Below are positions 1-64,000 of a stretch of 64,000 nt of DNA, in pieces. The DNA is from Anaeromyxobacter diazotrophicus. Its GTDB lineage: Bacteria > Myxococcota > Myxococcia > Myxococcales > Anaeromyxobacteraceae. How positions within the stretch are numbered: position 1 is the stretch's first letter; each line of letters begins with the position of its first letter. The notes below the pieces were generated by a model, which worked only from the letters and a program-made list of their open reading frames with translations, ran no database searches and had not been told where the DNA came from. The position numbers and the translations under genes were made by a program. The DNA lies in assembly GCF_013340205.1 (NCBI RefSeq), contig NZ_BJTG01000002.1, positions 372,001 through 436,000 on the forward strand, written 5' to 3'.

Positions 1-4
1 CGAA

Positions 5-90
5 GTCGCGGTCGCGGTCGAGCTCGCGGTCGAGCTCGCGGTCGAGGTCGAGGTCGAGGTCGAGGTCGCGGTCGCGGTCGCGGTCGCGGG
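5..90. repeat. GTCGAG/GTCGCG hexanucleotide tract upstream of lnt
   Basis: The first 90 bases are almost entirely the hexamers GTCGCG and GTCGAG, with two GAGCTC interruptions. The tract ends about ten bases before the lnt start codon and leaves no recognisable ribosome binding site or promoter between. The same hexamer family recurs inside lnt (about 1292-1416), after xerC (27514-27580), imperfectly at 27891-27950, and inside the efflux adaptor gene (56581-56693). The tract may begin before the window, so its full length is unknown. Confidence 0.9.
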
Positions 91-100
91 TGGCCATGCC

Positions 101-1885
101 ATGACGCGCCCCCGCATGCTCCTCCTCGCCGTCGCGAGCGGCCTCGCGATGGCGCTGGCGCTGCCCCAGTGCTTCCCCTGGCTGTCCCTGCGCCCGATCG
201 ACCCCGCCGGCCACCTCGAGTGGCTCTGCTGGGTGGCGCTGGTCCCGGCGCTCCTCGCGCTCGACCGCGCCACCACCTGGAAGTCGGCCCTCGGGATCGG
301 GCTCCTCGCCGGCCTCGCCTACTTCTACGCCGCCATCTGGTGGGTCAACCACGCGATGACCGCGTTCGGCGGCGTGCCGATGCCGGTGGCGCTGCTCGGC
401 CTCAGCCTGCTCGTGCTGTTCATGGCGGCGCACTGGGCCGCCGCCCTCACGGCCTCCTGGTTCATCCGCTGGCGGCTCAACTGGCCGTGGTGGACGCACC
501 TCCCCGCCACCTGGACCGCCGCCGAGCTCTCCCGGAACTACCTCTTCACCGGGTTCCCGTGGGCGAACCTCGGCTACCTGCAGGCGCGGCACCTCGCGGT
601 GGCGCAGCTCGCCGCCCTCACCGGCGTGTACGGGATCGCGGCGCTGGTCGTCCTCGTGAACTGCGCCGTGCACGCGCTCGTCCGCGCGCGCCTGGACGGG
701 CGGCGGCCTCCGTGGCGGCTGGCCGCCGGGACCGCGCTCCTCGTCGCGGCGGTGACCGCCTGGGGGACCGCGCACCTCGGCGCCGTCCGCGCCCGCGCCG
801 CGGCGGCGCGCCGGCTCTCGGTGGCGCTCGTGCAGGGCAACGTGAACCAGGCGGTGAAGAACGAGCGCATGAGCTACGGCGCGTTCATCCTCGAGCGCTA
901 CCTGCCCCTCACGCTCGAGGCCGATCGCCGCGGGGTCGACCTCATCGCCTGGCCGGAGGCGGCCTACCCGCTGCTCCTCCCGCCGGATCCCGACTCGCTC
1001 GCCGACCGCCGCTCCGGGCTCCCCGCGCTCCAGCACGCGTGGCTGCTCCTCGGCGCCGGCACCTACGACGAGCGGATGGGGCGCGACGGCAAGCCGGTGG
1101 CGGAGGGCTCGAACAGCGTGTTCCTGCTGCGCCCCGACCTGGAGGTCCAGGGGCGGTACGCGAAGCACCACCTCGTGCCGTTCGGCGAGTACGTGCCGCT
1201 GCAGGACCTGCTCGGGTCGGTGCTGCGGTCGGTGGTGCCGCAGATGGTGCCGCAGCGGCCGGGGGCGGCGCTGCGGGTGCTCAGCTTCGCGCCGACCGCG
1301 ACCTCGACCGCGACCTCGACCGCGACCTCGACCTCGGCCGCGAGCACGACCGCGAGCACGACCGCGACCGGGGTGCCGACCGCGACCGCGACCGGGGTGC
1401 CGACCTCGACCTCGGCGCTCGCGGGGGAGGTGCGGCTCGCGCCCATGATCTGCTTCGACGCCATCTTCCCGGAGGTGAACGTCGCGTTCGCCGCGGAGGA
1501 TCCGGACCTGCTCGTGAACCCCACCAACGACGCCTGGTACGGCTACTCGTCCGGCCCGTACCAGTTCCTCGCCATGGTGCAGCTGCGCGCCATCGAGGCG
1601 GGCAAGGCCGTGGCGCGGCCGGCATACGCCGGGGTGAGCGCGCTCATCGAGCCGACGGGCGAGGTGCAGCCGGGCGCGCTGCCGGTCGGGCCGGTCGACC
1701 CCGACCTGGCGCCGGATCCGGCCGAGCCGCCACGGCTCCTGGTGGGGTCGGTCCCGCTCTTGCGAGGCCGTACCCTCTACACTAGAGTCGGCGACCTCTT
1801 CGCGTACGCCGCGAGCGCGTGGGCCGCCGCCGCGCTGGCGCTGGCGGTCCGCGGGCCACGCAAGCGGCGCGACTCCACCGGGTGA
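101..1885 (+). CDS. lnt: Apolipoprotein N-acyltransferase with internal repeat insertion
   Basis: Transfers the third acyl chain from phospholipid to the N-terminal Cys of apolipoproteins, the last step of lipoprotein maturation in the inner membrane. The N-terminal 230 residues carry several hydrophobic segments. The C-terminal half is a nitrilase-fold domain with the expected triad: Glu in WPEAAYP (about residue 286), Lys in YAKHHLVPFGEY (about 355) and Cys in MICFDAIFPE (about 451). At 594 aa it is longer than the roughly 510 aa of E. coli Lnt. Much of the excess is a Thr/Ser/Ala-rich stretch at about residues 399-440, encoded by GTCGNG-type hexamers between the Lys and Cys motifs. ATG 101 was chosen because a membrane segment follows directly. 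The stop is 5 nt before prfB. Confidence 0.93.
   Translation: MTRPRMLLLAVASGLAMALALPQCFPWLSLRPIDPAGHLEWLCWVALVPALLALDRATTWKSALGIGLLAGLAYFYAAIWWVNHAMTAFGGVPMPVALLGLSLLVLFMAAHWAAALTASWFIRWRLNWPWWTHLPATWTAAELSRNYLFTGFPWANLGYLQARHLAVAQLAALTGVYGIAALVVLVNCAVHALVRARLDGRRPPWRLAAGTALLVAAVTAWGTAHLGAVRARAAAARRLSVALVQGNVNQAVKNERMSYGAFILERYLPLTLEADRRGVDLIAWPEAAYPLLLPPDPDSLADRRSGLPALQHAWLLLGAGTYDERMGRDGKPVAEGSNSVFLLRPDLEVQGRYAKHHLVPFGEYVPLQDLLGSVLRSVVPQMVPQRPGAALRVLSFAPTATSTATSTATSTSAASTTASTTATGVPTATATGVPTSTSALAGEVRLAPMICFDAIFPEVNVAFAAEDPDLLVNPTNDAWYGYSSGPYQFLAMVQLRAIEAGKAVARPAYAGVSALIEPTGEVQPGALPVGPVDPDLAPDPAEPPRLLVGSVPLLRGRTLYTRVGDLFAYAASAWAAAALALAVRGPRKRRDSTG
1292..1416. repeat. In-frame hexamer tract inside lnt
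   Basis: An array of ACCGCG, ACCTCG and diverged units within the lnt reading frame reads as Thr-Ala/Thr-Ser dipeptides, broken twice by a Gly-Val-Pro unit. The hexamer is exactly two codons long, so gain or loss of units keeps the frame. It lies between the catalytic Lys and Cys motifs, where conserved Lnt sequence is normally continuous. Confidence 0.88.
1760..1788 (+). promoter_or_regulatory. Candidate promoter for prfB within the end of lnt
   Basis: TTGCGA (1760-1765) and TAGAGT (1783-1788) are separated by exactly 17 nt inside the 3' end of lnt. A start near 1795 would give prfB a leader of about 95 nt. This is a sequence match only; prfB could equally be read from the lnt transcript. 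Confidence 0.35.
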
Positions 1886-1890
1886 ATCAG

Positions 1891-3010
1891 ATGGCTGCAC
1901 CGACCGACCAGCTGCTCGAAGATCTGACCCGGCGCCTGGAGGCGCTGCGGGGGTCTCTTTGACGTCGATCGGAAGCGGAACCGCGCCGCGGAGATCGCGC
2001 GGCTGTCCGAGGACGGCGGCTTCTGGGGCGACAACGCCCGCGCGCAGGGGCTGCTGAAGGAGAAGGCGCAGCTCGAGGCGAGCGTCTCCGGGTTCGACCG
2101 CGCCGCGCGGGCGGTGGACGACGCCCGGGTCCTGCACGAGCTCGGCGAGGAGGCGAAGGACGACGCCACCCGCGCCGAGGCGGCGCAGCACGCGGGCGCG
2201 GCGGCGCAGCTGGTCGAGAAGCTCGAGTTCGAGCGGATGCTCTCCGGGCCCCACGACCGCGCCGGCGCCATCGTCGAGGTGAAGAGCGGCGCGGGCGGCG
2301 TGGAGGCGATGGACTGGGCCGCCATGCTGTACCGGATGTACACGCGCTACTGCGAGCGGAAGGGCTGGGAGGTCGAGCCCGCCGACCTGGTGGCGGGCGA
2401 GGAGGCCGGCATCTCCTCCGCCTCCTTCTTCGTGCGCGGCGAGTTCGCCTACGGCTTCCTCAAGGCCGAGAAGGGCGTGCACCGGCTGGTCCGGATGAGC
2501 CCCTTCGACGCGGCCGCGCGCCGCCAGACCAGCTTCGCCGCGGTGGACGTGACGCCGGAGATCGAGGACGACATCGTCATCGACATCAAGGAGTCCGACG
2601 TCCGCATCGACACCTACCGCTCCTCCGGCGCCGGCGGGCAGAAGGTCAACAAGACCGACTCGGCGGTGCGCATCACCCACCTCGCCACCGGCATCGTCGT
2701 GGCGATGCAGAACGAGCGCAGCCAGCAGAAGAACCGCTCGATGGCGTGGAAGATCCTGCGCGCCCGCCTCTACGAGTACGAGGAGAAGAAGCGGCAGGCG
2801 GTGCTCGACGCGGCCGAGGCGCAGAAGAAGGACATCAACTTCGGCTCGCAGATCCGCAGCTACGTCCTCGCGCCTTACCGGCTCGTGAAGGACCTCCGCA
2901 CCGGGGTGGAGACGGGCAAGGTGGACGAGGTGCTCGACGGCGACCTCGACCAGTTCGTCGAGCCCTACCTGCTCGGCGTCCGCCGGACGGATCGAGCGGT
3001 GGACGACTGA
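1891..3010 (+). CDS. prfB: Peptide chain release factor 2 (programmed +1 frameshift)
   Basis: RF2 recognises UGA and UAA stop codons and triggers peptide release on the ribosome. ATG 1891 opens a frame of 23 codons ending at an in-frame TGA (1960-1962). The remaining 349 codons continue in the +1 frame from GAC at 1961, giving about 372 aa against 365 in E. coli. The tripeptide anticodon SPF (about residue 203, in [10 protein letters not shown]) and the GGQ motif (about 248, in GAGGQKVNK) are both intact. The gene must be annotated as a join (1891-1959, 1961-3010); starting at the first +1-frame GTG (2114) would lose the N-terminal domain. It begins 5 nt after lnt. Confidence 0.97.
1948..1963 (+). 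promoter_or_regulatory. RF2 autoregulatory frameshift site
   Basis: A purine-rich CGGGGG stretch resembling a Shine-Dalgarno sequence is followed three bases later by CTTTGAC. This is the classic RF2 slippery site: a ribosome stalled at UGA when RF2 is scarce slips +1 on CUU. Spacing and order match the well-studied E. coli element. Confidence 0.95.
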
Positions 3011-3017
3011 GCCGGCG

Positions 3018-3911
3018 CTAGGCCGAGTAGACGATCGGCGGCCGCGCCAGCAGGAAGCGGTCGATCGCGTCCACGGCCCAGCCCGGGAGGTTGTGGAGCT
3101 TCACCCCGCAGCCGGCCGGCTGCCGGCCGCTGATCGCGCTCTTCTCGCGGATGAAGGTCACCACCCCCTCCACCTCGAGCCGCCGCCCGTCGGCGAGGCC
3201 GAGCCGCACCTGGAGCATCGTGCCGAGCGGCGGCGGGAGCATGGTGGAGATGAAGACGCCGCCGGAGTCCACCCGGCGCGTCGCCCCCACGTAGAAGTTG
3301 TGCTCCGAGACGAGGCTCACGTTCACCTCGACGCGGGTCTGCTTGGGCCGGCTGCGGGGCTCGTCGACCAGCTCCTCGTCGATGAGCGCCATGAGGTCCA
3401 CGTTCGGGCGCGCGGGCGGGCGCGGCGCCGGCGGCACCACGTCGGCCAGCGCGGCGGGGGCGCGGGCGGGCGGGGGTGGCGGCGGAGGGCGGGCGGCCGG
3501 GGCGGCGTAGGGTGAGGCCGCGGCCGGCGCGGCGCCGGGCAGCCGCTCGATCACCGACAGCGGCCGCGAAAGCACCTCCGCGCGGGCGAGGGCCCGCTCG
3601 GCGCCGGCCACGGCGGCGAGCGGCTCGACCACGTCGCGCGAGGGGGCCACCACCACCACCCGCACCCCCACCCGCGCCGCGCTGGCGGCGGCCGTCAGGG
3701 CGCCGCCCCACGACGCGTCGGGCGAGGCGGGGAGGAGCAGGATGAGGGCGTGCGGCGCCACCGTCCGGAGCAGGGGCTCGAGCAGCTCCTGCGAGGGCAC
3801 GCAGAAGAGCTGCCACCCCGCGCGGTCGAGGTGCAGGTGCAGCGCGGCGCAGACATCGGCGTCCTGGCCGACGACGAGCGCGCGCGAGGGGAGCGGGCCG
3901 GCCGGCGTCAC
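3018..3911 (-). CDS. Receiver-like plus degenerate PilZ-domain protein
   Basis: A 297-aa protein. Residues about 8-130 resemble a response-regulator fold without a clear phospho-acceptor Asp. A Pro/Ala-rich linker follows, then a PilZ-like domain at about 185-290. Canonical c-di-GMP-binding PilZ domains have RxxxR and D/NxSxxG. Here the equivalents are RPKQTR (one residue too long) and DSGG (one residue missing), as in the myxobacterial paralogous PilZ-like family (TIGR02266 type), so ligand binding is doubtful. Its GTG start overlaps the stop of the upstream PilT-type gene as GTGA, so the two are probably translationally coupled and may share a type IV pilus role. Confidence 0.8.
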   Translation of the reverse strand: MTPAGPLPSRALVVGQDADVCAALHLHLDRAGWQLFCVPSQELLEPLLRTVAPHALILLLPASPDASWGGALTAAASAARVGVRVVVVAPSRDVVEPLAAVAGAERALARAEVLSRPLSVIERLPGAAPAAASPYAAPAARPPPPPPPARAPAALADVVPPAPRPPARPNVDLMALIDEELVDEPRSRPKQTRVEVNVSLVSEHNFYVGATRRVDSGGVFISTMLPPPLGTMLQVRLGLADGRRLEVEGVVTFIREKSAISGRQPAGCGVKLHNLPGWAVDAIDRFLLARPPIVYSA

Positions 3912-5029
3912 GCGCTGCGGCCCCCGGTCTCGATGAGGATGCGGCGCTCGAGGTCGGCGCGGAAGGTCGCGTTCCCGAGGGCGGTGTCGAGCGAGATGCG
4001 CTTGGCCTCGTGCAGCTTGTAGAGGTACTGGTCGAAGCTGTGCATCCCGAGGTCGGCGCCGGCGGTGTCCATGTAGTTGCGGAGGTCCTGGACGCGCGCG
4101 CCGCCCTCGCGGATCGCCTCCCGCACCGTGGAGGTGGCGAGGAGCGCCTCGACCGCGGGGATGAGCCCGGCCGCGTCGGCCCGGAGCAAGAGCCGGAGCG
4201 ACACGATGGCCTGCAGGTTGTCGGCGAAGCGCGCCCGCACCGTGTCCTGCTCGTCGGCGGGGAAGAGCCCCACCACCCGGCCGATGGAGCGCGTCACGTC
4301 GGGGGTGTGGAGGGAGGTGATGACGAGGTGGCCGGTCTCGGCCGCCTTGAGGCAGATGTCGGCCGCCTCTCGGTCGCGCAGCTCGCCCACCATGATGACG
4401 TCCGGGTCCTGGCGGAGCGCGGCGCGCAGCGCGTCGGAGTAGCTGGCCGTGTCGGCCCCTACCTCGCGCTGGATGATGAGCCCCTTCCCGGCCTGGAAGA
4501 TGAACTCGATCGGATCCTCCACCGTCACCACGTGCAGCCGCTCCTGCTGGATGATGTGGTTGATGATGGCGGCGATGGTGGTGGACTTCCCGTTGCCGGT
4601 GGCGCCGGTGACGAGGACGAGCCCCCGCCGCGCCTCGGCGATGGTCTGCACGACCTCGGGCAGGTTGAGCGAGGCGAAGTCGGGGATGGCGAACGGGATG
4701 GTGCGCATGACCGCGCCCCAGCTCCCGCGCTGCTTGAAGATGCTGGCGCGGAACCGCGACACGCCCGGCAGGGAGTAGCTGCGGTCCACCTCGCGGAAGT
4801 CGAGCGGGGTGAAGCCGGAGCCCGGCGCCTGCAGCACGAAGTTGGCGATGGCCTCCGTGTCCTCGTGCGTGAGCGGCGGATACTTCGCCGCCAGCAGCTC
4901 GCCGAAGACGCGGTACGTGGGCGGGTAGCCGACCTCGAAGTGGACGTCGCTCGCCTGCCGCTTCACCGCCAGCTGCAGGAACGAGTGGAACATCTCCTCG
5001 CTGATGGGGCCCGTCGTCTGACCTTCCAT
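3908..5029 (-). CDS. PilT-family type IV pilus retraction ATPase
   Basis: A hexameric cytoplasmic ATPase of the PilT/PilU class that powers pilus retraction. The 373-aa product has an N-terminal PAS-like region with ASDVHFEVG (residues 26-34), Walker A GATGNGKST (142-150), Asp box VVTVEDPIEF, Walker B VIMVGELRD (211-219), His box TGHLVITSLH and an AIREG element near the C-terminus. The start at 5029 was preferred over the longer open frame (to 5152), because conserved PilT-like sequence begins within about 20 residues of it and TAGACT lies 7 nt upstream. A myxobacterium usually has several pilT paralogs, so no specific symbol is given. Confidence 0.9.
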   Translation of the reverse strand: MEGQTTGPISEEMFHSFLQLAVKRQASDVHFEVGYPPTYRVFGELLAAKYPPLTHEDTEAIANFVLQAPGSGFTPLDFREVDRSYSLPGVSRFRASIFKQRGSWGAVMRTIPFAIPDFASLNLPEVVQTIAEARRGLVLVTGATGNGKSTTIAAIINHIIQQERLHVVTVEDPIEFIFQAGKGLIIQREVGADTASYSDALRAALRQDPDVIMVGELRDREAADICLKAAETGHLVITSLHTPDVTRSIGRVVGLFPADEQDTVRARFADNLQAIVSLRLLLRADAAGLIPAVEALLATSTVREAIREGGARVQDLRNYMDTAGADLGMHSFDQYLYKLHEAKRISLDTALGNATFRADLERRILIETGGRSA

Positions 5030-5156
5030 GGCGCGGAGTCTAGCGCAGGAACACGCCCGGCGGGCGGATGAGCGCGCGGCCGCGGCCCGGCCGCCCGGGC
5101 CGCGCCGCGCCGCCTGCCCCGTGATCGCGCGGCGCGTCGTCCCTACCTTCACCCAC

Positions 5157-6206
5157 GTGCGGATCGCCCTCGTCTCGACTCCCTTCGTGGCGGTACCCCC
5201 GCGCGGCTACGGAGGCACGGAGCTCGTCGTGCACGAGCTCTCGCGCGGGCTCGCCGCCGCCGGCCACCAGGTCACCCTCTTCGCCACCGGCGACTCCCGC
5301 GGGCCGGATGTGCGCTTCCTCTTCCCGCGCGCCGTCTGGCCGCCCGAGCCGCAGGCGGAGCTGCGCCACTGCGCCGCGGCCGCGCGCGCCATCGCGGAGG
5401 AGCCCTTCGACGTGGTGCACGCCCACGCGCCCGCCCTGTTGCCGCTCGGCGGCGCGCTCGGCGCCCCGCTCGTCTACACGTTGCACCACGCGCGCGACGA
5501 GCGGCTGGCCGCCGCCTACGCCGGCCACCCGGAGGTCGAGTTCGTCGCCATCTCGGCGCGGCAGGCGCAGCTCCATCCCGAGCTCGCCTGCCAGGTCGTC
5601 CACCACGGGCTCGACCCTGCCCGCTACCCGGCGGGCCGGGGCGAGCGGGACGACGCCGTGTTCCTGGGGCGGCTGGTGCCCTGCAAGGCGCCCGACGTGG
5701 CGGTGGCCGCCGCCCGGCGCGCCGGGCTGCCCATCCGGCTGGCGGGCGCGGTGCACGCCGGCGACGCCACCCCGGCCTGGCACGCCGTGCTCGCGCGCGC
5801 GCTCGCCCGCCCGGGCGTGCTGCACCTGGGGACGGTGGCCGGGGAGCGGAAGCTCGAGCTGCTCGCCGGCGCCCGCGCGCTGCTCATGCCGCTGCGGTGG
5901 GAGGAGCCGTTCGGCCTGGTCATGATCGAGGCGATGCTGTGCGGCACGCCGGTGATCGCCTTCCCGCGCGGCGCCGCGCCGGAGGTGGTGGAGGAGGGCG
6001 TGACCGGATTCCTGGTGGACGGGGAGGAGGAGATGGCGGCCGTGCTGGCGGGCCTCGGGCGGTTCGACCGCGAGGCGTGCCGGCGGCGGGCGCAAGCGCG
6101 CTTCTCGGCGCGGCGGATGGTCCGCGATTACGAGCGGCTCTACCGGCGCGCGGCCGCCGTGCGCCACGGCGGCGCCGGGCCGGAGGAGGCGAGCTACGCC
6201 AGCTGA
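5157..6206 (+). CDS. GT4 family glycosyltransferase
   Basis: A 349-aa GT-B fold glycosyltransferase. The N-terminal acceptor half opens with RIALVSTPF and a GGTELVVHEL loop. The C-terminal donor half has the EPFGLVMIEAMLCG signature (the GT4 E-x7-E pair binding the nucleotide sugar) and GTPVIAF. GTG 5157 is chosen because conserved sequence starts at the next residue and TACCTT lies 7 nt before it; the open frame extends upstream to 5028 but has no recognisable sequence there. The next gene is a glycogen-debranching-like enzyme, suggesting storage polysaccharide or trehalose metabolism. The donor sugar cannot be inferred. Confidence 0.88.
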   Translation: MRIALVSTPFVAVPPRGYGGTELVVHELSRGLAAAGHQVTLFATGDSRGPDVRFLFPRAVWPPEPQAELRHCAAAARAIAEEPFDVVHAHAPALLPLGGALGAPLVYTLHHARDERLAAAYAGHPEVEFVAISARQAQLHPELACQVVHHGLDPARYPAGRGERDDAVFLGRLVPCKAPDVAVAAARRAGLPIRLAGAVHAGDATPAWHAVLARALARPGVLHLGTVAGERKLELLAGARALLMPLRWEEPFGLVMIEAMLCGTPVIAFPRGAAPEVVEEGVTGFLVDGEEEMAAVLAGLGRFDREACRRRAQARFSARRMVRDYERLYRRAAAVRHGGAGPEEASYAS

Positions 6207-6360
6207 CGCGCGGAGCGCGCTCGCGGGAGCGGCGGGGTTCGCCGATCCGGAGCGGCTGTTCGGATACGCCGATCCGTCGCAGCAGCCCGAGGCGACGGGC
6301 GTCGACAAGCTCGTCCTGAAGCGGAGCAACCTCTTCCTGGTCGCGAACCGGCTCGGCGAC

Positions 6361-8430
6361 GTGTCGCCGGCCGGCGCGCGCGACCTCGGGCTCTTCCTCA
6401 CCGACACGCGGCACCTCTCCGGCTGGCAGCTGCTCGTGCAGGGCGGGCCGCCGCTCTGCCTCTCCTCCCAGGTCTCGACCGACTACGTCTCGCAGATCGA
6501 CTTCACCATCACCGGGCTGCACGAGGGCGACCTGCTCGGGAAGGAGCCGGTCAACTACGTCCACCTGCGGCGCGACCAGCTCATCGACGACGTCTTCGTC
6601 GACCGGCTCGTGCTGACGAACTTCCAGGGGCGGCCCATCCGCCAGTGGCTCGAGGTGGAGTGGGCGGCCGACTTCGCCGACGCCTTCGAGGTCCGCGGGG
6701 CCCGGCGCCCGCGGCGGGGGCGGTACCACGCGCCCGAGGTGGACGGCCGGCGCGTGCTCCTCCGTTACCAGGGCCTCGACGGGCGCGAATACCTGACCGA
6801 GGTCCGGCTCGACCTGGACGGCGAGGCGGATCGGCGCATCGAGGTGGACCGGTTCGACGGCGGCGGAGCGCGGCTGGCGCTGCGGCTCGAGCCCGGCGAG
6901 TCGGGCGCGCTCGCCTTCAGCGTGTTCGCGGGCGTGGACGGGGCGCGCCCCCGCCCGCCGAGGCCCTTCGGCGAGCGGGCGACCACCGCCCACCGCGCCT
7001 ACGCCGAGTGGGCCGAGCGCTGCACCGGGTTCAGCTCCAGCAACGCGGTCTTCGACCGCGCGCTGGTGCAGGCGGTGGCGGATCTGAAGGCGCTGCAGGT
7101 CTTCCACGACGACCAGCCGGTCATCTCGGCCGGCATCCCCTGGTACACCTGCCCCTTCGGCCGCGACGCCCTCATCACCGGCTTCCAGGCGCTGCTCTCG
7201 ACGCCGGAGGTCGCGCGGCAGGCGCTCCGGTTCCTGGCGCGGCTGCAGGGCACGCAGGACGACCCCGAGCGCGACGAGGAGCCGGGCAAGATCCCGCACG
7301 AGATCCGGTTCGGCGAGATGGCGCGGGCGGGCGAGGTGCCGCACACGCCCTACTACGGCTCCGTCGACGCGACGCCGCTCTTCCTCGTCCTGCTCTCCGA
7401 GTACGTGCTCTGGACGGACGACCAGCAGACGCTGGCCGAGCTCCTCCCCGCCGCCGAGCGGGCGCTCGGCTGGCTGGAGCGCCAGTCCGGGCCGGACGGC
7501 CTGCTCGCCTACGAGCGGCGGACGCGCAAGGGGCTGCGCAACCAGGGCTGGAAGGACAGCCACGACGGCGTCCCGTTCGCGAGCGGGCGCCCGGCCGATC
7601 CTCCCATCGCGCTGGTGGAGGTCCAGGGGTACGCCGTCGACGCGCGCCGCCGGATGGCGGACCTGCTCGCGGCGGCCGGACGGGAGGGCGAGGCGGAGCG
7701 GCTCCGCGCCGCGGCCGACGCGCTCGCGGCGCAGGTCGACGCACGGTTCTGGATGCCGGGCCCCGAGACCTACGCCCTCGCGCTCGACGGCGCCGGCCGG
7801 CAGGTGGACGCGGTCACCTCCAACCCCGGCCACCTCCTCTTCTCCCGGGCCGCGCCCGCGGGGCGGGCGCACCAGGTGACGGCCTCGCTCCTCGCGCCCG
7901 CCATGTGGAGCGGCTGGGGCATCCGGACGCTCGCCAAGGGCCAGGGCGCCTACAACCCGCTCAGCTACCACGACGGCACGGTCTGGCCGCACGACAACTC
8001 GCTCGCCGCCATGGGCATGGCCTGCTACGGCGAGACGCGCGGCGCCGGCCAGGTGCTGGACGGGCTCTGGGCGGCCCTCCAGCACTTCCGCCACCTCCGG
8101 CTGCCGGAGCTCTTCTGCGGGCTCGAGCGCGACGCGGGGCAGTTCCCCGTGCACTACCCGGTCGCCTGCTCGCCCCAGGCGTGGTCGAGCGGCGCGATCT
8201 TCCTGCTCGTCCGCGCCTGCCTCGGGATCTTCCCCGACGCGCCGCGGCGGACCCTGCACATCGCCTCGCCGGCGCTGCCGGACTGGCTCGACCACCTCAC
8301 GCTCCACCGGCTCGCGATCGGCCCGGCGCGCGCGACCTTGCAGTTCACGCGCACAGCGAGCGGCACCTACGTCTCGGTCGGCGAGGTGGAGGGCGGCCCG
8401 CTGCACGTCCGCATCGACCTGCGCCGCTGA
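6361..8430 (+). CDS. Amylo-alpha-1,6-glucosidase-like enzyme; true start upstream and non-canonical
   Basis: A glycoside hydrolase of the glycogen-debranching N-terminal plus (alpha/alpha)6-barrel type. The barrel carries PWYTCPFGRDALITG and an NQGWKDSHDG motif with likely catalytic acids. GTG 6361 is the first canonical start, giving 689 aa. However, the same frame is open back to the TGA at 6001, and 6301-6360 encodes typical family sequence (KRSNLFLVANRLGDVSP), so the real N-terminus lies upstream. No ATG, GTG or TTG exists in that frame between 6001 and 6361. A CTG (6256, 6316 or 6337), an ATT at 6127, or a frameshift from the preceding gene would be needed. It sits directly behind the GT4 gene. 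Confidence 0.82.
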   Translation: MSPAGARDLGLFLTDTRHLSGWQLLVQGGPPLCLSSQVSTDYVSQIDFTITGLHEGDLLGKEPVNYVHLRRDQLIDDVFVDRLVLTNFQGRPIRQWLEVEWAADFADAFEVRGARRPRRGRYHAPEVDGRRVLLRYQGLDGREYLTEVRLDLDGEADRRIEVDRFDGGGARLALRLEPGESGALAFSVFAGVDGARPRPPRPFGERATTAHRAYAEWAERCTGFSSSNAVFDRALVQAVADLKALQVFHDDQPVISAGIPWYTCPFGRDALITGFQALLSTPEVARQALRFLARLQGTQDDPERDEEPGKIPHEIRFGEMARAGEVPHTPYYGSVDATPLFLVLLSEYVLWTDDQQTLAELLPAAERALGWLERQSGPDGLLAYERRTRKGLRNQGWKDSHDGVPFASGRPADPPIALVEVQGYAVDARRRMADLLAAAGREGEAERLRAAADALAAQVDARFWMPGPETYALALDGAGRQVDAVTSNPGHLLFSRAAPAGRAHQVTASLLAPAMWSGWGIRTLAKGQGAYNPLSYHDGTVWPHDNSLAAMGMACYGETRGAGQVLDGLWAALQHFRHLRLPELFCGLERDAGQFPVHYPVACSPQAWSSGAIFLLVRACLGIFPDAPRRTLHIASPALPDWLDHLTLHRLAIGPARATLQFTRTASGTYVSVGEVEGGPLHVRIDLRR

Positions 8431-8511
8431 CCGACCCCGGGGCCCGTCCGGCGATATCTCCCCACGTTGAGGCGCCGTCCCGGCCGCTGGTAAGTTCCGC
8501 GGCGAGACGCC

Positions 8512-9819
8512 GTGGCCTCCCCTCATCGGTCCCTCCACCACCGCCCGCCCTCCCGGCTGCGCACCTCGCTCGCGGCCTGCACCGCCGAGGGCGCTGCGGC
8601 CGAGGTGGTGAGCGCCTGCTGCGGCGGGGCGGCGCTCACCGGGTGGGCGCTCCACCTCGGCATGAGCGCGAAGCTGGTGGGGCTCGTCGGCGCGCTGCCG
8701 GTGGTGGCGCAGGTGCTCCAGCTCGCCGGCGCCTTCCTCACCGCGCGCTTCGGCCACCGCCGCACCGCGCTCGCGGCGATCGCCCTCTCGCGCCAGGCCT
8801 TCCTCCCGCTGGCGCTCCTGCCGCTCCTGCCGCTCGGCCCGGACGGCCGCCGCGCGCTCCTGCTCGTCGCGGCCGGCGCGCACCACGGGCTGGGCATCGT
8901 CGCCAACAACGCCTGGAACGCCTGGATGGGCGAGCTCGTGCCGGCCCGGGCGCGGGGCCGCTACTTCGGGCGGCGCACCGCCCTCTGCACGGTGGCGGGC
9001 GGCGCGTGCGCGCTCCTGGCCGGCCTCGCGCTCGACCGCGGCGGCCGGGGCGACGGGGCCGGGCTGGTGCTGCAGCTCCTGGCGCTCCTCGCCTGCGTGG
9101 CCGGCGCCGCCAGCGTGGCGCTCATGGCGCGGCAGCACGCCGGCCCGGCCCGGCGCGAGCCGGCGCGCTGGATGTTCGCCGCGGCGGTGCGCCCGCTCCG
9201 CGACCCCAGGGCGCGCCGCGTGCTCGCCTATGCCGTCGCCTGGAACGGCGCCTGCGGGCTCTCGGCCCCGTTCTTCGGGCTCTACCTGCTCCGCGACCTC
9301 GGCACCGGCTACGCGCTCCTGGCCGCGCAGGGCGCCGGCCTCGCGGCGGCCAAGATCGCGAGCGCCGCCGGCTGGGGCCGCCTCGTCGACCGTGCGGGCG
9401 CGCGCCGGGTGCTGCTCGTCTGTTCGGCGGGCCTGGCGGTCTCGCCGTGGGCGTGGATCGCGAGCGGGCCGGGGCGGCTCTGGCCGCTCGCGCTCGAGAC
9501 CGCGCTCGGCGGCGTGCTGCTGGGCGGGCAGGGCGTGGCGAGCTTCGCGCTGCCGCTCCAGGTCGCGCCGGCGCGCGAGCGCCCGTTCTACCTGGCCGCC
9601 GTCGCCGGGGCGGGCGGCGCCGCCTTCGCCCTCACCTCGGCGGCCGGGGGCGCGCTCGCCGACGCGGCGGGCGGCTGGCCGCTCCGCTCGCTGCTGGTGG
9701 GGGGCGCGGTGCTCCGCCTCGGCGCGGTCGCCGCGGCCTGGGCGCTGCCGGTCGACGGTGCCGCGGCCGCGCCGGCCTCGGCGCCGGTCGCGGACGAGCC
9801 CGTCCGCGCCGCGGCGTAG
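8512..9819 (+). CDS. MFS transporter
   Basis: A 435-aa integral membrane protein with about 12 hydrophobic segments in two halves. Its charged turns are of the major-facilitator type, with RFGHRRTALAAIALSRQ after segment 2 and GRLVDRAGARRVLL in the second half. The start is GTG 8512; TAAGTT lies 15 nt upstream. The substrate is unknown. It follows the debranching enzyme by about 80 nt and may export or import a sugar, but that is inferred from position only. Confidence 0.8.
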   Translation: MASPHRSLHHRPPSRLRTSLAACTAEGAAAEVVSACCGGAALTGWALHLGMSAKLVGLVGALPVVAQVLQLAGAFLTARFGHRRTALAAIALSRQAFLPLALLPLLPLGPDGRRALLLVAAGAHHGLGIVANNAWNAWMGELVPARARGRYFGRRTALCTVAGGACALLAGLALDRGGRGDGAGLVLQLLALLACVAGAASVALMARQHAGPARREPARWMFAAAVRPLRDPRARRVLAYAVAWNGACGLSAPFFGLYLLRDLGTGYALLAAQGAGLAAAKIASAAGWGRLVDRAGARRVLLVCSAGLAVSPWAWIASGPGRLWPLALETALGGVLLGGQGVASFALPLQVAPARERPFYLAAVAGAGGAAFALTSAAGGALADAAGGWPLRSLLVGGAVLRLGAVAAAWALPVDGAAAAPASAPVADEPVRAAA

Positions 9820-10313
9820 CGCGCTCCCCACAAAAAGCGAGAGGCCGCTTTCGCGGCCTCATCAGCTCTGGGCGCGGGGCGCCCTATTTGAACTCCGTGG
9901 CTTGCCCTCGCTGGGGCTCCCCACGGTGGGGGGAGTCGATCATCCGACCACGATCGACTTGGAAGTGAAGGAGGAGCTGGCGTCCCGCGAATCGAGTTTG
10001 AGGCTGGAGTTTCGAGGCGGGGTCACCTTGGTCGGTCTCCGGTAGGACTCGTCTCGGGTACTCTTCAAGTGGCGTGCCGAAACCCTGGTCGATTCGCCTG
10101 TGAGAAAAATCGGCCGCTTGCTCGTTTCACTCTCGGGACGAGGCTGTAAATCATGGGTCATCGCCGAGACCGGGGTCTGCATGCACCCGCCGTCCGTGAC
10201 CCATCTCGGACGGTGTCAGGTTTCTGACGTATCGCGTAAGGGTGCGGCATGTCGACGCACTTCGGCTCTCCGGCGGCGTGCCCACCCGCTCCCGCTCCCA
10301 TTACATTGGCGCG
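9820..10313. other. Non-coding, AT-richer, hairpin-rich interval
   Basis: A stretch of 494 bases without a convincing gene. From about 9880 to 10240 the composition is visibly less GC-rich than the surroundings, and no frame shows codon bias. It holds three perfect inverted repeats: 9841-9848 with 9853-9860, CTCCCC 9917-9922 with 9930-9935, and AGTCGATC 9934-9941 with 9952-9959. It could be a structured RNA or the remains of a mobile element. I did not recognise tmRNA, RNase P RNA, 6S or SRP RNA in it. Confidence 0.6.
9832..9860 (-). terminator. Rho-independent terminator, minus-strand orientation
   Basis: A perfect 8-bp stem GAGGCCGC/GCGGCCTC with a 4-nt loop occupies 9841-9860. Read on the minus strand the stem is followed by TCGCTTTTTG, giving the U-run of an intrinsic terminator. 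On the plus strand no U-run follows. The element therefore ends a transcript coming from the right, but no minus-strand gene is recognisable there; this is why the block at 9861-10240 is suspected of encoding an RNA. Confidence 0.6.
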
Positions 10314-11231
10314 ATGTTCCACACCCCGGACGAGGTCGCGCAGGCGCTGACGGCGGCGGGCTACCTCCCCTCGCGCGAGATCGCGGGCGCGGTCTTCCTC
10401 GCCGAGCGGCTGGCGAAGCCGATCCTGGTCGAGGGCCCGGCGGGCGTCGGCAAGACCGAGCTCGCCCGCGCCTTCGCGGCCGCCTCGGGGCGGCGCCTCA
10501 TCCGGCTGCAGTGCTACGAGGGGCTCGACGCCACCCAGGCCATCTACGAGTGGGAGTACGCGAAGCAGCTCCTCTACACCCAGCTCCTCCGCGATCAGGT
10601 GGGGGCGGCGCTCCAGGGCGCGACGACGCTCGCCGAGGCCGCCGACCGCATCGCCGCCCAGGGGGACGTCTTCTTCAGCCGGCGCTTCCTCTTGCCCCGC
10701 CCCATCCTCGAGGCGGTGACGAGCGCCGACCCGGCGCTGCTCCTGGTGGACGAGATCGACAAGGCCGATCCCGAGCTGGAGGCGTTCCTGCTCGAGGTGC
10801 TGTCGGACTACGCGGTCACGATCCCCGAGCTCGGCACCTTCCGCGCGGCGGCGCCGCCGCGGGTGGTGCTGACCTCCAACGCGGCGCGCGAGCTGTCCGA
10901 CGCCCTGCGGCGGCGCTGCCTGCACCTGCACCTCGACTTCCCGACCCAGGCGCGCGAGCTCGCCATCGTGCGGGCGCGCGCGCCAGAGGTGGGCGAGGCG
11001 CTGGCGCGCCAGGCCGTGGCGGCGGTGGCGAAGCTGCGCCAGCTCGACCTGAAGAAGGCGCCCTCCATCGCCGAGACGCTCGACTGGGCGCGGGCGCTCG
11101 CGCTGCTCGGGGCCGAGACCCTCGACGAGCGGGTCGTGTCGGAGACGCTCGCGCTCGTGCTGAAGCACGAGGCGGATCTCGAGAAGGCGCGGCCGCGCCT
11201 CGCGGACGTCCTCGCGGGCGCGGGGGTGTGA
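10314..11231 (+). CDS. MoxR-family AAA+ ATPase
   Basis: A 305-aa ATPase with Walker A GPAGVGKT (residues 41-48), Walker B LLLVDEIDKAD (about 141-151), sensor-1 VVLTSNAAREL and a helical lid. MoxR proteins act as chaperones that mature or activate partner complexes, often with a von Willebrand A-domain protein encoded next door. No VWA gene follows here. ATG 10314 is preferred over an open frame from 10242 because conserved sequence begins there and TACATT ends 6 nt before it, fitting a leaderless mRNA. Confidence 0.88.
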   Translation: MFHTPDEVAQALTAAGYLPSREIAGAVFLAERLAKPILVEGPAGVGKTELARAFAAASGRRLIRLQCYEGLDATQAIYEWEYAKQLLYTQLLRDQVGAALQGATTLAEAADRIAAQGDVFFSRRFLLPRPILEAVTSADPALLLVDEIDKADPELEAFLLEVLSDYAVTIPELGTFRAAAPPRVVLTSNAARELSDALRRRCLHLHLDFPTQARELAIVRARAPEVGEALARQAVAAVAKLRQLDLKKAPSIAETLDWARALALLGAETLDERVVSETLALVLKHEADLEKARPRLADVLAGAGV

Positions 11232-11402
11232 TCGGCGCGACCCGCGCGGGGCGGCGGGGATGTCGGAGCGCGTGATCCCGGGCTGCTCGACCCCGGCCGG
11301 GCGCGCCGCATGGAGCGGCTGCTCGGCGGGAAGGTGACGGTGCGCCTCCGTGCCTAGATTGCCGCGGGAGATGGGGGTTAGACTCCCCGCCCCAGGCCCC
11401 TC

Positions 11403-14400
11403 ATGGAACCCAAGCGCGTCCTCATCGTCGAGCCGGACAGCAGCTTCGCGCTCTCGCTCGCCTCGCTCTTCCACGACGACGGGCACCAGACCTCCGTCGC
11501 CGCGAGCGCCGCGGACGGGGCGCGGGAGATCGCCGCGCGGCGGCCCGACCTCGTGCTCACCCGGGCTGAGCTCCCGGACGCCTCGGGCTTCGCGCTGTGC
11601 GGGCGCCTGCGCCGCGATCGGCCCGGCCTGCCGGTGGTGCTCTACTCGTCCGACGCCTCGCACGAGGCCCTGGAGGAGCACGCGCGCACCCCCGCCGCGG
11701 CGAACGGCTACCTGGGCATGCCGCTCGACACCGGGGCGCTCCGCCAGCTCGTGTCGAACCTGCTCGTCATGAGCGCGTCCCTCGAGTCGGCGGACGACGC
11801 CATCGTGGACGAGGGTCCGACCGAGGTGCGGCCGGGCGAGCCCCCCGCGCCGCTCGCCTCGGCGCCGGCCGCCCCCGCGCCGCCCCCCGTGCCGCGCCGC
11901 GCGCGCCGGAGCGCGGTGGGGGACGAGGACCGGCTCTTCCTCGAGCGCACCTTCCGCTCCATCTCGGAGCGCCGCGCCGACCTCCTCGCCGAGGCGCGCC
12001 GGCCGCGGCCGCCGCCCTCGCGCCAGCTCCTCGCGACCCCCGAGGGCAAGCTGGAGGTGCTGCGCGAGGACCTCCGCGCGCGCGAGGCGCAGATCGCCCG
12101 CGTGGCGGAGCTGTGGGAGGCGCGTGAGCGCGACCTCGCCCAGGCCGACGACCGGCTCCACGAGAAGGACGTGGAGCTCCAGGGCGTCCGCCTGCAGGTG
12201 GAGGACCTCCTGCGCCGCCTGGCGGAGGCGCGCGACCTCTTCGTGGAGAAGGAGCGCGAGCACGGCGCCTCCATCGAAGGGCTCCTGCTGGAGAAGTTCG
12301 GCCAGGAGAAGGACCTCATCGAGGTGGTGGCGGCCCACGAGCGCAAGATCCACGAGCTCGAGCGCGAGCTGCGCCTGCGCGACGAGGATCTGGGGAAGCG
12401 CCGCCGGGCGCTCGACGGCGCCTCGGAGGAGATCGCGCGGCTGGAGCGGCGGCTCCAGGCGGAGGCGGAGCGGTTCGACGCGCGCGAGCAGGAGCTGCAG
12501 GAGCTGGCGTCGGGGCGCGAGGCCGCGCTCTCCGAGCTGGAGCGGCGCCGCGCCGCCGAGCTCGACGCGGCCGAGGCCGACGCGCGCCGGCACCAGGCCG
12601 CGCTGGAGGCGGCGGGGGCGGCGCAGCGCGCGCTCGCGGCCGAGCTCGAGGAGGCCCGCGCCGCGGCGCAGCGCGCGGCGGCGGATCACGCGGCCCAGCT
12701 CTCCGGGGCCGAGGCGCGGGCGGCGGAGCTCGCGGATCGCCTGGCGGCGGCCGAGGAGCGCGGCCGCGCCGCCGCGGAGGAGGCGGCCGAGGCGCGGCGC
12801 GGGCTCGAGCAGCAGCTCGGCGCCGCGGCCCGGGAGCTCGAGGACGCGCGCAGGGCCGCGAGCGAGGCGGCCGCGGCGCTCGGCGCCCGGCTCGCCGAGG
12901 GCGAGGCGGCGCTGGCGGAGCGCGACGGCCGGCTCGCGCTCCTCGACGGCGAGTACCGCGGGTTCCGGGACGTCGCGCGCGCGCGCGAGGACGAGCTCTC
13001 GCGCGAGCTGCAGGAGCGGCTCGAGCGGCAGGGCGCGCTCGAGGGCGAGCTGGAGGCCGCCGCCGCGGCCCGCGCCGAGGAGGGCGCGGCGCTGCGGGCG
13101 GAGCTGGCCGAGGCCGCCGCCGCGCGGGCGGCCGCCGCCGAGGAGGCCCGGGCCGACGGCGAGCGGCGCGCGGCGGAGCTGGCGGCGGCGCGAGGCCGGG
13201 CCGACGCGCTCGAGGCGGGGCTGGCCGACGAGCGCCGGCGCGCCGCGGAGGCCGAGGCGGCGCTGGCGCGGCGCCTGGACGACGCCGCCGGGGCGCTCGC
13301 TGGGACGCGCGAGGAGCTGGAGCGCGCGCGGGCCGACGGCGGGGCGCTCCGCCGGGCGGTGGAGGAGCGCGAGGCGCGGCTGGCCGAGCGGGCGGCCTTC
13401 ATCGACGGGCTGGAGGCGCAGGCGCGGGAGCGCGCCGAGCGGCTCGCCGCCGCGGAGGCGCGGGGCGAGGACCTGGCGGGGCAGCTCGGGGCGGCGCTCG
13501 CCGAGCGCGAGCGGCTCGCGGCCGAGGCCGAGGAGAGCGCGGCGCGCGCGCGCGGGCTGGCCGAGACGGTGGAGGGCGCCCGGGCCGAGATGTCGAGCCT
13601 CACCCAGCTCCTCGACCAGGCGCGGGCGGACGCGGCGCGGGTGGAGGAGGAGCGCTCCCGCGCCCTGGAGGCGGCGGCGGCGCGGACGGCCGGGCTCGAG
13701 GAGGAGCTCGCCGCGGCGCGCGGCGGGGCGGCCGAGCGCGAGGCGCGGCTCACCGGCGAGCGCGACCAGGCGCGGGCCGAGGCGGCGAGCACCGGCGCGG
13801 CGCTGGCCGAGGTGCAGCGACTCGGGCGCGCCCGCGAGGGCGAGCTGTCCGCGCAGCTCGCGGCCGCGCTGGAGTCGGGCGAGCGCGCTGGCCGCGCGGC
13901 CGCTGCGGCCGCGCAGGCGGCGGCGGAGCGCGAGGCGGCCCTGACCGGGCAGCGCGAGGCGCTGGCGCGCGACCTCGACGACGCCCGCGTGGCGCTCGAC
14001 GCCCTGTCGCGCGAGGCCGAGCGGCGCGTGGCGGAGCTCGACGAGCGCGCGCGGCGGGCCGAGGCCGAGCTGGGCGAGGCGCGCGCCGGGGCGGAGCGCG
14101 CGGCGGCGGGCCACGCGGAGGTGCTCGCGGCCGCCGCCGCCCGCGAGGCCGCGCTGACCGCGGGGCAGGCCGAGGCGGCCGGCCGCGCGGAGGCGCTGTC
14201 GGCCTCGCTCGGCGAGGCGGAGCGCGCGGGGGCGGAGCTGCGCGAGCAGGTGCAGGCGCTCTCGGGCGAGCTCGAGCACGCGCTGGCCGACGGCCGTGCG
14301 CGGGTGGCGGAGGTCGAGCAGGCGCGCGCGCTCGTCTCCGCGCGCGAGCTGGAGCGGGCGCGGGTCGAGGCGGAGCTGACCGAGGAGATCCAGGCGCGCG

Positions 14401-15392
14401 CCGACGCCGAGGCGGGCTGGCGCCGGCAGCTCGAGGCGCTCGGGGCCGAGCGCGATCGCCGCGAGGGCGAGCTGCTGGAGGAGCTGGCGCGCAAGACGGA
14501 GGCCGCCGCCGAGCTCGACCGGCGCTTCGCGGCCGCCGCCGCCGAGCGCGCCCGCCGCGAGGAGGCGCTGCAGAAGGAGCTGGCGGCCCGGGCCGAGGCG
14601 CTCTCCTCGTCCGAGCGGCGGGAGCAGGGCGCGGCCGAGCAGCACGCGGCCGAGCTCGAGGCGCGCGAGAAGCGGCTCGAGGCGCTGGAGGCGGAGCTCG
14701 GGCGGCAGCGCGAAGCGCGCGAGCGGCTGGAGGCGCGGCTGGGCGAGGCGAACGCGCGGCTGGGCGACGCCCAGGCGGCGCGCGCGGCCGAGCGGGCCGA
14801 GGCGGCTCAGCGGGGCGAGGCCCTGGCGCGCCGCGCGGCGGAGCTGGAGGCGGCGCTCTCCGCGGCCGGGCGCGAGCGCGCCGAGGCGGAGCAGGCGCTG
14901 CGCGCCGCGGCCGACGCTGCGCTGGCGCGCGCCGGCGAGCAGGCCGGCGCGGCCGAGGAGGCCGGGCGGCGGCTCGCGGCGGCCGAGGCGCAGCACCTCG
15001 ACCGGGCGCGCGCCCTGGAGGCCGCGCTGCGCGAGGCGCAGGAGGGGAGGGCGCGCGCCGAGCGCGACGCCGCCCAGCGGGTGAGCGCGGCCGAGGCGCG
15101 GGTCGAGGAGGCCGCGCGCGCGAGGGCGCAGCTGCAGCTCGAGCGCAAGGAGGCCGACGCCCGCGCGCTCCGGGCGCTCGCGGAGGCGCAGGCGCGCTAC
15201 CAGGAGGAGCTGGCGCGCCGCGACGAGCTGCGCGGCCAGGAGGCGCAGCGGCTCCAGGCGGCGCTGCAGGAGCGCTCGCGCCTGCTCCGGGTGGCGGAGC
15301 TCGAGCTCCAGCGCCTCAAGGCGGGCAACGTGGCGCGGCTCACGCCGGCGCCCGTCGCCGCCGCCGAGGCGCGCGAGAGCGAGGGGAAGTGA
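11403..15392 (+). CDS. Pseudo-receiver plus giant coiled-coil protein (AglZ/FrzS-like)
   Basis: 1329 aa. Residues about 5-125 form a receiver-like domain opening with RVLIVEPDSS. The position of the phospho-acceptor Asp in the usual DLVLLD pattern reads DLVLTR, so the domain cannot be phosphorylated there. A Pro/Ala linker (about 140-170) leads into roughly 1100 residues of uninterrupted Ala/Glu/Arg heptad coiled coil. This architecture and length match M. xanthus AglZ (about 1395 aa, pseudo-receiver plus coiled coil), a scaffold of gliding motility complexes; FrzS has the same layout but is shorter. Coiled-coil proteins give poor homology evidence, so orthology is inference from architecture. 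TAGACT (11379-11384) is a possible -10. Confidence 0.75.
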   Translation: MEPKRVLIVEPDSSFALSLASLFHDDGHQTSVAASAADGAREIAARRPDLVLTRAELPDASGFALCGRLRRDRPGLPVVLYSSDASHEALEEHARTPAAANGYLGMPLDTGALRQLVSNLLVMSASLESADDAIVDEGPTEVRPGEPPAPLASAPAAPAPPPVPRRARRSAVGDEDRLFLERTFRSISERRADLLAEARRPRPPPSRQLLATPEGKLEVLREDLRAREAQIARVAELWEARERDLAQADDRLHEKDVELQGVRLQVEDLLRRLAEARDLFVEKEREHGASIEGLLLEKFGQEKDLIEVVAAHERKIHELERELRLRDEDLGKRRRALDGASEEIARLERRLQAEAERFDAREQELQELASGREAALSELERRRAAELDAAEADARRHQAALEAAGAAQRALAAELEEARAAAQRAAADHAAQLSGAEARAAELADRLAAAEERGRAAAEEAAEARRGLEQQLGAAARELEDARRAASEAAAALGARLAEGEAALAERDGRLALLDGEYRGFRDVARAREDELSRELQERLERQGALEGELEAAAAARAEEGAALRAELAEAAAARAAAAEEARADGERRAAELAAARGRADALEAGLADERRRAAEAEAALARRLDDAAGALAGTREELERARADGGALRRAVEEREARLAERAAFIDGLEAQARERAERLAAAEARGEDLAGQLGAALAERERLAAEAEESAARARGLAETVEGARAEMSSLTQLLDQARADAARVEEERSRALEAAAARTAGLEEELAAARGGAAEREARLTGERDQARAEAASTGAALAEVQRLGRAREGELSAQLAAALESGERAGRAAAAAAQAAAEREAALTGQREALARDLDDARVALDALSREAERRVAELDERARRAEAELGEARAGAERAAAGHAEVLAAAAAREAALTAGQAEAAGRAEALSASLGEAERAGAELREQVQALSGELEHALADGRARVAEVEQARALVSARELERARVEAELTEEIQARADAEAGWRRQLEALGAERDRREGELLEELARKTEAAAELDRRFAAAAAERARREEALQKELAARAEALSSSERREQGAAEQHAAELEAREKRLEALEAELGRQREARERLEARLGEANARLGDAQAARAAERAEAAQRGEALARRAAELEAALSAAGRERAEAEQALRAAADAALARAGEQAGAAEEAGRRLAAAEAQHLDRARALEAALREAQEGRARAERDAAQRVSAAEARVEEAARARAQLQLERKEADARALRALAEAQARYQEELARRDELRGQEAQRLQAALQERSRLLRVAELELQRLKAGNVARLTPAPVAAAEARESEGK

Positions 15393-15747
15393 CCACCCGC
15401 GGGGCGGGCGGGGCTCGTGGCCGGGCCTCGGCCGGGGTTGCGAGGCCCCTCTCCCCAACCCCTCTCTCCGCTGCGCCTCATGATTCACCACAAGTCGCCC
15501 TAGGCACGTCCCAGCCGGCCGAGAGGTGCGTGGCCGTCCTGCAGTCGCCGCCTCGATGAGCCAGGGCACCGTCCGGCGAGCGGCGCCGGCGAGGCGCCGA
15601 CCCCACGTCCGCGGCGCCGTCCGTGAGATCGGCTCACGAGCCGGTACCGCGCCGTCGCGGCGCCCGCGTCGAGATCCCAGCAAGCCACTCTCAGGTTGTC
15701 GGCGGGGATGAAGACGATGGCGCCCTGGCCTGCGCGGAGCGAGACCC
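15393..15747. other. Intergenic interval without a supported gene
   Basis: 355 bases between the ends of two converging genes. The minus strand holds an open stretch that could read IVFIPADNLRV and neighbours, but it has no proper start and runs out of frame from the cyclase gene. The plus strand has only Arg/Pro-rich chance frames. No clear terminator hairpin with a U-run was found. Confidence 0.5.
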
Positions 15748-17283
15748 TCAGGGCCCGACGCGGCCCGTGACCCGCACGTCGCGCCGGCGGCCGGGTCGGT
15801 CGCGCATGCCGGGGGCGTAGGCCACCACGGCGTCGCGGCCGGCCTGCTTGGCGGCGAAGAGCGCCGCGTCCGCGCAGTCGAGGAGCGCCGCCAGGTCGTC
15901 GGCGTCGTCCGGGAAGACCGCCAGGCCGAGCGAGAGCGTGACGCGGCCGCCGGGGAGGGCGGCGCGGTGCTCGAGCGGCGCCTCCTCCACCAGCCGCCGC
16001 AGCTTCTCCGCCACCTCCAGCGCCGCCGCCCGGTCGGCGCGCGGCAGCACGGCCGCGAACTCCTCGCCGCCGGCGCGCGCCAGCACGTCCACGCGCCGCA
16101 GCGCCCCCGCCAGGAGCTCGCCCACCGCCTTGAGGGTGGTATCGCCGGCGAGCCGCCCGCGCGCCTCGTTGAGCTCCCGGAACCGATCCACGTCGATCAT
16201 GACCACGGCGCAGCCGTGGCCGAAGCGGCGCGACCGCTCGAGCTCCATCTCCAGCCGCTGGAAGAGGCTGCGGCGGTTGTGGAGCCCGGTGAGCGAGTCG
16301 GTCAAGGACAGCGCCACCGTCCGCTCGTGGAGGCGGGCGTTCGCGATCGCCATGGCGAGCTGGCCCGCGACCGACTCGAGGAAGCGGAGCTCGTCCTCGC
16401 CGAAGGCGTCCGGGGCGGGCCGGAAGAAGTCGAGCGCGCCCACGCAGGCGTCCTGCGCGATCATCGGCACCGCCGCCACCGAGCCGTGCTGGCCCCCGGT
16501 CCAGCGCTGCACCGGGAAGCGCGGGTCGCCGTGGGTGTCGCGGACGAGCACCAGCCGCCGCTCGCTGGCGGCGAGGCCCGCCAGCCCCTCGCCGGGAGGG
16601 ACGCGGGTCCCCTTCACCTGGGCGTCCACGCCGAAGGTGCTCGTCACCACCAGCTCGCCGGTCCGCTCGTCGGCCAGGAAGAGGGCGAACGACTCGTATC
16701 CGAGCGCGCCGCCGACGCGGGCGGTGATCTGCGCGAGCAGGTCGTCGAGCCGGAGCGTGGAGCCGCTGGCGCGCGCCAGCTCGGCGAGGAGCGTCAGCTC
16801 GCGCAGGCGCACCTCGAGCCGCTGGTTCGCCTGGTCGAGGAGCCGCGCCTGGGACTCCACCTGCGCCTTGAGCGCGAGCTCGCGCTGCAGGGACTCCATC
16901 GACCGCGCGTCCTCGATGCGCTGCGAGTGGAGGTCGGTGATGGCGGCGAGCGCGGTGTTGAAGCTCTTGGCGAGCTCGCCGAGCTCGTCCTCCGTCTCGA
17001 CCGGCGCCCGGAGGAGGAAGTCCCCCTGCTCGGCGCGCTTCAGCGACGCGACGATGCGCGCCAGCGGCCGCTCCACCAGGAGCCGCACCGAGACGAGGTG
17101 CACCACCGTCGTGACGAGCGCGACCAGCCCCAGGAACGCGAGGGCGAACCCCCACAGACCCGGCGCCGCCTCGCGCGTCTCGAAGCGCACCCAGAGCACG
17201 CCCAGGAGCGAGACGGCCAGCGAGGGGACCCCGACCGCCAGGAGCAGCTTGCGGCCGATGCGGGAGCGGAGGGGGTGGGGCAT
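15748..17283 (-). CDS. Membrane GAF-GGDEF diguanylate cyclase
   Basis: A 511-aa protein predicted to make c-di-GMP from two GTP. Order: two hydrophobic segments in the first 65 residues, a HAMP-like linker (about 65-118), a short coiled coil, a GAF domain (about 165-310) and a GGDEF domain (about 330-490). The catalytic loop reads GGEEF (near residue 404), an active variant, and DSLTGLHNRR and DVDRFRELN are in place. No RxxD inhibitory site was obvious in front of GGEEF. ATG 17283 is followed by a positively charged residue run and the first membrane segment; the open frame extends upstream without conserved sequence. The GAF domain suggests control by a small ligand. Confidence 0.92.
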   Translation of the reverse strand: MPHPLRSRIGRKLLLAVGVPSLAVSLLGVLWVRFETREAAPGLWGFALAFLGLVALVTTVVHLVSVRLLVERPLARIVASLKRAEQGDFLLRAPVETEDELGELAKSFNTALAAITDLHSQRIEDARSMESLQRELALKAQVESQARLLDQANQRLEVRLRELTLLAELARASGSTLRLDDLLAQITARVGGALGYESFALFLADERTGELVVTSTFGVDAQVKGTRVPPGEGLAGLAASERRLVLVRDTHGDPRFPVQRWTGGQHGSVAAVPMIAQDACVGALDFFRPAPDAFGEDELRFLESVAGQLAMAIANARLHERTVALSLTDSLTGLHNRRSLFQRLEMELERSRRFGHGCAVVMIDVDRFRELNEARGRLAGDTTLKAVGELLAGALRRVDVLARAGGEEFAAVLPRADRAAALEVAEKLRRLVEEAPLEHRAALPGGRVTLSLGLAVFPDDADDLAALLDCADAALFAAKQAGRDAVVAYAPGMRDRPGRRRDVRVTGRVGP

Positions 17284-17416
17284 CGCGGAGCGCAGGAGCG
17301 TAGTGGGGCCGCGGCCCGGCCACAAGGGGCGGCCGGCGCCGCCCCGCCCGCGGGCCCCGCGCCGGCGCGGGTGGAGGTTGCATCGGCGCGCCGCCGGCGG
17401 CATGGGAGGGACTCGC

Positions 17417-18163
17417 ATGGAACTCCTGTCGAGCGCGCTCCTCGCCGCCTTCCCGCACGGCTTCACGACCCGGCGCGGCGGCACCTCCGGCGCCCCATGG
17501 GAGAGCCTCAACCTGGGCGGCGCGGTGGGCGACGCCGAGCCCGCGGTCGAGGCGAACTGGCGCGCGCTGCGGGAGGCCACCGGCCTCGAGTTCGCGCGCG
17601 TCCGCCAGGTGCACGGCGACCGCGTCGTCGTGGCCCGCGAGCCCGGGCCGCCGCTCGAGGAGGCCGACGCGGTGGTGTCGGTCCGGCCCGGGCTGGCCGC
17701 CTGCGTGGCGGTGGCGGACTGCGTGCCGGTGCTCATCGGGGACCCGCGCTCCGGGGCGGTGGTGGCGGTCCACGCCGGCTGGCGGGGGACGCTCGCGCGC
17801 GTGGCGGCGCGCGCCGTCGCGGCGCTGGGGCGCGAGGCGGGCGCGCAGCCGGGCGACCTGCTCGCCGCCATCGGCCCGGCGATCGGGCCCTGCTGCTACG
17901 AGGTCTCGCCGGACCTGGCGCAGGTGTTCCGCGCGGACCTGGGGGCCCGGGTCGCCGAGCCGCGCGGGGGCGGCTCCCGGCTCGACCTGTGGCTCGCGAA
18001 CGAGATCGTCCTGCGCCAGGCGGGGCTGTGCCGCGAGCGGATCGAGGTCCTCGGGCGCTGCACGGCGTGCGAGCCGGACGCGTTCTTCTCGCACCGCCGC
18101 GAGCGTGGGCGGACCGGGCGGCAGGTGGGCTTCATCGCACCTTCACCGCCCTGTGTTTCTTGA
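17417..18163 (+). CDS. pgeF: Peptidoglycan editing factor (laccase-domain protein)
   Basis: A 248-aa member of the YfiH/DUF152 family, multicopper-like proteins that hydrolyse misincorporated amino acids in peptidoglycan precursors and can oxidise phenols. The metal-binding triad is present: His66 in VHGDR, Cys102 in ADCVPVL and His119 in VHAGWRG, together with IGPCCYEV. ATG 17417 has GGGAGGG upstream at good spacing. It is divergent from the diguanylate cyclase with 133 nt between them and is followed by a LysM protein, which fits a cell-wall role. Confidence 0.92.
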   Translation: MELLSSALLAAFPHGFTTRRGGTSGAPWESLNLGGAVGDAEPAVEANWRALREATGLEFARVRQVHGDRVVVAREPGPPLEEADAVVSVRPGLAACVAVADCVPVLIGDPRSGAVVAVHAGWRGTLARVAARAVAALGREAGAQPGDLLAAIGPAIGPCCYEVSPDLAQVFRADLGARVAEPRGGGSRLDLWLANEIVLRQAGLCRERIEVLGRCTACEPDAFFSHRRERGRTGRQVGFIAPSPPCVS

Positions 18164-18257
18164 CTCGCCCGCAGCGGTGCCGGAACATCCGGTGCGTCTC
18201 CCCGGGACGCCGCGCGGCTCGCGCGCGCGCCAGAGCCCGGGGCAGGAGCCGTACCCC

Positions 18258-19514
18258 ATGAGCGCCTCTCGACTCCTCCTCGCCGTGCTGCTGCCGGTCG
18301 CCGCGCTGGCCGAGCCTCCCGCCGACCCCGTCGAACCGGCCGGCGTCGACCTGGGCCGGGCCGCGGCGCAGCTCGAGGGCGATCCGGCGGCGCCGGTGGC
18401 CGCGGCGCCCGCGCCCGCCGCGGCGCCGCGCTCGTCGCTGGACGACGCGTACACGGTGAAGCCGGGCGACACGCTCTGGGACCTCTCCGGCCGCTTCCTC
18501 AACAACCCGTGGTACTGGCCCAAGGTCTGGTCCTACAACCCGGAGATCACGAACCCGCACTTCATCTACCCGGGCAACGTGCTCCGCTTCTACCCGTCCG
18601 CGGAGCAGGCGCCCGGCCGGGTCGAGCCCGTCGACGTCGCGAAGGCCGCGCCGGCCCCGGCGGAGGAGGACCTGGAGGCGCCGCGCGAGCTCGAGGACCT
18701 CTCCCGCGCCGACATGAAGAAGCCGCAGGAGCTCGGCGAGGGCGACGAGGTGGCCGTGGTGGGGCCGTACAAGATCGGCTACGTGCCGCCGAAGGGGCTC
18801 ATCGCGCGCCGCGACAGCTTCGTCACGCCCCGCGAGCTGGCCGAGTCGGGCACGATCGTGGCCGCGTTCGAGGAGAAGATGCTCCTCAGCCTGCAGGACC
18901 GCGCCTACGCACGGTTCAACACCGCGGCCCCGGTGAAGCGCGGCGAGACCTACGTCCTCTACCGGACCGAGCGCCCGGTGCGCCACCCGGAGACGGGCGA
19001 GCTCTTCGGCTACCAGTCGGTGATCCTGGGCGCCGGCAAGGTGGTGGCGGTGGACGACAAGGCGGTCACGCTCGAGGTCGCGCAGGCCTTCGAGCCGATC
19101 GAGCGCGGCGCGCTCCTCGCGCCCTTCAGCCAGAAGTTCGTGAAGCAGGTGCAGCGGCGCCCGAACCAGCACGCGCTCGACGGCGTCATCGTCGCCACCC
19201 AGCAGCAGCTCGTCTCCGAGATCGGCGAGCACCACATGGTGTTCCTCGACAAGGGGCGCCAGGACGGGGTGGAGGAGGGGAACGTCTTCACCGTCGTCCG
19301 CTCCGGCGACCCCTACGGCCGCGACCCGAACGCGCCCACGCGCGACGCGGCGCTGCCGGTGGAGGACGTGGGCACGCTGGTGGTGGTGGACGCCCAGCAG
19401 ACCTCGTCGTCGGCGCTGGTGGTGCGGAGCCTGCGCGAGCTCTACGTCGGCGACCACGTCGAGATGCGCGCTGCCGCCGCGGCCGCCCCGCTGGCCGGCG
19501 CGGGCGGCGACTAG
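18258..19514 (+). CDS. Secreted LysM-domain protein
   Basis: 418 aa. A signal peptide (about residues 1-18, cleavage near ALA-EPP) is followed by an Ala/Pro-rich stretch and one LysM peptidoglycan-binding module at about 65-111 (YTVKPGDTLWDLS to PGNVLRFYP). The long C-terminal part has no motif I recognise, but repeats of beta-rich sequence (AVVGPYKIGYVPPKG, VGTLVVVDAQ) resemble FlgT-like or SH3-like domains of other deltaproteobacterial LysM proteins. AGGAGCC precedes the ATG. Probably periplasmic and bound to the cell wall. Confidence 0.85.
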   Translation: MSASRLLLAVLLPVAALAEPPADPVEPAGVDLGRAAAQLEGDPAAPVAAAPAPAAAPRSSLDDAYTVKPGDTLWDLSGRFLNNPWYWPKVWSYNPEITNPHFIYPGNVLRFYPSAEQAPGRVEPVDVAKAAPAPAEEDLEAPRELEDLSRADMKKPQELGEGDEVAVVGPYKIGYVPPKGLIARRDSFVTPRELAESGTIVAAFEEKMLLSLQDRAYARFNTAAPVKRGETYVLYRTERPVRHPETGELFGYQSVILGAGKVVAVDDKAVTLEVAQAFEPIERGALLAPFSQKFVKQVQRRPNQHALDGVIVATQQQLVSEIGEHHMVFLDKGRQDGVEEGNVFTVVRSGDPYGRDPNAPTRDAALPVEDVGTLVVVDAQQTSSSALVVRSLRELYVGDHVEMRAAAAAAPLAGAGGD

Positions 19515-19670
19515 CCGGCCCGCGCGCCGCCGGGCACCGGGCGGGCGCTCGCCCGCTCCGCGTGAAGGTGAGGACCTCGCCGCCTCGCGTGCGCGCGGAC
19601 GCGCGCGCGAGGCGATCGCGTACTCCCCGAGATTTTCAGCGCTTTGCCGGTGCGGCGCCGGGAGCCGCGC

Positions 19671-19699
19671 TTGACCGTACCGGGGGTGGCGAGTATAGG
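19671..19699 (+). promoter_or_regulatory. Strong sigma-70-type promoter for dprA
   Basis: TTGACC (19671-19676), 17 nt spacer, TATAGG (19694-19699). The start codon is at 19710, so transcription would begin about 4 nt upstream of or at the ATG and leave no room for a Shine-Dalgarno sequence. This is the best -35/-10 pair found in the window. Confidence 0.65.
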
Positions 19700-19709
19700 G
19701 ACCCGCCCT

Positions 19710-20579
19710 ATGGACGCGGCGTGGACCCTGCACCGGAGCGACGACGGCTTTCCGCCGCGGCTCGCCGCGATCCCCGAGCCGCCGGAGCGGCTGCGCGTCC
19801 GCGGCTCCCTCGGGCCGCCCACCGAGCGGCGCGTCGCCCTGGTCGGCATGCGCCACCCCGACCCGTACGGCCTCGAGCTGGCGCGCGAGATCGCGCGCGA
19901 CCTGGCCCGGGCCGGGGTCTGCGTCGTGTCCGGCGGGGCGGAGGGCATCGACGGGGCCGCCCACGAGGCCGCCCTCGACGCGGGCGGGCGGACGCTGGCC
20001 GTGCTGGGCACCGGCCTCGACGTCGCCTACCCGGCGGGGCACCGGCCGCTCTTCGAGCGCATCGTCGCCTCCGGCGGCGCGCTCGTCTCCGAGTACGAGG
20101 ACGGGCAGCGGGGGGATCGGTGGACGTTCCCCAAGCGCAACCGGCTCGTGAGCGGCCTCTCCGAGGCGGTGCTGGTGGTCCGCGCCGGGGAACGGAGCGG
20201 CGCGCTCATCACCGCGGCCTGGGCCCGCCGCCAGGGCGTGCCGGTGTTCGCGGTACCGGGCGACGTGCGGCTCGAGGGCTCCGCCGGGCCGCTCGCGCTG
20301 CTCCGGCAGGGTGCGAAGGTGGCCGCGAGCGCGCGCGACCTGCTCGAGGCGCTGGGGCTCTCCGGCCAGCTCTCGCTCCTGCCGGCGCCGGCCGGGGCGG
20401 AGGCGGGCGGCGAGGAGGCCACCGTGCTGGCCGCGCTCGGGCGCGTCCCGCGGCACGCCGACGAGGTGGCGCGCGCGGCCGGCGTCCCGCCGGCGGCCGC
20501 CCTCTCCGCCCTGCTCCTGCTGGAGCTGCGGGGGCTGTGCGAGCAGCGCCCCGGAAACCTCTTCCTGCGCCGCGCCTGA
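19710..20579 (+). CDS. dprA: DNA processing protein DprA (Smf)
   Basis: A 289-aa Rossmann-like protein that loads RecA onto incoming single-stranded DNA during natural transformation. The family core is clear: VVSGGAEGIDGAAHEAAL, AVLGTGLDVAYPAGH, and FPKRNRLVSGLSEAVLVV. The C-terminus has a short winged-helix-like region. Placement directly before topA is common across bacteria. ATG 19710 was chosen over the upstream open frame because of the promoter ending at 19699. Confidence 0.93.
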   Translation: MDAAWTLHRSDDGFPPRLAAIPEPPERLRVRGSLGPPTERRVALVGMRHPDPYGLELAREIARDLARAGVCVVSGGAEGIDGAAHEAALDAGGRTLAVLGTGLDVAYPAGHRPLFERIVASGGALVSEYEDGQRGDRWTFPKRNRLVSGLSEAVLVVRAGERSGALITAAWARRQGVPVFAVPGDVRLEGSAGPLALLRQGAKVAASARDLLEALGLSGQLSLLPAPAGAEAGGEEATVLAALGRVPRHADEVARAAGVPPAAALSALLLLELRGLCEQRPGNLFLRRA

Positions 20580-20612
20580 CCGCGCGCCGCCACGACGCCG
20601 ACGAAGGAAACG

Positions 20613-23108
<2,496 letters not shown>

Positions 23109-23124
23109 CGGCGCGGCCCCGCGC

Positions 23125-23505
23125 TCAGATCGTCGGCCCTTGCAGCGCCGCCGCCGTGCCGCGCTCGCGGCGGGTCGCGCAGTCGGTGCAGAGCAGCGCG
23201 AAGGGCAGCACCTGCAGCCGCTTCGGGTCGATGTCGGTGCCGCAGTCGAAGCAGACGCCGTACTCCCCGTGCGCGATGCGCGCCAGGGCGGCGTCGATCA
23301 TGGCGACCTGCTTGCGCTGCGCCTCGCCCAGCAGCGCCAGCGTGTACTGCTCGTGCTCGCTCTGCGCCCCCTCCTCGAACTCGGGGTCGCGCTCGGCGCC
23401 GCGCAGCGCGTCCAGCTCCTCCTGCGCCCGCTCCGCGGTCTCCAGGATGGTGCGGCGCCGTCGCAGCAGGTCGTCCTTCAGGGCGTCCAGTTCCTTCGCT
23501 CGCAC
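23125..23505 (-). CDS. DksA/TraR-type zinc-finger protein
   Basis: A 126-aa protein with an N-terminal helical hairpin (coiled coil, about residues 5-70) and a C4 zinc finger CFDCGTDIDPKRLQVLPFALLC-type near the C-terminus (two CxxC pairs). Family members bind RNA polymerase through the secondary channel and modulate rRNA and stress promoters. The start is uncertain: GTG 23505 gives VRAKELDALKDD; the open frame continues far upstream as antisense to trmFO and is not credible. It converges on topA with 16 nt between the stops. Confidence 0.85.
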   Translation of the reverse strand: MRAKELDALKDDLLRRRRTILETAERAQEELDALRGAERDPEFEEGAQSEHEQYTLALLGEAQRKQVAMIDAALARIAHGEYGVCFDCGTDIDPKRLQVLPFALLCTDCATRRERGTAAALQGPTI

Positions 23506-23688
23506 GGCGCTCGGCCTCCATCGGATCCGCGGTGAATGGGCGCGCGGGGCGACCCCCACGAAAGAAACGACCCCGCCACCCCTCGGGTCCCGCGCGCTTG
23601 GGTTACAACCTGGCCACGAGGCCCACTGCGGCAACCCTCGGCCGGTCGCGCGAGGGGCGAGCGGGTGCCGAGGAGGCGAGCGAGCGAC

Positions 23689-25011
23689 ATGAGCGACGAG
23701 CGGCGGGTCACGGTGGTGGGCGGCGGCCTCGCGGGCAGCGAGGCGGCGTGGCAGCTGGCGCGCGCCGGCGTCCCGGTGACCCTGCGCGAGATGAAGCCCG
23801 GGCGCCGCTCGCCGGCGCACCACCTCGACGGGCTGGCCGAGCTCGTCTGCTCGAACTCCCTGCGCTCGGACAACCCCGACAACGCGGTCGGGCTCCTGCA
23901 CGAGGAGCTGCGGCGGCTCGGCAGCCTCGTGCTCGCCGCCGCCGACGCCACCCGGGTCCCGGCGGGCGACGCGCTGGCCGTCGATCGGGTGCGGTTCAGC
24001 GCCGCGGTGACCGAGCGCCTCACGGCGCACCCGCTCGTGCGGGTGGCGCACGAGGAGGTGACCGCGCTCCCGGAGGGACCTGCACCGACCGTGATCGCGA
24101 CCGGCCCGCTCACCGGGGACGCGCTCGCCGAGGCCATCGCGGAGGCGTGCGGGGGGCGGCTCCACTTCTACGACGCGATCGCCCCCATCGTGGCGGCGGA
24201 CTCGATCGACCCGGCCATCGCCTACGCGAAGTCGCGGTACGACAAGGGCGGCGGCGCCGACTACCTCAACCTCCCGTTCGACGAGCCGCAGTACCGCGCG
24301 TTCGTGGCGGCGCTCCTCGCCGGCGAGAAGGTGGCGCCGCACGCCTTCGAGGAGCCCAGCTACTTCGAGGGTTGCCTGCCCATCGAGGTCATGGCCGAGC
24401 GCGGCCCGGACGTGCTCGCCTACGGACCGATGAAGCCGGTGGGACTCGAGGACCCGCGCACCGGGCGCCGCCCGTTCGCGGTGGCGCAGCTCCGCCGCGA
24501 GGACGAGGCGGGGACGGCCTACAACCTGGTGGGCTTCCAGACGCGGCTCACCTGGCCCGCGCAGCGGCGCATCTTCCGGGAGCTCATGCCCGGCCTCGCC
24601 CGCGCCGAGTTCGTCCGCATGGGGCAGATTCACCGCAACACCTTCATCGAGGCGCCGCGCCTGCTCGCGCCCGACCTGTCGCACCGCGAGCGGCCGCACC
24701 TGTTCTTCGCCGGCCAGATCACCGGCGTCGAGGGGTACGTCGAGTCCACCGCCTGCGGGCTCCTGGCCGCGCGGGCCGTGCTGGACCGGCTCGCGGGTCG
24801 CCCGTTCCGGCCCCCGCCTCCGGCCACCGCGCTCGGCGCGCTCCACCGGCACCTCACCGGCGCCGCCCACCCGCCGGAGACGCCCTACCAGCCGACCAAC
24901 GTCGTCTTCGCGCTGTTCCCGCCGCTCGAGGGGCGCCACCGCGGCAAGGCCGCCCGCAAGCAGGCGCACGCCGCGCGCGCGCGCCAGGAGCTCGCCACAT
25001 GGCTCGCCTGA
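23689..25011 (+). CDS. trmFO: Methylenetetrahydrofolate-tRNA-(uracil-5-)-methyltransferase
   Basis: A folate- and FAD-dependent enzyme that makes m5U54 in the T-loop of tRNA. The 440-aa product begins with the FAD-binding motif [13 protein letters not shown] (about residues 8-20) and contains CSNSLRSDN, the YDAIAPIV motif, and [17 protein letters not shown] near the C-terminus. ATG 23689 immediately precedes the FAD motif; an upstream in-frame start at 23536 adds only Arg-rich non-conserved sequence. The stop overlaps the next gene by 13 nt. Confidence 0.95.
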
Positions 25012-26543
25012 TCGCGGTCCTCCTCGGCGTCGCCCTCGCGGCGGGGTGCTCCCGCCCCGCGGCGCCCGCCTCGCGGGGCCGGCGCCTCGTCGAGGGCGAG
25101 GTGCTCGCGCTGCGCGCCTCGCCCGACGGCGCGCAGCTCGCGTACCTGCACGGCTGCCGGAAGCTCCCGGACCGGAGCCTTCCCCCCGGGACCGCCGCCT
25201 GCGCGCTCGCCGTCGTCCCGGCGCAGGGCGGCGCGGCGGTCGAGGTCGCGAGCGGGGTCACCACCCTGCCGCCGGGGTTCGGCTGGAGCGCCGAGGGGCA
25301 CGCCCTGGCCGCCCTCGGAGACTACGACCACCCGCGGGGTCGCGGCGCGCTGTGGATCTGGTCGGGCGGGGCGCCACGCCGGCTGGCCGAGGGCGTCACC
25401 TTCTACGCGCTCGCCCGGGACGGCTCGCGCGTCGGCTGGGCGGCGCAGGGGCAGCTCTTCGTGGCCGGCATCGACGGCCCGCCCCAGCCGGTGGCCGGCG
25501 CGGCGGGCGTGTCGAGCCTCGAGTTCGGCGGCCGCGAGGGCGCGGCGCTCCTGGCGCGGCGCGCGGCGGTGGCGGGGGGCGAGCTCCTGGCGGTGAGCGG
25601 CCAGGCGGCCGCGCCGGTGGCCGCCGCCGTCCGGGACTACGCGTTCGCCCGGGGCGGCGAGCACTTCGCCTTCACGGCGGGTCCAGCCCAGGCGCTGACG
25701 CTGGCGAGCCCCGGGGCCCCGCGCCCCTCCCCGGCGCTGGGGCGCGACGTGCAGTCGTTCCTGTTCTCGCCCGGCGGCGACGCGATCGCCTTCGTGGCGG
25801 ACGCCGCGCCGGGCCGCCAGGGCGACCTGTGGGTGGCCCCGCTCGCCGGGGGTGCGCCGCGGAGGCTGGGGCAGAAGGTGGGCGAGCCGCGCTGGAGCGC
25901 CCGCGGCGAGCGGCTCGCCTGGCTGGAGGACTACGAGCCGCGCGGCCGGACCGGCCGGCTCACCCTGGGGGGGCTCGACCAGAAGCCGCGGCCGGTGGCG
26001 CGCAACGTCTCCGACTTCGACCTCGCCGCGGGCGGCGGGGCGGTGGCGTTCCTGCAGCACGTGACGGCGGGCGGCTACTCGGTGGACCTGGGGCTGCTCC
26101 GCCCGGACCGCGACGCGCAGCCGTGGACGGTGGCGCGGGGCGTGTTCGGCTTCTCCTTCTCCCCGGACGGCCGCTGGCTCTACTACCGCACCGCCTGCGT
26201 CCGCGAGGGCGAGGCGTGCGACCTCTACCGCGTCGAGGTGGGCGCCCCGGCGCCGGCGGGCGCCGCGGACGGGGGGACGGCCCCGGCGAAGGGCGAGCTC
26301 GTGGCGGAGGGGGTGAAGAGCTTCGAGTTCGCCCCGGGCCGCCCGGACCGGCTGCTCGTGGCGTGGGCGCGCAAGGACCGCGTCGCGCTCGACCTGGCGG
26401 TGTGGGAGGCGGGGAAGCTCACCGCGGTCGACACCTACGCGCTGCCGGGGTCGGTCCAGTTCCTGGGGAGCGACGCGCGCCGCCTCGGGTACGCCGTGGT
26501 GGACCCGAAGCGGCCGGGCGTGTACGTGGCCGAGCTCCCCTGA
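24999..26543 (+). CDS. Beta-propeller lipoprotein (TolB/WD40-like)
   Basis: 514 aa with a lipoprotein signal peptide ([10 protein letters not shown], Cys about residue 17). The rest is a series of about ten repeats of TolB/PD40 propeller style with SPDG or SPGG turns ([37 protein letters not shown]). It probably sits in the outer membrane facing the periplasm. It begins inside the end of trmFO, so the two are likely co-transcribed, although no functional link is known. Confidence 0.8.
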
Positions 26544-26595
26544 GGGCGGGCGCCCGAAAACTCGCGCCGCCGCCGCGCTCTGGCACGATCGCGGG

Positions 26596-27513
26596 GTGCC
26601 GCTCGACCTCGCCGCCCAGCCGCTGGAGCTCCAGCGGTTCGCCACCCACCTCACGAGCGAGCGGCGCGGCTCGCCGCACACCGCGAAGGCCTACCTGACG
26701 GACCTGGCCCAGTACGCGGCCTACCTCGCGGGGCGGGGCCTCCCGCTCGTGCCCTCCTCCCCGGCGGCGGTGCGCGGCTTCATCGCGCACGCCTCGGCGG
26801 AGTGCGGGCCGGTGTCGATCGGCCGCAAGCTCTCGGCGCTGCGCAGCTTCTACAAGTTCCTCGTCCGCGAGGGCCTCGCGCCGTCGAACCCGGCCCGGGC
26901 GGTGTCGAGCCCGAAGCGCCCGAAGAAGCTGCCGGAGGTGCTGCCGGAGGAGGAGGTGGCGGCGCTGGTGGAGTCGCCGAAGCTGGCGGCCCCGCTCGAG
27001 CTGCGCGACCGCGCCTTCCTGGAGCTCCTCTACGCGAGCGGCCTGCGCGTCTCCGAGCTGACGGGGCTCGATCTCCCGGACCTGGATCTGGCCCAGGGAC
27101 TGGTGCGCGTGTTCGGCAAGCGGAGCAAGGAGCGCGTGGTGCCGTTCGGCTCCGCGGCGCGGGCGGCGCTGGCGCGCTGGCTGGACGAGGGCCGCCCGGT
27201 GCTCGCCGCGGGCCCGGACGGCGCCCGCGCGCGCCGCGCCGTGTTCCTCAACTACCGTGGCGGGCGCCTGTCGCAGCGCTCGGTGGCGCGCCGCCTCTCC
27301 CGCGCGGTGCTGGCGAGCGGCCTCCCGCGCCACGTCCACCCCCACGTCCTGCGCCACTGCTTCGCCACCCACCTCCTCGGCAACGGCGCCGACCTGCGCG
27401 CCATCCAGGAGCTCCTGGGCCACGCCTCGCTCTCGACCACCCAGCGCTACACCCACCTCGACTGGAAGCGCCTCGCCGAGGTCTACGACCAGGCGCACCC
27501 GCGGGCGAAGTAG
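26596..27513 (+). CDS. xerC: Tyrosine recombinase XerC
   Basis: A 305-aa site-specific recombinase that resolves chromosome dimers at dif with XerD. The N-terminal SAM-like domain (about 8-95) is followed by the catalytic domain with all key residues: Arg151 (SGLRVSEL), Lys175, His250 and Arg253 (HVLRH), His276 (LLGHASLS) and nucleophile Tyr285 (TQRYTHLD). The position in front of hslV-hslU is widely conserved (the codV arrangement), which supports housekeeping XerC rather than a mobile-element integrase. The start codon is GTG. Confidence 0.93.
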
Positions 27514-27580
27514 CTCGCGGTCGCGGTCGCGGTCGCGGTCGAGGTCGAGGTCGAGGTCGGGTCGAAGTCGCCGTCGAGGG
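27514..27580. repeat. GTCGCG/GTCGAG hexamer tract after xerC
   Basis: The tract starts at the base after the xerC stop codon and runs about eleven units, first GTCGCG and then GTCGAG, before degenerating into GTCGAAGTCGCC. It is non-coding on both strands as far as can be seen, and separates xerC from hslV. Confidence 0.9.
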
Positions 27581-28019
27581 AACCCCGCCGCCCCGCGCCC
27601 GCGCGCGCGTCGGCGCCCGCGCTCCGCGCCGCACCGAGGTCCCCGAGGCCCCAACGCGCACCGCGGTCCTCACGACGCGTCTGCGGAATCTCGCACCGCG
27701 GCGCCTGCGCGCCGCGGTGCTTCGGTCAGTCCTCGACGCGGTGGGGTCCCCTGGGCGCGTTCCGGCGAGCGGGTCACCTGGGGCGGCGCTCCGCGATGGC
27801 GCCTCGTGCGCGCGCGGGCGCGGGGCGGCACCGGCCGGCACGGCGTGGAGCACGCGGTGCCCGTGGGCACTGGGCTCGGCCCTCGTCAGGACGTCGATGG
27901 TCGACGGTCGATGGTCGGTGGTCGCGGTAGAAGGTCGCGGTCGAAGGTCGCATCCGCCTTCGGGTCCGCGCGCACCATCGCCCTTGCCGCATCCCCCTCC
28001 TCGCGCTACGTCCTGCGGC
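27581..28019. other. xerC-hslV intergenic interval with a second degenerate repeat
   Basis: About 440 bases without a supported gene; the plus strand reads only Arg/Pro/Ala-rich chance frames. From 27891 to 27950 there is a degenerate array built on GGTCGATGGTCGACGGTCG-like units (7- to 8-base spacing), related to but looser than the hexamer tract. In most bacteria xerC and hslV are nearly adjacent, so this gap is an expansion of the usual operon. Confidence 0.7.
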
Positions 28020-28559
28020 ATGTTCCACGGCACCACCGTCCTGTGCGTCCGCCGCGAGGGGAGCGTCGTCCTGGCCGGCGACGGCCAGGTCACCCTCGAC
28101 AAGACCGTCATGAAGTCCACCGCCAAGAAGGTCCGGCGCCTGGCCGAGGGGCAGGTGCTGGCCGGCTTCGCGGGGGCGACCGCCGACGCCTTCCAGCTCT
28201 TCGAGCTGTTCGAGAAGAAGCTCAAGGAGCACGCGCGCTCCCTGCCGCGGGCGGCGGTGGAGCTCGCGAAGCAGTGGCGCACCGACCGGTTCCTGCGCCG
28301 GCTGGAGGCCCTCCTCATCGTGGCGGACCGGGAGCACACCTTCGTGCTCTCCGGCGCGGGGGACGTCATCGAGCCGGACGTCGTGCCGGGCGGGGGCGTG
28401 GCGGCGGTGGGGTCGGGGGCGCCGTACGCGCTCGCCGCCGCGCGCGCGCTGCTCGCCCACTCGCAGCTCCCGGCCCGCGCGGTGGCGGAGGAGGCGATGA
28501 AGCTCGCCGCCGAGATCTGCATCTACACGAACGACCGGCTCTCGTTCGAGGAGCTCTAG
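28020..28559 (+). CDS. hslV: ATP-dependent protease peptidase subunit HslV
   Basis: 179-aa N-terminal-nucleophile threonine protease subunit of the HslUV (ClpYQ) complex. The start [14 protein letters not shown] places the catalytic Thr at residue 5, so the first four residues must be removed. GDGQVTL and SGAGDVIEP are typical. It is followed 2 nt later by hslU. Confidence 0.96.
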
Positions 28560-28561
28560 CC

Positions 28562-29968
<1,407 letters not shown>

Positions 29969-30012
29969 CGCGGCCGCGCCCCACGCCGGCCCGGTTGTGA
30001 TATAGGCGCCGA

Positions 30013-31224
30013 ATGACGCAGAACGAGGCGTTCGCCGAGCGCGCGAAGAAGGCGCTCACCCCCAACTACCGGCCCCAGCCCGTCGCCATCGTGCGCGGCC
30101 AGGGCGTGCGCGTCTGGGACGCCGACGGCAAGGAGTACCTCGACTTCATCGGCGGCGTGGCGGTGGACGCGCTCGGCCACTGCCACCCGGCGCTGGTGAA
30201 GGCGCTCGAGGAGCAGGCGCGCACCGTCTGGCACGTCTCGAACCACTTCACCATCGCGCGCCAGGTCGAGCTGGCCGAGGCGCTCCTCGCCAAGGTCCCC
30301 TGGGCGCGCCGCGCGTTCTTCTGCAACAGCGGCGCCGAGGCGAACGAGGCGATGCTCAAGCTGGCGCGGAAGTTCCACGCCGACCGCGGCCACCCCGAGC
30401 GCCACGAGATCGTCGCCTGCAAGGACTCCTTCCACGGCCGGACGCTCTTCACGGTCACCGCCGGCGGGCAGGAGAAGTACCAGCACGGCTTCGAGCCGCT
30501 GGTGCCGGGCGTGCGGCACGTGCCCTACGGCGACGTCGCCGCGCTCGAGGCCGCGTTGACCGACCGCACCGCCGGCTTCATCGTCGAGCCGGTGCTGGGC
30601 GAGGCCGGCGTCATCCCGGCGCCCGAGGGCTACCTGCGCGCGGCGCGCGAGCTCACGCGGCGGGCGGGGGCGCTGCTCTGCCTCGACGAGGTGCAGACCG
30701 GCGTCGGCCGCACCGGCCGCTGGTGGGCGCACGAGTGGGACGGCGTCGTGCCCGACCTCATGTCGAGCGCCAAGGCGCTGGGCGGCGGCTTCCCCATCGG
30801 CGCGCTCCTCGCCACCGAGGAGGTGGGGACGCACCTCTCCGCCGGCAGCCACGGCACGACCTTCGGCGGCAACCCGCTCGCCTGCGCGGTGGCGCTGGCG
30901 GTGCTGCGCGAGCTGGACGGCGGCGTGCTGGCGCGGTCCGTCCCGGTCGCGCAGCGCCTGCGCGACGGCCTGGCGGCGCTGGCGCGGACCGGCCGCGTGC
31001 GCGAGGTGCGCGGCCGCGGGATGCTGCTCGGCACCCTGCTCCGGGGCGTGGCCGCCCCGGAGGTGGCCCGGCTCTGCCGCGAGCGCGGGCTGCTCGTGAA
31101 CCCCATCGGCGAGGACGTCATCCGCATGGCGCCCGCGCTCACGCTCACCCCCGCCGAGGCGGACGAGGCGCTCGCGTGCTTCACCGCCGCGCTGGCCGCC
31201 GCCCCGGAGAAGGCCTCGGCATGA
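30013..31224 (+). CDS. argD: Acetylornithine aminotransferase
   Basis: A PLP-dependent class-III aminotransferase converting N-acetylglutamate 5-semialdehyde to N-acetylornithine in arginine synthesis. The 403-aa product has FCNSGAEANEAMLKLAR, the LDEVQTGVGRTG motif, and the PLP lysine in SSAKALGGGFPIG (about residue 254). ATG 30013 lies 6 nt after TATAGG (30001-30006), so the message may be leaderless. It overlaps argF by four bases (ATGA). The neighbour argF supports the arginine role over other omega-aminotransferases. Confidence 0.94.
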   Translation: MTQNEAFAERAKKALTPNYRPQPVAIVRGQGVRVWDADGKEYLDFIGGVAVDALGHCHPALVKALEEQARTVWHVSNHFTIARQVELAEALLAKVPWARRAFFCNSGAEANEAMLKLARKFHADRGHPERHEIVACKDSFHGRTLFTVTAGGQEKYQHGFEPLVPGVRHVPYGDVAALEAALTDRTAGFIVEPVLGEAGVIPAPEGYLRAARELTRRAGALLCLDEVQTGVGRTGRWWAHEWDGVVPDLMSSAKALGGGFPIGALLATEEVGTHLSAGSHGTTFGGNPLACAVALAVLRELDGGVLARSVPVAQRLRDGLAALARTGRVREVRGRGMLLGTLLRGVAAPEVARLCRERGLLVNPIGEDVIRMAPALTLTPAEADEALACFTAALAAAPEKASA

Positions 31225-32150
31225 CCGGTCCCACCCGACAGAAGCGCGACTTCCTGCGCATCACCGACCTCTCCCGCGAGGAGCTCGCCGAGCTCCTGGA
31301 GCGCGCCGCCGAGTGGAAGCTGCTCGGCAAGGGCGGGCCGCGCCCGCTGGAGCGCATGTCCCTCGGGCTCGTGTTCGAGAAGGCCTCCACGCGGACGCGG
31401 GTGTCCTTCCAGGTGGGCGCGCACCAGCTCGGCGCGGACGCGGTCATGCTCTCGCCGCGCGACACCCAGCTCGGCCGCGGCGAGCCCATCAAGGACACCG
31501 CCCGCGTCCTCTCCCGCTACCTCGACGCGCTGGTGGTGCGCACGTTCGAGCACGCCAAGCTCGAGGAGATGGCGCACTACGCGAGCGTCCCGGTGGTGAA
31601 CGCGCTCACCGACGCCTCGCACCCGTGCCAGATCCTGGCCGACCTGCTCACCGTGAGCGAGCGGTTCGGCGCGGACGCGCCGCGCCGCGCCGACCTCCAG
31701 GTGGCCTGGATCGGCGACGGCAACAACATGGCCAACTCCTGGCTGGAGGCGTGCGCCGTCCTCGGATTCACCCTCCGGCTGGCCTGCCCGGCCGGCTACG
31801 ACCCCGACCCGGCGCTCGTCGCCCGCTGCGCCGGCAAGGCGACGGTGGTGCGCACCCCGCGGGAGGCTGCCCGGGGCGCGCAGGTGGTGAACACCGACGT
31901 GTGGGCCAGCATGGGCCAGGAGGCCGAGGCGGCGGAGCGGCAGCGCCGGTTCGCCGGGTTCATCGTGGACCGGGCGCTCCTGGCCGAGGCGGACCGCGCC
32001 GCGATCGTCCTGCACTGCCTGCCGGCGCACCGGGGCGAGGAGATCGCCGAGGACGTGCTGGAGGGGCCGCAGTCGGCCGTCTTCGACGAGGCCGAGAACC
32101 GCCTCCACGCCCAGAAGGCGCTGCTCGAGCTGCTCCTCTCCCCGGATTGA
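31221..32150 (+). CDS. argF: Ornithine carbamoyltransferase
   Basis: A 309-aa enzyme joining carbamoyl phosphate and ornithine to form citrulline. The carbamoyl-phosphate loop STRTRVSF (from about residue 55), the HPCQILADLLT motif and HCLPAHRGEEI are all present. Translationally coupled to argD through ATGA. Confidence 0.96.
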   Translation: MTGPTRQKRDFLRITDLSREELAELLERAAEWKLLGKGGPRPLERMSLGLVFEKASTRTRVSFQVGAHQLGADAVMLSPRDTQLGRGEPIKDTARVLSRYLDALVVRTFEHAKLEEMAHYASVPVVNALTDASHPCQILADLLTVSERFGADAPRRADLQVAWIGDGNNMANSWLEACAVLGFTLRLACPAGYDPDPALVARCAGKATVVRTPREAARGAQVVNTDVWASMGQEAEAAERQRRFAGFIVDRALLAEADRAAIVLHCLPAHRGEEIAEDVLEGPQSAVFDEAENRLHAQKALLELLLSPD

Positions 32151-32216
32151 CCGTGGGGTGGGGCGGCCGTAATCTCCGGGGCAGGCCGAGCCGCGCGCGC
32201 ACACCGGCCCACCCCC

Positions 32217-33178
32217 GTGCCCGCCGACCGCTACGCCAGCTTCGTCTTCCCCCCGGCCGAGCTGGCCGAGGACGTGGATCTCCCGCTGGAGCTGAAGAAG
32301 GAGATCCTGTGGCTGCACGCCCAGCTGGGCGAGCTCGACCACTGGGCGCTGCTCGGCGTCCGGTGGAACGCGCCGGCCGAGGAGGCGCGCGCGGCGTACC
32401 TCCAGCGCGCGAAGGTCTTCCACCCGGACCGCCACGCCGGGCGGCGGCTCGGCTCCTACCTGCCGCGCGTCGAGCGCATCTTCCGCGCCCTGACGGCCGC
32501 CCGGGACGTCCTCTGCGACGAGGGGCGCCGCGCCGAGTACGCCCGGCGCACGGCGCCGCCCGAGGAGTTCGCGCGCCTCGAGACGCGCCGGCTCGAGGGC
32601 GAGGCGCGCGCCGGCGAGCGGCGGGCGCGGCTCGCCCGGTCGAACCCGCTGGTGGCCCGGGCGGCGCGGGTCCAGGAGCTCGTCGCCCGCGGCAAGCGCG
32701 CGCTCGAGGAGGGGAAGTTCACCCAGGCCGCGAACGACCTCCTCACCGCCACCGGCCTCGACCCCCGCCACCCCGAGGCGCGCGCGCTGGCCGAGCAGGC
32801 GCGCCGCCGGGCCGGCGCCGAGCACGCCCGCGAGCTGTACGACCAGGGGCTGGCGGCCGACGCGGTGGGGCGTCCCGGCGCCGGCCTGGCCGCGCTCCGC
32901 GAGGCGGCGGCGCTCGACCCCGGCACGCCGCGCTACGCCATCGCCGCCTCGCGGGCGGCGCTGGCCGCGGGCCAGCCGGCCGAGGCGCGGGCGCTGGCCG
33001 AGCAGGCGGCGCGTGTGGGGCCGCGCGACGCGCGCGCGTTCGAGGCGCTGGGCGCCGCGCTGCACGCCGCCGGCGAGCCGCGCGAGGCGCGGCGCGCGCT
33101 GGAGCGGGCGCTCGAGCTCGACCCGGAGCTCGAGGGAGCGCGCGCGCTCATGAAGAAGCTGCGCTGGAGCTTCCTCGG

Positions 33179-33182
<4 letters not shown>
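32217..33182 (+). CDS. J-domain plus TPR co-chaperone
   Basis: 321 aa. The N-terminal region (about 42-112) is a J domain with HPD at about residues 68-70 (KVFHPDRHAG); it should stimulate the ATPase of a partner Hsp70. The C-terminal half (about 155-310) is a set of Ala-rich tetratricopeptide-like helices. There is no Gly/Phe region or zinc finger, so this is a class-III (DnaJC-like) specialised J protein rather than housekeeping DnaJ. The GTG start follows argF by 66 nt, and the stop overlaps the Hsp70 start (ATGA), pairing the two. Confidence 0.86.
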
Positions 33183-35046
<1,864 letters not shown>

Positions 35047-35050
<4 letters not shown>

Positions 35051-35958
35051 GCGTCGCCGAGCTGATCGAGGAGGGGATCCGTGCCTACACGCGCGGAGAC
35101 CTCGCCGCAGCGGAGCGGCGCTGGCGCGAGGCGCTGGCGCTCGCGCCGGGCGAGGAGCGGACGCTGTCGTACCTGGCGCTGCTCGAGGCTCCCCCGGGCG
35201 GCGCGGCGGCGCCCCCGGCCGGCGCGGTGCCGCTCCCGGCGCCCGCCACCGCCACCCCGGCGCGCGCCGCCGGGCGGGCTCCCGGGGCGCGGGCGCCCGC
35301 CGCGCCGGTGGCGCTGCCCGCGCCACCCCGCCCGCGCGACCCGTTCGCCCATCCGGACGCGCACGCCAGGCGCACCACGCTCGAGGCCTACGCGCCCCCG
35401 GCGCGCGCCGATCGCCCGACGCTCGAGGACTACGCCCGCTCGCCGTGGGAGGCGGAGGCGGCCGAGCCCGCGCCGGTCGTGATCTCGGAGGGCGGCGGGC
35501 TCGACCTGGCGAGCGTGGAGGAGCAGTCCGGGGTCTACCCGCTCGTCCCGCGGAGCTCCGCCGCGCCCGCGGCGGCGGGACCGAGCGAGGTCGACGTCTG
35601 GCTGCAGGGCGCCCGGGAGCTGTTCGAGCTGGGCGACTTCTCCGGCTCGCTCGAGCTCATCGAGCGCGTGCTGAAGGTCCACCCGACCCACGCCGAGGCG
35701 CGCGAGTACCTGGCGCACAACGAGGCCACCCTGATCGCGCTCTACGAGTCGAAGCTCGGCCCGCCCGGCGCCATCCCCCGGCTCGCCATCAGCCCGGAGG
35801 AGGTCACGTGGCTCTCCCTCGACCACCGGGCCGGCTTCCTGCTGGCCCAGATCGACGGGACGGTGAGCTACGAGGACCTGTTCGCGCTCTCGGGGCTGCC
35901 CCGGCTCGACACCGCCCGCATCCTCGCGAACCTCCTGCAGCAGGGCGTGATCGGCTAG
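35047..35958 (+). CDS. TPR protein of the Hsp70 operon
   Basis: 303 aa. A short TPR-like segment opens the protein (about residues 5-40), followed by a 110-residue Pro/Ala-rich disordered linker with two near-repeats (RRTTLEAYAPP and DRPTLEDYAR). A second TPR-like pair lies at about 180-225 and a compact C-terminal region of winged-helix appearance at about 245-303 (FLLAQIDGTVSYEDLFALSG). The last part resembles the C-termini of several myxobacterial gliding and signalling proteins. The GTG start lies within the Hsp70 stop (GTGA). Function unknown; probably a client adaptor for the chaperone. Confidence 0.8.
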
Positions 35959-37380
<1,422 letters not shown>

Positions 37381-37413
37381 GGACGGGGGCGGCCCGGCGC
37401 GCGCCGCCTCGGC

Positions 37414-38247
37414 CTAGGCGCGCCCGGAGTCGCCCGCGGCGAGGCGGGCGGCGTCGAGCACGAACACCGGCTGCTTCGCCGCGGCCCAGCGCGCGGTGCG
37501 GGTCACGAGGGCCGAGCCGAGCCGCGAGGCCTCGAGGGGGTCGTCGCCCTCCACGAGCGTCAGGTCGGTCACCGCCTCCGCGCGGTCGACGATGGCGACC
37601 GCCGAGCGGCCGCCGCCGGCGATGGCCACGCCGATCTCCCGGTGCTGCGCGCGCACCACGTCACGGAGCTGCTCGAAGAGCCGCACCAGCTCGGCGAGGA
37701 GCCCCTGGCGCGCGCGCTCCAGCACCTGGAGCGCCTCCTCGGCGCGCCCGCCGGTCCGGAGCGCCGCCACCTCGTCCGCCAGCGCGTGGATGGCGGCGTG
37801 CGGCTTCTCGAAGCGCTCGAGCTCACCGCGCAGCACGGCGTCGTCCGTGCGGAACGCGTAGTACCACTGCCCGAACTTGCACTTGCGCGGGTCGGTGGCG
37901 AGCCCGAACGCCCGGTCCTCGCGCACCGAGGCCGTGAGCTCGGCGAGCCAGCGGAGGTGATCCTGCTCGCGGTCGCGGAGGAGCTGCAGGAGCTCCTCGA
38001 GCGCCGCCGTGGCCGAGGGGAGGCCGAGGCAGACGCGCAGATCGACGGCGGGCAGGGTCCCGGCCCGGAGCGCCGCCACGCCGCGCTGGTGCGGGCGTGA
38101 GCCCGGCAGCCGGTGGATGGGCGGCAGGACGAACATCTCCTGCACCGCGCCGGCGTCCAGCGCGACGAGGTGGGGCCCGACGCCCAGGATGCAGAAGCGG
38201 GCGCCGCGCGCCGCGGTGGCCCCTTCGGGGGAAGAGTCCTGGGTCAT
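37414..38247 (-). CDS. CheW-like protein with an inserted CZB zinc-binding domain
   Basis: 277 aa. The first half of a CheW domain (about 17-78, ending in AVDLRVCLGL) is interrupted by a chemoreceptor zinc-binding domain at about 85-190, after which the second CheW half resumes (about 205-275). The CZB ligands are complete: His97 (DHLRWL), Cys123 (RKCKFGQWYYAF), His150 and His154 (EKPHAAIHAL). CZB domains normally sit at the C-terminus of chemoreceptors or on diguanylate cyclases and sense zinc or hypochlorous acid. ATG 38247 has GAGGAAACC upstream. No other chemotaxis gene lies nearby. Confidence 0.82.
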   Translation of the reverse strand: MTQDSSPEGATAARGARFCILGVGPHLVALDAGAVQEMFVLPPIHRLPGSRPHQRGVAALRAGTLPAVDLRVCLGLPSATAALEELLQLLRDREQDHLRWLAELTASVREDRAFGLATDPRKCKFGQWYYAFRTDDAVLRGELERFEKPHAAIHALADEVAALRTGGRAEEALQVLERARQGLLAELVRLFEQLRDVVRAQHREIGVAIAGGGRSAVAIVDRAEAVTDLTLVEGDDPLEASRLGSALVTRTARWAAAKQPVFVLDAARLAAGDSGRA

Positions 38248-38419
38248 GGTTTCCTCGCAGGCGGGCGTGAGTCGCCCGGCGGCCGAGGGTGCGAGCGACG
38301 TGCCGCGCCCGGCCCGCGCCCCGCGGGCGCGGCGCCGCGGCGCGCGTGACTCAGGGTGTGTCTGGACCATCCCGAGGACGCGGGACGCCCGTCCTGGTGC
38401 GCCGTGCCGCCGCGGTGGC

Positions 38420-38896
38420 CTACGGCCTCACCACCGCCGTCCAGGTCCCCTCGACCACCGTCCGGCCGCGCTGGTTCACGCTGACCGTCCGCACGGTCAG
38501 GAAGGTCATCCCGGCCTTCTCGGAGAGGTCTGCGATCTCGCCCGAGGTGTCGATCACGTCCCCGGGCCGCACCGGGTCGCCGAACGTGAAGGCCTGCTCG
38601 CCGTGGACGAGCCGCACCAGGTCGAGGCCGAGCGCCGGGTCGGCGCAGGCCTCCGCGAACGGCTGCATGGCGAAGCGGACGCAGAAGGTGGGGGGCGCGA
38701 TGATCCCCCCGTGCCGCGAGGCGCGCGCGGCGGCCGCGTCCACGAAGAGCGGGTGAGGGGGCTCCGGCGGCTCGCCGGCGAACACGCGGCCGGGCACGCC
38801 GCCCGCCACCGTCACGGCGAAGTCGCGGATCTCCTCCAGGCCCACCGTGTAGCGGTACGGACCGTAACGGCGGCCCACGTGCGCGCGGCCCGTCAC
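38420..38896 (-). CDS. FAS1-like/HadA-type acyl dehydratase subunit
   Basis: A 158-aa hot-dog-fold protein of the MaoC N-terminal (HadA) type, which provides substrate binding to a catalytic partner. Typical pieces are HVGRRYGPYRYTV at the start, GIIAPPTFC in the middle and the strand FTFGDPVRPGDVI. It lacks the Asp/His catalytic pair, as HadA does. The GTG start overlaps the stop of the HadB-like gene (GTGA), matching the HadA/HadB pairing of mycobacterial FAS-II, though the gene order here is B then A. Confidence 0.8.
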   Translation of the reverse strand: MTGRAHVGRRYGPYRYTVGLEEIRDFAVTVAGGVPGRVFAGEPPEPPHPLFVDAAAARASRHGGIIAPPTFCVRFAMQPFAEACADPALGLDLVRLVHGEQAFTFGDPVRPGDVIDTSGEIADLSEKAGMTFLTVRTVSVNQRGRTVVEGTWTAVVRP

Positions 38897-39306
38897 GGCG
38901 CCTCCTCCTCGACGAGCGCCTCGGCCTGGGCGCGCGCGAGGACCTCCTCGCCGCGCTGGTTGGTGGCGGTCACCGCCACCCGGATCCGCCGCCCCTCGAC
39001 CGCGACGCAGCGCCCCTCGAAGCGGAGGGTGTCGCCCGGCTTCACCGGCCGGGCGAAGCGGGCCGAGAGCGCGGTCACGCGCCCCGGATCGCCGAAGTAG
39101 CGCAGGCAAGCCTCGGCCAGCCAGGCCATGGTGCACATCCCCTGGAGGATGGCGCCACCCTGGCCGGCCAGGCGCCCGATCTCCGGGTCCACGTGGATGG
39201 GGTTGAAGTCGCCGGAGACGGCCGCGTAGTAGACGGGCCGGTAGCGATCGCAGCTCCGCGTGAGCTCGAAGACGTCGCCGGCCTTGAACTCGGAGAGGGG
39301 CTTCAC
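38893..39306 (-). CDS. MaoC/HadB-type acyl dehydratase subunit
   Basis: A 137-aa hot-dog-fold hydratase. The hydratase motif is intact: catalytic Asp33 and His38 in SGDFNPIHVD. The GTG start is preceded by GAGGAGG. It probably forms a heterodimer with the HadA-like product, dehydrating (3R)-hydroxyacyl thioesters. The upstream gene on the same strand is an NAD-dependent reductase, and the three together suggest modification of a fatty acyl or polyketide chain. Confidence 0.85.
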   Translation of the reverse strand: MKPLSEFKAGDVFELTRSCDRYRPVYYAAVSGDFNPIHVDPEIGRLAGQGGAILQGMCTMAWLAEACLRYFGDPGRVTALSARFARPVKPGDTLRFEGRCVAVEGRRIRVAVTATNQRGEEVLARAQAEALVEEEAP

Positions 39307-39341
39307 GGGTCCTCCTCGCGCCGCGGCGGGGCGCGGCCGGC

Positions 39342-40463
39342 CTACCGGGGCGGGCGGTCGAGCGGGTCCTCGAGCTCGTCCCGCGCCGGCGGTCGCGGCG
39401 GCGCGGCGTAGTAGCCGCGCACGAACTCGATGAGGCGGTCGAGGTAGCTCGTGATGGGCGGGCAGGAGAGCCCGGTCCCGGCGAGCAGCTCGAGCTGGTG
39501 GCGGCAGTTGTAGATGGCGAGGTGGTTCACGAGCCGGATGGCGTTGCGGTGCGGGCGCACCAGCCGCTCGAGGAGCGGCAGCCCCAGCACCGCCTCGACG
39601 GCGCGGTGGGGCAGGGTGACGGAGGGGAGCGCCTTGCCGGCCCGGGCCGCGATGAGCTCGTAGACGGTCCGCGCCGAGAGCGGGGAGGGATCGACCAGGT
39701 GGACGGTCTTCCCGACCGCCGCCGGGTGGGCGCCGATGGCGAGCGCGGCGTCCACCACGAAGTCGACCGGCACCACGTTGAGCGGGGCCACCCCGTCGCC
39801 CGGCAGCGGCAGGGGGACGCCCAGCGGCGAGGCCACGAGCAGGATGGCCAGGTAGTACGGACCGTCGAAGCGATCCACCTCGCCGGTGCGGGAGTCGCCC
39901 ACCACGATGCTGGGGCGGTAGACGGTGGCGGGCAGCTCCGGCATGGCGCGCCGCACCAGGCGCTCGGCCTCGAACTTCGAGCGCTCGTAGGCGTCGTGGA
40001 AGCGCTGGCCGTGCTCCAGCTCCTCCTCCAGGATCACGCCCTGCCGGTCGCCCGACACGTACGCGGTGGAGAAGTGGTGCAGCCGCGTCAGCCGCTCCGC
40101 CGCCCGGGCCAGCTCGAGCACGTGCCGCGTGCCCTCCCGGTTCACGGCGCGGAGCGTGTCGGCGTCGGCGCCGAGGTCGTAGACGGCCGCGAGGTGCCAG
40201 ATGGAGGTGAGCTGCCCCTCCAGGCGGCGGTACTCCTCGCCCGACAGCCCGAGGTGCATCTTGGCCACGTCGCCCTCGAGCACCTCGCCGGCGATCCCGA
40301 GCGCCGCCAGCTCGGCCCGCGCGGCGGCGGCGTGGGGCGGGCGGGTGAAGAGCACCAGCCGGTCGCGCGACGGGTCGAGGCGCTCGGCCAGGCGGCGCAC
40401 CAGCCGCCGGCCGATGAAGCCTGGCCAGCCGGTGACGAGGACGACCTGCCCGCGCTCCCCCAT
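39342..40463 (-). CDS. SDR-family reductase (thioester reductase/epimerase-like)
   Basis: A 373-aa extended short-chain dehydrogenase with the cofactor motif VTGWPGFIG (about 10-18), catalytic YERSK (about 158-162) and VYRPSIVVGDSRTG. The pattern resembles the NAD-binding_4/thioester reductase domain seen in carboxylic acid reductases and lipid enzymes. ATG 40463 begins one residue run before the cofactor motif. The 3' neighbour is the HadB-like gene. The substrate is unknown; acyl-CoA or acyl-ACP is suggested by context only. Confidence 0.8.
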   Translation of the reverse strand: MGERGQVVLVTGWPGFIGRRLVRRLAERLDPSRDRLVLFTRPPHAAAARAELAALGIAGEVLEGDVAKMHLGLSGEEYRRLEGQLTSIWHLAAVYDLGADADTLRAVNREGTRHVLELARAAERLTRLHHFSTAYVSGDRQGVILEEELEHGQRFHDAYERSKFEAERLVRRAMPELPATVYRPSIVVGDSRTGEVDRFDGPYYLAILLVASPLGVPLPLPGDGVAPLNVVPVDFVVDAALAIGAHPAAVGKTVHLVDPSPLSARTVYELIAARAGKALPSVTLPHRAVEAVLGLPLLERLVRPHRNAIRLVNHLAIYNCRHQLELLAGTGLSCPPITSYLDRLIEFVRGYYAAPPRPPARDELEDPLDRPPR

Positions 40464-40471
40464 GCCGAGGG

Positions 40472-41107
40472 TCAATAGCGCGGCGCCGCCGCGTTGGGAA
40501 GCCTTCGGGTGAGGCCCGCCCGCAGATCCGAGAGCAGCCGCGCCGCCTTCCCCGCCAGGGCGGCCGGCGCGCCGTCGTTCGCCACCACCGCGTCGGCGCG
40601 CGCCGCCTTCTCGTCGAGCGGCGTCTGCGCCGCGAGCCGGGCCTCGGCCTCCGGGCGCGAGAGGCCGTCGCGCGCGGCCAGCCGCCGGAGCTGGACCTCC
40701 CGCGGCGTCCACACCACCACCACCAGCTCCACCTCGCGCTCGAGCCCCGCCTCGTAGAGGAGCGGCACGTCGTAGAAGGCGAGCGGCTCCCCGCGCGCGG
40801 CGAGGCGCGCCAGCTCCTTCCGGAAGAGCGCCCGCACCGTGGGGTGGACGATGGCCTCCAGCCGCGCCCGGGCGGCGGGGTCGGAGAAGACGCGTGCCGC
40901 CATCCGCCGCCGGTCGAGCTGGCCGTCCTCGCCCAGGACCTCCGCCCCGAACGCGCCGACCACCGCCGCCAGGCCCGCCGACCCCCGCGCGACCGCGGCG
41001 CGCGCCAGCTGGTCGGCGTCCACCACCGGGGCGCCCAGCGCGCGCAGCTCCGCGGCGAAGGTGCTCTTGCCGCTCGCGATGCCGCCGGTGAGGCCGATGA
41101 CGCGCAC
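40472..41107 (-). CDS. coaE: Dephospho-CoA kinase
   Basis: A 211-aa P-loop kinase making CoA from dephospho-CoA. The P-loop GLTGGIASGKST begins at about residue 5. ADQLARAAV and the LLYEAGLE segment are typical. GTG 41107 is preferred over GTG 41113 because GAGGGG lies 5 nt upstream of it at proper spacing. Confidence 0.94.
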   Translation of the reverse strand: MRVIGLTGGIASGKSTFAAELRALGAPVVDADQLARAAVARGSAGLAAVVGAFGAEVLGEDGQLDRRRMAARVFSDPAARARLEAIVHPTVRALFRKELARLAARGEPLAFYDVPLLYEAGLEREVELVVVVWTPREVQLRRLAARDGLSRPEAEARLAAQTPLDEKAARADAVVANDGAPAALAGKAARLLSDLRAGLTRRLPNAAAPRY

Positions 41108-41130
41108 GTCCACCCCTCGCGCGCGCCGCC

Positions 41131-41604
41131 CTAGGGCGACGGGGCGGCCTTGCCCGCCACCGGCTTCTCCCCGGCGAGCGGCTTGAAGCTGATGGCCTCG
41201 ACCGTCCCCTCCTTGCCGAAGTAGACGGTGATCCCGGTCGGCTTGTACATCCACACGGTGCGGAAGTCGTCGGTGAAGGCCTTCTGCGACGGCTTGCCGT
41301 AGGTGCCCTCCACCGTCTCCTTGTCGAGCGCGTTCACCGGGAAGACGACCACCTCCACCACCACCCCGTCGTCGCGCGCGAAGAACTGCGCCTGGCGCGT
41401 GCCGGAGATGGCCTGGTCGCCCTTGTAGACGAGCGCGTTGCGGCCGGAGAGCTTGCCCTGCGTCGAGGGGGGCCCGAAGCGGGAGGTCACCTCGGACTCG
41501 GTGGTCGCGCCGGGGGTGACGCCCTGCCAGCCGCGCCCGGAGGCGAGCGCGGGGGCGGCCCCGGAGACGACGGCGAGCGCGACGAGGAGGCGGAGGAGGA
41601 GCAT
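41131..41604 (-). CDS. Exported BamE/SmpA-like small protein
   Basis: 157 aa with a signal peptide (MLLLRLLVALAVVSGAAPALA). The mature part starts W-QGVTPGATTESEVTSRFG, a pattern shared with BamE/SmpA-type proteins. There is no lipobox Cys, so it is probably soluble periplasmic. A perfect TATAAT lies 5 nt before its start codon on the minus strand. It is divergent from the cytochrome gene, with overlapping start regions. Confidence 0.75.
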   Translation of the reverse strand: MLLLRLLVALAVVSGAAPALASGRGWQGVTPGATTESEVTSRFGPPSTQGKLSGRNALVYKGDQAISGTRQAQFFARDDGVVVEVVVFPVNALDKETVEGTYGKPSQKAFTDDFRTVWMYKPTGITVYFGKEGTVEAISFKPLAGEKPVAGKAAPSP

Positions 41605-42082
41605 GAGGCATTATACTCCCGCGCCCGTGCTCCGAGCCCTCGCGCTGACCGCCCTCCTGCCCGCGCTCGCCGCCGGCGCCGACCTCATCGGCGCCGAGAC
41701 GTGCAAGGCCTGCCACCCCTCCGCCTACGAGGCCTGGAAGGACGGCCCGCACGCGCGGGCGACGGCCAGCCTCACCGAGGCGCAGCGCCAGGATCGCCGG
41801 TGCACCTCCTGCCACGCTCCCGACGCCGACAAGGGCGCGAGCGGGGTCGGCTGCGAGACCTGCCACGGCGGGGGCCGGGTGTACGCGCAGGCCTACGTCA
41901 TGCGCGACCGCGAGCTGGCCCGGGCGGTCGGGCTCGTCGAGCCCGGCGAGAAGACCTGCCTGGCCTGCCACACCGAGTCGGCGCCCAGCCTGACCCGGTT
42001 CGACTACGCGCACAAGCTGCCGCTCATCGCCCACGGCCGCGAGCCGGCCGAAGGTGCCCGTCGCCGCGGGCACGGAGAGTGA
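41603..42082 (+). CDS. Tetraheme c-type cytochrome
   Basis: A secreted protein with four CxxCH heme-binding motifs: CKACH (34-38), CTSCH (67-71), CETCH (84-88) and CLACH (119-123), 159 aa from ATG 41603. Two further His (about 50 and 137) may be distal ligands. The spacing resembles cytochrome c-554-type proteins of metal- and nitrogen-respiring bacteria. The start is ambiguous: ATG 41603 has GGAGGAG but overlaps the divergent gene; GTG 41627 would give a shorter, cleaner signal peptide and follows TATACT (41612-41617) by 9 nt. engB follows after 3 nt. Confidence 0.85.
   Translation: MRHYTPAPVLRALALTALLPALAAGADLIGAETCKACHPSAYEAWKDGPHARATASLTEAQRQDRRCTSCHAPDADKGASGVGCETCHGGGRVYAQAYVMRDRELARAVGLVEPGEKTCLACHTESAPSLTRFDYAHKLPLIAHGREPAEGARRRGHGE
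41610..41617. promoter_or_regulatory. Overlapping divergent -10 elements
   Basis: ATTATACT reads as TATACT on the plus strand (41612-41617) and as a perfect TATAAT on the minus strand (41615-41610). The minus hexamer is 5 nt from the ATG of the BamE-like gene; the plus hexamer is 9 nt from GTG 41627 of the cytochrome gene. The surroundings are otherwise GC-rich. No convincing -35 was found for either. Confidence 0.55.
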
Positions 42083-42085
42083 ATC

Positions 42086-42742
42086 GTGGCCGGTAAGGTG
42101 ATCTCCGCCGAGTTCGTGAAGACGGCCACGAAGCGCGACGAGTGGCCCCTGGAGCCGTGGCCCGAGATCGCCTTCGTGGGCCGGAGCAACGTCGGGAAGT
42201 CGTCGCTCCTCAACGCGCTCGTCCGGCGCACCGGGCTGGCGCGGGTGTCGGCCACGCCGGGGCGGACGCAGGCGCTCCAGTTCTTCAAGGTGCTGCGGCA
42301 GGACTCGCCCAAGGCGCGCCCGCGCGCGCTGGCGCTGTGCGATCTGCCCGGCTACGGCTTCGCCAAGGTCCCCCAGGCCGAGCGCGATCGCTGGGCGGCG
42401 ATGATCGAGGACTACCTCCGGGAGCGCAAACGGCTGGTGGCGGTGGTGCTCATCGTCGACGCCCGGCACGAGCCGCCCGAGAGCGACCGCGAGGCGCTGG
42501 CCTTCCTGCAGGCGCACGGCCGGCGCGTGCTCGTCGCCGCCACCAAGATGGACAAGCTCCCGAAGAGCCGACGCTTCGCCGCCGCCCGCGGCGCGGCGCT
42601 GGCGCTCGCGCTCGCGCCGGACGACGTCGTGCCGTGCTCGGCGGTCGAGGGCACCGGCACCGACGCGCTCTGGACGCGGCTGGGCGCGCTCGTCAAGGAG
42701 AGGGCCTCGCCCGGCGAGGACGAGGCCCCTCCGGCCCCCTGA
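42086..42742 (+). CDS. engB: Ribosome-biogenesis GTPase EngB (YsxC/YihA)
   Basis: A 218-aa GTPase needed for 50S subunit assembly. G1 GRSNVGKS (about 32-39), G3 DLPGYGFAKV, G4 TKMDK and G5 are in order. The GTG start follows the cytochrome stop by 3 nt, so it is likely co-transcribed with it. Confidence 0.95.
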   Translation: MAGKVISAEFVKTATKRDEWPLEPWPEIAFVGRSNVGKSSLLNALVRRTGLARVSATPGRTQALQFFKVLRQDSPKARPRALALCDLPGYGFAKVPQAERDRWAAMIEDYLRERKRLVAVVLIVDARHEPPESDREALAFLQAHGRRVLVAATKMDKLPKSRRFAAARGAALALALAPDDVVPCSAVEGTGTDALWTRLGALVKERASPGEDEAPPAP

Positions 42743-42754
42743 GCGGCGCCGGGC

Positions 42755-43075
42755 CTAGGAGATCCGCGAGGACGCGCCCTCGCCGTGCTCGCCGGCGACG
42801 CGCTGTCCCAGCTCGTCCGCCATCCGGCTGCCGCGGCTCCGCAGCGTCCCGGAGAGCTGGCTGCGCATCTCGGCGCCCGGCTTCGGCGCGAACATCACGC
42901 CCAGCCCGGCCCCCACCAGCACGCCCACCGCGAACAGCCCGAGCCCCGTGAAGAAGTCGCTCGTCGGCGTGTGCTGCTCCAGGCCGAGGCGGTGCAGCAC
43001 GTCGTCCCGGTCCATCCCCTTCACCGCCTTCTTGATGTCCTTCCAGCGCAGATCCGACACGTCGCTCCACGTCAT
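42755..43075 (-). CDS. YtxH-domain membrane protein
   Basis: 106 aa. A hydrophobic glycine-rich helix (about residues 45-68, GLFAVGVLVGAGLGVMFAP) followed by a charged region is the YtxH/gas-vesicle-like pattern. A short N-terminal segment WSDVSDLRWKDIKKAVKG precedes it. GGGGGAAG lies just upstream of the ATG. It is paired with a second small membrane protein gene 27 nt upstream. Function unknown; YtxH proteins are often stress-linked. Confidence 0.75.
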   Translation of the reverse strand: MTWSDVSDLRWKDIKKAVKGMDRDDVLHRLGLEQHTPTSDFFTGLGLFAVGVLVGAGLGVMFAPKPGAEMRSQLSGTLRSRGSRMADELGQRVAGEHGEGASSRIS

Positions 43076-43102
43076 GGCTTCCCCCTCGTTTTGAGCCCTC
43101 AG

Positions 43103-43354
43103 CTACGCCTGCGCGGCCGGCGCCCTCGCGCCCAGGTCGGCCGCCACCCCGCGGAGCCGCTCGCGGACACCCGGCACGAGCAGGGCGCCCAGCGCCGCGC
43201 GCGCCATCGGCCGGGTCAGCTTCGAGAAGAACCCGCCTCCCGCCACGTAGCCCGCGAACACGCCGAGCGCGAGCATGGGGTAGGGGCGCTCCTGGACGCG
43301 CTGCCCCAGCCCTTCGAGGATCTCCTGGATGTCGAGCCGCGCGCCGTCCGCCAT
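43103..43354 (-). CDS. Small membrane protein next to YtxH gene
   Basis: 82 aa from ATG 43354, which has AGGGGG at good spacing; a longer frame to 43396 is less likely. One hydrophobic segment (about 27-45, PMLALGVFAGYVAGGGFFS) and an amphipathic C-terminus. I do not recognise the family. Size, spacing and orientation suggest it acts with the YtxH protein. Confidence 0.65.
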   Translation of the reverse strand: MADGARLDIQEILEGLGQRVQERPYPMLALGVFAGYVAGGGFFSKLTRPMARAALGALLVPGVRERLRGVAADLGARAPAAQA

Positions 43355-43411
43355 GCCGAACCCCCTCGATCTCCGCCCGGCGCTCAAGCTGCGCACGCCC
43401 GGCGCGACGCG

Positions 43412-44191
43412 CTAACGCACTTCGGTGGTGACCCCCTGGGTGGCGACGGGGCGGGCCGGTGGGGGCCGGCGGGCCGCGGGCGCGAGCTCGAGGTCCACCA
43501 CGACCGGCAGGTGGTCGGAGGCGAGGCGGGCGAGCCGGGTGTCGTGCACCGAGCAGCCGAGCACGCGCACCGCCGATCCCACGTACGCCCGGTCGAGGCG
43601 GACCAGCGGGAACGCCGACGGGAAGGTGGCGCGCGGGCTCCCGGCGGCGAGCGCCGCGTCGGCGAGCTGGCGCCGGATCCAGCGCGGCACGGCGGACCGG
43701 CTCGACCACGCGTTGAAGTCGCCCAGCAGCACGAGCGGGTAGGCGAGCGCGGTGTCGCGCAGGATGTCCGCCGACAGGAGCTGCGCCGCCTGGCGCCGCC
43801 GCTCGCGCCGGTCGAGCCCGAGGTGGACGTTGAAGACGTGCAGCGCGCCCGCTCCGAGGTCGACGTCGGCCCGCAGGCAGCCGCGCTTCTCCCGGCGCGG
43901 GACCGAGAGGTCGTAGCTGCGGGTGGCGGCGATGGGGTGCCGCGAGAGGATGCAGTTCCCGTAGGGATAGCCGCCGCGCAGCTCGGTGAGGCCGAAGGCC
44001 TGCGCGAGGCCGGTGAGGCGGGCCAGCGTCCCCGCCGGATCGAGCAGCTCGCCCGGCCCGCCCAGCGCGCCCACCTCCTGCAGGCCGGCCACGTCGGCGC
44101 GCGTCTCCTCGATGACCAGGGCCACCCGCTCCGGATCGGCGCGCCCGTCCCGGCCGCGCATGCCGTGGATGTTCCACGACAGGACCCTCAC
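43412..44191 (-). CDS. Endonuclease/exonuclease/phosphatase-family protein
   Basis: A 259-aa DNase I-like metal-dependent phosphodiesterase. The signatures are VLSWNIHGM at the N-terminus, a catalytic Glu in VAGLQEV, GDFNAW in the middle and SDHLPVVVDLEL near the end. No signal peptide. GTG 44191 overlaps the stop of the alkaline-phosphatase-superfamily gene (GTGA), so the two are coupled. The substrate (nucleic acid, phospholipid or inositol phosphate) is unknown. Confidence 0.85.
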   Translation of the reverse strand: MRVLSWNIHGMRGRDGRADPERVALVIEETRADVAGLQEVGALGGPGELLDPAGTLARLTGLAQAFGLTELRGGYPYGNCILSRHPIAATRSYDLSVPRREKRGCLRADVDLGAGALHVFNVHLGLDRRERRRQAAQLLSADILRDTALAYPLVLLGDFNAWSSRSAVPRWIRRQLADAALAAGSPRATFPSAFPLVRLDRAYVGSAVRVLGCSVHDTRLARLASDHLPVVVDLELAPAARRPPPARPVATQGVTTEVR

Positions 44192-45936
44192 GGTGCGCTC
44201 CCGCGCCGCGCCGCCGCCGCGCCGCGCTGGCCGGGGGCGCGCCGCGGCGTGCGGTAGGCCTCGTCGAAGAGCCGGTAGAGGGCGTCGGGGCGCACGGTGT
44301 CGCCGAAGCGGAGGGCGCAGCCGGGCGGGTGGACGAAGAAGGTCTCGAGCTCCTCGGGCGCCACGCCGCCGTGCGAGCCGAACTCCCAGGCGTAGGCCAC
44401 CGGGACCTGCCCCTCGCCGCGCCAGCCGAGGACGACCAGGTCGCCGGCGTGCGGGAGGGAGACGAGGTCCGCCAGGTAGCCGGCGAGCAGCGCCGGGTCG
44501 GGGTGCGGCAGCCGCGCCACGTCCGCCGGGAGCGCGAGGTCGAGCTCCTCGCCCCGCGCGAGCGCCACCCCGCGCCGGCCCTGGCGGGCCACCACGATCC
44601 CCACCGCGCGCGACTCGCGCAGCGCGGAGAGCACCCCGGGGTGGCGCCGCCGCACCGCCTCGAGGTCGATGGGGGCGCGCTCGTCGGTGAAGTAGACGTG
44701 GGCGAGGTCGCCCGCCTCCGCGGTCACGACGCGGTCCAGCCGGGCGAACCCGAGGGCGTGCCCGATGACCCCCCGCTCCAGTCGGTCGAGGCCGCGGCCC
44801 AGGCGGACGCGCAACGCGGCGGGCCAGGTGGAGAGCGCGGCCCGCACGGCGCGCGTCTGCGCCAGCCGGACCGCCTCCTCGCCCCCGAGCCGCCGCGGCA
44901 CCGCCACGCCGCCGTCGGCGAGCGCCAGGTACTCGGGCAGGGAGAGGCCGGTGAACGACTCGAAGGGCTTGGTGGCGACGTGCCCGTGGTCGGAGAAGAC
45001 GTAGACGTCGTAGCGCAGCGACGGCACCGCCTCGGCGGCGGCGTAGACGGCGGCCAGCGCGAGGTCCATGGAGCGGAGCTGGGACACGGCCTCGGGCGCG
45101 TCGGGCCCGCGCCGGTGCGCGAACTCGTCGTAGCCGAGCAGGTCGCAATAGACGATCGGGACGCCGCGGGCGACGTCGATGAGGATGCCCTCCACCGCCA
45201 GCTCGCGCATGAGCGCCCCGACCAGCAGCCGGTGGAGGAGGAAGCGCGGCTCGTGCTTCAGCCGCCCCAGCGTGAGCGACCAGGCGGCGCCCTGCCACAG
45301 CCCCAGCGCCAGCTCGTGCGCCGCCCGGCCCGCCGTGCGCGCCGCCGTGACCGTGTGGACGAGGGCGCTCGCCAGCGCGTCCCAGCCGGAGAAGCCGCCG
45401 GCGAGCTCTTCCAGGCCGTACTCGCCGGCCAGCCCCGAGAGGCAGAAGTGCGGGAGCGCGGCGCCGCCGCTGAAGATGGAGAAGTACGACGTCCCGCCCT
45501 CGAGGAGCGGGCGGTGGCGCTCGGAGAGGCTCGCCTCGATGGCGGCGGCGTCGGAGGCGCGGTCCATCCGGATCTCGCGCCCGCTGCGGCGGTCGTACCA
45601 GACGAAGCCCGGGACGCTGGGCGAGACGCCGTAGAGCAGGCCGGCCTGGAAGGCGGGGGTCGAGGCGGGGACGCCCCCGCGGGCGCTGGCGAGCCCGCTC
45701 TCCCCGCGCCGCAGCCGGCGGGCGAGGAACGGCATGTGGCCCGCGTCCATCGCCCACTCGAGCCGGCGCCGCGAGACGCCGTCGAGCTGAACCAGGAGGA
45801 GCCGCCGCCCGCTCTCCAGCGGTCCAGGCCGGAGGCGGCCGCGCTCCGAGAGGGGGCGGAGCACGTGCCGCACCCCGGGGCCCGCCAGCCGCGCCAGGGC
45901 GTCGTCGACCCGCGCCTTCGTGCCCCGCAGCCTCAC
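44188..45936 (-). CDS. Alkaline-phosphatase-superfamily phosphodiesterase
   Basis: 582 aa. A metal-site Asp lies in LLLVQLDGVSRRRL (about 47-60), a candidate nucleophile Ser or Thr in GVPASTPAFQAGLLYG (about 88-103), and the second metal cluster in YCDLLGYDEFAH and VFSDHGHV. It resembles the type I phosphodiesterase/nucleotide pyrophosphatase group. No clear signal peptide. TAGCCT lies 6 nt before its GTG start. Coupling with the EEP gene suggests sequential hydrolysis of a lipid or nucleotide. Confidence 0.8.
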   Translation of the reverse strand: MRLRGTKARVDDALARLAGPGVRHVLRPLSERGRLRPGPLESGRRLLLVQLDGVSRRRLEWAMDAGHMPFLARRLRRGESGLASARGGVPASTPAFQAGLLYGVSPSVPGFVWYDRRSGREIRMDRASDAAAIEASLSERHRPLLEGGTSYFSIFSGGAALPHFCLSGLAGEYGLEELAGGFSGWDALASALVHTVTAARTAGRAAHELALGLWQGAAWSLTLGRLKHEPRFLLHRLLVGALMRELAVEGILIDVARGVPIVYCDLLGYDEFAHRRGPDAPEAVSQLRSMDLALAAVYAAAEAVPSLRYDVYVFSDHGHVATKPFESFTGLSLPEYLALADGGVAVPRRLGGEEAVRLAQTRAVRAALSTWPAALRVRLGRGLDRLERGVIGHALGFARLDRVVTAEAGDLAHVYFTDERAPIDLEAVRRRHPGVLSALRESRAVGIVVARQGRRGVALARGEELDLALPADVARLPHPDPALLAGYLADLVSLPHAGDLVVLGWRGEGQVPVAYAWEFGSHGGVAPEELETFFVHPPGCALRFGDTVRPDALYRLFDEAYRTPRRAPGQRGAAAARRGSAP

Positions 45937-45999
45937 CTCCCAAGGCTAGGGAGGCGTCGGGCGAGCGGCAGCGCGGCATGGCGCGCGGGGGGCCGGGGA

Positions 46000-46491
46000 T
46001 CAGCGCGCGGTCCAGCGCACCTCGACGACCGTGATCTCCACCCGGCCGGCGGGGCGCTCGAACCGGACGGTGTCCCCCTCCGCCTTCCCGAGGAGCGCTC
46101 GCCCGAGCGGCGCGTCGACGCTGAGCAGGCCGCGCCCGGCGTCCGCCTCGTCCGGGCCGACCAGCCGGTACAGCCTCTCCTCGCCGTCCTCCGCCTCGAC
46201 CGTGACCCAGGCGCCGAAGTAGGCGCGGCCGGAGGGGTGCGGGCGCGGGTCGACGACCGTGAGCTCGTCCATGCGGGTGGAGAGGAACCGGAGCCGGCGA
46301 TCGAGCTCGCGCAGCTTGCGCTTCCCGTAGATGTACTCCGCGTTCTCGCTGCGGTCGCCCAGCGCCGCGGCCGCCTCGACCTCGGCCACCACGCGGGGGC
46401 GCAGCTCGGTCCAGATGCGGTCGTGCTCGGCCGCGATCCGCTGGTAGCCCTCGGGCGTGATGTAGCGGGGCCGCTTCGGGGTCGAGCTCAT
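46000..46491 (-). CDS. greB: GreA/GreB-family transcription elongation factor
   Basis: 163 aa with an N-terminal coiled-coil hairpin that reaches the RNA polymerase active site (acidic tip region LGDRSENAEYIYGKRKLREL) and a C-terminal FKBP-like domain. The YIYGKRKLRELDRRLRFL run is more GreB- than GreA-like. It stimulates cleavage of backtracked transcripts. TACCAT lies 9 nt upstream; the start region is shared with divergent metF. Confidence 0.9.
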   Translation of the reverse strand: MSSTPKRPRYITPEGYQRIAAEHDRIWTELRPRVVAEVEAAAALGDRSENAEYIYGKRKLRELDRRLRFLSTRMDELTVVDPRPHPSGRAYFGAWVTVEAEDGEERLYRLVGPDEADAGRGLLSVDAPLGRALLGKAEGDTVRFERPAGRVEITVVEVRWTAR

Positions 46492-46517
46492 GGCGGTGCG
46501 ATGGTAACCTGCGCGGC

Positions 46518-47423
46518 GTGAAGGTCACCGACATCCTGCGCTTCGCGCGCGAGCGGGGCGAGCCCGTCTTCTCGTTCGAGTTCTTCCCGCCCCGCACCGA
46601 GGACGGGGTGCGCCAGCTCTTCGAGGCGGTCGAGGCGCTCCGGCCGCTCGCGCCCGGCTTCGTGTCGGTGACCTACGGCGCGGGCGGCTCGACCCGCGCC
46701 CGGACCCTCGAGCTCGTCACCCGGCTCAAGCGCGAGAGCGAGGTGGAGACGGTGGCGCACGTCACCTGCGCCGGCGCGTCGCGCCAGGAGCTGGCGCAGG
46801 TGCTGGACGAGCTGGCGGCGGCGGGCGTGCAGAACGTGCTCGCCCTGCGCGGGGACCCGCCGCGCGGGCAGCGCGTCTTCGAGCCGCACCCCGAGGGCTT
46901 CCGCTACGCGAGCGAGCTGGTGGCGTTCATCCGGGCGGAGCCGGCGCGCTGGAGCTTCTGCGTCGGGGCGGCCGCGTACCCCGAGGGGCACGTCGAGACG
47001 CGCGACCTGGCGCGCGACCTCGCCCACCTGAAGCTCAAGGTGGACGCCGGCGCCGACTTCCTCGTCACCCAGCTCTTCTTCCACAACGCCCACTACTTCC
47101 GGTTCGTCGAGCGCGCGCGCGCCGCCGGCATCGCCCTGCCGGTGCTGCCGGGCATCATGCCCTTCACGGCCGTCGAGCAGGTGGAGCGGTTCACGGCCCT
47201 GTGCGGCGCGGAGATCCCGCCCCGGCTGCGCGCTGCGATGCAGGTGCGCCGGGAGGACGCCGAGGGCTCGCTGCAGCTCGGGGTCGCGTACGCCGGCCTG
47301 CAGTGCGCCGACCTCCTGCGCCGGGGCGCGCCGGGCATCCACTTCTACACGCTCAACCGCTCCCCCTCCACCCGGGCCATCGTCGCCGCGCTGCGGGCTT
47401 CCGAGCCCTGGCGCGAGGGCTGA
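46518..47423 (+). CDS. metF: Methylenetetrahydrofolate reductase
   Basis: A 301-aa FAD-dependent TIM-barrel enzyme reducing 5,10-methylene-THF to 5-methyl-THF for methionine synthesis. FSFEFFPPRTEDG carries the catalytic Glu near residue 20; VTYGAGGSTR, NVLALRGDPP and VGAAAYPEGH are typical. The GTG start is 7 nt after TAACCT. Divergent from greB, with the putative -10 elements overlapping. Confidence 0.95.
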   Translation: MKVTDILRFARERGEPVFSFEFFPPRTEDGVRQLFEAVEALRPLAPGFVSVTYGAGGSTRARTLELVTRLKRESEVETVAHVTCAGASRQELAQVLDELAAAGVQNVLALRGDPPRGQRVFEPHPEGFRYASELVAFIRAEPARWSFCVGAAAYPEGHVETRDLARDLAHLKLKVDAGADFLVTQLFFHNAHYFRFVERARAAGIALPVLPGIMPFTAVEQVERFTALCGAEIPPRLRAAMQVRREDAEGSLQLGVAYAGLQCADLLRRGAPGIHFYTLNRSPSTRAIVAALRASEPWREG

Positions 47424-47603
47424 CGGCGCCGCTCCGCCGGAAGGCGTGCGCCGTGCCCCGGACGCTCGCCCGGCCGGCCGGGCGCCGTCCCCTCGCATCC
47501 CCTCGGGAGGCCGGCGTCCGACTCCCGCCCGCGCTCGCTTGCGCGCGCGCCGGTCTGCCCCGAGCTTACAGACGAGCGCGCCTCGCGCGCACTGGGGGGA
47601 AAC

Positions 47604-48038
47604 ATGCACCGCGTCACGCTGGTCCTTTGCGTCCTCGCCCTCTCCGCCGCCGCCGGGGCGGCGCGCGCCGGTGACGAGGGCGCGCCGCCCGCCGCCATGA
47701 GCCGCACGGCGCTCGCGGCGCTCCCGCCGCTCGCCCCGGTGGAGCGCGAGGCGGTCGGCGCCACCGACGCCTCCGGCGGCGGCACCATCCTCATGAGCGC
47801 GCTCTACGGCGGCCTCGCCGGCGCGGTCGTCGGCGTCGGCATCGGGCTCCTGGAGAACGGCAACTACGGGCGCGACATCGCCATCGGCGCCGGTGCCGGC
47901 ATCCTCATCGGCGGGGCGCTCGGCGCGGCGCACGCGCTCGGAGACTCGCGCGGCGTGGCCGCCACCGACGGGCTCAACACCACCGAGCGCTACCCGGTGC
48001 TCACCGCCCGTACGGTGCGCCTCGGCGGCCGGTTCTAG
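47604..48038 (+). CDS. Secreted glycine-zipper protein
   Basis: 144 aa with a signal peptide (about 1-22, cleavage near ARA-GD). The mature part has two Gly-rich helices (GGLAGAVVGVGIGLL and IAIGAGAGILIGGALGAA) of the glycine-zipper type, which insert in or span the outer membrane in related families. GGGGGGAAAC lies before ATG 47604. Function unknown. Confidence 0.75.
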   Translation: MHRVTLVLCVLALSAAAGAARAGDEGAPPAAMSRTALAALPPLAPVEREAVGATDASGGGTILMSALYGGLAGAVVGVGIGLLENGNYGRDIAIGAGAGILIGGALGAAHALGDSRGVAATDGLNTTERYPVLTARTVRLGGRF

Positions 48039-48103
48039 CCGGAAGCCCGGCGCGCCCGGCGGCGACCGCTACCCTGCGGCCGCGGGCGCGGTATGCTGGG
48101 CCG

Positions 48104-49030
48104 ATGGAACAGCTGCGCTTCGCCCCGGCCGCCGCCGGGGATCTCGGGGAGATCCGGCGCGTCCTGGCGGCGCTCGGGCTGCCGTCCGACGACGTCGGCG
48201 CCCCTCACCAGAGCTTCACCACGGCCCGCGCGGGCGAGGCGCTCGTCGGGTTCGTCGGGCTCGAGCTGTACGGGACGAACGCGCTCCTCCGCTCCCTGGC
48301 CGTCGTCCCCTCGCGGCACGGGGAGGGGCTCGGCGGCGAGCTCGCGCGCCGGGTGCTGGCGGAGGCCAGCGCCAAGGGGGTGCGCGAGGTCTACCTCCTC
48401 ACCACCACCGCCGAGGGGTTCTTCGAGCGCGCCGGGTTCGCGCGCGTGGCGCGGGAGCACGTGCCCGGGCCGGTGCGGGAGAGCCCGGAGTTCAAGACGC
48501 TCTGCCCGGCGAGCGCCGTCTGCATGATGAAGCGCCTCGCGGCGGACGGGGCGGCGGCGAGCGAGGGCGCGGCGCCCGCGCCGCGGCCGCCGCGGGTGCG
48601 CGTCCGCGAGTTCGCCCCGGACGACGTGGATCGCGCGCTGGCGCTGTGGCGCTCCTGCGAGGGGATCGTGCTGCGGGACGCGGACGACCGGCGCGAGCCC
48701 ATCACCCGCTACCTCGACCGGAACCCCGGGCTGAGCTTCGTCTGCGAGGTGGGGGCGGAGCTGGCCGGCGCCGTCCTCTGCGGCACCGACGGCCGCCGCG
48801 GGTTCCTCCACCACCTGGCGGTCGCGCCCGCCCACCGCCACCGCGGCCTCGGGCGCGCGCTCGCGCTGGCGGCCGCGGAGGCGCTCGCGCGCGAGGGTGT
48901 CGACAAGTGTCACCTCATGGTGCTGCCGTCGAACGCGGCCGCGCGCGCGTTCTGGCGCCGCCTCGGGTGGGAGGAGCGCACCGACGTGCTGCTCATGTCG
49001 CGGCTCGCCTCCCGGTCGCACGCGGCGTGA
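48104..49030 (+). CDS. Tandem GNAT acetyltransferase (ArsN2-like plus GNAT fusion)
   Basis: 308 aa in two acetyltransferase domains. The first (about 1-145) has the ArsN2 pattern: LGLPSDDV, GFVGLELYGTNALLRSLAV and GFFERAGFARV. Related ArsN proteins acetylate organoarsenicals such as arsinothricin. The second (about 160-305) is a standard GNAT fold with the CoA loop HRHRGLGRALA and AFWRRLGW. A Pro/Ala linker joins them. TATGCT lies 6 nt before the ATG. No ars genes are nearby, so an arsenic role is only suggested by the fold. Confidence 0.8.
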   Translation: MEQLRFAPAAAGDLGEIRRVLAALGLPSDDVGAPHQSFTTARAGEALVGFVGLELYGTNALLRSLAVVPSRHGEGLGGELARRVLAEASAKGVREVYLLTTTAEGFFERAGFARVAREHVPGPVRESPEFKTLCPASAVCMMKRLAADGAAASEGAAPAPRPPRVRVREFAPDDVDRALALWRSCEGIVLRDADDRREPITRYLDRNPGLSFVCEVGAELAGAVLCGTDGRRGFLHHLAVAPAHRHRGLGRALALAAAEALAREGVDKCHLMVLPSNAAARAFWRRLGWEERTDVLLMSRLASRSHAA

Positions 49031-49064
49031 GCGGCGGGCGGCGCGCCGGAGCCGGGAGGGCGCC

Positions 49065-49424
49065 GTGATCGAGCTGGCGCTCGCGCGCGGGCGCGTGGCC
49101 CTGCGCCTGACCGCCGTGCGGCTGGGCGCGGACCTCGCGGTGACGCTCTCGGGCGGGGACCGCCCCCACGTCGGCGCGGTGGCGGTGAGCCAGCCGCGGG
49201 CGGACGCCGGCGCGACCACCTCCGTCCTGGCCATCCTCGGCCACCGGGAGGACGAGCTGGCCCGGCAGATCGCGGCGCGGCTCGCGGCGGCGACGCGCGG
49301 CGTGGTGACCGTGGCGTGCGGGATCCACCTGGACCGGATCACCCCGGCCGAGATCGAGGAGGTCCGCCGGGTGAGCGAGGAGCTGGCGCTGGAGCTGCTC
49401 GCGCGGCTCGCGACGGCCGGCTGA
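49065..49424 (+). CDS. LpdD-like prenylated-flavin chaperone domain protein
   Basis: A 119-aa stand-alone protein of the LpdD type. Characteristic segments are PHVGAVAVSQPR, SVLAILGHREDELAR and CGIHLDRITPAEIEEV. LpdD is associated with UbiD-like prenyl-FMN decarboxylases (gallate/protocatechuate systems). No ubiD or ubiX gene lies in this window, so its partner is elsewhere or different. GTG 49065 has GGGAGGG with 5-nt spacing. Confidence 0.75.
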   Translation: MIELALARGRVALRLTAVRLGADLAVTLSGGDRPHVGAVAVSQPRADAGATTSVLAILGHREDELARQIAARLAAATRGVVTVACGIHLDRITPAEIEEVRRVSEELALELLARLATAG

Positions 49425-49427
49425 CCT

Positions 49428-49688
49428 CTACCGCGCGTCCTCGTCCCACCAGCTCCGCAGCCAGGCCCCGAGGCGGCGGAAGCCGAGCCGCTCGACCGTG
49501 TAGGGGAACCAGGCGAGCAAGACGCCGCACAGGCCCACCACGCCGAGCGCGGTCAGGGCGCCGAGCGCGAGCGCGGCCGTGCGGTCGGGGCTGGCGCGGT
49601 AGCGCACCGCCACCGCGGCGAACCACGCCAGGCCGGGGCCGAAGCCGATGAGCGCCGCCAGGAGGGCGCGGGTGCGGGGCGCGATCAC
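49428..49688 (-). CDS. Two-helix membrane protein
   Basis: 86 aa with two hydrophobic helices (about 8-26 and 37-58) and a Trp/Arg-rich C-terminus (RLGAWLRSWWDEDAR). The GTG start overlaps the stop of a 29-codon microprotein gene (GTGA), which argues for this start over the longer frame to 49793. I do not recognise the family. Confidence 0.6.
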   Translation of the reverse strand: MIAPRTRALLAALIGFGPGLAWFAAVAVRYRASPDRTAALALGALTALGVVGLCGVLLAWFPYTVERLGFRRLGAWLRSWWDEDAR

Positions 49689-49774
49689 CGGCGCCTGCGC
49701 TTGCGGGTGAGGACCCGCACCGCCACCGCGAGGACCATCCCCGCGATCCAGAGCCAGAAGACGAGTCGCGTCAT
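49685..49774 (-). CDS. 29-aa single-span membrane microprotein
   Basis: An ATG-initiated frame of 29 codons reads MTRLVFWLWIAGMVLAVAV followed by a basic tail RVLTRKRRRR. That is one transmembrane helix with a positively charged cytoplasmic end. Its TGA overlaps the GTG of the 86-aa membrane protein as GTGA, the same coupling seen for confirmed gene pairs here. It is too short for standard gene callers. Function unknown; it may be a partner or regulator of the 86-aa protein. Confidence 0.5.
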   Translation of the reverse strand: MTRLVFWLWIAGMVLAVAVRVLTRKRRRR

Positions 49775-50006
49775 CGCCCCCGGCGTCTACCACGGACGCG
49801 GACCGGCGGGCAGGTTTCCGTGGGCGGCGCGAGCGCGCCCCGCGCGAGGTTGCTCGGCCCCATGCCGTGAAGGGGCGGGGGGCGCCGCCCGGCTGCCGTC
49901 GGCGCCGGGGAGCACCATCTTCTGACGCCAGCGGGCGGTTCGCCCGGTCGGTCGGCGGGGGGCTTCCCCTGCGTTGACGGATAGTCGAGATCCGCCAGGG
50001 GGGAGC

Positions 50007-50384
50007 ATGAGGATCGAGCGGACCCAGCGGTGGCTGCTGCTGTCACTCCTGGTGCTGGTGGCCGCTCCGGCCCGGGCCAGCACGTGGACCGTGAAGGACA
50101 CGGTCATCGAGGCGGCCGGCGCCACCCTCCATCTCCTCGACATGTCGCAGACGCTGCGGATCAGCGCCGACCCGAGATACGTGGAGAACAACCCGATCCT
50201 CGGCCGGCGCCCGGCCGCCGCCACCGTGACCGGGTACTTCGTGGGGACGCTGCTCCTGCACGTGACCGTGGCGCGCCTGCTGCCGCAGCCGTACCGGACG
50301 ATGTGGCAGCTCGCCTGGATCGGCGTCGAGGGCGGCTGCGTCGCGAACAACGTCCGGGCGGGGATCCAGTTCCGGCTGCCCTAG
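50007..50384 (+). CDS. Small membrane protein, DUF5658-like
   Basis: 125 aa with a signal-anchor (about 8-28) and two further hydrophobic stretches. The segment LLDMSQTLRI followed by ENNPILGRRP resembles the D-x-x-Q-T ... N-P pattern of DUF5658-type small membrane proteins. GGGGGGAG precedes ATG 50007. Function unknown. Confidence 0.6.
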   Translation: MRIERTQRWLLLSLLVLVAAPARASTWTVKDTVIEAAGATLHLLDMSQTLRISADPRYVENNPILGRRPAAATVTGYFVGTLLLHVTVARLLPQPYRTMWQLAWIGVEGGCVANNVRAGIQFRLP

Positions 50385-50443
50385 CGGAGCGCACGCGCCG
50401 GGTCCGGCTCGTCAAGGGCCGCGGCGGCGCTCGACGAAGAGGT

Positions 50444-50516
50444 TGACCCCACGGGGATTCGAACCCCGGTTGCAGCCTTGAAAGGGCCGAGTCCTGGGCC
50501 TCTAGACGATGGGGTC
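50444..50516 (-). tRNA. tRNA-Glu (anticodon TTC)
   Basis: Cloverleaf on the minus strand: acceptor GACCCCA/TGGGGTC, D-arm GTCTAGAGGCCCAGGAC, anticodon loop CTTTCAA with stem CGGCC/GGCTG, and T-loop TTCGAAT with GGGG/CCCC. Discriminator A; CCA is not encoded. Closely resembles E. coli tRNA-Glu. Confidence 0.95.
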
Positions 50517-50566
50517 GGAGCGCCGGAAACTAGCCGCCGGGGCCGCGGCTGTCAAAGAGTCCTCGC

Positions 50567-51418
50567 CTAGAACCCCCTCCCGCGCAGCTCCCCCAGCAGC
50601 CGCTCGTAGAAGGCGGGCGCGTCGAAGTGGCGCGACCAGCCGATCTGGGCGAAGTGGTCGGCGTCGATCTCGGCCAGGACCTCGCCCCAGGGCTGCGAGC
50701 TGGCGGGGACGAGGCCGTCGTTCGCCCCCGCGGCGGAGCGCAGGTACGCCCACGCCGGCAGCAGGAGCTTGTGCGTCTCGCGGCGCCGGGCGGCCACCCC
50801 GACCACCGAGCCGTAGGCGACCCCGGGCACGTCGGGGGCCGCGGCGCCGAGCGCGGCGGTGCGGGCGCTGGTGACCTCGTAGAACCCGTCCACGTCCACG
50901 CCGAGGCGGGTGAGGGCCCAGCGCAGGCCGAGGCGCTCGCCCAGGACCTCGGTGCCGAGGTCGGCGAGCGGGGTGCCGCGGTGCGGCGTCGCCACGGTGG
51001 TGAGCGAGGCGACCCGGTCGCCGAGGCCGAGCCGGCTCACCGCGTACCGCGCGTCGAGGCCGCCCATGGAGTGGGCGAGGATGTTCACCTTGCGGTCGGG
51101 GAGGGCCCGGACGCAGGCGGCGAGCGCCTCGGCGCGGGCGGCCACCGAGCCGGTGGCGGCCACCCGGGGCCGGTGGACGGCGCACCCCTGCGCCTCGAGG
51201 AGGTCCGGCAGCCCGCGGAAGTAGTCGTGCCGGACGCCGCGCACCTCGACGGCGTCGAAGCCCATGAGCCCGTGCACCAGGACCAGCGGGTGGCGGAGGT
51301 GGGGCGCGCGCCGGAGGGGGCGCGGGGCGGGGCGGAAGCGGCGCCAGACGAGCCAGCACGCCGCGCCGGCGGCGCCGGCGGCCAGGACCCCGAGCGCGAG
51401 GGCGAGGAGCGGCGACAC
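50567..51418 (-). CDS. Alpha/beta hydrolase, triacylglycerol lipase-like
   Basis: 283 aa. An N-terminal hydrophobic segment (about 1-25) serves as signal anchor or signal peptide. The oxyanion region is PLVLVHGLMGFD and the nucleophile Ser lies in ILAHSMGGLDARY. Candidate Asp in SAAGANDGLVPASS and His in DADHFAQIG complete the triad, matching bacterial lactonizing lipases (family I). No lipase foldase gene is nearby. TAGCGT lies 9 nt before the GTG start. The gene lies between two tRNA-Glu genes. Confidence 0.88.
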   Translation of the reverse strand: MSPLLALALGVLAAGAAGAACWLVWRRFRPAPRPLRRAPHLRHPLVLVHGLMGFDAVEVRGVRHDYFRGLPDLLEAQGCAVHRPRVAATGSVAARAEALAACVRALPDRKVNILAHSMGGLDARYAVSRLGLGDRVASLTTVATPHRGTPLADLGTEVLGERLGLRWALTRLGVDVDGFYEVTSARTAALGAAAPDVPGVAYGSVVGVAARRRETHKLLLPAWAYLRSAAGANDGLVPASSQPWGEVLAEIDADHFAQIGWSRHFDAPAFYERLLGELRGRGF

Positions 51419-51511
51419 GCGCGCGCGACGCTAGCTTCGGCTCACCCGGCGGGCAACGGCGGCGGCGTGGGGAGCTGTGCGTGCCTCCCCGCTCGCCGCC
51501 GTGCAACCGAT

Positions 51512-51584
51512 TGACCCCACAGGGATTCGAACCCCGGTTTCAACCCTGAGAGAGCTGCGTCCTGGGCCTCTAGACGATGGGGTC
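51512..51584 (-). tRNA. tRNA-Glu (anticodon CTC)
   Basis: Same acceptor, D-arm and T-loop as the TTC copy 1 kb away, with anticodon loop CTCTCAG. The anticodon stem CAGCT/GGTTG has two G-U type pairs (T-G and G-T), weaker than in its neighbour. Discriminator A; no encoded CCA. Confidence 0.88.
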
Positions 51585-51647
51585 GCGCGCGGTTCTATCG
51601 AAAGGCGGCGGCGGCGTCAAAGCGCGCGTGCGCGCTTCCGAGACCCC

Positions 51648-54600
51648 CTAGGCGGCGCGCCCGGCGGCGGTCGAGGCGGGTGGCCACACCAGGCGGCGCG
51701 CGGCGGGGCGCTCGCGCAGGTAGGCGAAGGAGCCGAGCGCGACGCAGGCCGCCGCCGGCGCCAGCGCCGCCGCCCAGGCGAGGCGCGGCAGCGCGACGTA
51801 GAGCGCCGCCACCGCGACCGCGGCCGCCAGCGCCCAGCCGGTGCCGAGCACGCGGGTGAAGGAGCGCAGGCGCGCCAGCCGCCGCGCGTCCAGCGCCTCG
51901 AGCCGCTCCCAGAGGACCTGCTCCTGGCGCCAGTAGGTGTAGACGACCGGGATGATCTCGAGGGTGAGGAAGGCGCTGGTGAGGAGGCCTCCCACCATGG
52001 GCGCGGCGATGCGCTTCATGACGTCGGAGCCCGAGCCGGTGGCCCAGAGCAGCGGGATGAGCCCCGCCAGCATGGTGGCGACGGTCATGAGCTTCGGGCG
52101 GACCCGCTGGACCGTGCCCTCCATGTGCGCCCAGATGATGTCGGACAGGTCGCGGATCTTGCCCGCCCTGCGCCGCCGCTCGTAGGCGTGGTCGATGTAG
52201 ACGATCATCACGATGCCGGTCTGGGCGGCCAGCCCGGTGAGCGCGATGATCCCCACCCACACCGCCGTCGAGAGCCGGTAGTCGAGCAGCCAGAGGAGCC
52301 ACACGCTCCCCACCAGCGCGAACGGGATGGAGAGGAGGACGATCAGCACCTCGACGAAGTTCCGGAAGTGCAGGAAGAGCAGCAGCACGATGATGAGGAT
52401 CGTGGCCGGGAGCACGAGCCGCATCCGCTCCGCCATCTTCTCGAGCTCCTCGTACTGCCCGGTCCAGCGCAGGAAGGTCCCCTGCGGCAGCGTGAGCCGG
52501 CCGTGCTCGAGCGCCTCGTGCACGACGTGCTTCGCCTCGGCCACGTACCCGCCCACGTCGCGCGCGGGGTCGAGATCGACGTAGACGTAGCCGACGAGGA
52601 GCCCGCCCTCGTCGCGCACCATGGGCGGGCCGCCCACGATCCGCACGTCCGCCACCTGCCCCAGCGGCACGAAGGCCTGCGCCCGCCGCCCGGCGCCGCC
52701 GGCGAGGCCGGCCAGGGTGCCCTGGTCGGCCTGGTTCACGGCCTGGTCCCACTCCAGCGCCGGCGCGTCGGAGAGGGTGCCCGGGATGGTCCGGGGCAGG
52801 CGCTTCACCGGCCCGGCGGGCGCGTCGCCGCCCCCCATCCCGCCGCCCATCTGCGCGAGCAGCAGCGCCGGCACCCGCGGCGGCGCGAGCGCGCCCATCT
52901 TGCCGGAGGGCGCCGCCCCGCCGATGGGCACGAGCACGCTCCGGAGCCGCTCCAGGTCGCCGCGGAGGTGCTGCGGGTAGCGCACGTTGATGGAGAACCG
53001 GTTCCGCCCCTCCACCGTGACGCCGACGGGCGCGCCGCCGATGGCCGCCTCGACGGTGCGCTGCACGTCGCCCACGGTGAGCCCGTAGCGGGCGAGCGCG
53101 TCGCGGTCGGGCACGACGTCGAGGTACAGCCCGCCCTCGTTCCGCTCGTAGAAGGCGCTGCGCGTGCCGCGGAGCGACGCGAGCAGCCCCTCGAGCGCGA
53201 CGCCCACCCGCTCGATCTCGGCCAGGTCGGTGCCCATGATCTTGACGCCGACCGGGGTGCGCACGCCGGTCGAGAGCATGTCGATCCGCGCCTTGATGGG
53301 CATGGTGTAGGCGTTGGTCCAGCCGGGGAGCTGCATGGCCCGGTTCATCTCGGCCGTCAGCTCCTCCCAGGTGATGCGGGTGCGATCGGGCCACAGCGGC
53401 CGCAGGGCGGGGGCGAGCCACGAGGGCGCCCAGCCGGACCACCAGCGGCGGCGCTCGAGCTTGCGCCAGGCCGCGGCGGGCTTGAGGCGCACCGTGGTCT
53501 CGACCATGGTGAGCGGGGCGGGGTCGGTGGCCGTCTCGGCGCGGCCCGCCTTGCCGAACACGCTCGCCACCTCCGGGAAGCCGCGGAACACGCGGTCCTG
53601 GAGCTGCAGCTGCCGCTTGGCCTCCTCGATGGAGAGGTTGGGGAAGGTGGTCGGCATGTAGAGCACGTCGCCCTCCTCGAGGGGCGGCATGAACTCGTGG
53701 CCGAGCTGCAGCGCGAGCGGCACCGCCGAGAGCACCGCCAGGAGCCCGATGGCGAGGGTCGACTTGGGGTTCCGCAGCGCCACGAACACGAACGGCCGGT
53801 AGACGCGGGCGATGGCGCGCGAGAGCGGGTGGCGCGCCTCGCTGCGGATCTCGCCGCGGAGGAGCAGGTCGCGCAGCGCCGGGGCGAAGGTGATGGAGAG
53901 CACCGCCGCCGAGAGCATGACGAACGTCTTGGTGTAGGCGAGCGGGCGGAAGAGGCGCCCGGCCTGGCCGGTGAGCGTGAACACCGGCAGGAACGCCACC
54001 GCGATGACGAGCAGCGAGAAGAAGATGGCCGGCGTCACCTCGCGCGCCGCCTCGGCCAGCAGCGCGCGGCGGTCGGCGCCGGGGGGCGCGTGCTCCAGCT
54101 TCTTGTGCGAGGCCTCGATCATCACGATCTCGGCGTCGACGGTGGCGCCGATCGCGATGGCGATGCCGCCCAGGCTCATGAGGGTGGCCGGGATGTCGAG
54201 CAGCACCATGGGGATGAAGGCGAGCGCGACCGCGACCGGCAGCGAGATGATGGGCAGGAGCGCCGAGCGCACGTGCAGGAGGAAGGCGAGGATGACGAAG
54301 GCGACCACCAGCGCCTCCTCCACCAGCGCGCGCTGCAGGGTGCCGATGGCGCGGTGGATGAGGTCGGTCCGGTCGTAGGCGACCTCGACCTTCACCCCGG
54401 GCGGCAGGGTGTGCTCCAGCTCGCGCAGCTTCTGCTTCACGCGGCCCACCACGTCGAGCACGTTCTCGCCGTAGCGCACGACCACGATCCCGCCCACCGC
54501 CTCGCCGTCGCCGTTCCACTCGAGCAGCCCGCGCCGGAGCTCTGGCCCGAAGCGCACCGTGCCGAGGTCGCGCACCAGCACCGGCACGCCGGCGGGCCCG

Positions 54601-55349
54601 CGCGCGCGCACCGCCACCCGCTCCAGCGCGCCCAGGTCCTGGATGTAGCCGCGGCCGCGCACGTAGTACTCGCGGCCGGCCATCTCGATGGAGCGGCCGC
54701 CCACGTCGCTGTTGGAGTCGCGGATCTTCGCCGCCACCTCCTCCAGCGTGACGCCGTAGGCGCGCAGCTTGTTCGGGTCCACCGTCACCTGGTACTGGCG
54801 CTGGAACCCGCCCACGCTCGCCACCTCGGCCACCCCCGGCACCTGGCCGACCGCGTAGCGCAGCGTGAAGTCCTGGAACGTCCTCAGCTCGTCGAGCGAG
54901 GTGCGCCCGTCGGCGACCAGCGCGTACTGGAAGCCCCAGCCGACGCCGGAGGCGTCCGGGCCGAGCACCGGGTTCGCGCCCTCGGGCAGCCGGGCGCGGA
55001 GGGAGCTCATGTGCTCGAGCACGCGGCTGCGGGCCCAGTAGAGGTCGGTGCCCTCCTCGAACACCACGTACACGAACGACATCCCGAACATCGAGTAGCC
55101 GCGGACGCCGGCCACGCGGGGCGCCCCCACCAGCGAGCTGACGACCGGGTAGGTGACCTGGTCCTCGACCAGCGTGGGCGAGCGCCCCATCCACTCGGTG
55201 AAGACGATGACCTGCGGATCCCCGAGGTCGGGGATGGCGTCGAGCTTGGCGTGCCGGATGGCGTAGATCGACGCGGCGGTCGCCACCGCCACCGCCAGCA
55301 GCACGACCAGGCGGTTGCGGGCGCAGAGCTCGATGACGCGGGCGACCAT
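51648..55349 (-). CDS. CusA/CzcA-type heavy-metal RND efflux pump
   Basis: A 1233-aa inner-membrane pump of the metal-efflux RND family, larger than E. coli CusA (1047 aa). The first TM segment is at about 12-32. The porter domain has the EWMGRSPTLVEDQVTYPV signature. TM4 carries GATVDAEIVMIE with the proton-relay Asp; the second half has LRWTGQYEELEKMAERM and GIIALTGLAAQTGIVM. The excess length is an insertion of about 80 residues in the second periplasmic half containing MGGGMGGGDAPAG, and a C-terminal hydrophobic extension of about 100 residues. The Met/Gly insert and TM pattern favour Cu(I)/Ag(I), but Zn/Co cannot be excluded. ATG 55349; the adaptor gene lies 14 nt upstream. Confidence 0.92.
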   Translation of the reverse strand: MVARVIELCARNRLVVLLAVAVATAASIYAIRHAKLDAIPDLGDPQVIVFTEWMGRSPTLVEDQVTYPVVSSLVGAPRVAGVRGYSMFGMSFVYVVFEEGTDLYWARSRVLEHMSSLRARLPEGANPVLGPDASGVGWGFQYALVADGRTSLDELRTFQDFTLRYAVGQVPGVAEVASVGGFQRQYQVTVDPNKLRAYGVTLEEVAAKIRDSNSDVGGRSIEMAGREYYVRGRGYIQDLGALERVAVRARGPAGVPVLVRDLGTVRFGPELRRGLLEWNGDGEAVGGIVVVRYGENVLDVVGRVKQKLRELEHTLPPGVKVEVAYDRTDLIHRAIGTLQRALVEEALVVAFVILAFLLHVRSALLPIISLPVAVALAFIPMVLLDIPATLMSLGGIAIAIGATVDAEIVMIEASHKKLEHAPPGADRRALLAEAAREVTPAIFFSLLVIAVAFLPVFTLTGQAGRLFRPLAYTKTFVMLSAAVLSITFAPALRDLLLRGEIRSEARHPLSRAIARVYRPFVFVALRNPKSTLAIGLLAVLSAVPLALQLGHEFMPPLEEGDVLYMPTTFPNLSIEEAKRQLQLQDRVFRGFPEVASVFGKAGRAETATDPAPLTMVETTVRLKPAAAWRKLERRRWWSGWAPSWLAPALRPLWPDRTRITWEELTAEMNRAMQLPGWTNAYTMPIKARIDMLSTGVRTPVGVKIMGTDLAEIERVGVALEGLLASLRGTRSAFYERNEGGLYLDVVPDRDALARYGLTVGDVQRTVEAAIGGAPVGVTVEGRNRFSINVRYPQHLRGDLERLRSVLVPIGGAAPSGKMGALAPPRVPALLLAQMGGGMGGGDAPAGPVKRLPRTIPGTLSDAPALEWDQAVNQADQGTLAGLAGGAGRRAQAFVPLGQVADVRIVGGPPMVRDEGGLLVGYVYVDLDPARDVGGYVAEAKHVVHEALEHGRLTLPQGTFLRWTGQYEELEKMAERMRLVLPATILIIVLLLFLHFRNFVEVLIVLLSIPFALVGSVWLLWLLDYRLSTAVWVGIIALTGLAAQTGIVMIVYIDHAYERRRRAGKIRDLSDIIWAHMEGTVQRVRPKLMTVATMLAGLIPLLWATGSGSDVMKRIAAPMVGGLLTSAFLTLEIIPVVYTYWRQEQVLWERLEALDARRLARLRSFTRVLGTGWALAAAVAVAALYVALPRLAWAAALAPAAACVALGSFAYLRERPAARRLVWPPASTAAGRAA

Positions 55350-55363
55350 GGCGCTCCCGGGTG

Positions 55364-56992
55364 CTAGTTCCGCGCGTCCGCCCGCGCGTGCTCGCGGCGG
55401 TCGTCGCCCTCGCGCTCGCGGCGCTCGTCCTCGGCGCCCACCGGGCGGAAGCCCTCCACCGCCGCCCGCAGCCGGCTCTCCGAGTCCACCAGGAAGTTGG
55501 CGGTGGTGACGACCATCTCCCCCTCGGCGAGCCCCTCCAGCACCTGCACCCGGCCGTCGCCGCCCGCGCCGAGGCGCACGCGCCGGGGCTCGAAGCGACC
55601 GGCGGGCCGGGCGACGAACACGTACTGCTGGTCGCCGGTGTCGACCACCGCCTCGCCGGGCACCGTGAGCGCGTCGCCGGCCGGGAGGTCGAGCAGGACG
55701 TCGCCGTACATGCCCGGCTTGAGCCGGAGCCCCGGGTTCTTCAGCTCGATCCGCGCCTGGACGGTGCGGCTCTCCGGGTTCACGGCGGGATAGACGAACT
55801 GCACCCGCCCGCCGAACGTCTCGCCCTGGCGGGCGGCCACCGTGAAGCGGGCGCGCTGCCCGACCCGGACCCGGTCGACGTCGCGCTCGTAGACGTCCGC
55901 GACCACCCACACGGTCGAGAGGTCGACGATCTGGAAGAGCTCGGTGCCGGGCTGCACGTAGAGGCCGGGGAGGGCGGCCTTGCGCGCCACGTAGCCCGCC
56001 ACCGGCGAGCGCACCGGGACGGTGGCCAGCGGCTGCCCGGTCCGGGCGATCTCGGCCACGTCCTGGGGCGCCACCCCGAGCAGCTCCAGGCGGCGGCGCG
56101 CGTCGTACTCCACGCCACCCGCGGCCCCGCCCGCGGTCGCGAGCCCCTGCTTGTCGGCCCACTTCACGGAGTTCAGGTAGACCTGCTGGGCGGTCACCAG
56201 CTCCTGGCTGTAGGCGGTGGCGAGGATCTGCCCCTTCTCGACGCGCGCGCCGCTCTGCGCCACCAGGAGCTTCTCGATCCAGCCGCTGAAGCGCGTCGTC
56301 ACCAGCGCCAGCCGCTGCTCGTCCGCGGCGACGAACCCCACCGTCCGGAGCTGCGGCGCGAGCCGCTCGCGCAGCACCGGGCCGGTGCGCATCCCGATGA
56401 GCTGCGTGCGCGCCGCGTCGAGCTCCACCGGCACGAGCCCCGCCACCCCGCCCTGGTTCGCGGCCGGCGCCCGCGGCACGAGCTTCATCCCCCCGCACTT
56501 CTCGCAGCGCGCCTCCGGATCGTCGCTCGCCACCTCCGGGTGCATCGGGCACCAGTACTTCCCCTGCGCCGCTGCCCCAGTCGCGGTCGCGGTCGCGGTC
56601 GAGGTCGAGGCCGAGGTCGAGGTCGAGGTCGAGGTCGAGGTCGAGGTCGAGGTCGAGGTCGAGGTCGAGGTCGAGGTCGAGGTCGAGGTCGGCTTCCCCT
56701 CGACCGGCACGAGGTCCATCCCGCAGATCGGGCAAGCTCCCGGCCGGTCCTGCAGCACGGCCGGGTGCATCGGGCAGTGGTACTGCCCCGCCGCTCGCGC
56801 CGAGGCGCGGCCGCCAGGCGCCAGGCCCGCGAAGTGAGCCCACGCGCCGAGGGCCGCCACCGCCATGAGGGCGACCAGCGCCCACCGCGCGATGGCCATC
56901 GCGCGGACGCCGGGCGGGGGGGCTTCGGAGCCCTCGGGCATCGGCTCGGTCGCCGGGCCCGCCGGGGGCGGCGTCAGCTCGCGGTCGCTCAT
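55364..56992 (-). CDS. RND efflux adaptor (CusB-like) with two metal-binding modules and a (Thr-Ser)n linker
   Basis: 542-aa periplasmic membrane-fusion protein linking the pump to an outer-membrane channel. A signal-anchor (about 33-53) is followed by two heavy-metal-binding modules: YHCPMHPAVLQDRPGACPICGMDL (about 70-95, a CPMHP / CPICGM pair) and YWCPMHPEV ... CEKCGGM. They flank a Thr-Ser dipeptide tract of about 38 residues encoded by the hexamer repeat. The usual barrel-sandwich, alpha-hairpin and beta-barrel domains follow (ending near 510), then a charged tail. ATG 56992 has GAGGAG upstream. There is no cusC or metal regulator in the window. Confidence 0.9.
   Translation of the reverse strand: MSDRELTPPPAGPATEPMPEGSEAPPPGVRAMAIARWALVALMAVAALGAWAHFAGLAPGGRASARAAGQYHCPMHPAVLQDRPGACPICGMDLVPVEGKPTSTSTSTSTSTSTSTSTSTSTSTSTSASTSTATATATGAAAQGKYWCPMHPEVASDDPEARCEKCGGMKLVPRAPAANQGGVAGLVPVELDAARTQLIGMRTGPVLRERLAPQLRTVGFVAADEQRLALVTTRFSGWIEKLLVAQSGARVEKGQILATAYSQELVTAQQVYLNSVKWADKQGLATAGGAAGGVEYDARRRLELLGVAPQDVAEIARTGQPLATVPVRSPVAGYVARKAALPGLYVQPGTELFQIVDLSTVWVVADVYERDVDRVRVGQRARFTVAARQGETFGGRVQFVYPAVNPESRTVQARIELKNPGLRLKPGMYGDVLLDLPAGDALTVPGEAVVDTGDQQYVFVARPAGRFEPRRVRLGAGGDGRVQVLEGLAEGEMVVTTANFLVDSESRLRAAVEGFRPVGAEDERREREGDDRREHARADARN
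56581..56693. repeat. In-frame hexamer tract in the efflux adaptor
   Basis: About nineteen hexamers. On the plus strand the tract is GTCGCG units and then mostly GTCGAG; on the coding (minus) strand it reads ACC TCG, that is Thr-Ser, grading into Thr-Ala at the module-2 end. One unit carries GCCGAG. It is the most regular copy of the repeat in the window. Confidence 0.93.
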
Positions 56993-57338
56993 GGAGGACT
57001 CCTCGGAATTCCTCCATCTTACTTTGGTTTCATGCCCCGGCACGCAGGGGGCTCAAGGGGCTTGCCGTCCGGTGGCCGAATGGACACGCGAGCCCTGGTT
57101 CGCCGGCCGGCCCACCGAGCGCCTGCCCCTCCCGGGGGTGCGCCCTCGGGCGCGCATCCTCCTCTTGTCGATGACCTCGGCTACGTCCACGGCACGCTGG
57201 CGGCGGCGCTGGTGGCGGGCCTCGCCGCGTACCGCGCGCGGACCGCCTGACGGACGCGGCGGCCGCGCCCGAGCCCCGACCCGCGCGCCAGGCGAGGCCC
57301 CGCGCGCTGGCGAGCCGGTTGCATCCGCGCTCCGCGCC
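56993..57338. other. Intergenic interval upstream of the efflux pair
   Basis: 346 bases between divergent genes. Near the adaptor start it is unusually AT-rich (57000-57034). An inverted repeat CCCC-N8-GGGG lies at 57035-57050. TAAGAT (57021-57016, minus strand) could be a -10, but no -35 at 17 nt is convincing and no MerR-type CTTGAC dyad was found. A 56-codon frame on the plus strand (57080-57250) is not supported. Confidence 0.5.
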
Positions 57339-58232
57339 ATGCTGCGCGCGACCGCCGCCTCCCTGCTCCTGCTCCTCGCTTGCGGCCCCGCGCCGGCGGC
57401 TCCGCCGCCGCCCACCCGCTCGGTCCGGCTCGTCACCTGGAACGTCCACGACCTGTTCGACGAGGCCGACCGGACGGCTCCGCCCGGCGAGGCCGACGCG
57501 GTGCTCGGGCCGGCCGAGGTGGAGGCGAAGCTCGAGCGCGTGGGCGCGGTGCTGCGCCGGCTCGACGCGGACGCCGTCGTGCTGCAGGAGGTGGAGAACC
57601 TGGCGCTGCTCGAGCGGCTCGCGCGCGGCCCGCTGGCAGGGCGCGGGTACCGGGCGGCGCTGGCAGAGGGGCACGATCCGCGGGGCATCGACGTGGGGGT
57701 GCTCACGCGCCTCCCGCTGCTCGAGTACCGCTCGCACCTCGATGAGCGCGACCCCGACGGCGGGTTCCTCTGGGCGCGCGATCTGGCCGAGGTGCGGCTC
57801 GGGGGCGCGGCGCAGGCGCTCGTCCTCGTGGGCGCGCACCTCGTCTCGCGCCTCGACCCGGCGAGCGGCGCCCGCCGCGCGCGCCAGGCGGCGCGGGCGC
57901 GGGAGGTCCTCCTCGCCGCGGCGGAGCGGGACCCAGGCGCCCTCGCCGTCCTGCTGGGCGACCTGAATGACCTGCCCGGCTCCTGGGCGCTCGCGCCGCT
58001 CCTCGGAGACGGAGCGATCGCGGATCTGGGAGCGGCGCTCGCGCCGGCCGAGGGCTTCACCTGGGTGGGCGGCGGCGCCGAGGAGCGGCTCGACTATGCG
58101 CTCGTGCGCCGCAGCCAGGCGGCGTCCGTCGCCGCCGTGGCGGTGGCCGGCGGGCCCGAGGTGGCGGCCGCCTCGGATCACCGGCCGCTGGTGGTGGACC
58201 TCTGGCTCGACCCCCTCCGGCCGGACCGGTGA
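57339..58232 (+). CDS. Secreted lipoprotein endonuclease/exonuclease/phosphatase
   Basis: 297 aa. A lipoprotein signal (LLLLLACG, Cys about residue 15) precedes a DNase I-fold domain with VTWNVHDLF, catalytic Glu in VVLQEVENL, GDLNDLPGS and SDHRPLVVDL. Distinct from the cytosolic EEP gene at 43412-44191. Probably an outer-membrane-anchored nuclease or phosphodiesterase. ATG 57339. Confidence 0.85.
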   Translation: MLRATAASLLLLLACGPAPAAPPPPTRSVRLVTWNVHDLFDEADRTAPPGEADAVLGPAEVEAKLERVGAVLRRLDADAVVLQEVENLALLERLARGPLAGRGYRAALAEGHDPRGIDVGVLTRLPLLEYRSHLDERDPDGGFLWARDLAEVRLGGAAQALVLVGAHLVSRLDPASGARRARQAARAREVLLAAAERDPGALAVLLGDLNDLPGSWALAPLLGDGAIADLGAALAPAEGFTWVGGGAEERLDYALVRRSQAASVAAVAVAGGPEVAAASDHRPLVVDLWLDPLRPDR

Positions 58233-58311
58233 GCTCGGACCCGGGGGCCCCCCCGGCGCGGGCGAGACAGGACCGCTGGCGCGAGATACCATTCAGGGGG
58301 AAGGTGGTCGC

Positions 58312-58569
58312 ATGCCCAAGCCCGTGCACGCCCAGCCCTCGCGTCCGCTGTCGCAGGCAGAGCGCCTCGCGCGCAAGGAGTTCCTGAAGAGCGACGCCGC
58401 CAAGCTGGAGCGGCAGCTCCGGGACGTCCAGGAGCAGATCGCGCGGCTGCTGGAAGGGTGCGAGCACACCGACGCGAGCGGCCGGAGCGCCATCGTGGGC
58501 GGCCGGACCAAGGTGTGCTCGCAGTGCGGCCGCATCGTCGCCGGGCCCGTCGAGAAGCTCTGGGGCTAG
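58312..58569 (+). CDS. Small coiled-coil protein with a C-terminal Cys pair
   Basis: 85 aa. An amphipathic helix (about 14-48, SQAERLARKEFLKSDAA onward) is followed by a Cys/His at GCEHTD and a CSQCG knuckle near the end, which could together form one zinc site. GGGGGAAGG precedes the ATG, and TACCAT is about 20 nt further upstream. I do not recognise the family. Confidence 0.65.
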   Translation: MPKPVHAQPSRPLSQAERLARKEFLKSDAAKLERQLRDVQEQIARLLEGCEHTDASGRSAIVGGRTKVCSQCGRIVAGPVEKLWG

Positions 58570-58591
58570 CGCGCGGCGCTCGCCAGCTCCC

Positions 58592-59176
58592 CTACAGCTC
58601 CCAGATCTTCGCGACGCCCAGGCCGGAGGCCTCGGAGAGCTGGCGCACCCAGCCGCGGCCCGAGCGCCCCTCGAACCAGGAGGGGACCACGAGGTGGAAC
58701 TCGCCGCCGGTCTGCTCGGCCGCGCTCGCGAAGAGGTGCCACCGGGAGAGCTGGCGGTCGACGTCGCTCTCCTCCGGCAGGAAGACGTCGACCAGCACGG
58801 GGCGCCCGGCGGCCCGCGCCGACAGGCACGGGCGGTGGCTGCGTACCGTGCCGCGCACGATCTCGGGGGCGGTGAGCCCCGCCACGTCGGCCCGGACCTC
58901 GTCGTACCCGGAGCGCGCCAGCACCTCGGCCATCGCCTCGACGACCGCGAGTGTGCGCGGGCCGACCGCCTGGTTCTCCTCGGCGTTGCCCAGCGGAGGG
59001 AGCTCGGGCTCGCGGGCCGCCGGCGCGTCCTGCAGGTGCAGCCGCGCGCCGACGTCGCGCCAGACGCGTCCGGCCTCGGCGTGCGCGAGGCGGCCGAGGC
59101 GGCGCGCCCGCTCCGCCACGCGCTCGCCGATGGCGCCGGCTGCCTCCCTGACCCTCCGCCCGATCTCGAACCCCAT
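58592..59176 (-). CDS. Hypothetical protein
   Basis: 194 aa from ATG 59176. The N-terminal third is Arg/Glu/Ala-rich helix. The C-terminal two thirds (about 75-194) look like a small alpha/beta domain (DEVRADVAGL, GRPVLVDVFLP, GEFHLVVPSWFEG). No known motif was found. An open frame extends to 59245, but ATG 59176 (MGFEIGRRV) is the first Met with plausible sequence after it. Convergent with the preceding small gene. Confidence 0.6.
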   Translation of the reverse strand: MGFEIGRRVREAAGAIGERVAERARRLGRLAHAEAGRVWRDVGARLHLQDAPAAREPELPPLGNAEENQAVGPRTLAVVEAMAEVLARSGYDEVRADVAGLTAPEIVRGTVRSHRPCLSARAAGRPVLVDVFLPEESDVDRQLSRWHLFASAAEQTGGEFHLVVPSWFEGRSGRGWVRQLSEASGLGVAKIWEL

Positions 59177-59379
59177 GCCCGCCCTCCGCTCCCGCCCCGA
59201 GGAAACAGCCGGCGCACGCGAAACTCTGCCAGCGAGGGCTGACACCCGCCTTCATGGCCGCCTGGGGTGCGCCGAGGAGGGAGGGGGCGCGGCCGCTGGC
59301 GGCCCGACGCGCCGCCGCTGGGTGTCAGAGTCCCGCGGTACGTGCTTGGGATCGCGGGGAAGCGAGGAGGAGAACCCGG

Positions 59380-59769
59380 ATGCATTCGCACGAGACGGCG
59401 GAGCAACGCACGCCGGCGACGGCCGGCGAGGAGCAGCGGCGCACGGCCTACCTGCCTCGGATCGACGGCGTGACCTTCCGCTGCGAAGGGTGCGGGGCGG
59501 ACCTGCACGACCTGCGCGGCGTATTCCTCGCGCACCGCGCGGGGCTGGGCTGGCGCATCGAGTGCGCGCAGCACGACGACGCCGAGCGGCAGGTGGACGG
59601 GGGCACCCTGTTCGGCGGCGGGCTGCACGCGCTCGAGATCTACGCCGAGCTGGCGCGCACGCGCGGCTTCGACCCGACCGATCTGTTCAAGGCCTTCCTG
59701 CGGCTGCGCGCCCAGGCGAGCGGGCTGTTCATGCCGCCGCAGCCGCCGGCGCGCGCCGCCGCCCGCTGA
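59380..59769 (+). CDS. Hypothetical protein with a CxxC pair
   Basis: 129 aa. FRCEGCGADLHDL suggests half of a zinc-binding site; a later Cys (RIECAQHDD) may complete it. The rest is helical (LHALEIYAELARTRGFDPTDLF). ATG 59380 is preceded by AGGAGGAG, one of the best ribosome binding sites in the region. Function unknown. Confidence 0.65.
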   Translation: MHSHETAEQRTPATAGEEQRRTAYLPRIDGVTFRCEGCGADLHDLRGVFLAHRAGLGWRIECAQHDDAERQVDGGTLFGGGLHALEIYAELARTRGFDPTDLFKAFLRLRAQASGLFMPPQPPARAAAR

Positions 59770-59786
59770 GCGGGCGCGCCAGGCGC

Positions 59787-60182
59787 TCACTTGCCGCACA
59801 TGCGGGTGAGCGCCGCGCTGAGGCTCTCGACGTCGAAGGGCTTGGCCAGGAACTCGTCCGGCGGCGCGACGAGCTGGAACTCCCCCGGTCGCATGCCCGT
59901 CATGGCCGCGACCGGGATGTGCTCCAGCCGCGGATCCGCCTTCATGCGGCGGAGCACCTCGTTGCCGGAGATCCCGGGCATCCGGATGTCGAGCACCACC
60001 AGGTCGGGTGGTCTCGGCCCCTGGAGCTCGCGCAGCGCGGCCTCGCCGGAGTCCGCGGCGACCACCTCGATCCCCTGCAGCTCCAGGTAGTCGGTGAGGA
60101 GCTCCCGGAGCGCCCCGTCGTCGTCCACCACCAGCACGCGGCGGCAGCTCAGCTCCTCGCCCAGGGTGGGCTCCGCGGACAT
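59787..60182 (-). CDS. Single-domain response regulator
   Basis: A 131-aa stand-alone receiver. All catalytic positions are present: acidic pair in VLVVDDDGAL, phospho-acceptor Asp in LVVLDIRMPG (about 65), Thr in AAMTGM and Lys in LAKPFD. No output domain and no kinase gene nearby, so it is an orphan, probably acting by protein contact as CheY-like proteins do. ATG 60182 was chosen because the receiver fold begins soon after. Confidence 0.88.
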   Translation of the reverse strand: MSAEPTLGEELSCRRVLVVDDDGALRELLTDYLELQGIEVVAADSGEAALRELQGPRPPDLVVLDIRMPGISGNEVLRRMKADPRLEHIPVAAMTGMRPGEFQLVAPPDEFLAKPFDVESLSAALTRMCGK

Positions 60183-60438
60183 GAGGCGAGGGTGCTCACG
60201 GCGGGCGCCGGCGGGTAGCCGCGCCCGGCTGGCGAGGCGCCGGGCGGGCGCCCGCACCCCGCGCCGGCGTGCGGCCGCCTGCCCTCCGCGCCGGAGCCCT
60301 CGCACGCCGGGCACGGCGGCGGCGGCTGGGCGGCCCGGGCGCCGACCTCACTGAGGGTCGCACGCCTTCAGGACTACCGGCCTAGCGGCACCTTCCACAT
60401 CCTGAGCCCGAGGTACGTCCCTCCCGCTCGGAGAACCC

Positions 60439-62511
60439 ATGGTGGCGGCACGCGCAGCGCTCCTGGCCGTGTCAGTAGCCGTCTCTCTCCCCGCCTCGGC
60501 GGCCGCGCCGTTCGCCGAGGGCATGATCACCCTCACGTTCGACGACAACCTGGCGTCGCAGTACACGCTCGCGAGACCCGCGCTGAACCAGCACGGGTTC
60601 CACGCGACCTTCTACCTCATCTCCGGGAGGCTCGGGCGCGGCACCGGCCTGACGGTGGCGCAGGCCCAGGACCTCGTCGCCGACGGGCACGAGATCGGCA
60701 GCCACACCGTCGACCACCTGAACCTGACCACGCTCTCGGACGCCGACCTCGCGTACCAGCTCGGCGAGTCGAAGCGCCAGCTCGAGTCCATGCTCGGCCT
60801 GGCCGACGTCCCGAGCTTCGCCTCCCCGTTCGGCGCCTACGACGCGCGGGTGCTCGCCGCGATCCAGCAGGTCTACGCGTCGCACCGCACCTGCAACCTC
60901 CCCACCCTCGACTTCGCCGACACCGACCGTTACCAGCTCCTCGCCGGCGACACGCCCCTCCTGCTCTCGGACATCGAGCGGTGGGTCGACACCGCGCTGC
61001 AGCAGCGCACCTGGATCATCCTGTACCTGCACAACCTCACGGACACGGTCGTCGCCTCGACCGACTTCGCCTACTCGGACTTCCTGGCCGCGCTCGACTA
61101 CATCGCGCAGCGCAAGATCAAGGTGGTCACCATCCGGGAGGGGGTGGCGCTCATGTCCGGGGCGGGAGGTCCGCCGCCTCCTCCCCCCCCACCTCCGCCG
61201 CCGCCGCCGCCAACCGGTACGTACACGCCGGTGGCGTGGAGCGGCTGGGAGCGGGACGGGGTCTCGGTCGGCCCGGCGGTGGCGTTCGCGGGGCGCACCG
61301 CGCAGGCCCTCACCGAGGCGAGCGGCGGCACCTACCACTACCTCGTGGGCAGCGACCCGACGCGCGCGACGGGGAGCTGGGAGCTGACGGTGGTCGCGCA
61401 CGCGGACCGGGGCGACAAGCTCTACCTGCAGCTCGACCCTGGGGGCGCGCCGTACCCGCAGGCGAAGTTCGACCTCTCGACCGGGGTGGTGCACTCCTCC
61501 GCCGGCGGGGGGGCGACGGTGGCGGCCTCGATCGACGACCTGGGCGGCGGCTGGTACCGGTGCCACCTGCTGGTCTCGAGCCCGCTCCAGGCGGTGGACG
61601 CGCTCGTGAGCCTGCTCGCCCCCACCTGGGCGACGAGCTACGCCGGGGACGGGAGCCGCGACGTCTACATCGCCGAGGTGACCCTCGATCTGCGCACGGG
61701 GGCGCCTCCGCCTCCGCCGTCTCCGCCGCCCGCCGCGCCCCCGCCCACGCTGACCAGCGTGGCGCCGGGAGGCGGTCCAGCCGCGGGAGGGACGGTGGTG
61801 ACCCTGAGCGGCGGCGGGTTCGCCTCCGGCGTGACCGTCGCGTTCGGCGGCGCCGCCGCGGCGGTCGCGAGCGCCTCGGCGACGTCGCTCGCGGTCACCG
61901 CGCCGGCGCACGCGGCGGGGGTCGTGGACGTGAAGGTGACGAACCCCGACGGCCAGTCCGCCACGCTGGCGGGCGCGTTCGCCTACGCGGCGCCTCCTCC
62001 TCCACCGCCGCCTCCTCCGCCGCCCGTCGGTACGTACACGCCGGTGGCGTGGAGCGGCTGGGAGCGGAACGGGGTCCTGGTCGGCCCGGCGGTGGCGTTC
62101 GCGGGGCGCACCGCGCAGGCCCTCACCGAGGCGAGCGGCGGCACCTACCACTACCTCGTGGGCAGCGACCCGACGCGCGCGACGGGGAGCTGGGAGCTGA
62201 CGGCGGTCGCGCACGCGGACCAGGGGAGCCAGCTCTACCTGCAGCTCGACCCCGGAGGCGCGCCCTACCCGCAGGCGAGGTTCGACCTGGCGGGCGGGGC
62301 GGTGCGCTCCTCCGCGGGCGGCGGGGCGACGGTGGCGGCCTCGATCGACGACCTGGGCGGCGGCTGGTACCGGTGCCACCTGCTGGTCTCGAGCCCGCTC
62401 CAGGCGGTGGACGCCCTCGTGAGCCTGCTCGCCCCCACCTGGGCGACGAGCTACGCGGGGACCGCGGGGCGCGGCGTCTACGTCGCCGAGGTGACCCTCG
62501 ACCGGCGGTGA
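60439..62511 (+). CDS. Secreted polysaccharide deacetylase with duplicated accessory domains
   Basis: 690 aa. A signal peptide (about 1-26) is followed by a NodB deacetylase domain (about 30-230) with the metal Asp in TLTFDDN and His pair in GSHTVDHLN. A Pro-rich linker leads to module A (about 258-420), an IPT/TIG-like fold (about 435-515, SVAPGGGPAAGGTVVTLSG), a second Pro-rich linker, and module B, a near copy of module A, at the C-terminus. The modules may be carbohydrate-binding but match no family I can name. Likely acts on chitin-like, peptidoglycan or exopolysaccharide N-acetyl groups. Confidence 0.85.
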   Translation: MVAARAALLAVSVAVSLPASAAAPFAEGMITLTFDDNLASQYTLARPALNQHGFHATFYLISGRLGRGTGLTVAQAQDLVADGHEIGSHTVDHLNLTTLSDADLAYQLGESKRQLESMLGLADVPSFASPFGAYDARVLAAIQQVYASHRTCNLPTLDFADTDRYQLLAGDTPLLLSDIERWVDTALQQRTWIILYLHNLTDTVVASTDFAYSDFLAALDYIAQRKIKVVTIREGVALMSGAGGPPPPPPPPPPPPPPTGTYTPVAWSGWERDGVSVGPAVAFAGRTAQALTEASGGTYHYLVGSDPTRATGSWELTVVAHADRGDKLYLQLDPGGAPYPQAKFDLSTGVVHSSAGGGATVAASIDDLGGGWYRCHLLVSSPLQAVDALVSLLAPTWATSYAGDGSRDVYIAEVTLDLRTGAPPPPPSPPPAAPPPTLTSVAPGGGPAAGGTVVTLSGGGFASGVTVAFGGAAAAVASASATSLAVTAPAHAAGVVDVKVTNPDGQSATLAGAFAYAAPPPPPPPPPPPVGTYTPVAWSGWERNGVLVGPAVAFAGRTAQALTEASGGTYHYLVGSDPTRATGSWELTAVAHADQGSQLYLQLDPGGAPYPQARFDLAGGAVRSSAGGGATVAASIDDLGGGWYRCHLLVSSPLQAVDALVSLLAPTWATSYAGTAGRGVYVAEVTLDRR
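61216..61697. repeat. Accessory module repeat, copy A
   Basis: About 480 bp starting GGTACGTACACGCCGG and encoding module A of the deacetylase. The DNA is nearly identical to 62029-62508, with scattered single-base differences, so duplication or gene conversion is recent. Confidence 0.9.
62029..62508. repeat. Accessory module repeat, copy B
   Basis: A near-identical copy of 61216-61697 encoding module B at the C-terminus. The copies are direct and in frame, and the intervening 330 bp encode the IPT-like domain, so recombination between them would delete that domain and leave a shorter in-frame protein. Confidence 0.9.
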
Positions 62512-62572
62512 GCCTCCGGCTTCCCCGTGCTCCCGGGTCGGCGGAAGCGCCGCGGGCGTAGGTGAAAAGTGG

Positions 62573-62644
62573 TGGGGCGCGAGGGACTCGAACCCTCAGC
62601 CTACGGCTTAAAAGGCCGCAGCTCTACCGTTGAGCTAGCGCCCC
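62573..62644 (-). tRNA. tRNA-Lys (anticodon TTT)
   Basis: Acceptor GGGGCGC/GCGCCCC, D-arm GCTCAACGGTAGAGC, anticodon loop CTTTTAA with stem GCGGC/GCCGT, T-arm GAGGG TTCGAGT CCCTC. Discriminator A; no encoded CCA. Confidence 0.95.
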
Positions 62645-62819
62645 CTCTCGTGCGCCGACGACGTATAACCCATCCGCGGCGGCGCGCGAGTCTCCGCGCC
62701 GGCCCCGCCGGGCGCCGCCCCGTCCCGAGCCGAGGCGCGCTCCCGCCGCGTGCACATGATGCCGTGGGCGCGCGCCGCCCGGGCGGACGCCCGGAGGGCG
62801 GGCGGCGCCGGGGACCACG

Positions 62820-63626
62820 GTGACGCGCGTCGACTACCACTTCCACACCTCGTACTCGTACGACGGGCGGGCCACCCCGCCGGAGATCCTCGAGGCCGCC
62901 CGGCGCGCCGGGTTGACCACCGTCTGCGTGACCGACCACGACACCATCGAGGGCGCGCTGGCGCTGCGGGCGCTGGCGGGCGGCGCGCTGGAGGTAGTGA
63001 TCGGGTGCGAGCTCACCTGCGACGACGGCTCGCACGTGATCGGGCTCGGGCTCCAGACGATGTTCGCGGAGCGCCGGCTCCTGGAGGTGATGGACGCCAT
63101 CCACGCCCAGGGCGGCCTCGTGCTCCTGCCGCACCTCTTCCGGCGCGGCAGCGGCGTCTTCCGGCACGAGCTGCGCCGGACCCCGGCGTTCGTGGAGGAG
63201 GTCCTCGCCCGGGCCGATCTGGTCGAGTGCTTCAACGGCCGGGACACCTTCGAGCACAACGCCGCGAGCCGCGCCTTCGCCGCCGAGCGCGGCCTGTCGA
63301 GCGTGGCGAGCAGCGACGCCCACCGCGCCAGCGAGGTGGGCTCGGTCTTCGTCGAGTACGACGCGGCCGCGCCGCTCCACGGGCGCTCGCCGCGGCGGAT
63401 CTGGTTCCCGCCGCAGCGCGAGCTGCACGAGCACCCGCTGAAGCGCGCCGCCCTCGAGCTCTACCATCGGCACGCGGGGGCGCTGCCCCCGTTCGTGCGG
63501 GAAGGCTACCGCGCGGCGCGCCGGCGGCTCCGGAAGGACGACGCGGGGCGGGGCCGGGGGCCCGCCGCGCCGCAGTATCAGCTCGGGACGGCAGGGGAGG
63601 GGGGCCAGCATGCCGGCGGACCGTGA
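62820..63626 (+). CDS. PHP-domain metal-dependent phosphoesterase
   Basis: 268 aa. Metal ligands of the polymerase-and-histidinol-phosphatase fold are present: HFHTSYSYDG at the N-terminus, VTDHDTIEG, GCELTCDD, LPHLFRRG, ECFNGR and SSDAHR. No polymerase domain, so this is a stand-alone hydrolase, possibly acting on nucleotides or on the phosphate of a sugar. It overlaps the next gene by 17 nt and may belong with the polysaccharide gene cluster that begins there. Confidence 0.85.
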   Translation: MTRVDYHFHTSYSYDGRATPPEILEAARRAGLTTVCVTDHDTIEGALALRALAGGALEVVIGCELTCDDGSHVIGLGLQTMFAERRLLEVMDAIHAQGGLVLLPHLFRRGSGVFRHELRRTPAFVEEVLARADLVECFNGRDTFEHNAASRAFAAERGLSSVASSDAHRASEVGSVFVEYDAAAPLHGRSPRRIWFPPQRELHEHPLKRAALELYHRHAGALPPFVREGYRAARRRLRKDDAGRGRGPAAPQYQLGTAGEGGQHAGGP

Positions 63627-64000
63627 GCGCGGGCGCGGCGCGCAGCTCGCCGTGAAGCGGGCGCTCGACGTGGCGGGGTCGGCGCTCCTCCTGGCCGCGC
63701 TCTCGCCGGTGATGCTGCTCGTGGCGGCGGCGGTGAGGGCCGACTCCCGCGGCGGCGCGATCTTCCGCCAGCAGCGCGCCGGTCGCGGAGGGCGGCTCTT
63801 CACCATGTACAAGTTCCGGACCATGGTGGAGGGCGCGGAGCGGTCGCCGCTCGGCAGCTACTGCTACCGCGACGACCCCCGCATCACCCGCGCCGGGCGG
63901 CTCCTGCGCCGCACCAGCCTCGACGAGCTGCCGCAGCTCGTGAACGTCCTGAAGGGCGACATGAGCTTCGTCGGCCCCCGCCCCGACCTGCCCCACCACG
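63610..64000 (+). CDS. Bacterial sugar transferase (partial, 3' end beyond window)
   Basis: The first 130 codons of a WcaJ/PglC-type phosphoglycosyl transferase, which transfers a sugar-1-phosphate to undecaprenyl phosphate at the inner membrane to start exopolysaccharide or O-antigen synthesis. A basic N-terminus, a reentrant hydrophobic segment (about 22-42), then [34 protein letters not shown] and FVGPRPDLP are diagnostic. The gene is cut by the window edge. Confidence 0.92.

Follow-up and report, generated by a model that had tools for sequence, protein, structure and literature searches.

A gene in the 64-kb window (the whole stretch of 64,000 nucleotides of Anaeromyxobacter diazotrophicus DNA that was analysed) encodes a protein in which a CZB domain is nested between the two halves of a CheW domain. 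Structure prediction and sequence profiles strongly support a complete CheW fold, built from strands β1-β5 and β6-β10, with the CZB predicted to lie in the loop joining β5 and β6. The nested arrangement is real and conserved, but it is no new kind of system, because the window protein belongs to a class that is sparsely described but widespread.

The initial annotation placed the open reading frame at 37414-38247 on the minus strand and read it as CheW part 1, a complete CZB and CheW part 2. The frame, strand and coordinates are correct, in agreement with a Shine-Dalgarno-like GAGGAA and with the starts of orthologs: the ATG at 38247 is the start, and the equivalent methionine starts two orthologs. 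The order of the three parts is borne out by homologs, profiles, AlphaFold and Foldseek. The features are as follows.

37414..38247, minus strand: complete nested CheW-CZB-CheW gene, 277 residues, from ATG start to stop
38251..38256, minus strand: Shine-Dalgarno-like GAGGAA directly 5' of the ATG, read from the sequence
38029..38199, minus strand: CheW part 1, residues 17-73, β1-β5 and a short helix (Pfam CheW 20-81, AlphaFold2, alignment to PDB 2ho9)
37645..38013, minus strand: inserted CZB helical bundle, residues 79-201 (Pfam CZB 97-160, AlphaFold2, Foldseek)
37957..37959, minus strand: predicted zinc ligand His97, invariant in 28 homologs
37879..37881, minus strand: predicted zinc ligand Cys123, invariant in 28 homologs
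37798..37800, minus strand: predicted zinc ligand His150, invariant in 28 homologs
37786..37788, minus strand: predicted zinc ligand His154, invariant in 28 homologs
37438..37635, minus strand: CheW part 2, residues 205-270, β6-β10 and a C-terminal helix (CZB-removed Pfam match, second stretch of PDB CheW, AlphaFold2)

The two orthologs are 59 and 53% identical and belong to the same bacterial family, the closer one being from Anaeromyxobacter sp. RBG_16_69_14, and most other genomes of that family are without the gene. An assembly or frame artefact was rejected, because these orthologs retain the whole architecture in two other genomes.

The inserted domain is a CZB, as the family score, the 3His/1Cys motif and the helical-bundle fold all indicate. 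Pfam CZB (PF13682) matched residues 97-160 with an E-value of 1.3e-11, covering profile positions 1-63 of 64 at a score of 45.2 bits versus the family cut-off of 29.4. The four ligands, correctly identified at the outset, form the motif H97..W100..C123-x-F-G-x-W128..H150-x3-H154 (HxxW..CxFGxW..HxxxH), which appeared in none of 20,000 shuffles of the protein and in 28 of 28 homologs. Cys123 is the counterpart of the redox-relevant cysteine in characterised CZBs. AlphaFold2 placed the helices of the domain at residues 79-109, 124-131, 137-144, 147-165 and 169-201, and Foldseek matched the bundle to the CZB of DgcZ (3t9o) with a TM-score of 0.74; the middle part of a 28-homolog profile matched the same CZB. 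In the 28-homolog alignment, the CZB residues are conserved far more than the CheW residues.

If residues 205-275 left the CheW fold incomplete, the protein would be simply a truncated CheW plus a CZB. This reading agrees with the intact protein, in which Pfam CheW (PF01584) matched only residues 20-81 (E-value 1.2e-11, profile positions 4-65 of 138), and with the second half, which by itself fell below Pfam CheW detection. Against it, excision of the CZB in silico lifted the Pfam CheW score from 44.9 bits to 51.5 bits and lengthened the match to profile positions 4-134 of 138. The second part also scores by itself in homologs: in L059, CheW scored 92.7 bits once the CZB was removed, and the second half on its own reached 30 bits, above the family cut-off. 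The window protein is thus a more diverged member than L059, because its own second half lies below detection. A single-sequence phmmer search against the PDB yielded nothing useful and the 28-homolog profile was needed, which matched E. coli CheW (PDB 2ho9) over 16-77 and 84-155, the two stretches flanking the CZB. AlphaFold2 (mean pLDDT 92, pTM 0.83) predicted β1-β5, the CZB helices and β6-β10, with strands at residues 17-69, CZB helices at 79-201 and strands at 205-264. In addition, Foldseek found CheW matches spanning the insert over about 260 columns (2ch4_Y with a TM-score of 0.79 and 2qdl with 0.75), and the same fold was predicted for L074 of Thalassolituus, from the most divergent branch (pLDDT 87, pTM 0.78). 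The structure-prediction check named in the initial annotation therefore came out for residues 205-275 as the fold-completing half, AlphaFold, Foldseek and the profiles being in agreement. The truncated form, to which we leave almost no probability, is ruled out by the structural and profile evidence.

A domain-architecture search for CheW-CZB-CheW recovered 36 distinct nested proteins from many phyla, sharing the same insertion site. A unique domain shuffle is ruled out by these homologs, and the rarity implied by the initial annotation does not hold, as CheW-CZB is a published class and its nested form is widespread. In a scan of genome contigs, 27 loci were detected, spread over Nitrospinota, Acidobacteriota, Verrucomicrobiota, Planctomycetota, Hydrogenedentota, Krumholzibacteriota, Raymondbacteria, Gammaproteobacteria, Ruminococcus and others; within the class of that Ruminococcus, 6 of 391 genomes carry nested proteins, with the same layout as the window protein. 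Plasmids gave no match to the nested protein. At the loci read with separate profiles for part 1, CZB and part 2, the order was nested in every protein containing both CheW and CZB (L138, with a weak part-2 match only, being labelled by hand), and the remaining CZBs belonged to longer receptor-type proteins or to small proteins without CheW. Among these loci, the CZB was in no case appended to a CheW; as nested queries had been used to find most of the genomes and loci, a rare appended form may have been missed. A single insertion origin of the nested class appears plausible, although not proven, because the 36 nested members need only 2 label changes on a tree of 59 CZB domains (mean of 18 when shuffled) and their union in one clade was not rejected (p-AU 0.48, with two very long rows left out). 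In a Hydrogenedentes MAG, two nested genes lie in tandem (L071, 4081-5523 and 5944-6783), and their products could form a heterodimer.

Perkins et al. 2021 (PMC8262984) divide CZB proteins into seven subgroups, of which CheW-CZB accounts for 1.4% of 10,140 CZB sequences and is commonest in Clostridia; it is also listed as known in Muok et al. 2023 (PMC10653840), and no other paper in the literature searched uses the name. Nesting of the CZB inside CheW is not described in the available text of either paper, figure diagrams aside, and our literature search found no experiment on any CheW-CZB protein. Like the class as described there, the window protein is a single soluble chain that unites CheW with CZB, and it is a verified, better-described member of that class. 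Similar to the window protein, Treponema denticola CheWS (CheW-CheR-like) is a CheW with an extra sensory or regulatory domain, giving array input via the coupling protein, whereas its extra domain is appended C-terminally, binds S-adenosylmethionine and is no nested zinc domain (PMC10653840). DgcZ (CZB-GGDEF) and TlpD/McpA (receptor-CZB) possess the same 3His/1Cys zinc domain, placed terminally on a cyclase or receptor, whereas in the window protein both CZB ends are tied into the output domain. The initial statement that CZBs are usually C-terminal stands as a tendency but not as a rule, the CZB of DgcZ being N-terminal (PMC8262984).

The window gene is an orphan with respect to che clusters. 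As initially stated, no other che gene lies within the window, and the closest CheA/CheW cluster is about 55 kb off (contig C2, 351656-354147). The genome as a whole has 30 receptor signalling domains, 18 CheW-type domains, 5 CheA P3 domains and a single CZB. It also encodes an odd CheW-type protein (L018, C2, 643697-643948) with a family match over profile positions 3-88 only, whose single open reading frame seems to contain two CheW halves or copies that have diverged. The neighbours of the window gene are argininosuccinate synthase and MaoC-like dehydratases, and the orthologs (L050 and L051) show no synteny with the window beyond the gene itself, the tblastx part of this comparison being mostly GC-rich noise. 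Farther along the window, an open reading frame at 41438-42082 on the plus strand has several CxxCH haem-binding motifs and is probably a multihaem c-type cytochrome. Elsewhere, the neighbours of nested genes are mostly unrelated (PriA, PgpA, LexA, RNase III and others) and therefore indicate no partner receptor or kinase; with the orthologs non-syntenic as well, assignment of function from gene neighbours was rejected. A nested gene adjoins CheB at L062, and HisKA-HATPase-receiver hybrid kinases, two of them with PAS domains, adjoin nested genes in three unrelated genomes (L053, 3697-5904; L069, 1926-4277; L079, 2424-3773). CheA P3 was present in 26 of 26 tested genomes with a nested protein.

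Alignment to 2ho9 revealed that V35, E37, G56 and R61 of the window protein correspond to the receptor-side residues V36, E38, G57 and R62 of E. coli CheW, and that the invariant D221 corresponds to D103. The equivalent of R62 is retained in 31 of the 36 nested proteins, and V36, G57 and D103 are retained as well. The equivalent of D107 is A225 and that of R140 is a glutamine. Across the nested family, R140 is mostly lost and position 107 is Ala, Ser or Gly in 28 of 36 proteins, versus Glu or Gln in all 25 ordinary CheW-type domains from the same data, a set that includes some CheA C-terminal domains. When the E. coli core unit was simulated, D107 touched residue R404 of the receptor, and R140 was proposed to relay this contact to interface 2, which lies between core units (PMC6954272). 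Positions 107 and 140 are conserved in ordinary CheW, and their residues are typical of it without defining the family. As the equivalents of both are mostly lost, it is uncertain whether the nested proteins dock in arrays in the normal way; these changes weaken the case for ordinary array function, not that for CheW-fold membership. Since V36, G57, R62 and D103 are kept while 107 and R140 are changed, the nested CheW probably retains contact with a receptor-like partner without serving as a standard building block of arrays. The gammaproteobacterial branch L074-L076 (Oceanospirillaceae and a relative) keeps the nested layout and the zinc ligands; L074 and L076 have Asp at the receptor-contact position 62, which suggests a different partner for this branch.

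We propose, at about even chances, that the window protein is a soluble coupling protein of the CheW type that receives a zinc or redox input of its own. TlpD, DgcZ and McpA are established examples of CZB signalling by way of zinc and cysteine (PMC6715182, PMC8262984 and PMC13370339). CZBs are further described as dimeric and extremely tight in zinc binding, with an α2-α3 region that loosens upon zinc loss or cysteine oxidation (PMC6715182 and PMC8262984). By analogy, the CZB of the window protein would bind zinc very tightly and dimerise in the manner of DgcZ, holding two CheW heads together. Upon zinc loss or oxidation of Cys123, the α2-α3 region would loosen, and the long first and last helices of the CZB, 79-109 and 169-201, joined to β5 and β6 by links of only a few residues, would relay the change to the CheW halves and alter their docking on receptors or CheA. 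Such a protein would be a signal-responsive CheW present as a minority component, adjusting an existing array to zinc or redox status, and would not be the main scaffold CheW. The initial idea that an inserted CZB would let zinc or HOCl directly modulate kinase-receptor coupling is thus plausible by analogy, with HOCl unlikely to be the natural cue in an Anaeromyxobacter relative from soil or sediment, and zinc or redox status the likelier signal. The case made in a 2026 preprint is that CZBs sense soluble Zn2+, which stands in for redox potential, instead of undergoing direct oxidation (PMC13370339); soluble zinc in this role would be the more natural cue for a bacterium of soil or sediment.

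Instead of serving CheA-receptor arrays, the CheW fold might dock another partner, for instance a hybrid histidine kinase of the PAS type or one receptor dedicated to it, while the CZB senses zinc or redox status. The orphan gene locations, the PAS-HisKA-receiver or HisKA-receiver kinases beside three nested genes, the lost D107 and R140 equivalents and the branch without R62 all point this way, but most homologs retain V36, G57 and R62, one nested gene adjoins CheB and CheA accompanies the nested protein in every genome tested; we regard such a departure from arrays as rather unlikely, though with an appreciable chance. On another reading, the role of the zinc site would be purely structural, and the CZB would sense nothing but only tie a pair of CheW units together as a bivalent scaffold. 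This would suit both the dimeric, tightly zinc-binding nature of CZBs (PMC6715182 and PMC8262984) and the strong conservation of the domain, which also fits a structural core. Yet it is this very cysteine through which characterised CZBs signal, and none of the 28 aligned homologs departs from the exact 3His/1Cys sensor motif, whereas a purely structural site would have no need of that particular cysteine. We hold this scaffold improbable.

A broader version of the sensing coupler, which we consider unlikely, would derive all CheW-CZB proteins from one ancient CZB insertion at the junction of the CheW halves. They would be dimeric, zinc- or redox-gated couplers lacking the usual interface 2 contacts, and would feed receptor-independent redox input to arrays by disrupting or bridging core units.

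The CheW coupling protein is usually viewed as a passive scaffold. If the proposed zinc or redox input to the window protein is true, CheW itself would be an input point, and redox or zinc status could tune the array without any receptor. The conserved nesting indicates the signal entry point into the CheW fold to be the junction of its two halves, and therefore a class known mostly from domain tables becomes testable.

Follow-up and report, generated by a model that had tools for sequence, protein, structure and literature searches.

A putative 29-codon membrane-protein frame overlapping the start of a small membrane-protein gene in Anaeromyxobacter diazotrophicus

Introduction

Single-span small membrane proteins of the CydX, KdpF and AcrZ type are about 30–50 residues long. 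Leader-peptide cistrons are short open reading frames that directly precede a gene and could control its translation. KdpF is reported to share a transcript with the genes of its partners. Pairs of genes coupled by termination and reinitiation, with a 4-nt overlap of stop and start, have been described (Huber et al. 2019, 2023). PMC10666635 gives −1 as by far the commonest gene distance in prokaryotes, and states from reporter work that reinitiation coupling requires an overlap or a very short spacing. For two E. coli pairs, the same paper reports that 15 nt at the end of the upstream gene were enough for coupling. A further source on the subject is PMC6728339.

The window analyzed here is a stretch of 64,000 nucleotides from Anaeromyxobacter diazotrophicus, in which a 29-codon frame, hereafter the micro-ORF, overlaps a gene for an 86-residue membrane protein. 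Like CydX, KdpF and AcrZ, its product is short with one hydrophobic helix, and its shape is that of the descriptive class of small membrane proteins (fewer than 50 residues, one helix). Unlike them, it has no adjacent oxidase, potassium pump or efflux gene and no relative in the phylum. Its neighbors are not cydAB or kdpABC, being a double GNAT gene, a PAC_bac gene, a 125-aa gene and an alpha/beta hydrolase gene, and it has no match in Pfam, that is, none to the family profile of a CydX- or KdpF-type subunit, nor in PHROGs. The 4-nt overlap is that of the pairs of Huber et al.; the upstream member differs from theirs in having just 29 codons and in being replaced by unrelated genes in relatives. 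In position the micro-ORF resembles a leader-peptide cistron, being a short frame directly before a gene. It differs from one in its gene-like codon usage and in lacking a run of control residues, except for Arg; a terminator-like hairpin was also looked for and none was found.

Organization of the overlapping pair

The micro-ORF occupies 49774..49685 of the window's minus strand, starts with ATG and ends with TGA, encoding MTRLVFWLWIAGMVLAVAVRVLTRKRRRR. This product consists of a single hydrophobic stretch, predicted to form one transmembrane helix (17-residue mean hydropathy of 2.15), followed by the basic tail RKRRRR. By the positive-inside rule, its topology is probably N-out/C-in. The end of the frame overlaps the GTG-started 86-aa gene (49428..49688, minus strand) by four nucleotides, forming a GTGA junction that is read directly in the sequence (49688..49685) and that has the geometry of overlapping pairs, in which stop and start share 4 or 1 nt. 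The 29-codon frame, transmembrane helix, RKRRRR tail and GTGA overlap described in the initial annotation are thus all present.

Both starts, the ATG of the micro-ORF and the GTG of the 86-aa gene, are preceded by Shine-Dalgarno matches of three bases at most. A GGGGG stretch at the ATG sits very near the start codon. The promoter of the pair presumably lies in the intergenic region that extends to the divergent 125-aa gene (49775..50006), where a scan limited to the sigma-70 consensus detected no sigma-70-like site.

The frequency of such junctions was surveyed in 464 kb of the genome, with neighbor pairs taken from a crude gene caller written for this work. GTGA was the commonest −4 junction, accounting for 31 of the 47 −4 overlaps among 236 same-strand neighbor pairs. 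Of the 226 genes whose free upstream DNA measured at least 70 nt, 32 had a coupled short ORF; the frequency in Markov simulations was 15.9%. As coupled short ORFs are no more frequent than in simulated upstream DNA, the overlap alone is uninformative. The earlier description of GTGA as the usual operon junction of this genome therefore holds, and its use as evidence by itself is weak.

Coding signal of the micro-ORF

Codon usage was scored with a model trained on 96,231 codons from long frames in 464 kb (the window and a further 400 kb of its contig). The log-odds of the micro-ORF amount to 14.6 bits, or 0.50 per codon, close to the 0.60 per codon of the 86-aa gene. Its GC content at codon positions 1/2/3 is 0.66/0.52/0.97; at the intergenic GC content of 0.727, the probability of finding G or C at 24 or more of the 25 synonymous third positions is 0.0036. 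In 60-nt windows, the score of the micro-ORF frame is +12.5 from the ATG and −6.2 when the window starts 30 nt upstream. The coding signal is absent upstream, begins at the ATG, and shifts to the second frame after GTGA. The possibility that this region encodes an N-terminal extension of the 86-aa protein, starting at GTG 49793, was rejected. The corresponding frame is in the wrong codon phase, with −0.90 bits per codon and a GC content by position of 0.97/0.63/0.57, and the homologues of the 86-aa protein start within about 5–7 residues of GTG 49688.

The micro-ORF ranks 9th by codon score among 479 small intergenic ORFs (20–60 residues, one per stop), and no other ORF in contact with a downstream start scores as high. 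A score of at least 14.5 is reached by 9 of the 479; hydropathy peaks at 1.6 or more in 10, and 3 combine the two. Three of the eight ORFs that outrank it have a Pfam match above the cut-off (DUF5670, ribosomal L32 and a piece of a tRNA synthetase), indicating that real coding sequence is common at the top of the list. Among 45,200 simulated upstream regions, none contained a coupled ORF scoring at least 14.5, and about one contained a coupled ORF with a hydropathy of at least 2.1. In real intergenic DNA, 1,377 of 50,816 open 87-nt windows (2.7%) match the codon score of the micro-ORF, although these windows overlap one another and some are probably unrecognized genes; the same score is reached by 78% of 1,790 windows taken in frame from called genes. 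Since 2.7% of open intergenic windows score as high, the codon signal is strong and not a proof. From the third-position GC content, the simulations and the rank, the micro-ORF looks coding, as had been proposed. We judge it likely that the frame is coding or was so recently, and the codon evidence suggests that it is probably translated.

Distribution of the micro-ORF and of the 86-aa protein

At E ≤ 0.01, the 29-aa protein was detected in one of 195 phylum genomes, its own, the others being more distant relatives. A search at E ≤ 10 of 24 genomes of the family, the others again more distant ones, returned its own genome and other matches with E ≥ 0.26. The sole NCBIfam match was NPXTG-anchor, with 15.8 bits for a cut-off of 23.5, and the sole match among solved structures was a stretch of CcmF at chance level (E of 0.27).

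The 86-aa protein has matches at E ≤ 0.001 in five of the 24 family genomes, its own included, with 38–52% identity in the four others, confirming that the downstream gene is conserved. Two of these relatives are metagenome-assembled genomes labelled uncultured Anaeromyxobacter sp. The count is five of 147 for the class and, at E ≤ 0.01, 10 of 195 for the phylum, the five outside the family being weak matches of the profile (E of 0.003–0.009) that lie in long frames, one of them with a stop. The 86-aa protein belongs to a small protein family that appears confined to this bacterial family. No relative was found among solved structures at E ≤ 1. A phage or plasmid origin of the gene was also considered and rejected, as there were no matches in 72,556 plasmid records, 50,697 phage records or viral contigs; phage families gave no match below an E of 0.38 and defence families gave none.

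A structure model of the 86-aa protein, built from a three-sequence alignment of the protein with two relatives, has helices at residues 4–29, 36–67 and 71–85, with a medium confidence (pLDDT of 72.8, pTM of 0.38). We interpret the first two as membrane helices and the third as a short C-terminal one that closes with WWDEDAR. In the alignment, the C-terminus is conserved as a WLRxWWDEDAR-like motif.

All four other genomes that carry the 86-aa gene lack the micro-ORF. The gene is directly preceded by dnaB in G016 and G014, and by a gene for an MFS transporter (PF07690) in G017; DnaB domains were confirmed in G014, and the call in G016 is based on a similar C-terminal sequence. The distances from stop to start are 0, +8 and +4 nt in G016, G014 and G017, respectively. 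These values depend on our choice of starts, the crude caller having placed that of G016 at a GTG a few codons later. The tails of the upstream genes contain GGAGG, GAGG and AAGGAG in G016, G014 and G017. In G010, the match is shorter and more diverged. It lies close to the end of a contig, lacks the conserved C-terminus, and has no called gene just upstream. The expected conservation of the coupling partner was therefore not borne out: where the start can be read, in three relatives, a DnaB or MFS transporter gene stands upstream and no microprotein. The neighborhood of the 86-aa gene is variable, and the micro-ORF is known only from this lineage.

Discussion

Since dnaB or an MFS transporter gene fills its place in relatives, the upstream partner of the 86-aa gene looks interchangeable, and the micro-ORF is for this reason best read as a translated, lineage-specific upstream cistron that mainly delivers ribosomes to the 86-aa gene. 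We give this reading a probability of roughly 0.55. The first cistron would be translated into a 29-aa single-span membrane peptide, and ribosomes stopping at its TGA would reinitiate on the overlapping GTG of the second, which encodes the 86-aa membrane protein and has no strong Shine-Dalgarno site. In relatives, the end of dnaB or of the MFS transporter gene would do the same job. It may be speculated that an AGG located five bases ahead of the GTG acts as a minimal ribosome-binding element, AGG being rare among Arg codons (2.7%). The need for an overlap or very short gap and the sufficiency of the last 15 nt in the E. coli pairs, as reported in PMC10666635, fit an interchangeable partner. 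Counted against ribosome delivery are the lack of a homologue of the 29-aa protein, the 2.7% of intergenic windows with an equal score, and the three-base Shine-Dalgarno matches. Delivery of ribosomes is nevertheless the most likely role of the micro-ORF, and the 86-aa gene is probably translationally coupled to it. That the peptide also accompanies the 86-aa protein in the membrane, as a second role, is conjecture.

Instead, the product of the micro-ORF could be a functional small membrane protein and the obligate partner of the 86-aa one, the two forming a heteromeric complex of two subunits in a fixed ratio. According to PMC10666635, subunits of heteromeric complexes are overrepresented among overlapping pairs, and both products look like membrane proteins, the helix of the micro-ORF being near-ideal. 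However, the micro-ORF is absent from the other four genomes that carry the 86-aa gene, three of which have unrelated genes upstream; it is hence not obligate, and this explanation appears unlikely. A further rival is that the frame lies open by chance in the 5′ leader of the 86-aa gene and is not made or has no function. The chance-level frequency of coupled short ORFs, the absence of conservation, the weak ribosome-binding site, and the long chance frames typical of GC-rich DNA are all in its favor. It is rendered doubtful by the combination of codon score and helix, which did not occur in the 45,200 simulations, and by the onset of the signal and its switch of frame, which coincide with the start and the overlap.

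The MFS transporter gene just upstream of the 86-aa gene in G017 raises the idea that the micro-ORF is the relict last helix of a transporter that once occupied this place. G017 also has, near its 86-aa gene, a single 144-aa ArsN2-like GNAT (54% to the GNAT of the window) and a GreA-like gene; as an ArsN2-like GNAT and a GreA-like gene are nearby in the window too, the two places are partly alike. There is moreover a short local likeness, VFW..IAG..LAV, to the C-terminus of the G017 transporter. Its local score of 31 is below that of several unrelated genes of the window's genome, the best of which reaches 38. When compared with a profile built from 11 of the 13 transporter C-termini found (the near-duplicates L085 and L094 were omitted and the ends trimmed manually), the micro-ORF product scores 3.8 bits. 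As much or more was reached by 49 of 373 unrelated membrane segments and by 34 of 1,000 shuffles. An intact relative is found elsewhere in the window's genome (C3:425805), and the coding phase of a transporter is absent upstream of the micro-ORF. A relict is hence highly improbable, and this reading was rejected. It is also conceivable, if improbable, that the 86-aa gene is a roaming end-cistron, supplied with ribosomes by any gene that ends directly ahead of it (dnaB or an MFS transporter gene), and that in this lineage a newborn 29-codon membrane ORF took over as coupling leader, which would make it a new gene that arose in this role.

The micro-ORF product is probably a real orphan small membrane protein of an unremarkable kind, encoded ahead of a family-restricted one, and plausibly an ordinary example of the small proteins that gene finders tend to miss. 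The finding is modest on its own. If the micro-ORF is translated, the catalogue would gain one orphan small membrane protein and one small membrane protein restricted to the family, and the occurrence of one downstream gene with three different upstream partners would offer a simple natural comparison as to whether coupling or partnership preserves overlapping genes.

A role in the regulation of transporters or of envelope stress, as put forward in the initial annotation, is unsupported, because no neighboring gene ties the micro-ORF to either. On the plus strand, the GNAT gene (48104–49030) encodes two acetyltransferase halves, the N-terminal one matching ArsN2 (NF040501, 180 bits for a cut-off of 125). 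It is followed by the convergent PAC_bac gene (49065–49424), which encodes a protein resembling bacterial proteasome assembly chaperones (PF21758, E of 1e-34) and was found in one of the 24 family genomes, its own. The divergent 125-aa gene (50007–50384, plus strand) has no assigned function. Further on lie two tRNA-Glu genes on the minus strand, with TTC and CTC anticodons (50444–50516 and 51512–51584), between which the alpha/beta hydrolase gene sits.

Two minor observations were made. A long frame on the minus strand (51648–57017) covers an efflux-transporter-like protein and has, in its upstream part, a run of Leu-Asp dipeptides (DLDLDL...) that corresponds to a short-period repeat in the DNA. 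A second 29-aa ORF with one hydrophobic helix, MSDVLTFVLLAAAWIALQTFILPRLGVPT, is present on the minus strand elsewhere in the same genome (L029:2360–2449, that is C2:202360–202449); it has no Pfam match, and its codon use is coding-like.
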